Assembly: GCA_000827205.1 (NCBI GenBank)
Contig: KN832554.1
Coordinates: forward strand, 4,031,409-4,095,408
Direction: 5' to 3'
DNA length: 64,000 nucleotides
DNA from: Plicaturopsis crispa FD-325 SS-3
Taxonomy: Eukaryota > Basidiomycota > Agaricomycetes > Amylocorticiales > Amylocorticiaceae
Part shown: in pieces, positions 1 to 64,000 of the stretch
Layout of the letters: the number at the start of each line of letters is the position of its first letter
Numbering within the stretch: position 1 is the stretch's first letter
Made by a program: the position numbers and the translations under genes
Notes under the pieces: model-generated
Told to the model about the DNA's origin: nothing
What the model saw: only the letters and a program-made list of their open reading frames with translations
Databases searched by the model: none

Positions 1-1118
1 AGGATCAGACCCGAAGGTTCACCAAACAGTCGCGTTTCGGCGGAGCGGGTTCTGCGGACTCGCTGAGACGATCGCGGACGAGAGATAAGATGGCGATAAG
101 TCGCGGGAGAAGTCGCGACGAGAGGGGAAGTAGTCGAGCCGGCGGAAGCGGCGAAGGCGAGAGTCACGACAGAGGAAGTCGCGGGAGAAGCGGCGAAGAG
201 GCGCCGAAGATTCAGGAATCTAGATAAAGGTAAGATCAGTAGCTACGCAGTTAGAGATTAGAGCCCAGCGACGGGAGAGAGGCGAAAGAAGCTAGAGGAT
301 AAGTCTAAGAGAGCCGAGCGACGGGAGGGGTTAGAACGAAGCAGAGTCAGAGATAGAGGCGAGGAAGAAGCGTCGGGACAAGTGTCGACCGAGGAAAGAC
401 GCGTAGGAGCGACGAGGAGAGTGGCGATGAGACGAGGTCGCGGAAACGCTTGTTGGGTGAGTTAAACGCAATTTTAAGTCTAGGGAATATGTACAGGATC
501 GAGAAGTATTTATACGTTGAAGGTAGGAAAGGGGTCATATATCTAAAAGGGTACGCTAGCGGCGTGTAGGCCGCGCGGCGTGCAACGTGTTGGTAAAATC
601 AGAATGGCACTAGAATAAAACAAGGAAAATGTCTCCCTCGAGATCTCGTGGCGTACGCTGGGTGCGACGAGCGTAGGGACGACGCGTGAGTTCGTTGATG
701 CGAATGATACACGTGGCGTACATGCGCGAGGGCTGTGGTCGGAGTCGCGTGGGTCACGGGAGCGCGTGTTGATGGCTTGGCGATTGTTCGGCAGGCATTT
801 CCGTCGGATTCGGGCCGCGTTGGGCGGAGCGCACGGTCCGGGGCTGCGTACTTGCTGTTGTGTCGTTGTCGCGAGGTTCGGAGTGGCGGATCTCGCGTGA
901 TGTGGTTGTTCGGGGTCGCGGAGGCGTGCCGGCGTGGCGTTACTTGGTGCGCTCGTAGGTACGGGTCGTGACAATTAGGTAGGTAGTAGCGAGTATGTAC
1001 GTAGCGGGTATAGATATAGACTGGCGAGATGTATATGCAGCTGTAAACACAAACGGGCAGCAAGAAATGAGGGCAGCGCGAGAGATGAAAGTCCAAGAAA
1101 AGCACCGTGAGTCCATGC
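1..1118. other. Purine-rich, gene-free left end
   Basis: Positions 1-460 are strongly G/A-rich on the plus strand. They are built of loosely repeated blocks such as GTCGCGGGAGAAG (near 98 and 178) and AGCGACGGGAG (near 267 and 318). No open frame here has a recognisable product. From about 480 to 1118 the composition is ordinary and I see no gene. The stretch lies beyond the 3' end of the minus-strand gene that starts the annotated part. It may hold the left end of the Plavaka element, but I could not find a terminal inverted repeat. Confidence 0.4.
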
Positions 1119-3309
1119 TTACTCGTCTACACCCTCTTCCTCACTGTCGGGCTCGACCAACTCCCATTTTGCCGCTTCAAGATCTTCATCGGTCGCCGAT
1201 GAGCCATCGGTAGAGGCGGGGAAAGCGAGCGCACGGGCGCGGGCGGCTATGCGATCGCGGCGGCGCTCAGTGATCGTCGAGACGGGAGTTGCATACATTG
1301 CAGTGATGTGTCCGTAGGTGCTTTCATTGAAGCCTTTGCCGCCTTTGAGTTCAACGCCAGTGCGCCATTTGTCAAAGGCGCGATTGACCTAGCAGAAATG
1401 CACATGAGTACTGCTAGTGTTATCACAGAACAAGTGACTCACTGCCGCAGCGGCAAGTGCGAGGGCACCCACAGGGAATTGACCCGACAATTGACGTTCG
1501 TCGACTCCCGAGCCAAGTATCGCCTTGTAGTGGGAGGCGAGTGTTGCGGCAATGGTGTCAGTTTGCAGAAGGCCCTTACTCGCCTGTAAGTATCGGAGTC
1601 ACGGTGTCAGTCGATAATAAGTTATGAGAGATGTGTGACACGCCTTGGGGTTACCATGATTATACTCGACCCATGCAAATGGCATATTCATCCCAGCTTT
1701 CTCGTCGAGCGGCACTGCCCAGGCAACAAACTCCGCACGTCTCGCATCCGTGTCCATTCCCGATGACGGCCAGAAAGCACGAACAGCCTCCTCTGCTGCA
1801 GGGCCGAAAGCGCTGCGATATTCGTACACACGTTGGCGGGACTTTATGGAACAGTAAGACAACACTGCACTGTGAGATATTGTGACTGTACGTACCACCT
1901 CCCAGACCGGGTCACCCTTCCAGCTTATGGTGTGAGGAATATCGGGGAAGACGACAATCGTCCAAGTTTCTTGGAGCTCTGCAAGAACGGCGGTGGATGT
2001 TGTAAACTTCCATGGGTTCCGCAAGAGACTACAAATCTCCCGCGCGATCGGCACATATGTCTTGGTGAACTCGTCGAGAGTGTTCGTAGGTAGGTCCGAG
2101 TTGTTGAACTTCCCGTTTTCACGTTTGGAAGTAGAAGCGGCTGATGCAGGGGTGACAGATCGGGAGAGACGCTCGCGTGGACGGTTGTGTTCAACCTTGA
2201 CGGAGTGCGTCTAGTATGCATATGATACATTGACGAGCGTCAGCATAGGTAGCATCGGTAGGAAACAACTTACGAGGTGCTTCACTTCAACATGAGTAAC
2301 GTCCCTGGGGTCTGCTGTGCCCGGAAGCTCCTCGACCTCGAGGGCACTTACCAAATCCTCCTGGTTGTCGTCCTCAGCCATAGACTCGGGGTCGTCTATG
2401 ACCATTGACTGGCTCAAAGGCGATGACGGTGTAGACCGAGCTGACATTAGCGATGAGCTGCGAGGCTGGATTTGGATAGGTGCATATGCGGCGATGAGAC
2501 CTGAGGGAGTTGCTCCACGACTCTTCTTCCCCACACTACGCAGACATTTCAGTGAATTGTATACTTTGCAGACGACAAAAGAGACTTACCCATTGGTCTG
2601 AGTTATGTCCTCAGCCGCTTTGCGTTTGCCTGATGGTGTGAGCGAAAGAGGTGTTCCGACGTTCGGTGGTTCTTCACGTTGAGCCATCACTGACTGACGC
2701 GCGGGACCTTTTCCTCGAGGTGGCGCCTTTTCCTTTTCCTTCCCCTTCCCCTTCAACGGTGTTGACTGGGGAGCATCGACCTCGCTGTCGTTGCTATCAA
2801 ACTCTCCGTCAACGTCCATACCTTGTTCATCCACTGGTACGTAGTCGTCTCTATCTGCTGAGAGAAGCCATAACAAGCCAAGTTATTAGCGCAGAATCAT
2901 ATCGAATTTAGTTGAAGCACCTACTCCTCTGCGAGCTGGCCCTGGCTTTACCCGGCGTACCCGAAGCTGGTGCAGGTGCCGGTGAGCTAACATTCTTGGC
3001 TTTTGCTGGCGTGCTCCGAGCAATTTTCCGCGGCAGAACGGGAGGATGTGACGCCTCAGCCTTTGCCTTTGCATCTTCGACCACCATCCGGTCCTCGAGT
3101 GTGGCCACGCGCTTCACGTTGTCAGCTTTTCTGGCGGCCTCGGCCTTTTCCCGTGCCTCGTCAGCTTCCACTTGCGCCTTCGAGCGCCGTGGTTTGGGAG
3201 CGGCCCTAAGCTTGAGAGGTACGCCATCCTCGTCTCCAGCATCTATAACGACCTGACCGGGATGAGATTTGCTGTTGGTGCCCCGAAGGCTCATGCGAGA
3301 TGAAGACAT
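1119..3309 (-). CDS. Accessory-type protein paired with the Plavaka transposase
   Basis: I do not recognise a characterised family. Seven exons join in frame (3309-2925, 2854-2590, 2535-2274, 2210-1899, 1841-1644, 1583-1443, 1388-1119) to give about 610 residues. Residues 1-300 are low-complexity, with Lys/Ala-rich and Ser/Pro-rich parts and an acidic patch, and look nuclear and disordered. The second half is globular and resembles from memory a class of uncharacterised agaricomycete proteins often seen near transposases, with a TYVPIAREICSLL-like start and an FPVGALALAAAAVNRAF helix. The protein ends in an acidic tail. The intron 1584-1643 begins AAG|GCGTGT and is a GC-AG intron: reading through it gives a short alternative end at 1599, whereas splicing gives a longer frame with two further exons. 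The gene is divergent to the transposase across 434 bp, so a shared promoter is likely. Membership in the element is inference. Confidence 0.72.
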
Positions 3310-3743
3310 TGCGAAGGGGTATGGCTTGCTCGGAGGGGGGAAAGTGGAAAGGTCGTACTCGAACCAGTGAGCTCGAATCTTATATGTGCACGGGAGCGAG
3401 TAGCGACTAACGTCTGCCACGCTGTGAAGTGATACGTATCCACAACGAGGGCACAAAACAAAGCGAACAGTAACGACCACTTCCTCCACACCTCCTCCTC
3501 GCGCACCGTAGTCCCTCCACTTTCTAGTGGTTGCGGCACAGTTATCATGGGGCTGCGCATATACCTCTCATTTGGTCTCATCGCACTTCTTTTCTTTTTC
3601 CTTGGAACCAATACCGCCCCCGTTTCCACTCCAGGGCGCCTTGTCCCCCTCCAGTACTCGAAAAATTGCAATCCTCGCGCATGTAAGTCCGCAAGTTCTC
3701 AAATCACCATTTCTACGTATTTATCTTTGGGTCTGTAGACAAC
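3310..3743. promoter_or_regulatory. Divergent promoter of the Plavaka gene pair
   Basis: The 434 bp between the start codons of the minus-strand accessory gene and the plus-strand transposase carry no good coding frame. A head-to-head arrangement suggests co-expression of the two genes. No individual promoter element is claimed. Confidence 0.45.
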
Positions 3744-6700
3744 ATGCCACCTCGTCGCCCATACAAAGGGCGCACCATAGCATGTGATCGCCCAAACTGC
3801 AACAAGACGTTCAAGAACCGTTCCGGTTATATGCAGCATTTAGGTGCTAAGCATGGGGTTCCCGCATTTGTTCCACCGCCCTCGCCCTCGCCGCCTCCAG
3901 GGCCGGCACATGATTATGGAGATATGGACTTTGGCGATTACGATCGAGCGCAAGGCCCTCATCGACGTATAGAACGGCATCCAGATCTCAACGGTACATT
4001 GTCCAATTTTCGATCTACTATTGATGTTGATTCAGTTTTGCAACCTAGGGATGCCATGTGATATCAACGGCGAGTATCTGCAGCCTGGAACTCCCCCACC
4101 GCCGCGTATACCTCCGGGCGATGTCGGACATGACACTCCGGAGCAATGGGTGCCGTTCAATAATCGCGCAGAGTTTCAAATGGCCGATTTTCTATATCGT
4201 CAAAATCAAATGCCTAGATCACAAATCAATACACTCTCGGAAATCCTCGCTCAAATGTATCCAGACTCCCCTCCGCCATTTGCTGATCACAACGAACTAT
4301 ACGAAATCATCGACTCAATCGAGCAGGGTGACACCATCTGGAGCTCATTCTCCATATCGTATACTGGACCCCGCCCCCTTCAAGATGTTCCTCCCTGGAT
4401 GGTCGCGGAGTACGATGTATGGTATAGGAATCCCCGAACCGTCATTCGGAACCAGCTAGCAAATCCGAATGCTGGTGCAGAAGGATTCGACACTGCGCCG
4501 TTCCGAGAATTCGACTCGAATAACAAGCGACGCTACCAGAATTTTATGTCAGGGAATTGGGCCTACCGGCAGGCGGTACGTTCTTTAGTTCAACTACGTC
4601 GAGTCCATTTTACTCAATTCTTCTTACTACAGGATGCTATTGCCGAGGACGATGAGACTCACGGTGGCATGTTCGTTCCCGTAATTCTAGGAAGCGACAA
4701 AACGACCGTGTCCGTTGCTACGGGGCAGAACGAATACTATCCGCTGTACGCGTCAACTGGTGTTGTTCACAACAATGTCCGCCGTGCGCATCGTGGCGCC
4801 GTGTCTCTCGTCGCTTTTCTTGCCATCCCGAAGAGTACGTCTTATTTCCTTATATGCACATGTTCCAATCTCATCATTTCACGAACAGCGTCCCGTGAGT
4901 ATGCCAATGACCAGGCGTTCCGGGATTTCACGCGTCAACTATTCCATACGTCGCTGGAAATCATTCTCGAACCTTTGCGCGGTGCGATGACCACGCCAGA
5001 GGTCACCATGTGCCCAGACGGCCATTACCGCCGAGTCATTTACGGATTAGGTCCTTACATTGCGGACTACCCAGAACAGGTACTCCTTTCGTCGATTGTC
5101 ACTGGGTGGTGTCCAAAGTGAGCTTCGTATTTTATCATGCTCGTGGCTATCGTACTGAAGGATACCAGGTGTACGGCACCTCCTGAAAACCTCGACGGCC
5201 CGTCTGGGAGGCGCACCCACGAGCATACTGCCGCCCTTCTCGATGCTTTCAATCTCAAAGTGTTATGGAGGGACTACGGAATCGCAGGAAACATTACTGT
5301 ACGGTACCGTTCAGACTGACTACCGTTGTTACGGACCATCTAACCGCCTTGTTAATGTAGCCCTTCACCGCTTCGTTTCCTCGAGCGGATATTCACGAGC
5401 TACTTTCACCGGATCTACTGCATCAGCTCATCAAGGGGACGTTCAAGGACCATCTCGTGACTTGGGTGGAAGAATACTTGACCATGGAGCATGGTGCGGC
5501 TGGTGCAGCTGTCGTTATGGCAGATATTGACCGTCGGTATGTTTCAATTTTGTGCTATTTATGTTTCTGCTGCTCATCCTGCTTTCTTCAGAATTGCTGC
5601 AGCCCCATCGTTTCCAGGACTACGCAGATTCAAGGAGGGCCGTGGATTCAAACAGTGGACCGGCGACGACTCCAAAGCTCTGATGAAGGTTTTCCTCCCC
5701 GCCATTGCCGGCCATGTTCCATCTGAGATGGTCCGCGCTATCAGCGCATTTCTCGATTTTTGTTACCTTGTCCGCCGTGACGTTATCGACGAAACCACGC
5801 TCGATGCCATTGACGACGCGCTAAGGCGTTTCCACCGTGACCGAGCGATTTTCCTCGTCACTGGTGTACGAAATGATTTCTCTCTCCCCCGTCAACACTC
5901 GCTTGTCCATTACCGGACGCACATCGAACTCTTTGGGGCTCCGAATGGCCTCTGCTCGTCTATCACGGAATCGAAACACATTAAGGCAGTCAAGGAGCCG
6001 TGGCGGCGTTCCAGCCATTTCGAGGCCCTAGGCCAGATGTTACTCACCAATCAACGGCTCGACAAGCTGGATGCCTTCCGTGCCGACCTCGCTGCAAAAG
6101 GACTTCTCTCACATAAACCTGTACCCCCTCCGCCCGCACCCGCACCGCCGCCAGACGATGAGCCGGATGAGCCGGTCCTAGACGGTCCAAAGGTTCTTGC
6201 CCATGTCACCCTCGCTAAATGCCCTTTTCCCCGTAAAAGTTACCCGCGCGATGCAGTCGAGCTCGGTACACGCATCAAGGAGCCTATGTTACTTGACCAC
6301 ATCCGCCGATTTCTGCAGGACCAGCTCTACCCCGACGCCTTACCCGATATTCCACTTGACGCCTGCCCCCCTTTTTTTGGCAAGGTCACATCATATCCTT
6401 CGGCCGCAGCAGTCTACTATGCACCAAGCGATCTCTCGGGGACGAACGGCATGCGCCGTGAACTCATTCGCGCTACGCACGCATGGCGCAAAACCGGCCC
6501 TCGGTATGACTGCGTCTTTGCTGAGAAAGATGCCGAGATCGACGGAGTGCAGGGAATGCACACGGTGCGCGTCCGGCTCCTGTTCTCCATCAAGTATGGA
6601 GACACGGTGTATCCGTGTGCTCTCATTGAATGGTTCAACATTGTCAATGCCCATCCCTGCGAGGACACTGGGATGTGGATAGTGGAGCCAGACCTAAATG

Positions 6701-6885
6701 TCGATGGCACTCGTGTCACCGCGGTCATCCACTTAGACAGTATCATGCGCCTCGCGCATCTTTTACCTGTTTATGGGGCTGCTCACCTTCCCCGCGATTT
6801 CCACTTCCGCGATACCTATACTTCGTTTGAGGCTTACTACGTTAGCAAATTTGCGGACCATCATGCCCACGAGATCGCCTTTTGA
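3744..6885 (+). mobile_element. Plavaka-family (CACTA-like) transposase gene, apparently intact
   Basis: Seven exons (3744-3993, 4049-4575, 4633-4834, 4889-5117, 5169-5298, 5361-5536, 5592-6885) give an uninterrupted 935-residue protein. Residues 14-37 form a C2H2 zinc finger (CDRPNC ... HLGAKH). Then come the family hallmarks as I know them: HPDLNGMPCD, PPWMVAEYDVWYR, NFMSGNWAYRQA, ILGSDKTTVSVATGQNEYYP, VHNNVRRAHRGAV, RCP/MCPDGHYRRVIYGLGPYI, GWCPKCTAPPENLDG, and a final block containing ECSITESKHIKAVKEPWRR-like sequence. These belong to the fungal Plavaka transposases of the CMC/CACTA superfamily, which cut and paste DNA in the nucleus. All introns are 51-62 nt with clean GT-AG ends, and no stop or frameshift was seen. 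Terminal inverted repeats of the whole element were not found, so its limits are unknown. It could be a recently active copy or a domesticated gene. Confidence 0.9.
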
Positions 6886-8703
6886 CTTCATATCTAGTAC
6901 ATTCCCGTTCACTGGTACCGGTTCGTTCACAGTAGGTATTCACGACATTCCGCCGTCTGTTGCTCTGTTCAATACCTGTATTCTCTTGGCTGTCTTATAT
7001 ATCTTACTCGACGTTGATCAGACCGTGTCAAGAAATTTTATGATTCTGCTAAGACCAAGACAGCCTAAGACACGTTAAGACCGATAAGAAAAATTGAGAT
7101 TTCCTGATGCACCCTGTTTTGGCCTAGTCTGAAACAGCGTTCCCGTTAGGACTGGACGTTACGATGCGACGCAGGCAATGCTATGACGCTGCGATGCGTC
7201 CCTGGCACTCGGCTGCGATTGAAGACGGCGCGATTGGCCTGAGACCACTCGGATGCTGCGGGAATGAGAGAATGTGTAGAGGGGAGCAAGATAAAGGTAC
7301 AACGAAATAGATCGGTCGAGATCGTCGACATATAGTGCTTCTGAGGTGGGGATCAGGGGCAAGTGGCGGGGAACGCGCTGCAACGCGACTTGGTGCTCCG
7401 CGCGCGACTTGACTTTCGATTCAACGGTGTCACGGTCCTCATCGTCTTAACTCTTGGACTCGCCGGGCTCTGATACATTCTGCTAATTCTCGTTAAATCT
7501 TATGTTCTACACAACCCCTACTTAAACTCTCTACCCTCGCTTTCTGCATTGATTTCGACCTCTTAGCTTAGCTGCTCGACAACATCGGTGACCTCATATG
7601 CACACCTCCCTTTTGCCTTTGATATCCAGTACCCGTGTCCGGAGGACACGATGGTAATGACGAAATGCGTCGGGAACATTTTTGGATATGCTGAGAATAC
7701 AATCGGATAAATTTTAGAGGTCAGTCACAGTAGTTTTAGGATTGCTAGCGAGCATATAACCGCTTCGCTCTGTCATGGTACTTACTCCCCTGCATATGCC
7801 AGTATTGGGCCATCTATTATTGACGAGAAACGACTCTGTAGACCACGTTTAGCGAACACTACCATTGCATAATAAGTAGCACCGGTAAGTTACAATTTCG
7901 CATTTTATGCATCCATCTCCCTGGTGCTCATGGTTCTTTGCCTCCTCAGGCTTATCGTGTAGGTACAGGATAATTCATATCCGGAGAATACTCTGTATAC
8001 GCCCATCTGAAGATGCTGGATGTGTAGAAGGTATCAGGTAGGTTATCAGATGCCTGCATTTCCTCCCCTCCGCATTTCCGATTTATTGACCCTCCGCACC
8101 TGCTAGGTACTCGATATTTTGCATTCCGCGCCTCTAGGAGGTCTATAGGGACGATTAGATATGCTTCCCAGTGCATTCACTGCCCCTGGTAAGTCCCACT
8201 CCCCTCACCCTCCGCTTTTGTGGCGCATTTCTGATATTCGAGCGGTCGGATAGGTTTGGGACCTCTTCAGACCTCGAGACATCAACCTATAGGCCCCAAG
8301 GGACGGATTTACCGAGGCTCTGAGGTATGCATTGAGGTATATACTTCGCTTTTTTGATTAGACATACATCATGTATATAGTGCATTGATAAAGCCTTTTG
8401 AAAGAGAAATGAATACTTAGAAAGCACACTACTACATGTATCAAGGTAGACCACAAAAGAAACCTAAGGAAAAGATGAAAAATTGGTGAAATACTCGAGC
8501 TCGTCGTCGGCGACAGCGACGAGCATGCACCGCGCGACGACATCCGCGGCGGTGCTGAATGAGTTTACGTACGTTTGTGGTGACTAGGGCGCGCGGTGCA
8601 GGGGGTCCTTACAGGGGCAATGCCTTACGAGGAGGTTGTTTCAATTTGTAGCTGGCCAGTCCGGCTTTCCATAACAAAATGTCTCCAGGCTGAAACGCCA
8701 AGT
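6886..8703. other. Gene-free stretch downstream of the transposase
   Basis: About 1.8 kb without a supportable gene. At 7020-7090 the motif TAAGAC/CAAGAC recurs several times, which could be a subterminal repeat of the Plavaka element. The rest holds only short overlapping frames on both strands that look like chance. No inverted repeat pairing with the left side was found. Confidence 0.35.
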
Positions 8704-8710
8704 CATGAGG
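8704..8710. repeat. Left target-site duplication of the TIR element
   Basis: CATGAGG abuts the first base of the left inverted repeat and is repeated right after the right inverted repeat. Confidence 0.75.
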
Positions 8711-10021
8711 CCCAGTGAAAATCTACAATGACCAGGTAGGACCAGGTATGATAAAATATGACGGTCATATATTTTCATACGGAGTCAGAAAATGTGGTCT
8801 ATATCATATAAACAATCGGACTGTGTCAGACGGCATAGGACCGCATATGTCCATCAATCTGACTGGATCGGAGCGCATATGACCGCGCATATGGTGCGGC
8901 CTGCTCGAATATTATTGATTATATTTCGTTACGGGGCTCGTTTTGGGCAGGGAAAAATGTTCATTGGTAGGGCAGTATTTAAAGCTAATACAAAGTGTAT
9001 ACCAACCGTGATCCACCGTCGTACTGTTCATCGACATGTACTTATCTACGAGCTACCGCTACCTCTTGACCCACCCGAAGGATTCCCTGCAAGCCCATGG
9101 CATTGCAACGTTCGTGTACCGTACAATGCCACTGCTCCACCTAATCGCGCGTCGCTGGGACATCGGGTCGCAGCTTGCCCATAGCCTCGCATATACTGAC
9201 TGCGCGCACTTGACGAGGCCTAAATGTGGGGAGTCACGAACATTAGAATCGGCTGGAGCACATGATACAGCGGGCGCGTACCTGCCACGGATATTCGATC
9301 CCACCTTACTGGACTACATCGTGCCAGTGTTATGTGAGCTGACAAAACGCACCGCACCGCACCGCAACCTCTCCGACCAAGTCCTGCGCCCCAGCCCACG
9401 TTGGACGACACTGAGCGGCTCTGGTCCGCCGTGGCCTACAAACGAATGCTGGTAAGCTTGACGTGCATCGTGCGAGACTGTGCTGAGCACATACCTACAC
9501 CCACATAGACTGCCACAACGCAGAGGCCACTGCAAGCGAGCAGCGGCCTAGTGGGGCTCGCTCGAGGGTCTTCGGTAGCCGCTAGTCGTCGCCGGTATCG
9601 CCTTCGGTCGAGCTGGATGGTGCTGGCGTTGGGGGCACTTTGAAAGAGTCGGTGACGGATGGTGGTGGAAGGAAAGGAAGAGACGTGGCGCATTCGACGT
9701 GCGTTGGCAGTGTAACGGCATGTATTTGTCATATACTTACTTAGGGCGACGTCCGAGGGCACTTAGAGAAAAAAAAGCAAGTCAAGCATAGTGCACAGGG
9801 GGTGAAAGCAACGAAACAACTGTTTGATGTTTTGTTTGAGTGCTCGAGCGCTGCGCGGAACACACGCAAGTGCGCAAAGCACAAAACATGTCGCACGCTT
9901 TGCATTTAGCCGACTGACGGTCCTCTCTGGTCATATGAAAGTCCTATGTCGTCCGATGTCCATCTTCTTTTCCTACCTCGTCATATTTTGTCCTACCTGG
10001 TCATTGTAGATTTTCACTGGG
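8711..10021. mobile_element. Non-autonomous TIR DNA transposon, 1.3 kb
   Basis: The ends are perfect 32-bp inverted repeats: the left end starts CCCAGTGAAAATCTAC and the right end finishes in its reverse complement, GTAGATTTTCACTGGG. Just inside, both ends carry further AAAATATGAC and TAGGAC/CATATG motifs in inverted order; the left end has a 10-bp insertion. The direct repeat CATGAGG lies at 8704-8710 and at 10022-10028 and is the likely target-site duplication. The repeat may extend to 8-10 bp because of a CCC run, so hAT-like (8 bp) and Mutator-like (9-10 bp) assignments both remain open. No transposase frame is visible inside, only short open frames, so it must be mobilised in trans. It sits directly upstream of the first DUF6534 gene. 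Confidence 0.87.
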
Positions 10022-10028
10022 CATGAGG
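10022..10028. repeat. Right target-site duplication of the TIR element
   Basis: CATGAGG directly follows the right inverted repeat and matches the copy at 8704-8710. Confidence 0.75.
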
Positions 10029-10260
10029 CCCCGAGGTCCAATTAAAGTGCTCCGTACGGCCGCACAGCTTCATTTACATGTCGCTAACTCCCTAATCCAA
10101 GTAAGCAGTGCCTCCATAAACAGGCGGTACGCAGCATTGACACTTATGTTTATGTACCCATCAGTTTACAGGACTTCCTAATGGGCGCTACCATTGTACC
10201 AGAACACTTCGAAGAATCGACGTTATGGCTTCGCATTGAAACATTCGAACGGGAATGATT

Positions 10261-10388
10261 GAACGCCGAGGTGTCACGCACGCCCTGTGTTGTGTTTAAT
10301 GCTCCATTGGAGCAAACAAAAAACCCATTCCCACTTCCTTTCCTTAGCACGGACGCGACGCCTACTCAGTACTGTACGATACCCCATA
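10261..10388 (+). promoter_or_regulatory. Proximal promoter shared by the tandem DUF6534 genes
   Basis: The block GAACGCCGAGGTGTCACG at 10261 lies 128 bp before this start codon. It recurs with one change at 13876, 114 bp before the start codon of the second copy. Its retention in both copies while surrounding bases diverge marks it as a candidate regulatory site. Confidence 0.5.
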
Positions 10389-12531
10389 ATGACAAGCCTC
10401 ATCTCCCGTTGTGAGTATTGCCTCACGCTAACAGCTCGTCATGTTGCTCACTTTTAACAACTTTGAGCAGCTCACGGGCCTCCCTTGGTCGGCATATTCA
10501 TGAGTTTGATTCTTTACGGGGCGATGATAACGCAGGTGTGTACGACAACACCGCTATCTGGCGTTTACAGCAATGCTGATAGTCGTCGAAAATAGTGCGT
10601 GTTCTACTGGCAAAATTATCGCCGCGACCCGGCTTGGATACGGATCTATGTAAGTACGCATATCTTGGGACCATACGAATACTCGAGTCGATCGTGATTA
10701 TGTCTCCCAGGTTTGTTTCTTGCTATTCGTCGATACTCTCAGGTCCGTACCAGTACTGCGCTTATCTCACATGATAGATCTTGACTCTATACATTTGATG
10801 TAGCACGGTGCTTGCGGTGACCTGGATTTACGGTCTTCTAATCAACGACTTCGGTAAGACCTACCTACGTACTTCATTGTTTTCCCATTAATATTCTAAT
10901 TTTCGTTGCAAGGCGACCTCTCAAAGTTTACCAAATCATCTTGGCGTGAGTCGTGCGCGAACCTTGTCTGCGCAGCTGATTGATCGAGTCTCTACATTTG
11001 ACTCCAGTACTAGCATCTGGTGAGTACACGCACCCTCCCAACCGCTGCCTTGCCTTGCCCCGCTCAAAGTCCCCCATCATCGTCACACAGATCCCGCCCT
11101 TGCCGTAAGTCCCATCGCCCACCGTCCACACCCACTCCACCACGCAAACGCACCTAAGTATATCTCCCCCAGGGCCTCACCGGGACATTCTGCCAGCTCT
11201 TCTACGCCTACCGTGCCAAATACCTCACGAACAGGGTATGGGTCGGGATCGCTATCGCAGTTCTTTCCATCATCTGTGGATGTACGTCCATTCCCTTCCC
11301 TCTACGCCTCTCCGCCTCTCCGCCTCTTCGCCTCAACCGACTTACCTACGTACCTAAGTATGTGCAATCGGCGTGGGCATCGCCGTAGGTGAGCCCCATC
11401 CGCTCTACGTATGTCACAGCCCCCCGCAGCTCACGGATTTGATTGCAAGGCATTGTCGCCGAGATGTCCCGATTCCGCGATTTCGACGCCATAGGGTCCG
11501 TGTGGCTCGTGCTCACGAGCGTCGTGGATATCGTCATAACGGGTATCGTGTCGTACAACCTCGTGTGTCCTCCCCCTCTCCTCCCTTCCCCCCTTCCTCT
11601 CTTCCCCTCTCTTCGCCCTCTCCCCCTTCCTCGTTGTCCTTTATGCTTGTACTAATAGTAGGCTATACGGGCAGCGGAGAAGTCGGTCAGACTTCAAGCG
11701 CACGAAAGACGTGCTGAGTAGGATCGTGCTCGGTGGGTATACGTATCCTTCCTTCCCCGTCCCCGTCCTCCATTGTTCATTCGTCTCCACTTAAGTGACG
11801 GTATCGACCTGCGCGATGACCTCCGCATGCGCACTCACCGAGCTCGCGTTCTTCCTCTGGATGGTCCGTCCGTTCTCACCACCCACATAATAGGGACTTG
11901 CCTCGCGCTGACGAGGTTTTACTTACTTACTTATCTTGATCTTCCGGATTGAACAGCCTGGCACGGGGTTCCACATCGCGTTCAGCTTCGTCATCGTACG
12001 TCCCCCCCATCCCACCCTTGGATTGATTTTTGGCGCATTGATGTTTTGACTGGCGCGGATCGATGTTATGACTGTCCCCCCAACGTGATATTGCTTGATA
12101 TGGCAGCCAAAACTCTACTGCAACTCCGTACTCTCGAGTCTGAACGCGCGGGAGATCAACGGGGCGCTGAACCCGGGCGAGCTGCCGAGCATCGACGATA
12201 ATTATGTCGGTGGCCAGGGGGTACGTCCTCGGCATTCCTCACTCACTCACTTCTCGCTTGTATGCTGAAGACCACACCCACTAGGAGAGCATGCAATTCA
12301 CACCGCCGCCGTATCATACTAATACTGGCGATGTACGTACCAGCCGCGTTTTGACTTCGCGCGTGTACTCATTGCGTACACGTATAGATTGTGATCCACG
12401 TCTCCGAGGAGACGCATACGTCGTCGAGTGAGACGCACACGCACACGTCGAGTGAGACGCACGCTCACACGTCGAGAGAAGTTAGCAGGAAGGACGCGGA
12501 CGCCGAGTGGGAGGACGGTAGACGGTGTTGA
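10389..12531 (+). CDS. DUF6534 multi-pass membrane protein, copy 1
   Basis: The function of this basidiomycete-expanded family is unknown; it resides in a membrane. Seventeen exons join without a frame error to 334 residues. The exons run 10389-10410, 10471-10535, 10596-10649, 10711-10742, 10804-10853, 10913-10945, 11008-11019, 11091-11104, 11173-11281, 11359-11388, 11450-11562, 11675-11732, 11796-11863, 11957-11995, 12107-12220, 12285-12332 and 12388-12531. Family features are visible in order: GPPLVGIFMSLILYGAMITQ near the N-terminus, a DPALAGLTGTFCQLFYAYR segment, a hydrophobic LCAIGVGIAV helix, WLVLTSVVDIVITGIVSYNL, RRSRSDFKRTKDVLSRIVL, and a PKLYCNSVLSSLNAR block before a hydrophilic His/Thr/Ser-rich tail. 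Exons 7 and 8 are only 12 and 14 nt. The exon structure is matched exon for exon by copy 2 downstream, so the two arose by tandem duplication. Confidence 0.9.
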
Positions 12532-12840
12532 AGGCGTGTAGTGAGTTTTATCTCAAGTTTGGGATGTTGGGGGCTTTTTTTTTCCTTTTGGTGTATTGTA
12601 TTATCAATCTATTCGCCCTCACTCCTCGACACATCCCTAAATTCTACATTCCGCGAGCCGGACTCGTCCTCCTCTATTGCGTCATACTCGAAGGCTGACA
12701 GACAACATCCCTGCCCCCGCCCGGCTGGACGTCTCGTATGTATGTCCGGTCCCGACCCAACTCTATGTACATCCACTGACTGACTTGTATATACCTTAGG
12801 CGAATATTGGGCGAATACGTGATTTTTCGGAGGTGGCCTG
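12520..12840 (+). repeat. 3' flank of DUF6534 copy 1 (first unit of a direct repeat)
   Basis: This segment starts at the stop codon region of copy 1 and is repeated imperfectly at 12886-13240. Shared landmarks, in the same order, include GCGTGTAGTGAG, GTATTGTATTATCAATCTAT, a TTGCGTCATACTCGAAGG block and a final GACTCGCCTCGA.CACTTC. It is probably 3' untranslated and downstream sequence. Confidence 0.75.
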
Positions 12841-12885
12841 ACTCGCCTCGATCACTTCTTCGGTCTCGGAGGACCTCGTGTGGAT

Positions 12886-13240
12886 AGCATTGAAGCCGTG
12901 TAGTGAGTCTTATCTTCGCCTGTACTCATTTTGGATGTTGAGGTCTTTTTGCCTTTTACTGTATTATTGTATTATCAATCTATCCGCCCTCACTCCACGA
13001 CACCCAGGCTTGACCAAGCGATGCAGGTTTACATTCCGCGAGTCCGGGAACAGCGCCTCCTCGCAAAGGTCCTATTGCGTCATACTCGAAGGCTGACAGA
13101 CAACACTCCTGCCACCCGGCTACACCCCTCGTACGTTCGGTCCCGACCCATCCCTACATCCACTGACTTGTACAGATCTCAGCTGAATACGTGGTTTTCG
13201 GAGGTGGGCTGACTCGCCTCGAGCACTTCTTCGGTATCAG
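12886..13240 (+). repeat. Second unit of the DUF6534 3'-flank repeat, remnant of a further gene copy
   Basis: This segment repeats 12520-12840 with substitutions and small indels but has no gene body in front of it. The sequence after the stop codon of copy 2 (from 15885) starts with a related GGTAGTGAGT...TGTACTCA run. The simplest reading is a deleted third tandem copy or an unequal crossover product. Confidence 0.65.
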
Positions 13241-13875
13241 ATAATAAGACGAGCTATCAAAGGTGCCGCGTGTTTTCTCGGCTGGGCACGGCTGCCCTAT
13301 ATCAGGACCAGTTCAATAAGCAGGGCCTCCCCCCACTCAAAAGTTCGGGCCTGCGGCATCGGAGGTCAAGATTCCAACGTGGACTTCTCGAAGCCAAGTA
13401 CACCATAGGGTTTGGCAGACCCGGGCCCGCTGGACCTGGAATAGACATCAGGCATGACAGTGGCATGACCCGCCTGGCTTTGTCCAAGGTGTCCCCCTGG
13501 ACTGCACGAGTCTGTGAGGGGAATGTTATTCTGATTTCTGCTGCTCGAAGTTTGCCAAACTGACCCAGAGTTCCAGGAACATTTCTTTCTCCCCCGTGGC
13601 CTGACTGGAATAGAACCCGCCCGGAGTCTGCCGCACGCATGGGAACGCGAAGGCTTGCATGGCCTTTGCAACCCTCTGAAGCGATGCTGTGATGAGCAAG
13701 TAACGAGACTCAGAGTCAAAAGAGAGCATCTCCCGCGCGTGCAGAACTTTACATATCGCTGACTCGGGGACTCGGCTCTATCAGCGGGGCGATGTCAGCT
13801 TGTGGGCGTTACGGGGGACTTATAAATGGCTCGATATGGCTTTGCGGCAAATACGCAAAGACGTCCGATGCGAAT
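13241..13875. other. Spacer between DUF6534 copies
   Basis: About 630 bp. Its last 120 bp (from about 13751) resemble the promoter side of copy 1 from about 10075, including ACAT(A/G)TCGCT(A/G)ACTC. Between 13250 and 13740 I see no similarity to the rest of the array and no supportable gene; open frames on the minus strand here are not convincing. Confidence 0.4.
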
Positions 13876-13989
13876 GAACGCCGAGGCGTCACGCACTACT
13901 TAAGATTGGCATGGGGGAGTTTCGACGATGCCTCGCTCCCCTGCCCTCTCGTGCACACGAATCACGCCCCCTGCGGTGTCCGATACACG

Positions 13990-15887
13990 ATGGGAAGTCC
14001 CATTGCCCTCTGTAAGTCGTTCACTGGGCTTGAAGCTGTTGTTATCTCTTACACCGGGGAATTCATAGCTCATGGGCCTCCATTCGCTGGGATATTCGTG
14101 AGCCTGATTCTTTACGGGGCGATGATCACACAGGTGCCCACGAGTTCGTTAACAATATTGTGGATTACACTGTACTGATAACTATCGAGCAGTGCGCATT
14201 CTACTGGAAGAATTATCGCTTCGACCCGGCCTGGATACGAACCTATGTACGCCGATCTTACTATCATATGTGGTTCCGCAACAGGTGTATGAAGCATATG
14301 CGCAGGTTTGCTTCTTGCTGTTCGTTGATACTCTCAGGTGTGTACACAAGTGTTGCGTTTGTATCACGGGACATATGTTGACACTTTACGTTTCATGCAG
14401 CACGGTGTTGGCGTTGACTTGGATATATGGTCTCCTAATCAATAGTTTCGGTGAGAGCTCCGTGCTTCAGCTTCCCTGTACAGGCTAACGTCGCGTGTTC
14501 AGGCGATCTCTCGAAGTTCACTGTGTCATCTTGGCGTAAGTCGTAGATGAACCTCGTTTGCGGAGTTGACTGATGATGTAGCTGACCTTTTCGCGCTCAG
14601 TACTAGCATCTGGTGGGTACAATCAACCATTCGAATCACCACTGAGCTGATTCCAGATCTCACTCGTCGCATAGATCCAGCTCTCGGTGTGAGTAGCCTC
14701 GTTGACACCTACGCTCACCGGTACCCATCTACCCTTAGGGTCTCAACGGGACGTTCTGCCAACTCTTCTATGCCCATCGCGTCAGACACCTCACTGATAG
14801 GGCATGGGTGGGAGCTGGCATTGCAGTCCTCTCTATCGCCTGTGGATGTACGCCATTTTTTTCCAACCCGAGCCACTGTTCACCTCCGTGTACTTCCAGT
14901 GTGCGCCATCGGTGTTGGCATCGCCGTAGGTAGGCCACATCCGCTTTTTATCAGAGCCCCGCGCGTCGCTCACGACAGTCTAGTCAAGGTCGCTGAGATG
15001 TCTCGATTTCACGAGTTCGACGGCATTGGGTCCGCATGGCTCATCCTCACATGTGTCGTGGACATCATCATAACGGCTATAGTGTCTTGGAATCTAGTAG
15101 GCTCTCTTGGTGGTCCACCTCATTGCTGTCTCTTACTAAAAAATATCTCGTCAGCGTCAAAGTCGGTCAGACTTCCAACGCACGAAAGACGTCCTGAGCA
15201 GGATCGTTCTTAGTGAGATGGTTTTCGTGAATACTTCGTGTCACTCCCTTTCACTAACTATATTCTAAGTGACATTATCGACCTGCGCTTTGACTACGGC
15301 CTGCGCATTGACTGAACTAATATTTTTCCTGACTATGGTCTGTTCATTCAGTGTACATGCATCGCCAGTGGCTCACTCATTTTTTTTCCTCGATAGCCTG
15401 ACACGGGCTTGTACATCACATTCAGTTTCATAATAGTACGTCCATCCCCGCGTGGTATACGGCTCCGCATGCAGCTAATGCGAGCCTGCAGCCAAAACTT
15501 TACTGTAACTCCGTTCTCTCAAGTCTGAACGCGAGGAAAATACACAGGGTCATGATGAATTCGGATAGTCTGCCATCGGTCACCGACGACTATCTAGAGT
15601 TCAACAGTACCCAAAGGGTACGATACATGTCCCATCCATTGGTCTTTCTTGAATACTCAACGCCTTTTAGGACACTGTACGATCATTCACGCCCTCTCAG
15701 TATAAAAGCTCTCCCGATGTGAGTCGGCTTTCAATGAGTGTTCTAATAGGTCGTCATTGACCGCGTGCTTATAATTTATGTGCAGCGTGTCATTCAACTA
15801 TCCGAGGAGATCCAAGAACCGAGTGCCGTTTGCAAGAAGGGCCCTGAATTGGATGGCAGATCTAGTGTGAATATAGCGCCAGGGTAG
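13990..15887 (+). CDS. DUF6534 multi-pass membrane protein, copy 2
   Basis: Tandem paralogue of the upstream gene, 324 residues, function unknown. The exons are 13990-14011, 14069-14133, 14193-14246, 14306-14337, 14401-14450, 14503-14535, 14601-14612, 14675-14688, 14739-14847, 14900-14929, 14984-15096, 15155-15212, 15270-15337, 15397-15435, 15492-15617, 15671-15718 and 15786-15887. Fifteen of seventeen exons have exactly the length of their copy 1 counterparts, including the 12-nt and 14-nt ones. Conserved pieces are GPPFAGIFVSLILYGAMITQ, FCQLFYAHR, FHEFDGIGSAWLILTCVVDI, SRSDFQRTKDVLSRIVL and PKLYCNSVLSSLNAR. The C-terminal tail differs from copy 1 and lacks its His/Thr repeats, so divergence is concentrated in the cytosolic end. 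The frame is open throughout, so both copies appear functional. Confidence 0.9.
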
Positions 15888-16436
15888 TGAGTTTCCTTTG
15901 TACTCAGTTTGATGTCGATTTGAGGAGCTCTTGTCTGGGAGGCCTCTTACTGTACTTACACTCTATCCACCCTCTTCGCGCGTGTTTATTGAAATTTCTG
16001 TAGCGTCACTCGACAAGGAGAGACTGTCCTGCAGCGGACCGAGGTGAGTCGCGTATAAACATCAATTTTTGCGCATCAAAATTTTTAAAAGCTCGTCGGC
16101 ATCGAGCTGATCCAACTCTAAGGTATGCACATTTTGTTTGCGGCACCTTATAGCGCTGACCACCATCTTTGCGATAGCGAAAGTTCTGCATATGCAAGGC
16201 CTCCAGTACAACAACTTTTCGTGGAGTCGAAAGGTGGGGACACGGCATTTCTGGAAGCTATCTGTGGTCTTATCATGATGAGAAGTGCGTCTGGTGACTG
16301 GTTTCATGCATATCCAAGGTCAGACACAACTCGCTAGCGAGGCAGAAAGCGTCAAAGAACTAGGTGAAGTGGGATGGCCGCGATGTAAACCACTGATGAT
16401 GTGGTTCGTGCTGCTAGTCTCAGAACATTAAGATTA
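15888..16436. other. Gene-free stretch after DUF6534 copy 2
   Basis: About 550 bp. The first 80 bp resemble the 3' flank of the DUF6534 genes. The rest holds only short open frames on both strands; none has a recognisable product. Confidence 0.4.
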
Positions 16437-17321
16437 CCGGGGATATTTCGGAAAGTTTCCGAAACTCGAAAAATCCCTCCAGGCCGATTCTGGTCAATTC
16501 ATCTGGACGTATTTTTCTTGAAAGTTCCCTTCAGCCAAATCGTGCAGTAAATCCCTGGAGGACCAATGATCCACGCCTTTTCTTGATAAAAACCATTGAG
16601 TGGTTTCAGGTGCATTTTGCCTTGAGGGAAAATGAAGGTTATCCAGCTTGATCTAAAACATCTCATTAATGTCTTAAGCCACATTTATGCAAAAATGCCT
16701 TCATAGATTTTGACCTTTATTGAGATTCAGCTAGATATGTATCAATTTCCATGGAGTGATTTCGCACACAATATTCGTGGACCGGTTTTGGCCCCGAATT
16801 GGGTTCAAGACTTACACATATGTCGGGAAGAAATTACAGATTATAATGATTTCGAAAACGTCCACTTCATTCGACACTGTAGTCTAGCGGCTCAGCGCAT
16901 AGCGGATTCGGTATGGTCCCTCGTAGGCGCTCGTTCGAACCGCCCTCGCTCGTATGCTTATAGTTTTACGGCCCCTCGCTATGGACTAATCGACGCAAAT
17001 ATCTGTTAAGGCTGAATATCACCCAATGGTGTCCACGCTTATTAGCTCAGAAATCACTTAAGGTAATATTTCCTTACAGATAAGTACTTCCAGAGTAATC
17101 CACCCCGGGAACATTCAAGAACATTTAATATTAATTCTCCTCAAGGGAAAGAGCTAAGCATATCCCTCGAGGCATTATCAAGCTAAAACACCTGAAGGAA
17201 TTACTTACATGGATTGCACCCACTCACGGTCTGCGTAAGGTGCAAGAGCCCAGACAGTTATTTATTAAAATATGCCTGGAGGGATTTTTCGAGTTTCGGA
17301 AAGTTTCCGAAATATCCCCAG
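16437..17321. mobile_element. Non-autonomous TIR element with TA flanks, 885 bp
   Basis: Inverted repeats of 48 bp with two mismatches bound the element. The left end begins CCGGGGATATTTCGG and the right end finishes CCGAAATATCCCCAG. Each terminal repeat contains a small palindrome, TTCGGAAA.TTTCCGAA. The dinucleotide TA flanks both sides (16435-16436 and 17322-17323), as expected for a Tc1/mariner-like insertion. The inside is AT-richer than the surroundings, repeats short CCCTGGAGG-type motifs and has no transposase frame. A tRNA-like promoter lies inside (16880-16941). Confidence 0.8.
16880..16941 (+). promoter_or_regulatory. tRNA-like Pol III A box and B box
   Basis: TAGTCTAGCGG at 16880-16890 fits the A-box consensus TRGYNNARNNG. 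GTTCGAACC at 16933-16941 fits the B-box consensus GWTCRANNC. Their starts are 53 bp apart, within the usual range for type 2 Pol III promoters. I cannot fold a complete cloverleaf with a paired acceptor stem, so a tRNA-derived SINE head or tRNA relic inside the TIR element is more likely than a working tRNA gene. Confidence 0.45.
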
Positions 17322-17323
17322 TA

Positions 17324-17685
17324 GTCTCATCGGTCTCCCTAGTCTAGATCGAAATCTTGACTCACGGGGAAGGACCACAGCAACTCTTTCGTTGTTGTGT
17401 CATTGGTTTAGATCCCTTGTCTAAAGTTGACGGGCTGTACTGGCAAGCATTTATGCTGGTCCTGTAGCCATACCATTGCTGAATCTTGCCTCTAGAGTGG
17501 AGACATGCTAGGTCGTTCCGTCTCATATTGTATTGCAATCCAGACCCAATAATATGCTGTTGGTCCCAGCTAAAATCTGCCTTTCACAGGTGGCTGCCTT
17601 TCCTCGCGTGTTAGCCTCCGCTAGAAATTCGCGACGTACACCGCAACATCTACATCATCGGCCTTGGAACCCGCCTCCATCTCGC
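17324..17685. promoter_or_regulatory. Upstream region of the single-pass membrane protein
   Basis: About 360 bp between the TIR element and the chosen start codon. An open frame extends upstream of 17686 in the same frame to 17533, but its sequence is low-complexity and Arg/Pro-rich and starts in a poor context. I therefore treat it as the 5' leader. Confidence 0.4.
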
Positions 17686-19058
17686 ATGGCTCCCGTCACC
17701 CCGCCCGACTTGTATGAAGGCCCAAACCCCCTCGTCTTCATTGTCATTGCTATTTCCTCTACTGTCATCCTCCTTCTCACAGGGTACAAGTATGCACCAT
17801 TGGTCTGCCGCACTATTCGCGTGCACCTTTGGAACAGGAAAAGGGCCCGCTCGAGATGTGTGGTCGACGCGCCGCCACCAGAAAACATCACAGTCGTGTC
17901 GACCGGCCCACAGGCAATCTCGCTTGACCTCGCTGAGATAGGCTACGGAACCACACCTTTCACCTTCGAGGAGGAGTTTAAGTCTGAATTCCTGTCGACT
18001 GACAAAGTGTGTACCCTGCCTGATGCTCTCGCACTACTCTCAATAATCTGTTCCAGGAGAAACCTCACTCGTCCGCTGAGCTTACTAGCTTGCAGACATC
18101 ACCTATCGAGGAGTCCACACCCCGTCCTCGCCCCATTTCTGAAGCAGATATACTCGACGCGAACATCGGACCATATGACAGGCTGATTTCCTCCATTGCC
18201 GCGGAGACCGCACCCTCATCGCCCTCATCACCTGAGCCAGTAGTCGAGGTCCCTGAGCCAGTAGTCGAGGTCCCTGAGCCAGTAGTCGAGGCCCCAGTGC
18301 CAGCAATCGAGCTCCCAGAGCTAGTGGTTGAGCTCTCAGAGCCTGCTCTCCCTCACTCCAAATCTCCTCACGCTCCCTCCGTCGGCTCCAGCCTCAAACA
18401 CGAGCTACCGCTTCCAAAACTCGTACTTCATGGTGACGACGACGACGATACTTCGATGTCGTACGCCCCGATGCCGCCGCCTATAGTTCGCAAGGGCAGC
18501 TGGGGTTACGACGAGGAGGCACCCCTTCAAATCGTGCGGCGCAAGATGGTCGACGTCGTGGGGACATACATCGTTAATGCGGCGGCGGACGACCCCTTAT
18601 GGCCTGTCCCATCGTCATCTGCTTCTGCTGCCGCCGCCGCCTGCATGGCGGAGGTGAATATGGGCCTGGGTCTATTTGTAGAGTCGACCGATTCCGACTC
18701 CTGCGGCGATCTGGAAGACGGATCATCCTCCACGGACACGATCGTTCCATCGAAGACCGCGGACGACGTCTCTGCACCTAAATCTATCTCCGAAGACGAT
18801 GCCTCCGCTATCAGCGCACCCGAACCTGCAGTAGGCGCCCTTTCCGAGTCCATCAATCATCAACCACTACGTGTCACTTTCGCAGAAAGAAAGCCCACCC
18901 TTCCGGAGACTGCAGACGAACTCAAATCGCTTGCTCCTGCGTCTGCAATCCCTCGCTGGAAAACGTTCGGCTCTCTGCGGAAGATCCCAGCAACCGACAA
19001 AGAAAATGCTCCCCAAGCAGCCACAAGACTGCCCAGGAAACGATCGTTCTTCCTTTGA
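17686..19058 (+). CDS. Single-pass membrane protein with repeat-rich acidic tail
   Basis: I do not recognise a family. Two exons (17686-18006, 18057-19058) with a 50-nt intron give 440 residues. A hydrophobic segment near residues 12-35 (PLVFIVIAISSTVILLLTG) is followed by basic residues (WNRKRARSRC), the pattern of a type III or signal-anchor membrane protein with a cytosolic C-terminus. Residues about 150-185 hold tandem repeats of EPVVEVP. The rest is disordered, rich in Ser, Asp, Glu and Pro, with a DDDDD run and a basic C-terminal end (RLPRKRSFFL). Start choice: the ATG at 17686 has a good context and directly precedes the membrane segment; an in-frame extension to 17533 exists. Convergent with the actin gene downstream. 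Confidence 0.75.
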
Positions 19059-19548
19059 TTCAAGACCTCGGGCATCTACTTCGCCTTCCAGTACTCAGTT
19101 ATTGCGCTTTCCTCGTTAAGTATAGGCTGTCGCTGCTTTCCTGTTATCTCATTTTATTTGTCGCTTTCGCATCGGGGCGCTATGTTCATCACTAGCCTGC
19201 TGGCTTTCGTCGTTGTTGTAGTCGATATCCTATACCCCCTGACCATATGCATGATACCCATTTTTTATAACACACGTAGTCAATCAAAGATTCATGCTGC
19301 TTAAAGGTTCAGATTTACCTTGATGGCAAACTTCAAGACAACACCGGTTGATAAATGTAGATCTTCACATTGCAAAGACTACGAGTCCGCCAGAGGGACA
19401 TGAGAAATACAAGACATCAATGTTGAGAAATCAAGAAGTGGTTGAACACTTCTCGCCACGGAGACGATATATGAAGAAATGAGAACACATAAGCAGACAA
19501 TAGAACTAGACGCTCGCAAGTGACTATCACGTCTAAGGGTATGCCTAC
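19059..19548. other. Convergent intergenic region
   Basis: 490 bp between the 3' ends of the membrane-protein gene and the first actin gene. Nothing recognisable beyond presumed 3' untranslated sequence. Confidence 0.4.
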
Positions 19549-21109
<1,561 letters not shown>

Positions 21110-21712
21110 TGCTGAAGAGGTATTTGTGTATGTTCTTGTGTTCTGCAGTGACGAGACATCCGGTGAGCCCTTTATACGATGTGCAAGTGGAGACCTCCGC
21201 AGCGCTATGCACTCGTAAATCAAGCATGGAGTAGTTCGTTGCGACGACTGCGTAGCCTGCGGGCGCGGTTGAGCCCGAAGACAGGTGCGGGGGCGCTCTC
21301 CGCTGTGTGATGTGCGGGTTTCATATGTGCGGCTGCGATATCTGCCGTCACGTCTTGGCAGGCATTACAAAGACTATACGGCCAAAGAAGTTAACCAAGG
21401 CCTGTATTTGCTGCGCGCCGGACACAAGACTGAGGCCAGCGCTAACCGTCCAGAGGAGTCAGCTGCGCCTCGTGGGAGACGATTACTACCTTCTTATTAT
21501 GGTCAAGCTACCCGTACTCTGCCGCAGTCCACGATCACGATTTGCACACGGACACATTGCCCGCGTGTACACAAGTGCGGGAGGCGCACGAACTTCTGTG
21601 TATTCTGGGTGTAGTCCTTTGTCTCACTAATAAGCAATGGTTACGGATAGCACATGGGTGGGCAATAGCAGAAGCGTTGGCACCCCACGCGAACAGTTGC
21701 GGGGTGTCTAGC
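21110..21712 (-). promoter_or_regulatory. Upstream region of actin A
   Basis: Between the start codon of actin A and the stop of actin B. A block at 21474-21505 (GACGATTACTACCTTCTT on the plus strand) is shared with 23743-23775 upstream of actin B, so the duplication probably carried promoter sequence along. No other element identified. Confidence 0.45.
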
Positions 21713-23250
21713 TCACAAGAACTCTGTGAGCCAAACAAGTGAGCTTCAACTAGACTAAGAGAAAGGGAACAACATACTGCGATGACAAATGCCCGACCCA
21801 GACTCGGCGTACTCCTGCTTCGTCGCCCACATATTTTGGAATGTGCTGAGCGACGCGAGGATTGACCCGCCGATCCAAACAGAGTACCTGCGCTCGGGTG
21901 GCGCGACGATCTTCACCTTTGCAGACGACTTCACGATCGCAGTGATCTCCCTTTGCATGCGGTCGGCCATGCCCGGAAACAGGGTGTTACCCCCGGCCAG
22001 AACAATGTGGGACAATAGGCTGCGCCGGATGTCGGGATCACACTTGGTGATCGAGCTGAACCTGGTCACGAAGCAAGGATGAGTGAGGGTAACTGGCGGC
22101 TGAAACCTGGTGGGCTCACGTCATCTCATGGACTCCGACGGCCTCGAGTCCAAGGAGGGACGGCTGGAAAAGCGCTTCTGGAGTACGGAATCTGCAAAGG
22201 ATATCGGCCATATGCTAATCATTCGCAGTGGTCATCCCTTACCGCTCCTCCCCAAGGGTGATAACCTGGCCGTCGGGAAGTTCGTAGTTTCTCTCGATAG
22301 CCGAGCTCTGCGCTACAGTCTGCATTTCCTGGTCAAAGTCGAGTGCAACATAGCTAAGTTTCTCTTTCATGTCCCTCACGATCTCTTGATCAGCAATGGT
22401 GATACGCCCAGCCAGATTCTTGACCAAGTACTGTGTCAGATCGCGCCCGGCAACGTCGAGGCGCATGATGGCATGCGGGAGCGAGAAGCCCTCGTAGATT
22501 GGTACGGCGTGCGTGACGCCGTCGCCGGAGTCGAAGACGGTTCCCGTGCTGCGTCCGGACGTGTACATCGCGAGCGCGGCCTGTATAACAATGTAGAGCG
22601 CCGGCGCATTGAACGTCTCGAACATGATCTGCGTCATCTTCTCCTTGTTGGCCTTCGGGGTGAGGGGTGCTTCGGTGAGAAGAATGGGGTGCTCCTCTTG
22701 CGCGAATTGTAGCTCACTGAACGTGTGGTGCCATATTCTCTCCATGTCGTCCCAGTTAGTGACAATACCGCGCTCTATGGGGTACTTTAGGGCGAAGATG
22801 TCGCGCTTAAACTCAGCCTTGTCACTGCGACCGACCGTGTTGGTAGGTAGTCAATGCTTCGAGGGAGGCGGTGAGACGTACCCCACATGTGAGTCCTTTT
22901 GACCCATACACGGATGACCAATATTCGACCTGGACTTTGCTATCGGATTTGAGGCGGTGTTGAAAACGTATGAAACTTACGGAAAAAATGCACGGGGTCC
23001 ATCGTCACCTACGTCAGAGAATCGTGAACATTCTTACAACGCAAATACGTTTGAGAATCTACCAGCAACTGCAGACAGAGCATCAGTACAGCATCAAGTT
23101 TCTAAAGAGTACAGGACGCATCACTTACATCCAACTTTGCACGTGCCAGAACCATTGTCAACAACCTGGGCAAATGGCAAAACTCCGAGTCAGTCTAAAC
23201 TTTGTAGCGAGAAGCTTCGAACATACGAGAGCTGCTAATTCGTCGCCCAT
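21713..23250 (-). CDS. Actin-like paralogue B lacking most of the DNase-loop
   Basis: Nine exons (23250-23227, 23165-23129, 23068-23063, 23008-22981, 22929-22882, 22824-22243, 22191-22120, 22061-21778, 21723-21713) give 363 residues, with the same intron positions and the same 6-nt exon 3 as paralogue A. The frame is open throughout. Exon 5 is 21 nt shorter than in A: canonical residues 39-46 are replaced by one Cys (GHPCMGQKD), removing most of the DNase-loop of subdomain 2. A further net loss of five residues falls in exon 6 (TFSEL and [11 protein letters not shown]). His73, normally methylated, is Arg (YPIERGIV). The nucleotide-binding loops DNGSG and FDSGDGVTH and Gln137 remain. Since the DNase-loop makes longitudinal filament contacts, normal polymerisation is doubtful. 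It may be an actin-related protein in the making, a monomer-type regulator, or a gene starting to decay. Confidence 0.9.
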
Positions 23251-23410
23251 TGCTGCAGAGGTGTCTGAGACGTTGTTGTGCTTTGAAGTAAAGAGACGTA
23301 CGATCAACCCTTTACACTGCAAGACTGAAGTCACCCTAGTCACCCGCAGTGGCTGCGTTGATCACTGCCTTCCCGATACAACCAGTATGCCCTGACCACG
23401 CACAGGTCAC

Positions 23411-23668
23411 TCACAGTCCGGGAAAAGCGCCCTGTAGAAGGCCATAGCAGTATAGAACGGTGTCGCCCTGCAGCCCAGCTAGCTTACTCTGGTACTTTGA
23501 GGGCTTGTCCGCTGCGCCTTCAACGGTGTACTTGGGAAGCGCGTCGGTGGAAAGTTTGCCAACGTGCGTGAACGAGACGGTTTCTGGTGTCGGCTGTGAT
23601 AGAGAGAATGGAGGAAAATCGACTTCGCTAATGTGGATGCGCCTTGGAGCAAGAGTATCAACGTTCAA
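23411..23668 (-). other. Open frame of unknown origin, possible gene fragment
   Basis: An 85-codon minus-strand frame with ordinary codon use ends in a good splice donor (ACT|GTGAGT at about 23415). The start of actin B lies only 160 bp further on, and I find no continuing exon. The encoded piece (for example KPSKYQSKLAGLQGDTVLYC) matches nothing I know. It may be the 5' part of a truncated gene left by the actin duplication, or chance. Confidence 0.3.
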
Positions 23669-23711
23669 CGTTCAACGGTTCAACGTTCAACCGTTCAACG
23701 TTCAACGTTCA
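23659..23711. repeat. TTCAACG tandem repeat
   Basis: About seven degenerate copies of TTCAACG in 53 bp, some inverted enough to pair (AACGTT, CCGTTCAACG). It lies 160 bp before the zinc-finger gene and at the upstream edge of the open frame on the other strand. Confidence 0.8.
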
Positions 23712-23864
23712 TTGCAGGATGATGTCGGGTCCGTGCGCTTTTCGTGGCAACGACTACTACCTTCTTTTTATGGGAATAGCCCCTGAAATAAATAGTCCGC
23801 TCCCGGGCCTTTCTCCTGTATATCGTACTGCTTTTCGTCTTCGTGTCTCTGTATCTCTAACGCC

Positions 23865-25079
23865 ATGCCGGACTCCCGTGGGGTACACACGAAGCCTCTC
23901 CCAGGAACAGCACGGTATAGCCATGGAAAACAGCAAGCAGAAATCTCCATCGAACGGTATCACATACTGTGCGCAGCGCTCAAAAAGCAGTACACGATCA
24001 GCAGCGGTGCACCTGCGCCCCTCAGTCGCCACGGCGGCTTCGAGTTCGCAATCGAGCCCCGTGGTGGGCAGCAGCCGCCCTCGGCGGTACCGTCCACAGG
24101 AGCGGAGACGGTACATATCGACGCGCGGGTCGGAAAGGAGCTGTACAAGAACATCTCGTTTGGTCCGTACAAGGACGCCAGACTGCCGGCGATAGAAGGC
24201 GTCAAGCTCCACCCCCGGACAGACGGGTCCATTCATCCGGAGGACCTCGGGGGTTACACGCGGGGTTTCAAAGAAAACTGGAAAGTACAGGAGGGCGGCG
24301 TGATGTACGCGCTGGCGGAATCCAGGGAGTTCTGGAATTGTATGTTGAATTATCACTCGCCCGCGGGGACGACGGGGATCGCAGAATGGGACAAGCTCTT
24401 CTACACTCTGAAGACTACCGGATTTCCCAAAAATATCGTACCTTGCATGGTTTGTCGCGCACCACGGCCGTCTTATCGCTCTGTGCTCACTTATGCCCGT
24501 GTTCCCCAGTTCTTCGGAAGAGAGGCTGGATGTCTTGATCCCGACTGCCCCTTCCTGCACGACCGCGACGCGGTTCTAGCTAGTCGTGAACGCGTCCTCG
24601 CTGCACGCCGCAAGCAGTTCGACTACAAGCGCAAACCGACACCCCATCAGGTCATGGCACGTCAGCGCCTGCTTCTCAGCCGCCATGCGGGGACCGACCA
24701 CGCACGGCGCGACGCGATGCTCACCTCTGGATGGGTCGACAGAGAGACAAAGGGCGACAAGGCGTACTGTGCGAACCCAGAGTGCTTGGAGCCATGGAAG
24801 GAGAGCCAGGAGCATTCCCCGCTCAAGGCGTGCACGGGGTGCAAATTTACGATGTACTGCTCGGTGAGTTTCCCCATCACTCTGTGTCCAGGGCTGCAGT
24901 ACCCACGCAAACATCTCCGTCTTGTGCGCACTGCCTAGCGGGAGTGCCAGGTCAAGGATTGGAAGCGCCATAAAAAGGAACCATGCGCGCCGATAGAAAA
25001 GCTGGTCGCGGACGATGACATGTGGAACCCATTTGGGATGCGCAAAGGGACCGAGGCGCTCAACGTCAATTGGGGTTGA
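23865..25079 (+). CDS. CCCH and MYND zinc-finger protein
   Basis: Three exons (23865-24437, 24510-24863, 24939-25079) give 355 residues. The first intron is 72 nt, a multiple of three, so reading through it stays open; splicing joins FPKNI to FFGREAGC and restores a sensible finger. Around residues 195-210 there is a CCCH finger (C-x4-C-x4-H type, GCLDPDCPFLHD). The C-terminal part is a MYND finger: CANPEC, CTGC, YCS joined to RECQVKDWKRHKKEPC across the second intron. MYND fingers bind proline-rich partner proteins and CCCH fingers usually bind RNA, so a regulatory scaffold role is likely; no catalytic domain is seen. Convergent with the decapping pseudogene. Confidence 0.85.
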
Positions 25080-25334
25080 GGCCTGGTGGATGGGGCATCG
25101 TTGGACATGGCCCCTCGTCAATCTAATCAACCTGCGCCTTCCACCTTAGATGTCGGCACGGCCCTAGTTCTTAGTTCTGAATCCATACTATTCATTATAA
25201 TAGAGATTAATGCTGTCTGGCCCCCACGCATGACCCTGATAGTGACGGCAATTGAGAAGTTGAGATCGTCCTCTAGTGCACGCTAAAATCCATCGTGCAG
25301 AACGCGACCACACTAGTGCCGTTCGTAGACTGTC

Positions 25335-26632
25335 CTATAGCTGAAGTCCAGCCTCCGCAGCCTTAAGCGCCTCGTACAAGCCATGTTGGTCCCCGAGCCC
25401 GTACGTGAGGGTCCTCCGTTCATATCGTGACGGGCCATCATCCGCGTCCAGCTCGAGCTGGGAATTTATCAGAGAAATCCGCACAAGCACAGCGGCGGGA
25501 ACGACGCACATGAGAGATGATGTCGTCCAGCAGGTGCGCTTGGCCCACCAGCATTCCCGTGCCTGCTAACGCGCTCTGGTTCGCGTTCACGATGTGCACA
25601 TGGAAGTGGTCTAGCACCACATTATGCATGCATACAACCGCGTTTGCACAACAGAGGCCACTCACAGTACGACGGTTGGTAGTGCACGTACAGCCGGGTG
25701 GAGCCCGGGGGTAGGCCCCAGCGCTCCTGCACCACACGCTCTGCCTCGCGCCGGATGCCTGCAGCATGCCCAGGTGCGTCTTGTTGAGATCGCGCAGGCT
25801 GCGGATGCTACGCGAGTACGCGATCGTGACGAGGTAGAGCGTGAAGAGTGTTGTGAGGTCCCATTTCGCATCTGGCAGGATGACGAAGCCGAAATCGGGG
25901 CTCGCGTCGCGGTATATGACTTTGTCTGCCTCGGCTTTTCCGGACAGGATGTCCTCGACCCTGGATGGCGTTGACGGGAAGGATGTGGTGACAGTGATTC
26001 AATTTGGAGGACAGGCGGGGACTTACCATTGCGTACGAGAAGGGGGAAATGAGTCGATGTAGGGTTTGATGATCTATTCATTCAGCTCAGGCGTCTCGTG
26101 CACCATGAGTAGGGTCTGTTTCGTGTACTGTGGAAGCAATCATAATCAATACGCGCCCTCTGTCTGATGCAGCAGAGAGCACGAGCCTTGCGTATGTGCG
26201 CTTCCGTCGCGGGGTGGATGATGTCGACCCTAAAGTCAGGCTCCCCAATCGTCCAGTCGCCCATTCTGTTTATGCATCCAGAAAACCACGCATACTATGA
26301 AACAACACAAACCGTTCCAGGAAGATCTGGAAAAAGGGGACTAGACTTTACGACGTCGTTCTGCTCTTCCAAATACAATGTGCCCAGATCGCGCACAGTG
26401 CCGAGCGCGTCATACGACTGCAACGGCGTTTTCGCGACCCGAATAATTGTTGGTGCTAGCTCGGACCCCTCGTCGGATACAGGGAACGATCCGAGCATTG
26501 CGATGGCATTGGGATCTTAGACATTGTTGGGTGTGTTAGTCTTAGGGCCATCGGCGATTCCACCATACCATCGTTGAGAAACCGTTTAAACTTGAATAAT
26601 TTCAAGGTCTCTTCGTCGAATTCCAGCGGCAT
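25335..26632 (-). pseudogene. Dead copy of the scavenger decapping enzyme (DcpS/DCS1)
   Basis: Aligns exon for exon with the intact gene at 46419-47702, including intron positions and the 59-nt GC-AG intron (26128-26186). At least three lesions are seen: an in-frame TAG at 26074-26076 where the intact copy has CAG; loss of one base near 25760, in the stretch after HLGMLQ, which shifts the frame; and loss of the normal donor of the last intron near 25510. The triple-His segment HFHVH is still readable after the shift. The promoter side is also shared with the intact gene: CCATGCCAAACAACGTTTTG occurs upstream of both. Overall identity to the intact copy is high, so the duplication or the death of this copy is fairly young. 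A short N-terminal protein could still be made. Confidence 0.9.
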
Positions 26633-26986
26633 TTGATAGTTCGAGAAAACGTTTTGAGGATGATTCACGGGAAATGACACTGACAGTGAGTGAACAAAGT
26701 CAAGAGAGAGCCACCGTGCACGTGGAGGAGTCGCGACTATTCATACGATCAAAACGTTGTTTGGCATGGGTTGCACGGGACAAACAAGTCATCTTGAAAC
26801 CCAGTGCAATCGAATATAGTTTTCCGGGAATATAAAGGCACACAAGAGGAGAGGGATAGCGCGTCAAATCGAGAGCAAGCAAAGTGGTCATAAATAAGGA
26901 TATGTAATGCTGTCATCGAGGGTCACTGGTAACTGTGAGCAAGTCGAGAGAATAAAGCGTTAGCGTCGTTAGAAATATACATGGTG
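26633..26986 (-). other. Former promoter of the decapping pseudogene and 3' region of the Ost-alpha gene
   Basis: 354 bp. The part near 26740-26800 is homologous to the promoter of the intact DcpS gene (46250-46300). The remainder presumably carries the 3' untranslated region of the next gene on the same strand. Confidence 0.45.
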
Positions 26987-29900
26987 TCATGAGAAGGGAC
27001 GGCGGGAGCCCGGGGATGCGTGTCGGGGGTGAGATGGTGGACCACTCGTACGAGCCGCCGGAATAGGGTACGAAGGTGCAGAGCGTCCGGGAGCAGGGCC
27101 GCGGCCGTTCAGTGGTGGGGATAACAGGGGCAGGTCGGTCGACGGACGCGCCGCTCCTTGCATCCTCGCCGAAACAGGGTCGAGCGAGCGCCGCGCACGG
27201 TGAGTGGGTCGCAAGGGTGAACCTGTTAACGCGGGCTGGGACATAGAGTCGAATGGAGCGGACATTCGTCGGCGGCCAGGACTTGCTGCAGAGACTGGCT
27301 CGCGAGTGAATGCAGGCCGTGAGCTCCGGCTACCTGGGCTTAGTGGCGCCGGAATAGTGGGCACGAGGACGTGATGTGGGGGTGGTCGACGCTGGGGTGA
27401 GGCAGCATAGCCAGACGAGGACGTTCGGCTGTTTGTATATTGAGGGTGCACGGAAGTGACGGCCGGTGGAGTAAAGCTAGTGGATGGGGCGCCCTCAGCA
27501 TTGAGGCTGACAACACCGGGAGCCTTCGCATGGCGGGACGAATCAGAAGGAGCAGGGGGCGGCCGAGGAACCAGAAACGATCTGCGATAGTGCGCCGATT
27601 CTCGACGGTGTGTTGGCCGTTCAGGCATTTCCGTTGAAGGCGATTGTTCCACAAGGCCCACAACATCATTGGACAGTGGGGGGACCGCGTTTACCGGTGA
27701 ATCATAGTGCGGTGGTGAGGCAGGTACACCATTCGTACTCATCTCCAGAGGAGACTCCACGACGACGCCCTGACCGTCAGGGACCGCCTGATTAGGATGA
27801 TCGACAACAACAGCAAGCTGAGGCATGACCTGCACACGGGTATCATGCGACGACGCAGACTTCGACTGAGTAGTCAACGACGCTGAAGATCCAGGAGCAA
27901 ATACACGACCGAGAAGACTGTCGGAACGTTGCAGCTCAGGGTAGGGGGAGAGGGAGTCCGGTTGGATTTCATGAGTGAATGGCGGAGACGGGGCGTCCGA
28001 CGGCCCTTGAACATGAATACCTAGAGGCGACTCGTGCTTCCTAGATGATCCTCCGTGTCGACGGTGCTGGCGTGCCCGATGCTTGCGAATCGTCGACGGA
28101 GGCGGCGGGTCATCATAATCGTACAGCAACGATCTGTTGACATCAATCTCGCGGGAGTGTGTCCGCGAACGCGACTTGCGGCGCGGCGCTGGCGTCAATA
28201 TCTCTTCCGCAGGATCTGGAGCAGCCTCCGACTGCGAGATGCGAGTATAGACATCTCGCCACCAAGACCGCTGCGGTGCATGCCGCAAAGGCGCCTCCTC
28301 TTCGCCACCGAGGCGTCTCGCGAGCTCCCTCTCGATCTGCGTACCCAGGGCCTCGCTCTTCTCGCGCCTCCCGGCATACTCGAGTCCGTACGCATAGTCG
28401 TCCCCCTTGCCCAGCCACTGCCGCTCCCCGTCTTTCCTCTCACCATCGTGCTCGAGTAGCTCAATGTCTGCGTCCTTCTCATCTGGTGCGTACGTCGGGG
28501 GCGGGCGGCTGCGGCCGAGTGCATTCTCCAATATGGCTGCACGGCGTGCGCTGTGGTCCGGTCGTGGCTCGCGGTGGCGCATGCGGTCGAATAGGTAGAT
28601 GCACCCGATCCATATCTCCCGGAATGTCTCCCGGAAGTCGAAGGCGTGCCCGAGGGAGCGCAGACGCGGCGTTGGCGAGGGGCGAGGCGCAGGATATGGC
28701 GGATTCGCGTATGGTTTGTAGGTGAATGCTTTGATATGAAGGAACGCGAAGAGAACCATCTCGAATGTCTCGAGGATTGCACCCCAACCAATGTTGATAT
28801 CGTCGGCTGTCATGTACTGGGTCTGTTTTGATATGTTAGAGAATCCCTCGTCGGTGACTCAGAGGGACGTACATCTTTGACCACGCCAAACATGCTCAGC
28901 ACAGACAACAAAGTCGCTTGCCAGAACGTCAGGAACACAACGGCTTTGACGGCAAAAAGCTTCAATAAAGGTTTTTGCGGCGCCAGGTGGCTGGAGATCG
29001 GGATGTAGAGTTGGATTAGGCAGTACATAGCAATCGATACTGACACCGACACGATGACGGTGATCTGCAATACATGTTGAGCGTACTGCGAAAGATTGGG
29101 AAGGAGAAGCTTACATAGATATGACCCCATCCAGGCGACCATGAATCTTCGCAGTATAAACCAACGTAGTTTAAGATAACTGCTGCGAGGGTTGTCCTGA
29201 GTGCACCAGAGGTCAGAGAAACTCACAAGAAGTGCAAACTGGAAACGAACGTCGGTCGGATGACACAATACTGCAAAACACCCCATTTCATGAGCTGCAG
29301 GAAATGCAATCCGTCTACAGGTTTCCACTTGACGAAGCCGAGCGGGAACATCCATCGAGACTCATTCTCTCCCTTGCGGCGGGCTTCCCTATCTGCCTCG
29401 CGGGATAACTCGACCTTGAGAAATATGGCCTTCTGCTCGTCGGGGGAAGGAGAAAGATACGTGAGGAGAAGGTAGAAGAAAGCCGTCAGAACAGTGGATT
29501 CGTAGCCATCTCGAATAAGTAGTATGGGTGTTGCGTGGTCCCAGAATAGATAGGATAAAAAGCTGATCACGGCGTAGATTGGAACCATGAAGAGGAGCCT
29601 GACGATATCTGCGTGGTCTGTCAGATCCTTCCAATAATTTCACAGAAGAACACATACAGCGCTGCTCCCGTTTCTGTAGCCGGACGCGTGAGTTAATGTG
29701 CTTCAAAGAGGGTGTGCAGGGCGTACATTGGTATACCATTGCAGATGCTTATTCACTAACCATAGCGACACCACTGTGGCTATTATCGCGAAAGCGGCTG
29801 TCGCCAACCAACCGATCTGAAGTAAAGAAGACTGTCAGTCGAGTCTCGGGGACGTTCCACGCTCTTCGTACATCGTGAGCTAATTCATGGCGTCAACTCG

Positions 29901-30013
29901 TGTAAAACGATTCCAATGAATATCTGCGCACCTTGCAGGTTGATATGCCCGTGCTCAAATAAGGGTGGGCCCTCTTGGGCTGCCTGCTTTGCGAAACATG
30001 TAGCGTTTGACAT
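26987..30013 (-). CDS. Ost-alpha/TMEM184-type membrane protein with long tail
   Basis: Seven exons (30013-29909, 29816-29727, 29673-29658, 29608-29251, 29196-29115, 29064-28873, 28822-26987) give about 892 residues. The first 310 residues are the seven-helix organic-solute-transporter alpha family (Solute_trans_a). Recognisable pieces are WLVNKHLQWYTNKREQRYIVR, FLSYLFWDHATPILLIRDGYE, GFVKWKPVDGLHFLQLMKWG, YCVIRPTTTLAAVILNYVGL, LIQLYIPISSHLAPQKPLLK and VKAVVFLTFWQATLLSVLSM. Roughly 570 further residues are Pro/Ser/Arg-rich and disordered, probably a cytosolic regulatory tail. Exon 3 is 16 nt. The first intron needs a weak donor (GTTTTA) to stay in frame; a stronger GTGCGC donor further upstream breaks it, so the exon 1 end is the least certain part. 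In fungi these proteins are poorly characterised; a role at vacuolar or plasma membrane is inference. Confidence 0.87.
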
Positions 30014-30459
30014 GGTGCTCGATTAGAATCACTGGCGGTCCTTCCTGGTCGTGAAATGTCGTGAGAGTGGTCCGGCTGGGCAATGAAGAAGTTTTGAAGG
30101 CTCGGCGGACGCCTCATTTTCTGGGGCGTACGGTTGACATACGCCTTACGGTTGCCCAGATGGCCGGACGGTGTCGGTGAGGCAGCGACGAGCCGCGTAC
30201 CGTGAACGCCGAGGGCGACAAATGCGCCAGGTTTGTTTACATAAACCTAACCTAACCCTAACCCTAGGCTGGTATGAGGACATGGCAGCATTATGAGGAC
30301 GTATCGCCAGTGCTTTTTCGAGTAAAATATGTGTGTGTGAGTACTAGTAGGTTTCTATATAAGAGCGCGCAGTAGAATGCGTAGTAGTGTCTATCCATTT
30401 CCGTCCCGCCAGAGTGCAATTGGAAACCACCAGTCAGTCCTGAATCCTGAATCCCCCAT
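30014..30459. other. Intergenic region with telomere-like repeat
   Basis: 446 bp between the start of the Ost-alpha gene and the end of the SAMHD1-like gene, both on the minus strand. It contains the telomere-like run at 30246-30266 described separately and no gene. Confidence 0.45.
30246..30266 (-). repeat. Short interstitial telomere-like repeat
   Basis: CCTAA, CCTAA, CCCTAA, CCCTA in direct succession, that is three to four units of the fungal telomere repeat TTAGGG read on the minus strand. It lies 233 bp upstream of the Ost-alpha start codon, a position and size compatible with a telo-box promoter element as well as with a repaired break. Confidence 0.8.
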
Positions 30460-32719
30460 CTATTTCCTCGACCTCTTCCTCTGTGGACTCCCGCCCTCTA
30501 CAATCTCCCGCGTCCTCTTCCCGACCGCGCTCTTCGGCTTGCCCGCCTTCTCCGGGCCCGACGGTGACGTCGGCGCATAGTTCATGGGCACCGTCGTGAA
30601 CGAGTTCGCGCTGAACGAGCCCGAGGCAGTGCGCGAGAACGTGCGGGTCCGCGGGGGCGGGGTGGACGGCGCCTCCGTTGCGGGAGGCGTGAGTGATAGA
30701 TCGGGGGACTCCGCTGGAGGGGGCACGGGGAGAGGACCGATTTTGTTTGCGATGCGTTCCTCGATTATGCGGTATCCATATTGTATGATGCCGAAAAATC
30801 TATGAGTGGTGGATGTGAGATTAGATACGATGATATGAGGTGCCGACTGTAGCAGCTGCGTACCTAGGATCACGGGTATAGATGCGCACGAGAACCTCGG
30901 CAAAGAACTGAGGGAGGACAGTGGACCAGTCACCCGAGTTCGCTGTTGCACAAGCTTCATAGCGTGTCAGTCAGTCAGCTGCAAATAAATAGTTAAACGA
31001 CGTACTATTCAAGCTATGCTTCGAGTAGAACTTGATACTGTCGAGCGGATTCTTGTCGTACATCCCGTAATGCATCGTCGCAAAGTCCACAATGACATGG
31101 TCCGCACTGAGCTGGTCGATATCGTCCACGGCCCTGTCGTCCGCCTCGTCAATCTCGTCAATCTCGTCGTCCGTGCGGGATATCGACGTGGGGCTCGACA
31201 CGGCCGAGGGGCGCAACTTCGCAGCGGCGACGATGTTTTCAGGCGTGATCTCCGCGCGGCACAGGTCGCGGAACGTCCAGGGGAAGACCTTGTAGTCGAC
31301 GCACTTGTACAGGTCGCGCTTGCGAATGCGCTCGAAGATCGCCTGCGATGTTACGAGTTCCTAAAACGGGGCGAGGAGGTATGAGAAGCAGGCGGTGAGG
31401 GAAGGGCTGGGACTCACGGGGTCGGAGCTCATTTCGATGCGGGTCATGATGTCGTCCGTTAGGAATACATATTTGTCGGGCTTGTCGACCTGCTCCGCAA
31501 TCTTCATGTGCGGTTCCGCAGCGAGCAAGCCATCGATGATCATGTACTCGATCGCTTTCGCTGCTCAGACGAGTCAGCGACGGACATCACTAGACGCGAC
31601 ACGAAACGTACCAGTCTTGTGGTTGTATATCCGTTTGTGTAGACTAAAACGGGTGTAGCATAGCTCGTAGATCTGGTTAGCATCCTTGATGTTGTAGCAG
31701 ATCTGGTTGTCAATGACGCGCGCCGAGTTGATTAGCCTCGAGCCAACATCAGTGTCGACGCAAGACGTGAGGAAATCGGGAGGGGTCTTACTTGACCAGG
31801 GACAGATTGCCTTTGTCGCCAATACCGTGTCCATCGCGCATTATGTAGTCAAACTTGTCGACGTCGATACCATTGCGTTTGTTCGCCACGATCTCGAATA
31901 AAAAGGGTTTTTCAGGTGCATTTCTATGGGGAGGGGGTTATTCACTGTACCATAAGGAATGGGACGAGTAGGCTTACCCCGAACGGCTCGTGTCACCGGC
32001 GATGAGCGCCTTGACGAAGTCCGCGTCCTGTTTATCGATATCTATCCCATTCTTCTCCACCAAATCATCGAACATCATCTCGGACGCGTCTTCGTGTTTC
32101 CATTTTTTGCCCTTCCTGTCTGTGTGTTAGTCCACGCAAAAAAAAACCACGAGGATGAAATATGTACGCACAATGCTTTCGGAATGAAGAGGCTATCCCA
32201 CACATGGCTCCAGGGGCCGTGGCCAAGATCGTGGCAGAGTCCTGCGAGCTCGACGCAGCGCACGTCGCGGTCGGTGATGCCTAGTTCCGGCTGCGCGTCT
32301 TTCAAGTGCTCGGCCATCTTCCGCGCGAAGTACGCGACGCCTGCCCTCCCACAGTCAGTACCACGCGTCATATCCACTAGCACACCCAGCACGCACCGAT
32401 GCAGTGCTCAAACCGATTGTGCGCGGCGCCGGGCCACACGTAGTAGGACGTGCCCAGCTGCTTGATATAACGCAGACGCTGGAACTGCCGACTACAAAGC
32501 ACACGCGTATGATCAGCCCAGCCCGGATACCCATCGTGCGCGACTCACGTATCGACGAAATCCCACACGAACTGGTCGAATTCGACTGTATGAATGAAGT
32601 CAACTGCCTGCTGCACCGGTTACACCTCCTGGTCCCCCGCAGAACGCGAAATTGGACGCACTGAGGTCGTGAATGGGATCCTTGACGCCGCGGGTCGCGA
32701 CAGACGCTTGCGCAGGCAT
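30460..32719 (-). CDS. SAMHD1-like HD-domain dNTP triphosphohydrolase
   Basis: Eleven exons (32719-32662, 32603-32549, 32491-32397, 32340-32172, 32115-31978, 31923-31792, 31736-31612, 31560-31418, 31360-31006, 30954-30864, 30799-30460) give 566 residues. The enzyme family splits dNTPs into deoxynucleoside and triphosphate, controlling dNTP pools. Visible motifs: KDPIHD at the N-terminus, [26 protein letters not shown] (metal-binding His), [11 protein letters not shown] around residue 105 (the HD pair), [13 protein letters not shown] (second metal Asp), and near the C-terminal part of the core [20 protein letters not shown]. The SAM domain of the animal protein is absent, as usual in fungi. 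The last 80 residues are Pro/Ser-rich and basic (KRKRSRK), a likely nuclear signal. The gene is divergent to HRI1 with 172 bp between start codons. Confidence 0.93.
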
Positions 32720-32891
32720 GTCTGTTGCTTTCTGGGGCGTTCGTAGCAGATGAAAGTCGGATGAAAGGAGTAAACTTGGAGTAAACAATGTTTTCGGTAC
32801 CGAGCCCAAACTGAGCCGCACACTTTGTATCTCTACCACCACCACTATTCAATATTTAAGTTGCTGATTATATCTTACTCGCCGCCTTTGA
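32720..32891. promoter_or_regulatory. Bidirectional promoter of SAMHD1-like gene and HRI1
   Basis: Only 172 bp separate the two start codons, so both genes must use this short region. No individual site is claimed. Confidence 0.6.
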
Positions 32892-33550
32892 ATGTCGATA
32901 TCGAGGCGAATCAGTATCGCCTGGAGCGGCGGGCCTCCCGCAGAGGACACCGACACGGTCGTGCTCACCGGTCACACTTATTTTGTCGACGTACGAATCA
33001 AGACAGACACCAGCCCGCCCTCCCTTGACTGGGCATTCGCAGGACAAAGATCCAGCGAGCCAGGACTACAGGAAGGTACGCCCTTACAGACTCATTCTAC
33101 GCATCGCACCGCAGCGTGACGACGGTGCGCAAAGGCGAGCTAATGTGCACCTGGCTCCACGCCGTGGACTCGCGCTCGACGCAGCCTGTCGAGGACTCCG
33201 GGATCGTCACCGTCGACACGGACGACCCGCTGAAGAGCGTCGAGCGCGGAATCATGCTGAACCCTGCGAGCGGCCTGATCGAGTCTCACCAGGAGACTTG
33301 GCACGACGACGCGCTGCCGGTCGGGACGCTGGTCGCGTTTTTCGAGCGAGCAGATGGGCAGGCGTTCGTCGGTGTTGTGGGTGCGACGAAGCAGGGCGTC
33401 GGGTGGGACTTTGCGTGGCGCGTCGTTGACGACACGGTGGTCTACCAAACTGGACCGGTCGACGGACTGGATGTCGTAGTGAGCGGGGATGAACAGGTAG
33501 GTGAAAGTGTGGGCGAATGGATCGTGAGGGAGATATGGAGGACGCAGTGA
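32892..33550 (+). CDS. hri1: HRI1 family protein
   Basis: Two exons (32892-33075, 33135-33550) with a 59-nt intron give 199 residues. The intron end was fixed at the AG before GCGAGC, since an earlier AG leads straight into a stop; the join reads LQEGELMCTW. The fold is the fungal HRI1 family of two lipocalin-like beta barrels: ISRRISIAWSGGPP at the start, LDWAFAG, LHAVDSR, EDSGIVTV, ERGIMLNPASGLIESHQETW and GTLVAFFER in the expected order. Yeast Hri1 is cytosolic, binds Hrr25 and Sec72 and has no proven enzyme activity. The short length is normal for the family. Confidence 0.88.
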
Positions 33551-34271
33551 CACCCCCAACGACGTGTTGCCTCTCGTAACTCCCCTCTCCGTATGAACGC
33601 AAGTTGTATCTGGTGCGCAACGTCCTTTTCTACTTCTACAATCACCAAGCTGACACTGCTGTGTCCACTCATCTGCCGCTCTCCAGCAACATACCCAAGT
33701 CTCTTCTGCAGGACAATATCTAGCCCTCGCGCGGTCAAACTGTCCTCGCCTGCCCTCGTCAAAATGTTGTCGATGTCTGTATTTCCACTGTACTTTAGCA
33801 ACGAGGACCCGCGTTGTGGCTTGGTTGTGGCAGGAGGAGTGTTTCTTCCGTTCCGTCATGTTGTTCCGTCGCGATTCAGATCAAAATCAATTTTGCTCAG
33901 TCTCAAGTCCTATCGAGTCTCGACACTTCGGCTACTCTGCAGTACTCAGTGCATGGACACAACCTGTACATACGTGGATGTTCTATAGCTGGTGCATGAA
34001 AAGGTACACAGTGCAGCACGACGCTGAAACACAACGGAGCGCAAGCACATATCTCGCGTACACACCTGTACGCGCGGACGCGACCGACCAACCATACGAC
34101 CATCACGGCAATACCAGACGAGACCATGCGCGCACCCAGCCATCCGACCCTAATCAGCACGATAGCCCTTGATCCGGCATAACTATAAGCTATGTATAGG
34201 CGCTCACCGAGGTCTACATAAAGTCTTTTGCGCCTGCGCCCCGAGGTCGTTATACCCTATTTCCCCCAAGC
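33551..34271. other. Intergenic region between HRI1 and the carboxypeptidase
   Basis: 721 bp. No gene found; open frames on the minus strand are antisense shadows of HRI1. An AT-rich stretch CTATAAGCTATGTATAGG at about 34183 lies 85 bp before the next start codon and could be a TATA region. Confidence 0.4.
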
Positions 34272-36596
34272 ATGTTTCCCCGTCTTGGAGTCGCCGCGCT
34301 AGCGCTTGTCGCGCTTTCATTCGTCGCAGGCACCGACGCGCGCAAAGTCGGAAAGGCGGAGCTGAGAGCACGCCAGGCCGAGGCCGCAAAACGCTTTGCG
34401 CCCCATGGCACGCTTGAGGGGCGTGCGAAGGGGTGGGGCGGCAAGAACATCACGTTCAAGAACCCCAGGGCCTCGGGTGCGTTTTTCGTGGTTTGCGCTA
34501 CATACTTTGATACAGAAGATTGACGGTATACGCGGTAGAATTCTACGTTGACGGGACGAGCATCCCGGAGGTCGGTTTTGACGTCGGGCCTAGCTGGTCG
34601 GGCATGCTTCCGATTAGTGGGAACAAGAACGAAACGCGGGAGCTTTTCTTCTGGTTCTTCCCCCCAGGTCCCACTGGCAGCACGGACGATCTCATTTTCT
34701 GGACGAATGGTGGACCGGGTTGCTCGTCTCTTGAGGGTCTCTTGCAGGAGAACGGTGTACGTGCATCTAAAATCTTGCATATTGAAGAGGGTGGACGCTT
34801 ACGGGCGATATTCTATAGCCTTTCAGCTGGTCATGGGGAACTGCCAAACCGATTGTGAACGAGTACAGCTGGACCAACCTCTCTTCCCTGCTATTCCTTG
34901 AGCAACCCGTCGGCACAGGTTACTCGCAAGGCAAGCCCAACATCAAGGTTAGAGTGACCGCATCTATACTTTTCTCATGCTGATCGTGTACGTGTGAATG
35001 TAGGACGAGAACGGTATTGCTGAGCAAGTCGTTGGCTTTATGCAACAATTCCTCGAGGTGTTCCCAGAATTGAAACAGAAAAACCTCTACCTTACCGGAG
35101 AAAGTGTACGTTCGCTCTTCTTTTTTCTTTGCGTTAATCTTCTCACACCTCTCATACCGCACAGTACGCAGGCACCTACGTCCCTTGTTAGTCCAAATGC
35201 GGTGCTCTCCATATTGCCGGCCTTGCTGATATTTCGTCTCGCACAGACATTGCTAATTACATTTACGAGAACGAAAAGGCCCTTGACCTCAATTTGACTG
35301 GCTTCTGGATATCTGATCGTAAGAGCGGACTTCCCACTCTCTGCCTCCCCTCAACTAACTCTTCTTCTGCAAATCAGCCTCCCTGTCATGGGACGTCGTG
35401 CAAACCCAGATCCCCGCAGTGAACTTTGTACACAAATACGAGAACGTCTTTGCCTTCAAGTACGTCCCCTCGCTACACTACCTCTTCCTCAGAAATTAAT
35501 TAGTTTTTTGGACGTTGATAGCCAGACTTTCCTTGCGCACCTAGACGCCAAAGCCGCCCAGTGCGGGTACTCCAGCTATTTCGAGAAGCATGTTTCGTAT
35601 CCTCCGAAGGGATTGCTTCCCCTTCCCGGAAAGTCGGTGGAGAGCGACCCAGGCTGTGACCTCTGGAACGAAATCTTCAGCGCGGCGTTGATTGTCAACC
35701 CTGCATTCAACATCTACCGGTAAGCACTACTCAGATAATGCGTTCCGCAGTGGCTTACGATCACTCTTCTTCCTGGTGCATAGTGTTTTCGATACTGTGA
35801 GTTCGACATTATCTTTCGCTCACTTTGATCCATACTCATAACGCTCACCTCTCCAGTACCCCATCCTGTGGGACGTTCTCGGTTTCCCGTACGCTCTCCC
35901 CCTCGCTCCACACCCCCGTAAGCCATCACTCATCCGTACCCCATCCACAGCGGCTCCTTCCCAGACGAGCAGACTTCGCCACTTTACTTCGACCGCAAAG
36001 ACGTGAAGGAGGCGATTCACGCACCCGTAAACGTTACGTGGACCGAGTGCTCCGACGGCGACGTGTTCGTCGGCGGGGACCACAGTCTCCCGCCGGCGTT
36101 CACCGTGCTGCCGAACGTCATCGAGAAGAGCAAGCGCGCTGTGATTGCACACGGCCTCGCTGACTACGTGCTCATCGCTGAGGGGTATGCTTCATCTCAC
36201 CTCCGTCTCCCATACCTTGACGCTGACTTCGGTTCACTCCCATTAGGACTCGCGTCGTCATCCAGAAGTAAGGTCATGCCCATAGCTGTATATGCCCGTG
36301 TACTGATGGATATGGTCTATCAGCATGACCTGGGGCGGAAAGCAGGGATTCCAGACGCCCATCAGTAACGACAGCTTCATCGTCGACGACATAGGCATCT
36401 TCGGCAACATGCACGAAGAGCGCGGCCTCGCGTACTTCGAGGTCCCCTTATCCGGGCACATGATCCCGCAGTTTGCTCCCAAGGTACGCACAAGCCTTTG
36501 TCCCCGGTTTGTGTGCGCGTTTCTCATCGTTGGATTTTTTGTTAGGCGGCATTCCAAATCATGCAGTACCTCATGGGTTTCAGGGAGAAGCCTTAG
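34272..36596 (+). CDS. Secreted serine carboxypeptidase, peptidase family S10
   Basis: Fourteen exons (34272-34476, 34539-34756, 34819-34947, 35004-35105, 35165-35186, 35247-35318, 35378-35459, 35522-35719, 35784-35796, 35857-35888, 35951-36184, 36247-36267, 36324-36483, 36546-36596) give 512 residues. Residues 1-22 are a signal peptide (LGVAALALVALSFVAG). The family signature WTNGGPGCSSLEGL sits near residue 140. The catalytic triad is Ser218 in GESYAGTY, Asp429 in GLADY and His488 in SGHMIP. The Ser codon is the last codon of exon 4 and is followed by a 22-nt exon. Exon 9 is 13 nt. The enzyme removes C-terminal amino acids at acidic pH and is exported or vacuolar; in wood-decay fungi this serves extracellular protein use. 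Confidence 0.93.
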
Positions 36597-37506
36597 ACGA
36601 TTAAAAACGTTGCTTGTACTTAGATGTGTTGCTCGTCCACACTTGTAGACACATGTACGTTCTTTATTTAACGTCGCTCGTTTTGTAACAGGATAACGCA
36701 GGTGGACACGATCCCTCGGACAGAGTAATGCCACTGACTCTGAGTACCTGTCCACTAATTGCCCCAGTGCTCTTGCCAATGTACAGAGGTGGGTAGTCGG
36801 CCTCTTTACCGCACACACTTTTCCAATCCTCCCGCAGATTCTACACTCAACAGAAAGATACAGACTATCTGCGATGAAATATCTAAGATTCTCACATGTG
36901 CGGTTTGTCGAGATTTTCTTTGTTGCCACAACCGCCGGGCCGGCCCCCCGAAACAAAGACTTTGTCTCCGTAAAAGGGGATTCACCGAGCTCCCCTCCAC
37001 GGTGCGCTTTCAACGTGCAAAGTACAAAGGGAACACCGCAGGTGGTTCTTCGTTGTACTCGATAATCCATGCGAATGCACGGAACAGACTGACCAATGGA
37101 ACTCCCCGCAGGTCTTTGTGCGTACCCGCTCGCCTACGGGGCATGCCCTGGCGACTTTGTTTCCTGTCAAACATAAACATGACTGTGGGCACAGGTGGGA
37201 CGGGATGGTCCCTTTGGAACACTCCCTGCCGTATATGAAGCTCATGTTGTACTCTGGAGTGGCTATAACGATGCGAGTGCGACGTTGCCCCCCGCCCGTC
37301 ATCGTTCACTAACTTCTCCCTGCCCGCCACTTCCACATCTTCTCTCCTTCGACCACTCAACTTACCCCACGGCCCAGGCTCTGTCTGTCGTCTAGCTTGG
37401 AGGTGATTTCTTCTTCACGAAGAACTCACTCGCCAGCCATCCCCCCTACATCTTTGGTCCTCTCACCAGCCCATCCTCTCCCCGAGCACTCGGGGAAGGA
37501 TCCAAG
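36597..37506. other. Gene-free region
   Basis: 910 bp between two plus-strand genes. Only short, mutually overlapping frames occur on both strands, and none continues through splice sites into a recognisable protein. Confidence 0.4.
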
Positions 37507-38208
37507 ATGTTTTCCTCCTTCAGCATCTGCCGCCCAACCCTCGCCGTCCCCCTCTTCGCTTTCCTCGCCTTCCTCGTGACCCTCCCGACGACTGGTGCGT
37601 AACACACATCGACTAACGTTGAGCAGTTCAGACTAACTGACATCCCCCCTTTGCGTAGTTTCGGCGGCACCAGCACCCTGGCCTGTCCCTCAATTCGGCA
37701 GACCTCTGCTGCACGTCTACGGGGTCATGGGGCCCACCCCGTTCGGACCCATCTCACGGACCAGAACGGCGACGTTGGGCCCATGCCAGCTCGCCACCGC
37801 TTCCTCCGATCCTCCTGCCGCACCCACTGAGGTGTCTGTCACTTCCAGTGCGGCGTCTGCCGTCGCTACTGGCACCATATTGGTTGACGCAATCGACAGC
37901 GTTAGCGGCCTCCCTGCGGATGCTACCGCTAATGAAAGCAGTCAATTCAGTGCAACAAGCGGCGTTGAGTCGGTCACTTCCACTACCGCATCTCCGTCTG
38001 TGCCGACGTCTAGCACAAGCGATGAATGTCCGATACCGGTAAGCAGCGTTTATCTACATTGTGCTCTCTAAGCGCTGAATCGACCGTGTTTACGCAGGCA
38101 CCCAACAGTGCGAGTTTGTCCGAATCCAACGGTTCCACGTCGCTCCGTAGCGTAGGATCTATACCCATCATCGTCGCGTCCATCATCACTACCTATCTAT
38201 TCATCTAA
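37507..38208 (+). CDS. Small Ser/Thr-rich GPI-type surface protein
   Basis: Not a characterised family. Three exons (37507-37594, 37659-38038, 38098-38208) give 192 residues. The N-terminus is a signal peptide (VPLFAFLAFLVTLPTTVSA). The middle is rich in Ser, Thr, Ala and Val and suited to O-glycosylation. A single Cys pair candidate lies at GPCQLA and DECPIP. The C-terminus is a short hydrophobic stretch (SIPIIVASIITTYLFI) preceded by small residues, as in GPI-anchor signals. The likely place is the cell wall or outer membrane face. Convergent with the F-box gene. Confidence 0.75.
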
Positions 38209-38777
38209 TGCCTCACCTCACGATCCCGCCTTTCGGACTGATTGTACTCTACCATCCTCTCTCTTCAAGTTTCTCTTCTTTTCGACTCCCGATATCCCAC
38301 GGCGCATGGCACGCTGGGCATGGCGCACGGTCCGTCACATCCCACATCACTACAACACTTTCATTTGGGCTTTCATTCTGCTGTACTCTTTCCTGGTGTC
38401 GTTGAGCGATGATGTACGAAGCGGGGGTTTTCTTTTTCGTGCTTCGGAGGGTCGCTAGTTGGCGGACATTTTTCTTCTGGATCTGTAGCTCTACTACCCA
38501 CATACTACGTACTGCCTATATACATACGTCTAGACGTTGTAATTTCTCACTTGACGCACTGGATCTGTTGCACGATGTTGGCTGTAAGTGTCACATTACA
38601 CCATGGATCGGAGAATAAGTAGTAGGACTCGAAGATAAAGTACTATTAGGTTACGCAGCCATTACAGGGAACCTGCCCATTTTGCGTTTGTGTGACTGCT
38701 GCCGAGAGGCGTTGAATACTGGCACCTGTAACGCGGGTAAGCCATATTACAAGCCTACGTGTGAGTTAATGCTTCAG
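38209..38777. other. Convergent intergenic region
   Basis: 569 bp between the 3' ends of the surface-protein gene and the F-box gene. Nothing recognised. Confidence 0.4.
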
Positions 38778-39809
38778 TTACAGCAGGTTTAGAGATGAAT
38801 GGAAAAGAGGCATGCCTATGAACGGGGAATGGCCTGTAATGTGTCGTCCAGCCAAGGTGGAGTCGTCCAGTCGCAGTCTACGCCCTTCCCACGACTTCGT
38901 TTCTTCAATCGCGCGCTTCCAGATATCATAACCGTTTACCGTCTCTTGCAGCCACTCCGCGTGTAAGGTCCATGCGCGATGCAAGGCAAAGAAAACCCGC
39001 GGGTCCGTCCTACGTGTTTCGAGCACCCAACTACGCAATTGGAGCCAGAGAGCAGCGTCTACAGTGTCGGATTCTGAATCAAGCTCGAGGACAAGCATTT
39101 CGAGGAGGGGCGAGTGCAGGACACCGAGAACCAGGTGCCTGAAGTCCTCGGTGTGGCGAGAGATGCGGATGGCCAGGAAACGTAGACGCGTGAGCGGTTT
39201 GAGATGTAGGTCAAGGGTGTCGTTTTGGCAGAGTCTCCCGCCCAGTCGTAGGTGGGTCACCATCTTCAAGACGGGCGAAATCACCCTCAGGATACCCCCG
39301 TAGCTCTGAGGCATGCGCGTCCAGGAGCTGGGCAGCACTCTTTCAGCCTCAACAGTCAGTCGGAGCTCTCGGCGATGAATCGTGCGTTCTATCCAACGAT
39401 CAAAGTCGATATGAGATGTCTGACCTTCTGGAGCCACACCCAGCATTTTAGCTTTAGTTGTGGCAATGTTCACCAGGTTCTTGCAGCGTTGGAGAGTGTA
39501 GCAGAGGTCCAAAGTCGAGATTTCGCTCGGAAAATACCACAAATTGCGCAGGTGGTCGGCGTGGTCCAGGGCTGGCTTCATGGGGAAGGAGATTCGGCCA
39601 CCAATGTTGCCTGTAAAAGGATCGATGAAGAAATCAGACTTCGTGTGACTGCAGACAACAACTGTGCGCAGTGCGTAGGGTAGAGCGAGCCATCGAGCCC
39701 ACGATGACACCGCGCAGAGCGCAAGTGCAGTGCGCCGCGATGAGGCAGCGGCGAAACGGAAAATCATATAGATCAACTCCGGGGGTAGGTAAGAAAATGG
39801 CGCAGCCAT
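38778..39809 (-). CDS. F-box protein, single exon
   Basis: One uninterrupted frame of 343 residues, unusual here because almost all neighbours are spliced. An F-box-like motif occupies residues 6-45 (YLPPELIYMIFRFAAASS ... AVSSWARWLALPYALRTV). The rest lacks clear repeats but has leucine-rich stretches (PLTRLRFLAIRISRH, LLEMLVLELDSESD), as in the many agaricomycete F-box proteins that recruit substrates to SCF ubiquitin ligases. The start ATG precedes the motif by five residues, the usual place. Lack of introns could mean a retroposed origin, but no poly-A trace is evident. Confidence 0.85.
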   Translation of the reverse strand: MAAPFSYLPPELIYMIFRFAAASSRRTALALCAVSSWARWLALPYALRTVVVCSHTKSDFFIDPFTGNIGGRISFPMKPALDHADHLRNLWYFPSEISTLDLCYTLQRCKNLVNIATTKAKMLGVAPEGQTSHIDFDRWIERTIHRRELRLTVEAERVLPSSWTRMPQSYGGILRVISPVLKMVTHLRLGGRLCQNDTLDLHLKPLTRLRFLAIRISRHTEDFRHLVLGVLHSPLLEMLVLELDSESDTVDAALWLQLRSWVLETRRTDPRVFFALHRAWTLHAEWLQETVNGYDIWKRAIEETKSWEGRRLRLDDSTLAGRHITGHSPFIGMPLFHSSLNLL

Positions 39810-40454
39810 GATGTTCTGAGTGCGTCCGCCTGAAAGCGGAAGCGAATATATAGGAGATCATGTTTTTGTGGTTAACGTTGACGTTTAAGTGCCGAGTGAA
39901 CGTACTGCAGCACCAACGATTGGGCAATGCATCTCCCGCCGTTGACGGATGCCGTGATACAAGTGGTAGGCTTACCGTCGAAACAATTGAGGCCTAGACG
40001 AGATTGGGGGGCGTAGACGAGATTGTGCGTGCATATCGCCTTCGTGGTATCACCACTCGGCAGTGGCAACCGTTTCAGAGGTTTTTGTGAAGTCCTCCTC
40101 CGTGCCATAATACGGGATCAGTAGAGAACAATACAAGCGTTGTTGCCGTCGAGACAGAATGCCGTGCTCGCTCAGGCTGTAGTACATGTTCAAAGTAGAG
40201 TTTGTGATTACCTCTGCTCGCTGTCCAGCTTTCGTTCCGCATCTCGGAGCCGACCATTCGGGGCAATTGCAAGCACTTACAGCAACATCGTTCGTTACTC
40301 TCTTTCGTACCACAACCTTTCCTCCTGTTTCCAGCGCGCGCCGGCTCTAAACCGCCCCAAGTTTCTCTCTAATTCAGCGCTCCATAATACCGTATAGGTC
40401 GTTCAAGTCCTTTAGGACTGTGCTGTGCCCGCACAGTGTCCGCTCGGTCGCGCC
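39810..40454. promoter_or_regulatory. Divergent promoter region of F-box and 5-phosphatase genes
   Basis: 645 bp between the two start codons. No individual element is claimed, and short frames here are not convincing. Confidence 0.4.
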
Positions 40455-43400
40455 ATGGCGTCTGACCAGTCCGACATTGACTCCGGTCCTCCACCCGCCG
40501 TTAAGAACCTTCGGTCTCGGTTCGAGCAGATAGCTCAGGGATCATCCCATGTTTCTACGGCAGGTCCGACCAAGAGGCCGTTGAGCACCAATGGCCTCTT
40601 GCCGCCCGACCCGAACACTCCTCGTCCGCGTGCCGCATCGACTGCGCCTGAACAACACCAAGGGTCTTCACACCATGTACGAACTGCATCATCGTCGTCC
40701 GATCTGAAGGCCGCTATCAAGAGGCCTCCTCCCCCTCCCCCTCCTCCCCGCGGTTTGAAACCCGCCGCACCATCACCCGCGGCGTCTCCTCTGTTACGCC
40801 CGGTTCCAGTTCCTACTACCGTGTCCAAGATGGCCCTTGCTCCACCTTCGCCGTTAGCCCATCCCCCAGGCGGTGACTCGTATTTCGCGGAACATAATTC
40901 AGCGAGCAGCGCTCCGGAACATACCCCTTCGGCGGCCATAGGAGGAGTTGCGTCTTTGAGAAACAGATTTTCGTGAGTGCGCAGTTTCTATGTTTGTGGA
41001 TTGCATCCTCGTTGTTCGAAGGCTTATTGTGTCGTCATTCAATAGTATGGTCAGCGATGCCTCAGCCCCTCCGACAAGAACAGTGACTCCCAAGCCTCTA
41101 CCTAGCATCTCGAATCCTCGAACCAGTCTTGGTGGAATGCAAGCGGCTTCATATTCCGAACAAAACTTTAATTCCTCCAATGCACCCGTCCTTCCCCAAC
41201 GTTTCTCGCATAGTCCAGAGCCATCGACTGGTCCGCGCTTGACACCCAGTAATTCGGACGATATACCCAAAACTAGCCAATATAGATCCAGCCTAAGTCC
41301 CCCGACCGCCCACTCTGCCAACAGCTCTGTAACTTCGCTGCTTAGTCCCTTCGACGACGAGTACACATCGGCGCCGTCGTCGCCAACACCATCCCTTCCG
41401 TCTAGAAATCACAGCAACTCTAATGGCAATGGGCACGCGAGGAGGCAGAGTGGAACGGGTAGCCAGCACTCCAGAGACGCGAGCATCTCTAGTGAAAGCG
41501 ACACCGGTGTCGTTAAGCACCGTCCTCCCCCAAAGCCACCACGCCCAGCCGTAAACATCCCTCCAAAGCTACCGCAGCGCCAATCTACCTCTTCCAGCAA
41601 CAACACATCAGATGGCTCATCGTCCGCTACCCCAAATCCGCCCCCTTTGCCCGTACGACGCGGAAATGGTCCTGCGACGCCTGATAAACATGTACGATCG
41701 CCTCCGCTACCTCGCCTCCCTGTTCGCCATCAAACCGCCCCATCTATGGGCGAAGGTCCGCCTCCAGCATCGCCCTTAGTCCTAAGTCCGAATCGCAAGC
41801 CTGTTGGCGCTCACAGACTCCCGCCGCCTCCTACGCGCACCATCGGTCTTGGTGATAAACTTCCTCCCGCCCGCCGTGCTATTTCACCGTCTTCAGAAGA
41901 CGAGTCCGAAGAAGAAGACAAGTCGCCGGGTGTGGACTCTCTTCCTGACACTAGTCGCACATCGCGCCGGCCTCCTACCGTATCCTGCTTCAAATACACC
42001 GAGTCCAACATCCATGTTCAGTCATATTCAGGCCACTCTGCCGTGTTGGGGTCCTATGTCGTCGTATCCAGTCACCACAGCATCAAGGCATACAACCTGA
42101 ATGCTTCGAATGCCCCGATCTGGACCATAGACACCAAGGATCTTGGGAAGAAAGAGGCGAAAATTACAGCGATCGCGTTTAGACCTACTCAGCACGAGGA
42201 TAAACGCGGGGCGTTCGTATGGCTGGGCACGAAAGACGGTTCCATCTACGAGATTGACGTTCGCGATGGAGGACTACTCAGCTCGAGGCTCGGTGCACAC
42301 TCACAGGCAGTCACACACATCTTCAGTCGTGGTCAAACCATGCTGACTGTGGACGAAGCGGGCAAGGTTCTGCTGTTCGATCCCAGCCATCCTGGCGAGG
42401 ATCTTCAACTCTCCTACTGCCCGCCGCGCACGTTCAGGATCGCGGAGAAGCAGGAATCTGTGCACCTCTTCGGGGGCAAGCTGTGGACGTCCACGCGCAC
42501 GGACATGACCGGAGAGGGGATGGCGAAGACGCCCATAATCCGCGTGTACGACCCCTTTTCGCCGGGATCCGTCGGCCGCTCCATCCTCCCCACAGAACAT
42601 GTCGGGGCTGTGACGTCGGGGGCGATCGTGCCCTCTCAGCCCGGCCTAGTGTACATCGGCCACGAGGGCGGGTTCATCAGCATATGGTCGACGGAGACGG
42701 AGGACGGCGTGCCTGCGTGCGTGGAGGTGATGAAAGTGTCCTCGTCGGATGTGCTCAGCTTGGAGGGCGTCGACCAGCGGCTGTGGGCGGGGGGAAGACA
42801 GGGCATGATTTCGGCCTACGATGTAGCGCAGCGACCGTGGGTCGTCACGAACTCGTGGATGGCGCATGACAAGCTGCCCGTGCTCAGGTTGATGGTGGAC
42901 CCGTACAGCATCGAGAAAGTCGGGACACTCTGTGTCATCAGCGTTGGACGAGACGAGCAACTTCGTTTCTGGGACGGCCTATTGGGTTCAGACTGGATCG
43001 GTGAGCATAGCCAACCTCGGATGTATATTGTCTGTCATTGACACATTTCTTTAGAGCAAGAGATGCTGAACCGCGAGAGGTCGTACAGCACCTACCGCGA
43101 GATGAACGTCTTGATCGTGTCCTGGAATGTTGACGCTGCTAAACCCGACGCTCTCAGTGGCGATCCTGCCAACATCAATTTCCTCCAAGATGTTCTCGGC
43201 AGCGTTGACTCTCCCGACATCATCTCCTTTGGCTTCCAGGAAGTCATCGATCTCGAAAGTAGGAAAATGGCTGCGAAGACCGTTCTCCTTGGAGGCAAGC
43301 ATAAGTCGGACGAGGGAAAAATATCGGAGAAGGTTTCGTCTTCGTACAAGCGCTGGTACGATCGTCTGACGCTTGCCGTGCGCCTCGCGATGCCCCCGGA

Positions 43401-44347
43401 AGCGCCATACACGGTAGTTCACACGGAGAACCTTGTGGGACTTTTCAACTGTGTATTCGTCAAGAATACCGAACGGATATCCCTCAAGGACGTCGCGATT
43501 TCCACCATCAAGCGAGGCATGGGAGGAAGATACGGAAACAAGGTATGTATGCTTTGCATCGAGGCTAGTGTGCGTATTCTGATGACATTCTAGGGTGGCA
43601 TTGTGGCGCGCTTTGTAATTGACGACTCGTCCATCTGTCTGGTCAACTGCCATTTGGCTGCCGGTCAGCATCATGTCAGACAACGCAACGCCGACGTAGC
43701 TGCATTCGTTGAGGGCAAGAATGTACTACCGGTCACGGCGGCGGCGGACGACCCGGTTGCGTTTGTTGGAGGCGGCGATGGTTCCATGATCCTTGACCAT
43801 GAGATAGTCTTCGTAAGTTCCTTTAACATATCTGAAAAAAGGCCACGCGTTGACTTGATGCCAGGTCAACGGAGACATGAACTACCGCATCGACCAGCGC
43901 CGCGATGCTGTAGTTGCCGCCATCAAGGCCAACGAACTGAGCTCGCTTCTCGTCCATGACCAGCTCCTGAAAGAAATGAAGTTCAACCGCGGTTTCCGCT
44001 TCCATCTCTTTCACGAGGGTCCCCTAACCTTCGCGCCGACGTACAAGTACGACCGCCGCTCCGACGAGTTCGACACGTCCGAGAAGCGGCGCGTGCCCGC
44101 ATGGTGCGACCGCGTGCTGTGGCGGTCGAGCGATCCCGCGCGAGTGTCGCTGCTGGACTACCGCCGGTGGGAGCCAAACATCAGCGACCACAGACCGGTG
44201 TCGGCGACGTTCAAGATAACCGTCAAGAGCGTGAGGCACGAGGTGCGGGCGCAGGTGAAGGCGGAGGTGGCGGCGCTGTGGTTCGAGCATCAGAGGGAGC
44301 TGTTGGCTGCTGCCCACGAGTATTTCGTGGCGCAGGAATTAATTTGA
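40455..44347 (+). CDS. WD40 plus inositol-polyphosphate 5-phosphatase protein
   Basis: Five exons (40455-40972, 41046-43000, 43055-43542, 43594-43812, 43865-44347) give 1220 residues. Residues 1-480 are disordered, Pro/Ser-rich, with polyproline runs such as RPPPPPPPPRG that can bind SH3 or profilin. Residues about 485-815 form a WD40-like beta propeller (VQSYSGHSAVLGSYVVVSSH, FVWLGTKDGSIYEIDVRDGG, LVYIGHEGGFISIWSTE). The C-terminal 390 residues are the 5-phosphatase fold: VSWNVDAAKPDAL, FGFQEVIDLES, NCHLAAGQHHV, NGDMNYRID, PAWCDRVLW and SDHRPVSATF carry the metal and phosphate-binding residues. It should remove the 5-phosphate of phosphoinositides or soluble inositol phosphates at membranes. 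The ATG at 40455 was chosen for context. Confidence 0.93.
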
Positions 44348-44647
44348 GGTATAGATTGGCTGTATCATGTGCATGTGTTGTGTTCTTCATTTCCGATAGC
44401 ATCTTGTATAGGCATTGCGCATGGACTCAGAGTGGACTGTTTGGATTCGTGTGTTCGTTCTTGTATTTGAATCCATAGCGTATAATTACCGTATAATCTT
44501 CACACCTTATTGTCATAGAGATGTGTGGCACAGTGTGAAGCCATAAGAATTGTAAATCGCACAAAGCAAGTGATATTCCCCTCAACAAATGAATCCAAGT
44601 AGATAACAGAACAACAATAGAAACATGAAAGCAGCCGGGGATGAGTC
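44348..44647. other. Convergent intergenic region
   Basis: 300 bp between the 3' ends of the phosphatase gene and the next minus-strand gene. AT-richer than coding sequence; nothing recognised. Confidence 0.4.
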
Positions 44648-45885
44648 CTAGAAGTCGCTGTCTGCAGAAGGAGTCAACACCGTCGTCCAGCCATCCAAGC
44701 TCTGCACGGAGGCAAACGAGATCCACCCCATCGACTCTCGCGATCCTTTTGAAGTCTCGGCCCGTTCAGTCGAAATCATAACTCGCCGTGCCAGCCTCTG
44801 CACGCCGGCGAATGGCGATGCGGGCGATGGGGACCGGACTGGCGAGGCGCGACGCGGCGGAAGCGCCATGAGCTTGAACGCGTGCCCATAGTCGTCCGCA
44901 GCCATATCGCACGGGCGGAAGGGAACGGCGACGGGTCCCTCGGGCGTCAAGCACAGCAGCGAGTTGTCCGGAGTGTCTGTGTAGGCACTGTGCTGCAGCG
45001 TGGGCGTGTCCGGATAGGCAGACCAGTACCGCTCTCCGGGTGTTTGAGGTGGCGCGGCGTACTCAATTTCATCGTGAGCGGTCTCGGGTGGGGCGGACGC
45101 GGGAAGACAAGAATCCTCGTCTTGAGATCGGTTACTTTTAAAGACCGCTTGGTCAGACGGTTGGGAATGTGGATGGAATGCCGGATGCACAAACCGGTGG
45201 ACAGAGCTCGCACACGCACGAACCTCGGAACGCGTTATCCGTATGAGCGTTTCGAGAGGGCTTTCGGAAGGCCTCTACGTTGAGATGCTTAATTAGGATG
45301 CAAGGTAGCCCAGGCAAACGGGCGCTTACTGTATGCCAACGGTAATGCACGTCGTCTACAGTCTGAGGACAGGATAAGTCAGGTTTGGAAAGCTCAACTA
45401 ACTGAACGCATACTCGTTGGATAGAGTCTAGCAACTCATCGGACTGCGGCGGCGCATGATCGTGATCGCAGGTATGGGTCAGCCCCTCTGGCGTGTGAGC
45501 TTGTCCTTCCCCGCGAAGCTGGTAGTAGAGGTCGAAGATCGACATATCAAAGCAATCTTCGGCGTTGGGCTCCTCGATCACGGGAAAAGATGGCGTATGG
45601 TTTTCGTATGGACGAGCCTTGAAAGTATTCAGCCGTGTGTCAGCATGCTGGAGGTATCTTGACCTACATGTATAATTCTGGGAAAACGCTCTGAATCTAT
45701 TGAATATATATTCACGTGTTCCGGAGTGCAGCGAGCGGGCGATATGGAGAACACGTCCGCAATTTGCTGCACAAGATGCACACCATTGTCTCCCTATGTG
45801 CGCCTGGTAAGTATCAGGTGCTCAAAATTGCATATATAGAACTCACCCATGGTTGACACATATCGCCATCCTCGAAACCCGACAT
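44648..45885 (-). CDS. Uncharacterised protein, 5' end uncertain
   Basis: I do not recognise a family. Four exons (45885-45847, 45793-45668, 45617-45330, 45274-44648) join in frame to 359 residues from the ATG at 45885. The N-terminal part (GDNGVHLVQQIADVFSIS, RPYENHTPSFPVIEEP, HYRWHT) looks globular; the last 210 residues are Pro/Ser/Asp-rich with repeats of SAYPDTPTLQH/SAYTDTPDN, probably regulatory. A further coding-like stretch lies upstream at about 45950-46130 (for example MFFRVHDGNGLTALATPLGV). It ends in a good donor, but its phase is off by one base for joining to 45892. Either the start used here is right and the upstream part is a relic, or the 5' end is broken. The edge of the duplicated DcpS segment lies just beyond. 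Confidence 0.6.
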
Positions 45886-46418
45886 GACGCAGCTGTCAAA
45901 ATATAGCTGTCAACAGAGTACCTGCAAAATCTCAAAATAACTCACAGTGGAAGCTTGAGTATCCTGCGTCCAGGAACGCTATCACTGGCAGCGAGTCATA
46001 GGTGACGCCAAGGGGTGTGGCCAATGCTGTCAGCCCATTCCCGTCGTGGACTCGGAAGAACATGGACTCGCTTGGGCCGTAGTCCGAATTTGAACAAATT
46101 GAAACTTGGACCAGTCTGTCAGCATAGGGGATCGTGTACTGTTGTACCGTTCAAACACGCACTTTTCTTAAAACTCTAGCAATCCAGGGCACTATTCGGG
46201 GCCTACGACCAACCTGCGTCTCATCGGAGTCAGGTTCAATTCATGTTCAAGTTCAATATGGTTTATTTGTCCCATGTAGTCCATGCCAAACAACGTTTTG
46301 ATCGGAGATATATTCACCGCTCAGTGGCTCGCTTGGCTCTGCAAAGTCGCGCCACGCTCTTTCCTCTTTTCACTTGGATCATTTTTCGAGACTCACTTCC
46401 ATCAAACCAAAATTCCGA
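45886..46418. promoter_or_regulatory. Upstream region shared by the uncharacterised gene and DcpS
   Basis: 533 bp between divergent starts. The half nearest DcpS holds CCATGCCAAACAACGTTTTG, also found upstream of the DcpS pseudogene. The other half may hold a coding relic of the minus-strand gene. Confidence 0.45.
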
Positions 46419-47702
46419 ATGGCTTTCAAATTTAACGAAAAATCTCTCAAATTATTCGAGTTTGAACGGTTTCTCAACGACGGTACATACGGCGACTGGT
46501 TGAACCCACCAAGTTGCAACCTAACCATGTTCAAGATCCTAATGCCATCGCGATCCTCGGATCATATCCCGTGTCTGACAAGTCGTCCGAGAGAGCACCA
46601 GCGATCATTCGGGTCGCAAAGACGCCGTTGCAGCCCCGCGACGCGGCCGACATTATATACAACCTGGGCGGCTTCCAATTTCAAGAACAGAACGACATCG
46701 TAAAGTCCAGTCCTCCCTTTCTAGGGCTTTCTGTGACAAGTGTTGGTATCTCGCAGTATTTGTGGCTCTTTGGATGGATAAACGCGATGAACTGGACGCT
46801 GGGTGAGCCTGACTTTAGGATCGACATCATCTATCCTGCGACGGAGGCGCACATTCGCAAGGCGCGTGGTTTCCTCTGCCTCAGGCAGCGTACGCGTACT
46901 GATTCTTGTGACATTTGCAGTATACGAAACAGACCCTGCTCATGGTACGCGAGACGCCTCGGCTGTATGAACAGATCGTCAAGCCCTACATCGACTCGTT
47001 CCCCCCTTCTCGCACGCAATGGTGAGTCCTGCTCACACTTCTGCTTGCAACCCATGCATGAAACTCTCATGTTCAGGGTCGAGGACATCCTGTCTGGAAA
47101 ATCCGAGGCAGACAAAGTCATCTACCGCGACGCGTCCCCCGATTACGGCTTCGTCATCCTGCCAGACGCGAAATGGGACCTCACAACACTCTCCACGCTC
47201 TACCTCGTCGCGATCGCGCACTCGCGCAGCATCCGCAGCCTGCGCGATCTCAACAAGACGCACCTAGGCATGCTGCAGAGCATCCGGCGCGAGGCAGAGC
47301 GTGTGGTGCAGGAGCGCTGGGTCCTACCCCCGGGCTCCACCCGGCTGTACGTGCACTACCAACCGTCGTACTGTGCGTGGTCCTTGCTTTTTGAACCCGG
47401 TTGTATGGGTATATGATGTGATGCTACCGACAGACCATTTCCATGTGCACATCGTGAATGCGAACCAGAGCGCGTTGGCAGGCACTGGAATGTCCGTCGG
47501 CCAGGCGCACCTGCTGGACGACATCATCTCCCTCGTATGTCGTTCCCGTTGCAATACCTACATGGATTATTCTGATAGATCCTAGCTCGAGCTCGACGCG
47601 GATGATGGCCCGTCGATATTTCAACGCATGACTCTCACATATGGACTTGGGGATCAGCATGGCTTGTACGACGCGCTGAAGGCCGCACAGAATGAACTAT
47701 AG
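46419..47702 (+). CDS. dcs1: Scavenger mRNA decapping enzyme (m7GpppX diphosphatase)
   Basis: Seven exons (46419-46482, 46536-46699, 46757-46861, 46921-47021, 47077-47372, 47434-47534, 47586-47702) give 315 residues. The enzyme hydrolyses the m7GpppN cap fragments left by 3'-5' mRNA decay. Motifs: IIRVAKTPL (N-terminal domain), QNDIYLWLFGW, IDIIYPATEAHIRKYTKQTL, ADKVIYRDASPDYGFVILPD, HSRSIRSLRDL, and the HIT-family triad HFHVH at residues 245-249. The third intron (46862-46920) is GC-AG: AAG|GCGCGT; with it the join reads HIRKYTKQ as expected for the family, while the only nearby GT donor breaks the frame. The second intron is 57 nt and reads through. An inactivated copy of the whole gene lies at 25335-26632 in opposite orientation, so this is the working copy. 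Confidence 0.92.
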
Positions 47703-48362
47703 CTGTAGTGCGAACATGTGCGGCGTGCGTTCCACTCGCGGCTGTCACTTCCCCTTGTATGCAGACATGAACACATTGGTAGTCGTATGTCCAGGGTTTT
47801 TGGTAAGTAACTGGGCAATCGAGTAACGTTCGTCTCCTGATGCACGATTCAGGTCGATTCCCGCACTGATTCAACGTGTTCATTGAACTTACTGTTGAAG
47901 TGTATGGACAGTGGACTCGAGTACTCAAGCTCGGACTCAGTACTCGGACTCAATACACGGACACAGTGTGGACTCAGTACTAAGTTCGCCACTTATTCAT
48001 GACTATGTATATGCTACCGATGTTTCCTCATTCCCATCGGCGCACATGCACGCTCTCAGTCAGCACTCGGTTAGCACTCACTGGGCAGGCAGATGTGCCG
48101 CCAGACTTGCGTGGACTGACGGCTCCGGTACGGCTCGAGTTTGCCATGGAATTTATACCCTGTAGCGGTCAAGAGCTCGCACATTCTCTTACCCTCCTTT
48201 CCCCTTTCGAATTGCAACTCTCGGACTCGGGGCATTGTCTATCCAGACGCACAAACGTTTACATTTCTGCACATTGTTTTGAAGATCATTGTGACAAGTG
48301 AGTACCTGCAGTCCGTATTCAAATCCCTCGATGCAGTTTTCTCACATCGTCTTTGAGCTCAG
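47703..48362. other. Intergenic region with GGACTCAGTACT repeats
   Basis: 660 bp without a gene. Between 47911 and 47983 the motifs GGACTC(A/G)(A/G)TAC and CGGACTCAGTACT recur about five times; further single copies of CAGCACTCGG-like sequence occur near 48060. No function inferred. Confidence 0.5.
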
Positions 48363-49941
48363 ATGGCGTCCACGTTCGGCTTCGTAAAGCGCGTTTATTC
48401 TGTATGCATTACTTCACGAGCAATCCAGTCGCGAGAAGACTGAAATCGCCTTCCAACAGATGCTCAACCCACCCGTGGCCCCTAAAAATGCGAACGCGCT
48501 CAAGTTTGGTATCATCGGCGCGGCCGACATTGCACCATTGGCCTTGATAGCTCCTGCAAAGAGTCACCCAGACGTGGTTATACATGCCATTGCCGCAAGG
48601 GACCTGACCAGGGCGCAGGCGTTCGCGAAAAAGCATGGGATACCAAAGGCGTACGGCGGATATCAAGGTAATGCACCCCACTTTCATGCATGCACGACGC
48701 CTAGCTAACCCGCGACGGATGCTCAGAGCTCCTGGATGACCCAGAGATTGATGTCGTGTACAACCCCGTACGCCCTTTGCTACAAGATACGCATGACTAT
48801 ACTTACAGTCTTCTTGTGTCCTCGCCTACTTAGCTCCCGAACTCCCTGCATTTCGAATGGACCATGAAAGCGCTCGCTGCTGGCAAGCACGTCCTCCTGG
48901 AAAAGCCCTCTGCAGATGTGGCCGAGGATACTCGCGCAATGTTTGCCTTCGCTGAGAGCAAGGGGCTTGTGCTCCTCGAGGCGTTCCACTACCGGTGCGT
49001 CTGTTTCCCGTCTGCATTTTCCTTTTCAATATTGATAGCTCAACATGCAATGCACAGCTTCCACCCAGCCATACAACGCGTCAAGAAGATTCTCGATAGT
49101 GGGGAACTAGGCGCGATCAAGAACATCGAAGCCTCGATAGCTCTGCCTCGCGGGTACTTCAGCGGTGACAATATCCGCTTCAGTATTGAACTAGGTGGTG
49201 GCGCGATGATGGATATGGGCTGTAAGCACCCTCAAATTCCGCGCACTGCATTCTCGTGTTAACATCCTAACAGGCTACACGCTCAATGCCGTGCGCTACC
49301 TGACGTCATCCGCGCCAACCGAGGTCCTCACGACGGTCGTGCAACCACACCCGCCAGCCCCTGCGGTCGACACCGCCTTGGACGTGACCCTCGCCTTCCC
49401 GAACTCCGCCACAGCGCTGCTGACCATGGATTACGCGCTCCCGTGGAAATGGATCCCGCGCTTCCCGCAGATTTACGTGAAGGTCAAGTGCGAGGCCGGG
49501 GAGGTCGATCTGTCCAATTTCGTCATGCCCACGCTGTACCACTCGCTCCGCGTCGTCAGCACGGATGAGCGTGGCAAGAAACGGGAGCGGGTGGAGAAGG
49601 TGTATACGTTCGGGGACGGCGCTGGGAAGGGCGAGGCGTGGTGGACTACGTGCGTATGTATCTCGATGTCTCGGTGCTAAGGGACTAAGCTATTCTTGTG
49701 CATTTTAGGTATCGCTTCCAGCTCGAAGCATTCGTTGATCGCCTCCGGGGACGCGAGCCCCAGACTTGGATCCACCCGGAAGATTCAGTCGCGAACATGG
49801 AGTGGATCGAAAACGTTTACGCTAAGGTGCAGTGCACATTCGACGTTTGCATTTGCATATATTGGCATGACGTTGATTGACCGAATTGTTTAGAGTGGTC
49901 TCGGAAGTCGACCGAAGTCAACCTTTGCTCTCCCTGCGTAA
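48363..49941 (+). CDS. Gfo/Idh/MocA-family NAD(P)-dependent oxidoreductase
   Basis: Eight exons (48363-48401, 48460-48667, 48727-48767, 48834-48994, 49058-49221, 49274-49649, 49709-49826, 49894-49941) give 384 residues. The N-terminal Rossmann fold shows FGIIGAADIAPLALI and, in exon 4, AGKHVLLEKPSA with the catalytic-region Glu-Lys-Pro. The C-terminal half has the family's beta-sheet domain (GGGAMMDMGCYTLNAVRYL, TALLTMDYALPWKW). The closest class I know is fungal dihydrodiol dehydrogenase / D-xylose 1-dehydrogenase (NADP). The substrate, probably a sugar or diol, cannot be fixed from sequence. The small first exon carries 13 residues ahead of the core. Confidence 0.9.
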
Positions 49942-50240
49942 GAGTGATCTCAATACAGGATCTTCCGTAGTTTTGGCAGTAAAATTTTGGCGATACCCGA
50001 CTTGGTGGATATTATTTATTATTCATAATCTTGAACCATGAGCACAGGTTGGACCTCTAGAGAGTGGCACTTAGTTGGCTTGAGCAGTGGAGGAATGAGA
50101 ATGCAGGGGAGATTAGATGATCGTGCAGTAGAGAATGTTACATCTTAGACTTTAGACTTGAGTGTCCAGTGGGCGGGTGTAAGATTTACGGAACAAAGAG
50201 TGTAGTGCGTTCTAGGCCAGCGCGGCCTACACCTGAACGT
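49942..50240. other. Convergent intergenic region
   Basis: 299 bp between the oxidoreductase and the next minus-strand gene. AT-rich, no feature recognised. Confidence 0.4.
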
Positions 50241-51466
50241 TTATCGAGTCATTGCGCAGCGGTCCCTGTCGTGTCGATACTGGCTGTAAAAGTGACGCAT
50301 ATTCAGCTCTAGAACCGATATGCCAGGTGCGAAGAACGTACGATGGGGCGGAGGATCAAGGGATCCAGTTGCTGACTGTCCCCTCTCATCAATATCCTCG
50401 TCCTCATCTCTCTGCTCTTCATGCACGGGGTACTGTAACTGATCGTCAACCAGAGACGCAGACCCAGCCTTCCCCGGTGGCCGGCCCTCCACAGCCCTCA
50501 CAAACTCGCCCCACATCGCGCGCTCGTCCGTCCCCAGCACCTCAAAGCGTGCACGCATCTCCGGCCCCGCACGCCGCCACACACCGCGGTGGCGGCACAC
50601 GGTGCTCTTCACGTACCGGCACCCGAACACACGCTCGAACGCCGCGCGCTGCGTCGTGCGCGCCGCGAGCACGTCAACCTGCGCAAAGCCGGCGGAGAGC
50701 TCCGAGACGGAGTAGTCGTTCGGCCAGCGCTTGAGCGGTGGGTGCGGGTGGTAGGGGATTGCGAACATGGTGGGGGGCGTGGGCTGGTGTTGCGGGGCGG
50801 TGGGGTGGTGAAGGTAGGTTGATGCACTGCTTGTGGATGGGGAGGAGGACGAGGGCGTAGAGGGTCCGGCTATGGGCGACGTCGCCGTACCTGGGCTCGC
50901 CAATGCATGCGGGAAGGCCATCGGCTGTTGCGCGTACATGTCTGTGAGACGGTATTTCTGCGCGGGCGCTTCTTCGGGGACATCTTCGGCGGGTCTCTTG
51001 ACGCCATGCTGCATCTGCAGCTCTTCGTGAAGCCCGACACATTCTGCATCGGTGAGCCCATCGAGGAGACTCCGACGGAGCTTGTACAGCAGGCGCTGCC
51101 CCCGCACGACGGTGCATACAGTCGTGGGGAGGTGTTGCTCAAAGTGTCGCGCAGCAGGGTTATACACATCAATATAAGATGTAGGCGAGAGACCAAGATC
51201 GGAGACTAGAGCGGGAAAATGTGATAGCTGGAATAGCGGAAACGTAGTTACCTCGTGGTGCAGCCGCAGAGGCTCGCCATTGGGCTGTCAGGGTAGAATA
51301 GCGACAATGTTCAGCGCGTAGCACAGCTAGTTTGTTGCGGGTACTTCCCGCTCACCTTGTACCACACGACGAGCGTAATAGACCTGCTCAAAGCGCTTTC
51401 CATCTCGCGCATCCGTTCAGGGCCTTCATCTGCGGCGTCACAGTGAAGCGCGTTTGGGCGGTACAT
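50241..51466 (-). CDS. Uncharacterised protein with a conserved basidiomycete domain
   Basis: Two exons (51466-51356, 51284-50241) give 384 residues from the ATG at 51466; the frame is open further upstream without an ATG. Residues about 35-100 hold a compact block (PLRLHHEVTTFPLFQLSHFP, LYKLRRSLLDGLTDAECVGL). After a Pro/Ser/Thr-rich linker, residues about 235-305 form a second block, RWPNDYSVSELSAGF followed by FERVFGCRYVKSTVCRHRGVW and WGEFVRAVEG. From memory the second block occurs in many uncharacterised agaricomycete proteins; its basic and aromatic pattern suggests a DNA- or protein-binding role, but no known domain is assigned. The C-terminus is acidic, then polar. Confidence 0.75.
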
Positions 51467-51815
51467 TTTTGTAAAGTCGTCCTGGACTGCTGAGCTGTTT
51501 GACAACGTTCATAAGGACAATTTTTGGCGGTGATGGTGGTTGTGATTCAAAACACTACTGACATGTTCTGCAGCTGTCTCACTCGAGAGGGTCACGGTGT
51601 CGAATAACAAGTCCGTGGACGTCCCAAGAGCCCAGAATCGGAACCGTGGACTCGTCGGAAATCGGATGTCTACAGCGCTGAGCTCGTCCGTCGCGCGTGA
51701 ACTTATACTATAACTTATAGTTATACACATCGTATACACAGGTGATACAGCTGATGGCGGCGTACGTCTGACTCTTTGAGACTGAAGCATCTTATAGGTC
51801 TCTGCAGACTGCAAA
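51467..51815. promoter_or_regulatory. Divergent promoter region
   Basis: 349 bp between the starts of the uncharacterised gene (minus) and the FIST gene (plus). It includes an AT-rich TATACTATAACTTATAG run near 51702 that could serve either gene. Confidence 0.45.
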
Positions 51816-53354
51816 ATGGCGAACATTCTGCACGCCAGCACAACTTTGGCGCGTTCGTCCTCTGCGTTACTTGCGCAACTCTCTCGGATACCCAAAGGGC
51901 TATTGTCCGCGTCCAATCCCTTGCTGTTCACGCTCTCGACAAACATGCTCCCTTCAGACCTTTCCGACGTGGTCACTCGTCTGACCTCGCTCTCTGACGC
52001 CGACTCCATCGGCTGCCTCTCCGCGCCTCTCCCTGGGCACGCGTTCGACGGCTCCATCGCGTGTTCTCTAGCTGTTTTTGATGGAAGAGCATCTAGAGTA
52101 TTCCGGAGCACCATTCCCGGACGCGCAGCCCCTCAGGTAGGGCGGTGGCACGCGTTTAGAAAGAAGGACGACGAGCCTCTCGACACTGAAAAAGAGTTTG
52201 CGATGGGCGCCACCTGGGAAGATATCTGGGACCGCAGTGCCAGTGTAGACCCACTCCCTGCGGAACTACAAGATTTGAGGTCCGTTGATCTCCATACACC
52301 ATACGCTTCTACTCGTTGAACGGACGCCTATAGTCCCCAAAGCGTGGATACAATTCTCTACCTATCCGACGGTGCTTCAGAAGGACTTTCGAATTCATTG
52401 TCCGTTTTTCAAGGTGCAGACAAGGTTAGCAATTTGCGCTACAACTCCCTAGAAGCGTGCATTATGACAAAACCTAAGCCTTGACATGCAAGCTGGGCTT
52501 AATCGCGTCCTCAACGCCGTTCATTACGGGCAGACCCGTGACACTTTTCCACAACGGCGCCATCCACTCTTCCGGAGCCGTAGGATTGGCTTTGCATGGT
52601 GGCAAGCAATCTCCTACAGCCCACGTCGACTTTTCTGGTCTACAGGGCATCACCGCACCGCTGACCGTCACCAGGTAAGCTGATATTCTGTGGTAAGTGC
52701 GAAACGATCTCACCGACATCGATGCACAGGTCTGAAGGAAACCTCGTAAACGAGCTCGATGGCCTGAACCCTACAATGCTCCTCCTAGATGCCGTAGCAA
52801 AAAGTGGAATTGAAAGTAAAGGTTCCTTCAAAGAGGACGATTTCTACGTCGGTGTGCTAAGGGAAGGGAAGGTCTGGCATCTCTCTGCACCCACCATCCG
52901 TCTCCCGAGTCTGATGGCTCTCCTCTCCTAGCTACACCAGGTATACCGTGTCATATCAGGGGACCCCTCCCGTGGAACGATGGCGCTAGAGTCGCACGCA
53001 GCCCCCGCGGAGGGCACCACCATCCAAGTACGCCTCGCTTCGAAGCTGCTCCTTGTACTCCCACTCACCGCATACAATACCTAGATATACCACCGTCCGG
53101 AAACAGCGCCGCCGCACATCCCGTCGCGCTACACCCTCCCCGCGGCCGACCGCCGCACGCTCACCTTCGCCGCCTCCGCGGCTGAGCTGCACACGGAGGT
53201 GTCGTCATCCGGGGCGGACGACACGCGCGTGTTGGCGAACACTTTTCTGGCGGCGAGCGAGAATGGGTTCAGTTTGAGCCGGGGGAAGGAGGCCGCTTGG
53301 CGGTGCGCGATTCCGGGAGGTTTGGCGGGGTTGTCGTGGTCACTGGGAAGATAA
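51816..53354 (+). CDS. FIST-domain protein
   Basis: Six exons (51816-52279, 52334-52424, 52493-52674, 52730-52871, 52932-53027, 53085-53354) give 414 residues. The sequence follows the FIST N and FIST C architecture: STTLARSSSALLAQLSR, FTLSTNMLPSDLSDVVTRL and SIGCLSAPLPGHA in the first half; ILYLSDGASEGLSNSL, GLIASSTPFITGRPVTLFHN (small-ligand pocket region), LVNELDGLNPTMLLLDAV and VYRVISGDPSRGTMALES later. FIST proteins are thought to be sensor proteins that bind small molecules such as amino acids and are often linked to F-box proteins; an enzyme function is not known. Codon use and introns are like the neighbours. Confidence 0.82.
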
Positions 53355-53534
53355 CGACGCTTTCCTGGTATACCGTATTATAGCATTCAATCTTGATTTG
53401 ATTGCTTTGACACCTTCAATTGAAGTGAGCATGTCCTGCTCTCACTTGCCTGTCTGCACAGTATACAGCTACATTCATGTTTACCCATACATATAAAATT
53501 CAGGCGAGACGGACGCATTGACCCTTCCGCGGTC

Positions 53535-56482
53535 CTAGTCCACCCCCGCATTGTCGACCGGTATTCTGTCTGTGTCGTCATCGGATGAGTCTTCCGCACC
53601 CGGACCACCACTCGTGCCCCAGAAACGGTTCATGATGTTCCTGAGGACCCGGACTGGCATGGGCTACAGGGACCAAAAAGTCAGTACTGAGTATAAGAAG
53701 CACGGAACGGTGAAACCACGTACTGCGACATCTTCCTCATCCTCATCATCGTCCAAGCTTTCCTCGCCCTCACTGCCACTGTAATCATGCTCCGCGTCTC
53801 CGCCACCCTGCGGAGCGTCCGCCACATCCATCCCTACGCCCTCTCCTTCGTCTGGAAATTCCAGCATCATATCAGCCTCTCCGGGCATCTGCCCCGGCAT
53901 CCCGCGGTCCTCGAGCTCCGCGCCACCGTCCATGGCCTCTGCAATCATCAGATCCTCGAGGACCTCCTCCGGGAGCTGCCCTGCCACCTGCGCAAACTGC
54001 ACAATCCCGCCCGGAAAGCGCTCGGCGAAACGCGGATGCGCATCGAAGAATGCCTTTAATCCATCAGCACGGTGACTACGCAAGAAAGCGTTAAACGATA
54101 CACACCTGCAGCTGGCCGCGGAAGACAGGATCCGGAACAAGGCGCTCCAGCATGCGTTCATCCGCGACGCGGTCCCTCCGCGTCCTCGCTCTAACGGAGA
54201 ACACGTCCTCCGTCCCGCGGAAGAACTCCTGATCGTACTCGCTGACCCGCGTCGGCGGGGGCAGCGGATCGCACGCGAGCTGTTTGGAGTTCACAACAGC
54301 GCGGGGGATGAAAGAGAAGAGCCGGCGGTAGCTCGACTCCAGCACCATGATGTGCCGGTACACTGAATACCGCGGCGCGTCGTGGGTGTAGACGGCTTCG
54401 AAGCCGGTCCTGCGCTTGTCGGCGGCATGGGCGCCAGGGGGGGTGGGGAATAAGGACTCGACGGTTGCTGAGAACCACTTTGAAATTTTGGCGGGTTTCC
54501 AGAGGGGCGCGGAGCGTTGGGCGTAGAGGTGGGACATGAGGTGAAGACACGCGGATGCATCTGATAGACCGCTGCAAGTCAAGCATGAGATTCTGCTCAG
54601 TAAATTGATAAATCGACGAACCTGTTATCGGTGTGGATGCGAAACGATTCGTGTCCCCGTATGTCTGCAGACAGTGCGATGTCCGCCTTGTCCGCGAGCA
54701 AAGGCACCACCGCAGGAAAAGAAGTCACAGCCTCTTTCAAAGCTTCCGTACTTGCTTCGTGATCCTGCACCATGAAAAGTTAAGATTTTTATATCGCACA
54801 AGATGATGCCAAGACCCAAACGCGTACCGTGTCTTTTCTGCTGTCCTCCTGAGCTCGCATGGCCAGCGCTCTCGCGTATGCCCACCCGGGTAATACTGAC
54901 GGGTCCAACCGTGGTCTATAACGACCCGAAGCCGCGTTGAAATAGTCCCACACGTCCAGCAACCATTGTCCCATTCCCGTCTTAAGGGCGAGATAGTCGA
55001 GATGCAGAAGTGCACCATGTGGATCTGTCCACGGATCGAGAGCATACAGCAGGCGAGCAAACTCGAATGCCGTGCGCACGCAGCCTCTGCGCTGTAAGTC
55101 GCTGCGTTTCGACTAGTCAACTCAAATGTTAGCGGTCAAGGAGTTCGTACGTACGTCACTTGTCGATGGAGTGCAAGAAAAAAGGGTCGATTTTCGACGC
55201 GATCGAAGTCGAGGCGGTTGGTCCCAGTAGTGAAGGCAAACGCACCGACGAAGGACCGTTCATACGTGAACAAGGCACGCTCGACATAGTCCACTGCTGT
55301 GCTATACTCTGTTTCATAATTTGTCCGTTAGTGTGACGGCCCATAAAGAACGCCTAATAACACGCGCCTTCACGATGTCGGTAGACTTCTGACAATTGAA
55401 GTAACGTGTCAGCGTGCCAGGGAAGTTTACCGAGGAGACGGTAAAAACCCTCTGGGTCTGCGTAGACGTAGCGGTTAGGAGATATTTTTCGATGTGTAGC
55501 ATGCGAACGCGTACCCCCAGACATTACGGTCTGCATAAATGACATCGTTACACCTCTGTACTTCTTACTATATTCCACCGTCCACCACTTCTCCTGTATT
55601 GGTGCTGGGGCGTCCCAGTGATGTGAATGGTCCAGGTGCTCGATCTCGTTATCAACCAGGGGGCGTATAGAGAGTCCTTCCCGTTGCTTAACGGCCCACC
55701 AGGATGGTTGCGGACGCGTCAGATGAGACCGTTGTGCACCCGCTTGACGTTTCGAAGATCCTGCCGGGGATGATGATCCAGCCTTAGAAGCGGATATTAC
55801 CTTGGCACCGAAAAATCTCTTCATCTCAGCCTCGCTATCGAGGTGGGGGAGAGACACGGAAAGAAGGGTCGAAAGTGATTGTATTGTAGATGAACTGGAC
55901 CCTGCACTGGGCGCGGCGGTCGAGGCGGAGATGTTCTGTAGTTCAGGGTATCTGTCGAACAATGAGATTATGCAGAGTCATTTTGAAAATCACTACGCAC
56001 TTGACTGAGAGTTCTGCAAGTGCCGCGTCCAAGTCATCCTTGTCATCTTTCTTGCCCTTTCCTTTCGCTTTCTTGCCGGCCTTCTTTTCGACTTTGGGCT
56101 GTGCTTCAGGCGGGGTATCAACTTGGCTAGCGGCCGGTGCAGCTTTCTTCTTTTTCTTCTTGGGCTGCGCGGACGGATTAGTTGTATGAACAACGCGCGA
56201 TTACCAAGGGCTACCTTCTTGGATTTCGAGGCGCGGGACGGCGTGTCGTCCTCGCTCACCTCGACATCTTCATCCGGCGTGAATAACTTCGGTTGCAGAT
56301 GAATTTTTCTGGCTCAAAAAGGGACAACCTGAAGCACGCACTGCTGCAAATCCCGCCCCCGGGCCCACTGGTTTAGGCGCTACCTCTTCCTCGCTCGATT
56401 CGTCTATAGCATCTGTAGGCCGTCCGAGAGTCGCAAGTTCCTCTTGTTCGCGTTGCTGTCGCTTGTTCAATCGAGGAGGCAT
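53535..56482 (-). CDS. rqc1: TCF25/Rqc1-type ribosome quality control protein
   Basis: Eleven exons (56482-56342, 56286-56215, 56164-56001, 55951-55515, 55457-55368, 55308-55160, 55112-54828, 54764-54622, 54571-54106, 54053-53724, 53663-53535) give 801 residues. Rqc1/TCF25 works with the Ltn1 ubiquitin ligase on 60S subunits carrying stalled chains and promotes K48-linked ubiquitin chains. The N-terminus is charged, with long Lys runs (PKKKKKKAAP). The conserved core starts at MKRFFGAKV and includes HHWDAPAPIQEKWWTVEYS, HADTLLQLSEVYRHREEYST, ALFTYERSFVGAFAF, FEFARLLYALDPWTDPHGAL and DYLALKTG. The C-terminus is very acidic. The intron 55309-55367 begins GAAG|GCGCGT and is GC-AG; no GT donor keeps the frame. 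Confidence 0.92.
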
Positions 56483-57099
56483 ACCTGGCGATCACTTTAG
56501 AGGCTTATGGCGAGCGATATGTAGCAGCAGCGACGGCTCTGACTCGAGCGGACGCGCTTCCGCGCGATGTGCAAATGGAATCTGGCGCGACCGGTCTGAT
56601 CACAGAGTCGCGTTTCACTCCCAAGACCTTGAGTTAAGCAGCAAGAGATTTTGAAGGTATCAGGGCTCGCGAGTTGATAATACGGTTACAAAGTACAAGT
56701 CCAGTTTCAAGATCTCGAGACTGAGTCGAAAACCATCGACAGGGGCTAAAGGACTATATCTGGAAATGTCAATTTCCCCGCGGCCGTGGCCCGTGGGCCG
56801 GTGCGCACCGTTGGCGCATTCCTCGGAATTCTCTGCTCAACGTACTCAACCGTGGTGCACTAATCGGCATACTCTGCTCGCCTGGACAGAAACGGAAACC
56901 TACACTAAACCTATCACCTGCCGAAATCACGACTGCGGACGTCAGCACAGGCAACAAGGACACGGCGGTACGGGCCCGCCTGCCAAAAGTGCTATCGGAC
57001 AGTTCGTTATCGGTGCTTCAAGCCTGGATACCCTCGAAGCAAAGTTTAGCATCTCACGACGGATAGGACTCCTTTGAGGACCTACCTTGAAGTCCCAGC
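56483..57099. promoter_or_regulatory. Divergent promoter region of TCF25/Rqc1 and MFS genes
   Basis: 617 bp between the two starts. Short frames on both strands have no recognisable product; no element is claimed. Confidence 0.4.
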
Positions 57100-59405
57100 A
57101 TGTCGTCGACAACACCCCCACCCGCCCTGTGGAGCGTGCGTCGGCTCGGTGCCCTTGCCGTGGCTCTGGTGGTCGCCATAAGCTCTGGGACAAACTATGT
57201 GAGCTCCAAGTATACCTGAATACTACGCGGAGAATTGATTTGTGTTTTTGGAAGGTTTATTCAGGTGAGCTGTCTATATGAAGACTCGATCGCAGTGTCT
57301 GGGAGTGCGACACGTTGAATAGGGTTTTGATTGCCTGCCTGGGTCACATCCTCGTTGTATCTGTATACTTGCAGGTCGAACTGGGCTTGTTCGCGCTTCT
57401 AAGTGATTGCCTTGGTCCACGTATTAATCCCAATCATCCTTTTTTAGCATACGCTCCCCAGCTGGGCTCTCGACTGCACATAAATCACACGAAGCTAAAC
57501 ATTATAGGCTTAGCCGGAAACGGTACGTGCATCCTTCGCTATCAAGGTTACATGCGCCGTACCCAAGCCGTTTTACAGTGGGCGTATACAGCACCGCTCC
57601 ATTCTGGGGGCACATCGTGGATGTCAGAGGACCACGACCTCTCTTTATCATGGGATTCTGTATGCTCCTCGCCGGCTACTCTGGAATCAGATATATCTAT
57701 GATGCTGGAGTGCCGTACGATGACCCAAAGGTATCGCTCTCGACGCTGCAAGTCTGCCTGCTCGTCATATTTGGCTACATGACCGGTGCGGGCGGAAATG
57801 GAGGTCTCGCTAGCTCAGTTAACGCTGCGGCGAAAAGCTTCCCGGATAGAGCGGTGGGTATTACGCTTTGCTGTCGCTTTTTGGTACTCAATTTGCTTTG
57901 TCTAGCGTGCAACCACGACGGGCATCGTGCTTTCTGGATTCGGACTTTCCGCGTTCGTATTCTCCACCATAGCACACACAGCGTTTCCTGGCAACACCTC
58001 CTCTTTCCTTCTCGTCCTCGCTCTCGGGACGTCCGTGCCCATGATCGCGGGGTTCTTCTTTGTTCACCCCATACCACTCCCTACTTCAGAGCTTACGCGG
58101 ACATTGGAGCGAGGCTTCCCTGACCACCACATCCCTCCTCCCATCGATGTCGAGGCGAGGCCCTTCTTCCAGGGAAGCAACAACAGCCAGACCCCGCTGC
58201 TCTCTTCCGGATTTGAGGCGGACGAGCACCCTGCCGTGCATCGCGATCGCGAGCACACTGTTTCTGAGGCGTCGGCGTATGCGGTGCCTCACAGCCCCGA
58301 TGCGGTCGAGCTGAGCCCGACGCGGAGCATCTCTCCGGGGTCGACGACGACTAGGCATCGTTCACGGAGCAGTGTGGCGAGACGCAGTCTTGGCAATGCG
58401 GCGCGTATGATCGTCACGCTGCCAAACATCCACGGCAAACAGATGTGGGCGACCAAAGAATTCTGGACCATGTTCTCTATCATAACACTCCGTGCGTTGA
58501 TGTTCTTTCTGGGAAAAACGATGCTAATATCAGTGTGAACTCAAGTTAGCGGTACCGGTTTGATGTGTATGCTGAATCCTCCTCATCCCTCTTCAGAACC
58601 GTCGTTGACGAGGTTTTGCCTGTACACAGGGATTAATAATGTCGGATCAATTTCGCAGGCCCTTTTTGCGCAAGGCAACAGGGATTACGACGAGGCCGAG
58701 TCCGCAATCTGGCAAGCGGCCCAAGTATCTACTGTCAGCTTCACTAACTTTGCCGGCCGCATATCTATCGGTAACGTCTGGTTATCCCTCCTTGATGCAC
58801 GAGACTGAGGCCATCGTCGCCAGGTATTTTATCCGATTATTGCAAGAACAAACTTCAATTCCCGCGGTCGTACCTGATATGCCTAGTCGCATTCATGTTC
58901 ATCGTATCTCAAGTAACCGCCGCCAACGTCGACGACGTCCGTAACCTGTGGAAGGCGAGCGCGATGCTGGGTCTCGCATACGGCAGCATGTTTGGCCTAT
59001 TCCCCATGGTGACGATCGACTGGTTTGGGCTAGGTACGGCGCCACCCGTCCCTCACGCATATACGGCTCTGACCGTCAACTACAGCGCACTTCTCGGAGA
59101 ACTGGGGAACCCTCTCGCTGTCTCCGTTACTGGGCGGCAACCTATTCTCAATCGCGTTTGGCTGGAATCTGGACGCGCACGCGGAGCCGGAATCCGCGCC
59201 CGCCGCTATGGCCCGCCGCGGTGGCCTGCCCTCCGCCCATCAGTGCTTCGAAGGTCGACAGTGCTATGTGACGAGTCTGTACATGACGATCTCGGTTTGC
59301 TTCGTGGCGCTTCTGATGAGCGTATGGGCCGCTTGGATGGACAGACAGAAGGCGGCGGCACTGAAAGCTGGGGACGAGGTGCTGTGGGAGGACGACGAGG
59401 ATTAG
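57100..59405 (+). CDS. Nodulin-like MFS transporter
   Basis: Nine exons (57100-57198, 57255-57264, 57448-57522, 57579-57853, 57906-58491, 58546-58566, 58630-58770, 58824-59033, 59086-59405) give 578 residues with two bundles of membrane helices. Key pieces are LGALAVALVVAISSGTNYVY (helix 1), APFWGHIVDVRGPRPLFIMG (the MFS loop 2-3 signature), GAGGNGGLASSVNAAAKSFP, then a 150-residue polar loop, GTGLMWINNVGSISQALF, FPRSYLICLVAFMFIVSQVT and FGLFPMVTIDWFGLAHFSEN. This is the Nodulin-like / Mch1-like MFS group; the substrate is unknown, monocarboxylates or other small organic acids being guesses. Exon 2 is 10 nt and exon 6 is 21 nt. In exon 6 to 7, Trp stands where Tyr is usual before INNVGS. Confidence 0.9.
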
Positions 59406-59846
59406 ATGTCGAACTATCGAACAAGGGACGCAATAACATATTCAGTTGTTTCAATACCAGGAAGGACTTCGTTTACTTTAGACGTAGAGGTACTTATTTA
59501 TATGTTCAAGCATCGAGTATACCATGATGTCTGCATAATTCATGAGCCTCACCAGACCCGTACACGGTTTTGACGCGGCCTGAGATACTGGCTAGCACCC
59601 GGTTGCAATGTATCCATTTCCAAATAATCAGCCAGTCCTGAAAGGATAAGATCATTGTCTGTAAACAACTGAAGCAAGTTCGACAGAAAATCGAGTGCTA
59701 CGGTCGGAAGCGAGCGCCTGTCTACTCATGCTATATGCCTTCACGAGGAGCCTTTCTTGTAGGCGTATCCGGTTCTCCCTCTTCGAGGCTGCTGATAGAC
59801 GAAAATCAGACGTATGTTCAACCCGTGCTGAACAAATGATTTCCAC
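59406..59846. other. Convergent intergenic region
   Basis: 441 bp between the MFS gene and the third DUF6534 gene. A plus-strand frame from 59695 runs into this region but overlaps the DUF6534 exons and looks like a shadow. Confidence 0.4.
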
Positions 59847-61473
59847 CTACCGCGCTTCTCGAGTGAGAGTCCATGATAAATCGAGTAGGCGTTTCGGGTG
59901 CACTCGGTTGATCCCTTTTGGATGGGCTTCGTCGGGAGCCTTGGGAGTTTCCTGTATGGAATTGAAACGATTTAATTTCATATGCGACAACTCGACAGGC
60001 AAACTCACGCTGGAACCCGATTCAGGAGCACTCAACTGGGGGATGGAGACGAACTCGACCATTCGGTCACTCTCACGGAACAGTGTTCGGGCGTTGAGCC
60101 TGGAAGGATGTGAGCAGTCAGTGAAGAGAAGAATACTAGAGGAAGGCAAACGGTAAGTACGAGGCTAGGAGACAGTTCGAAAAGACTACAATGAAGGTTA
60201 CGAATCAGTGAGGACTAGTAGCAAAAGGGACAGATGTGCTCACTCCTAGACATTACGACATAGATGGAGATCCATGCAACTGAAGGCCATGAAGTTAGCA
60301 AGGAACATAAAAAATTAGCTGGGACTTCGTTACAATTGCTCATGGTGAGGTACTGGAGAAATCAAGATGGAGACTTTAAACGCGAATAAAGGCACATCTA
60401 ACACAGGACTCACGCAAATGAGGATGGAAATAGTAGTCAGTCTGTAACTCAATGTCAGGCCTACAAAGGTGTTGAGTAGAAGGGGTGCATGACCCACGAT
60501 GTGAGGAGACTTGTCTCTGTCATGTCGAATGGAACTTCAGCACTTGAGCAGTGGCGACTTCAGGACACACGCTACTCACGCAGAGTCAATGCGATCAACT
60601 GGTCGACCAACCTGACGGTGCTGAAAGCAAATTGAGATGCGTCTGGATGAGAGTGCACATCTTGCTTACCGCTTGAACAGACTGCCGCGTTTGCTCAGCA
60701 AGAAGTAACACAGACAGACGGCAATGATCACGTCTGCTGCCGCACCCGATATGAGAACAACTAGGATGAGCCAGTGGTCGCGCTGTTCGTACTGAATGAG
60801 GTTCATCTGCATGATTCCCTGCACACCCAGTACCAGTATTGCGACGCAACGCAGGAACAGCAATATCCAGCAGAAAACGGTTATCCACATATTCCGAGAA
60901 AGGGAGTACACCCGGTGGGCAAAAAAAGCCTGCGATTGGATGGCGTAGTGAGTATGGCACTTTGAATTAATCTTACAAGATACATTCACCTGGCACAAGT
61001 GCGATATAAGACCGCTGAGGAGAACGGACGTGAAAAGGCTTCGCGGAGTGTCATTCAGTGTTTGCGGTTGCCCGTAATCGGTGACAGTGATGGTATAGAG
61101 GGCGTGTGTGACGGCCATCGTGTGCCCTAGCTCGAGCAACCTTCTCTCAAAGCATTAGGTCGGGCACGTCTCTGCTAGAGCACGTCGCTTACCATACCAC
61201 TGCAATCTGGAAGCAGTATATGTCAAATGTATTGAGTTGACGACAGAACTATATGTATACCAATATCTTTGGCCCTCGTTTGTCGAGAGGGAAATTACGA
61301 TAATATATGTGTGTTTGGACGGTGACAAGTCCTAAAAGTGTGCGCACAATCAGCTATGTCTCACAGTAAATACAGGCATTCGAAAGGAATAGAGGCGTAC
61401 CGAAAAGAAAGACCGAGATGATAGTGCCGATCTCAAGGGCGCCAACACTAGCAGTTACATCGAAGGACCACAT
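59847..61473 (-). CDS. DUF6534 multi-pass membrane protein, third member
   Basis: Membrane protein of unknown function, same family as the tandem pair at 10.4-15.9 kb but clearly older and with different introns. Supported exons are 61473-61401, 61331-61261, 61206-61193, 61140-60990, 60929-60670 and 60620-60580, reading ALEIGTIISVFLFGLVTVQ, HIYYRNFPLDKRGPKIL, VVWLLELGHTMAVTHALYTI, LLSGLISHLCQAFFAHRVYS and LILVVLISGAAADVIIAVCL in order. The exon at 61206-61193 is 14 nt. After 60580 the model is less sure: a piece near 60460 (LTTISILIC), one near 60190 (FSNCLLAS) joining to LNARTLFRESDRMVEFV at about 60100-60003, and a last exon 59945-59847 ending the protein. The SLLASLNAR-type end block confirms the family. 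Confidence 0.82.
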
Positions 61474-61923
61474 GCAGTCTGGAAGGAATACAACGGATCA
61501 AGACCTCGGTGGACCCGGACGTCTGTCGCAAGACGAATGAAAGACGAATGAATGATATGCAAAATTGGCTCTTTTCCCGACAGGAACGAGGCCCGACGCC
61601 TGACGTGGATTGACAAGAACTGAAGCGACGAAGGAGCATTGCCAGAGGATTCAGTGAGACGACCAACACTTTTATCCTATGAGCAGACTTCATGTTGGGA
61701 TTCGAGGAGCACCAGGAATAGGAAACAGTGTCCACTGCTACGTTCGACAAGTTTAGTGAGAAAGATAGACTGTTTGAGTCGATAGATATGAATTGAATGT
61801 ATACCACGCCGTGGGCGACAGAAGGATGTCCCGGATAGGCTGCGGGGTGGTGAGAGACGCTCCGCGACTTGTGCCAATCATCATGCAGCTTTGAGACCGA
61901 CGCAAGAGAGTCGGAGAAATGCG
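61474..61923 (-). promoter_or_regulatory. Region between ALG12 and the third DUF6534 gene
   Basis: 450 bp that hold the 3' end of ALG12 and the promoter of the DUF6534 gene, both on the minus strand. A few AT-rich runs, nothing specific. Confidence 0.4.
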
Positions 61924-63867
61924 TCAATTCGTCTTTTCCATTATCCAGAGCTTTTCTCCCTCGACCATAGTCAGCACGTCCCATGGTCGTACATTCCCCA
62001 GATACATCTTCTTCGCAGCGTCCAAATCGAGACTCCAGCGCACGAACCCGTCGACAACATCCACCGCCCGCCAATTGCCGGGCACTTCCTTGAATTCGGC
62101 GATCAGATGCGTGAATCGCCCGGATTTGAATGTTGCGGCACCGAGCGACTCTGTCTTGTCGTACGTCCAATTGCCCTGAGCCGGAATATACGAAGGATAG
62201 GGCGGGGCGTGGGTTTGAAGAAACAGGGATGCACCCGTTTGTGAGGCCAAATTAGAGATGTGGACGTGGGCTGGAGAACATGTCGACGAAAATTATGAGA
62301 TAGTCATTAGACATAGCAGTAGAGAGAGAAGGGAACAACCGACCGTATTCGAGGTCGGAGAATCTGTCATTGAATTGCTTCAGAGCCTCACCGCCAGGGT
62401 AGTTAGCGACCGATGCACGCGCGAGAAGATATGTCGCAAACACGTTTGCAACGAGGCATCCCATAACGGCAGCGAAAGCCAGCCTACCAAAGATAGTCCC
62501 TTTCCTGCGAGACACCCTGCTTCGAGTCAGTCATGCGATCACCAACCATTCGGATAAATATAATGCGCACAGCCACCGAGTCCCTCGAGCAGCAGCGACG
62601 TTGAACGTGGGAACGACATAAACGATGAAGCGCCATTCTTTATGGCCCAAACAGCTTATTAGAGCAATGAATGCTAGCGGAGCCGCGAGCAGTCCACGTA
62701 TACGCCCGTCGAGAATGCAGCCGAGCAACGCCAGTGGGAGTGAGGTCATCAACATCTTGGGAACATACGACGAGATATAGATGTGGTACGGTGAGACCTG
62801 CATTGTAAATGTGAGGTGCGGAGCGATTGCTGAGTAAATTGAGCTTACACCCCATTCCGAGCTCTTGCCTTGGATGACGTTGAAATAAACGCTGGCAAAT
62901 TCTGGCCATATTGGCCATTCCTTCCAGAAGTATGAGTCGACAGCGACAGTCAGGGCTTTTGTCAGACACCGTTTTCAATATCACATTTTTTCAGGGGAAT
63001 GAACTAGGAATCAACGCACCGATGGAAGCAAAACCGGAGATGACGCCGATCTTGATTAGTTTGACAAAACCCACGTGTCCGAGCACAAGGAGTTGTAGTG
63101 CAAGGGGAGCTAGCAGCAGGGCAATTTCTGAGCGAGAGACAACGGCGGTGCAGGTAAGCAAGGCTATGATGACTTCCGTACTGGTTTGAGAAGGTCGTGT
63201 GGCATGCGGCGCGCGGTCGATGAGAAGGTATGTTGCGAATGTCACTGAAAGCCACCATTCAGTTTGTACTCGAATAGAAGAAGCCCTGCTCTGGCCAAAT
63301 CGCGACACGCACCTGGGAACAAGGCCAACATGTTCGGCAGAGTGCGCCCCATCCAGAATGGAACGTGAAACTGCGAGCAGCTAAGTAGAACGAAGAAAAG
63401 GCTGGTGGGACGGCCGAAGCGACGGGACACAGCACGTCTCAGGAGACAAAGGCCAACTGCATTCACGCTAGAAAGTACAAGGCGCACTGGGACATCGTCA
63501 ATGCGGGTGTTGAAAATATTGCAAACAACTCACCTATAACTTGGAGATCGAATTTATCGGATACAAGTGCAAATGCATTTGCCAGATGTACAAACGGTGT
63601 GCTCATCCAAGCAACGACCAAACTTCCCAGGAATGTTCTGGGTACCGGAGAGGAGAACACGAAATGGTCATACTGCGTCAACCGTTAATCCAGTACTTTG
63701 GCCAAAAGTCCCAGACGCACTTTGAGCAGGCCGGATGGACGGACTCCGTACATGAGAATGTCATGAATGGCGTGGAGATTGAAGCTCTCTTCGACTTTGG
63801 TGTAAGGTGCGAGGAACACGTATGCCCAGCCCGTCGCGAGAAGTGCTAGGTCCAAGACAAAGCTCAT
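61924..63867 (-). CDS. alg12: ALG12 alpha-1,6-mannosyltransferase
   Basis: Eight exons (63867-63721, 63672-63534, 63486-63313, 63244-63020, 62955-62849, 62797-62571, 62516-62344, 62270-61924) give 512 residues. ALG12 adds the eighth mannose, alpha-1,6-linked, to the lipid-linked N-glycan precursor in the ER lumen, using dolichyl-phosphate mannose. It is a GT22 multi-pass membrane enzyme. Signs: APYTKVEESFNLHAIHDIL in the first luminal loop (the acidic catalytic region), YDHFVFSSPVPRTFLG, RRAVSRRFGR, FHVPFWMGRTLPNMLALFP, VAVDSYFWKEWPIWPEF, SPYHIYISSYVPKML and the GT22 signature HKEWRFIVYVVP. Length is as in other fungi. The C-terminal luminal tail is HVHISNLASQTGA to EKLWIMEKTN. Confidence 0.94.
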
Positions 63868-64000
63868 CTTGGTGATGGTCCAGCCAGGCTCAATGGTAAT
63901 CTTCAGATATCTCTCTCCTAGCAGGAAACCTGCATTCCAGCAAAAGACAAACGCGGGCGGGGTAGCGGGAGATTCGCGGGTGGCTCTTGGCTTTGTGTTG
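63868..64000 (-). promoter_or_regulatory. Start of the ALG12 upstream region
   Basis: The last 133 bp of the window lie upstream of the ALG12 start codon. Nothing specific is seen and the window ends here. Confidence 0.4.

Follow-up and report, generated by a model that had tools for sequence, protein, structure and literature searches.

Can a copy of actin, which is among the most conserved proteins, remain a coding gene after losing part of the surface that joins subunits into filaments? The question is raised by two adjoining actin genes, A and B, on the minus strand of a 64-kb window (the whole stretch of DNA analyzed). The initial annotation of gene B described a gap in the DNase-loop (D-loop) and a replaced His73 in an otherwise open frame, and proposed either a non-polymerizing or specialized actin-like protein or an early stage of decay. 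As described below, the observation was confirmed, and B turned out to be altered more extensively than first noted.

Gene structure and family membership

The exons of B were modeled by homology from the conserved protein. The features of the locus are:

21713..23250, minus strand: actin paralog B, nine-exon gene model, 363 aa, Pfam PF00022
23250-23227, 23165-23129, 23068-23063, 23008-22981, 22929-22882, 22824-22243, 22191-22120, 22061-21778, 21723-21713, minus strand: the nine exons of B
23063..23068, minus strand: exon 3 of B, 6 nt (TTGCTG), predicted from the conserved protein, with a counterpart in A
22882..22929, minus strand: exon 5 of B, 48 nt (69 nt in A), seven D-loop codons gone and a Cys codon (TGT) remaining
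22243..22824, minus strand: exon 6 of B, with H73R, a one-codon deletion at residue 91, N111T and a four-codon deletion at 197–200
21778..22061, minus strand: exon 8 of B, with L287P, D292S, T303N, M305L, P322K and K336R among other changes
23251..23317, minus strand: stretch upstream of B, alignable with the upstream of A (blastn extent)
19549..21109, minus strand: actin A, intact tandem neighbor of B, nine-exon gene model, 375 aa, Pfam PF00022

The joined exons of B (24, 37, 6, 28, 48, 582, 72, 284 and 11 nt) give 1092 nt encoding 363 residues, with start and stop codons retained and no internal stops. All eight introns, 51–61 nt each, have GT...AG borders. The gene model confirmed the annotated join of nine exons, and the start and stop coordinates agree. 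No stop, frameshift or splice-site loss was found across the nine exons and eight introns.

The Pfam Actin family (PF00022) matches B with E = 3.3e-129 in two stretches, and the best 60 of 169 PDB sequences matched are all named actins, so that family membership is not a matter of chance. By these matches, B is a member of the conventional actin family. Homology to conventional actins extends over the whole length, with 255/363 identities to yeast actin (1yag) and 260/363 to cytoplasmic actin 1 (8rtt). A fold prediction from two sequences, covering exon 6 only, had a mean pLDDT of 37, too low to be informative. When viral contigs were searched for relatives of exon 6, the exon without the D-loop, six stretches fitted the pattern and none was confirmed.

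Gene A shares the exon structure of B, the 6-nt exon included, and matches PF00022 with E = 2.9e-144. In blastn, the alignment of the two genes begins 67 bases upstream of the start of B, ends at its stop codon (21712–23317 on the B side) and has 74% identity. Their proteins are identical at 289 of 363 aligned residues and do not differ at residues 340–362, in exon 8. An upstream TATA-like motif reads TATAAAGG in A and TGTAAAGG at the aligned site of B. A tblastn scan of the whole 64-kb window found no third actin copy: below E = 0.35, all hits fell within A and B.

Four reference actins (1yag, 8rtt, 1d4x and 4efh) were used for comparison. Of the 323 sites invariant among them, 84 are changed or lost in B and 28 are changed in A, including C374F and V370C. 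The same state is carried by B at 21 of the 28 departures of A; none of the references is from a basidiomycete, and states common to A and B may be typical of the group. Judged by these departures, A is a somewhat divergent actin itself and may be a second actin of this fungus.

The microexon TTGCTG is present in both gene models (20934–20939 in A, 23063–23068 in B) between introns of 53–60 nt, and skipping it would preserve the frame in either gene. A tandem array of TCAACGT (period 7, 7.4 copies) lies at 23658–23711, about 400 bases upstream of B. Elsewhere in the window, two stretches resembling the scavenger mRNA decapping enzyme DcpS were found at 25335–26602 and 46449–47708, in opposite orientation and about 20 kb apart, with 78.7% identity over 1281 aligned positions. 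A second related pair (10469–11552 and 14067–15086) is 67% identical, and the two open frames overlapping 14067–15086 gave no Pfam match. A frame at 3976–5118 matches the Plavaka transposase (Pfam E = 2.6e-85). The DNA is that of a eukaryote with short introns, and the transposase match agrees with an origin in a mushroom-forming basidiomycete.

Loss of filament-contact loops

The annotated 21-nt in-frame gap was found in exon 5, where P38-RHIGVMVG-M47 of A reads P-C-M in B and residues 39–46 are replaced by a single Cys. The D-loop of conventional actin (residues 39–50) is thus incomplete in B. As the gap is internal to the 48-nt exon, no missed exon can restore residues 39–46, and this explanation, which the annotation had named as a possible refutation, was ruled out. 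Two further in-frame deletions had been overlooked, as had N111T: 3 nt at residue 91, and 12 nt that remove residues 197–200 from the pointed-end loop of subdomain 4.

According to the available part of PMC10019781, the D-loop is indispensable for polymerization and makes intrastrand contacts together with the subdomain-4 region 195–208. With contact-residue ranges taken from the same part of that paper, substitution or deletion has affected 16 of the 31 pointed-end intrastrand residues of B, as against 4 of 25 changed barbed-end residues, which is about the background rate (74/350 elsewhere); these counts include seven positions where A also departs from the references. Eleven of the 16 affected pointed-end residues were deleted in two events. 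Since each deletion is one event, the residue counts overstate the enrichment, and a test of substitutions alone is the fairer one. It gave 5/20 at the pointed end against 61/343 (P = 0.38), which is not significant.

With subdomain limits that we take to be those of actin, 18 of 37 subdomain 2 residues are changed or lost in B compared with 60 of 338 elsewhere. For substitutions alone, the proportions are 11/30 and 55/333 (P = 0.012, uncorrected). Other changes include E195G and the loss of R39. The barbed face carries L287P at a key contact, D292S, P322K and L325A, the last two near barbed-end contacts. The W-loop (165–172) is unchanged at all eight positions, and the plug keeps S265, L267, G268 and L269 with F266L.

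Nucleotide site and phosphate backdoor

The nucleotide loops had been annotated as kept. This holds for the catalytic and phosphate-loop residues Asp11, Ser14, Lys18, His161, Gln137 and Asp154, the last two of which had been named individually, and for Asp157. It does not hold throughout: among 27 positions that we presume to contact the nucleotide, four are changed (M16T, T303N, M305L and K336R). Relative to conventional actin, B retains D11, Q137, D154 and H161 and lacks seven D-loop residues and residues 197–200, with Arg for His at 73 and Thr for Asn at 111.

The replacement of His73, a hallmark of conventional actin, by Arg was borne out by the alignment. It lies at the phosphate backdoor, where N111 is also changed and R177 and G74 are kept. 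The backdoor is described in the available part of PMC10643162 as R177 bonded to the side chain of N111 and to the backbone at both H73 and G74. Since it is the backbone of residue 73 that takes part, the weight placed on His73 in the annotation is less certain. The same excerpt reports that N111S filaments release phosphate rapidly. In yeast, H73A exchanges nucleotide faster and polymerizes more slowly (PMC12421705, in the part available), although that mutant has Ala at position 73, where B has Arg. N111T, perhaps together with H73R, may cause any phosphate formed to be released fast; we infer these nucleotide consequences from the altered residues.

Selection on gene B

The comparison with actin A proposed in the annotation was carried out. 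Pairwise maximum likelihood gave ω = 0.165 (dN 0.107, dS 0.646), with ω = 1 rejected (2ΔlnL = 107.5), and a counting method gave a dN/dS of 0.19. The dN/dS of B is thus below 1 over its whole history, as a pairwise figure from which the latest part of the branch is not separable. Polarization of replacements with the four reference actins assigned 61 to the B lineage and four to that of A. With dS split evenly, the branch ω comes to about 0.31 in B and 0.02 in A, and that of B runs from 0.52 to 0.22 when 30–70% of dS is assigned to it; these are rough values obtained from the DNA of the pair alone.

The three coding indels between A and B (21, 3 and 12 nt) are all multiples of three. Intron lengths are unequal in seven of the eight pairs, and in no case is the difference a multiple of three (coding versus intron, Fisher P = 0.008). 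Replacements specific to B are more conservative than random mutations, with P = 0.0008 for the protein as a whole and P = 0.0009 for residues 55–375. No departure from neutrality was detected in residues 1–54 (P = 0.30) or in subdomain 2 (P = 0.31). Exons 1–5 have an ω of 0.47 compared with 0.17 for exons 6–9, a difference that is not significant (Fisher P = 0.16). These comparisons of sequence support protein-level selection on most of B during most of its history. The constraint is clear only in residues 55–375, and the gap region may be relaxed.

Fourfold sites differ between A and B at 0/18 in codons 1–50, 0/7 in codons 351–375 and 48/119 between. Replacement change seemed to exceed silent change in codons 1–50, but positive selection there was considered and dropped in view of the non-significant exons 1–5 contrast. 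The identity of introns 1–5 is about 46–60%, and that of intron 8 is 78%. Partial gene conversion alone would not account for the diverged 5' introns of the pair.

Interpretation of gene B

Somewhat more probably than otherwise, B is a coding, diverged tandem duplicate of actin that has kept the nucleotide-binding fold and lost pointed-end contacts, and its product would be non-polymerizing or chain-terminating. Tandem duplication of an actin gene would have given rise to B, whose pointed-end contact surface was then cut back. The protein would still fold and bind ATP. It would not form ordinary filaments, lacking the D-loop and subdomain-4 contacts needed by the barbed face of the next subunit. 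B, with both pointed-end loops shortened, is not expected to be a normal filament subunit, and the loss of the second loop (197–200) strengthens the non-polymerizing reading. B could act as a monomeric actin that binds barbed-face partners. Alternatively, its own barbed face could dock on the pointed end of a filament, making B a chain terminator. Both roles are possible given barbed contacts that have changed at about the background rate and the presence of L287P, P322K and L325A.

The main rival is recent decay. B would have been functional through most of its history and have been released from selection recently. The first steps toward a pseudogene would then be the D-loop deletion, H73R and the altered TATA-like motif. 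We regard this as a tentative explanation, well short of an even chance. It is consistent with residues 1–54 and subdomain 2 being indistinguishable from neutral, with the imbalance of replacements between B and A, and with the degradation of the upstream motif from TATAAAGG to TGTAAAGG. Against it stand the lack of any stop, frameshift or broken splice site and the in-frame state of all three coding indels. Under a neutral model, moreover, the probability of no disabling substitution is 0.037 at 0.05 substitutions per site, indels uncounted, and far lower at 0.32, which is half of the pairwise dS. On this rough model, any decay of B would be limited to roughly the last 15%, at most, of the time since duplication. 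Of the two readings in the annotation, that of a non-polymerizing or specialized protein is favored by the pairwise ω, the in-frame deletions, the conservative replacements in residues 55–375 and the second lost loop, and decay retains a place through residues 1–54 and subdomain 2, where no constraint was detected.

A dedicated function is a more specific and unlikely proposal, namely that B is a pointed-end-terminating or monomer-only actin with both loops trimmed and the backdoor altered, having reached independently a role like that of Arp11. Arp10/Arp11 of dynactin is a relative of actin that sits at the filament's pointed end (PMC8047447 and PMC3583065, from the parts available). The likeness to B would be one of logic only, that of an actin-fold subunit ending a filament at its pointed end; B itself is a duplicate of actin with actins as its best hits. 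Orthology of B to Arp10/Arp11 was considered and is opposed by the PDB matches, the best 60 of 169 being actins, and by the identity to A. It was judged by the best hits and the sister relation to A only, including the 21 reference-departing states common to both genes.

Rather doubtful is the suggestion that B can still polymerize, either by itself or together with A. It would then be an actin of fast turnover whose D-loop is shortened, an extreme case among divergent actins such as those of Toxoplasma and Leishmania. The intact W-loop and the largely kept plug agree with this suggestion. So do the divergent D-loops of TgAct1, compatible with unstable filaments (PMC10902351), and of Leishmania actin, compatible with filaments (PMC9200798), as far as the available parts of these papers go. 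Nevertheless, those D-loops are described there as substituted, not removed, whereas B is missing seven D-loop and four subdomain-4 residues, E195 and R39 are lost, and L287P is present. That an assembly or sequencing error made the gap is scarcely credible. With 61 replacements of its own, in-frame deletions at three separate sites and introns that have diverged, B is a truly different gene and not a mis-assembled A.

Comparison with known divergent actins

Rapidly evolving relatives of actin are already known, for example Drosophila Arp53D, whose actin fold was judged too divergent to copolymerize in vivo, within detection limits (PMC8291977, in the part available). Like B, Arp53D is described in that excerpt as an accelerated duplicate with an open frame. 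B differs in being fungal, in having no N-terminal extension and in carrying deletions in polymerization loops.

Altered D-loops have likewise been reported, in actins of Paramecium (PMC1852557) and Toxoplasma (PMC10902351), both papers being available in part. In many isoforms of the Paramecium tetraurelia actin subfamilies, the D-loop and plug are weakly conserved. Residues are lacking or altered in these isoforms, and the available part of PMC1852557 notes no D-loop deletion like that of B. Among the matches listed in a search of titles and the beginnings of abstracts in the open-licence literature, none described a fungal actin from which the D-loop had been deleted.

The locus offers a natural test of actin without polymerization, as a readable copy missing two filament-contact loops lies next to an intact sister that serves as a control. 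If B is decaying, it would be a case of ordinary duplicate loss. If it is expressed and related species conserve it, it would illustrate how an actin-related protein first arises.
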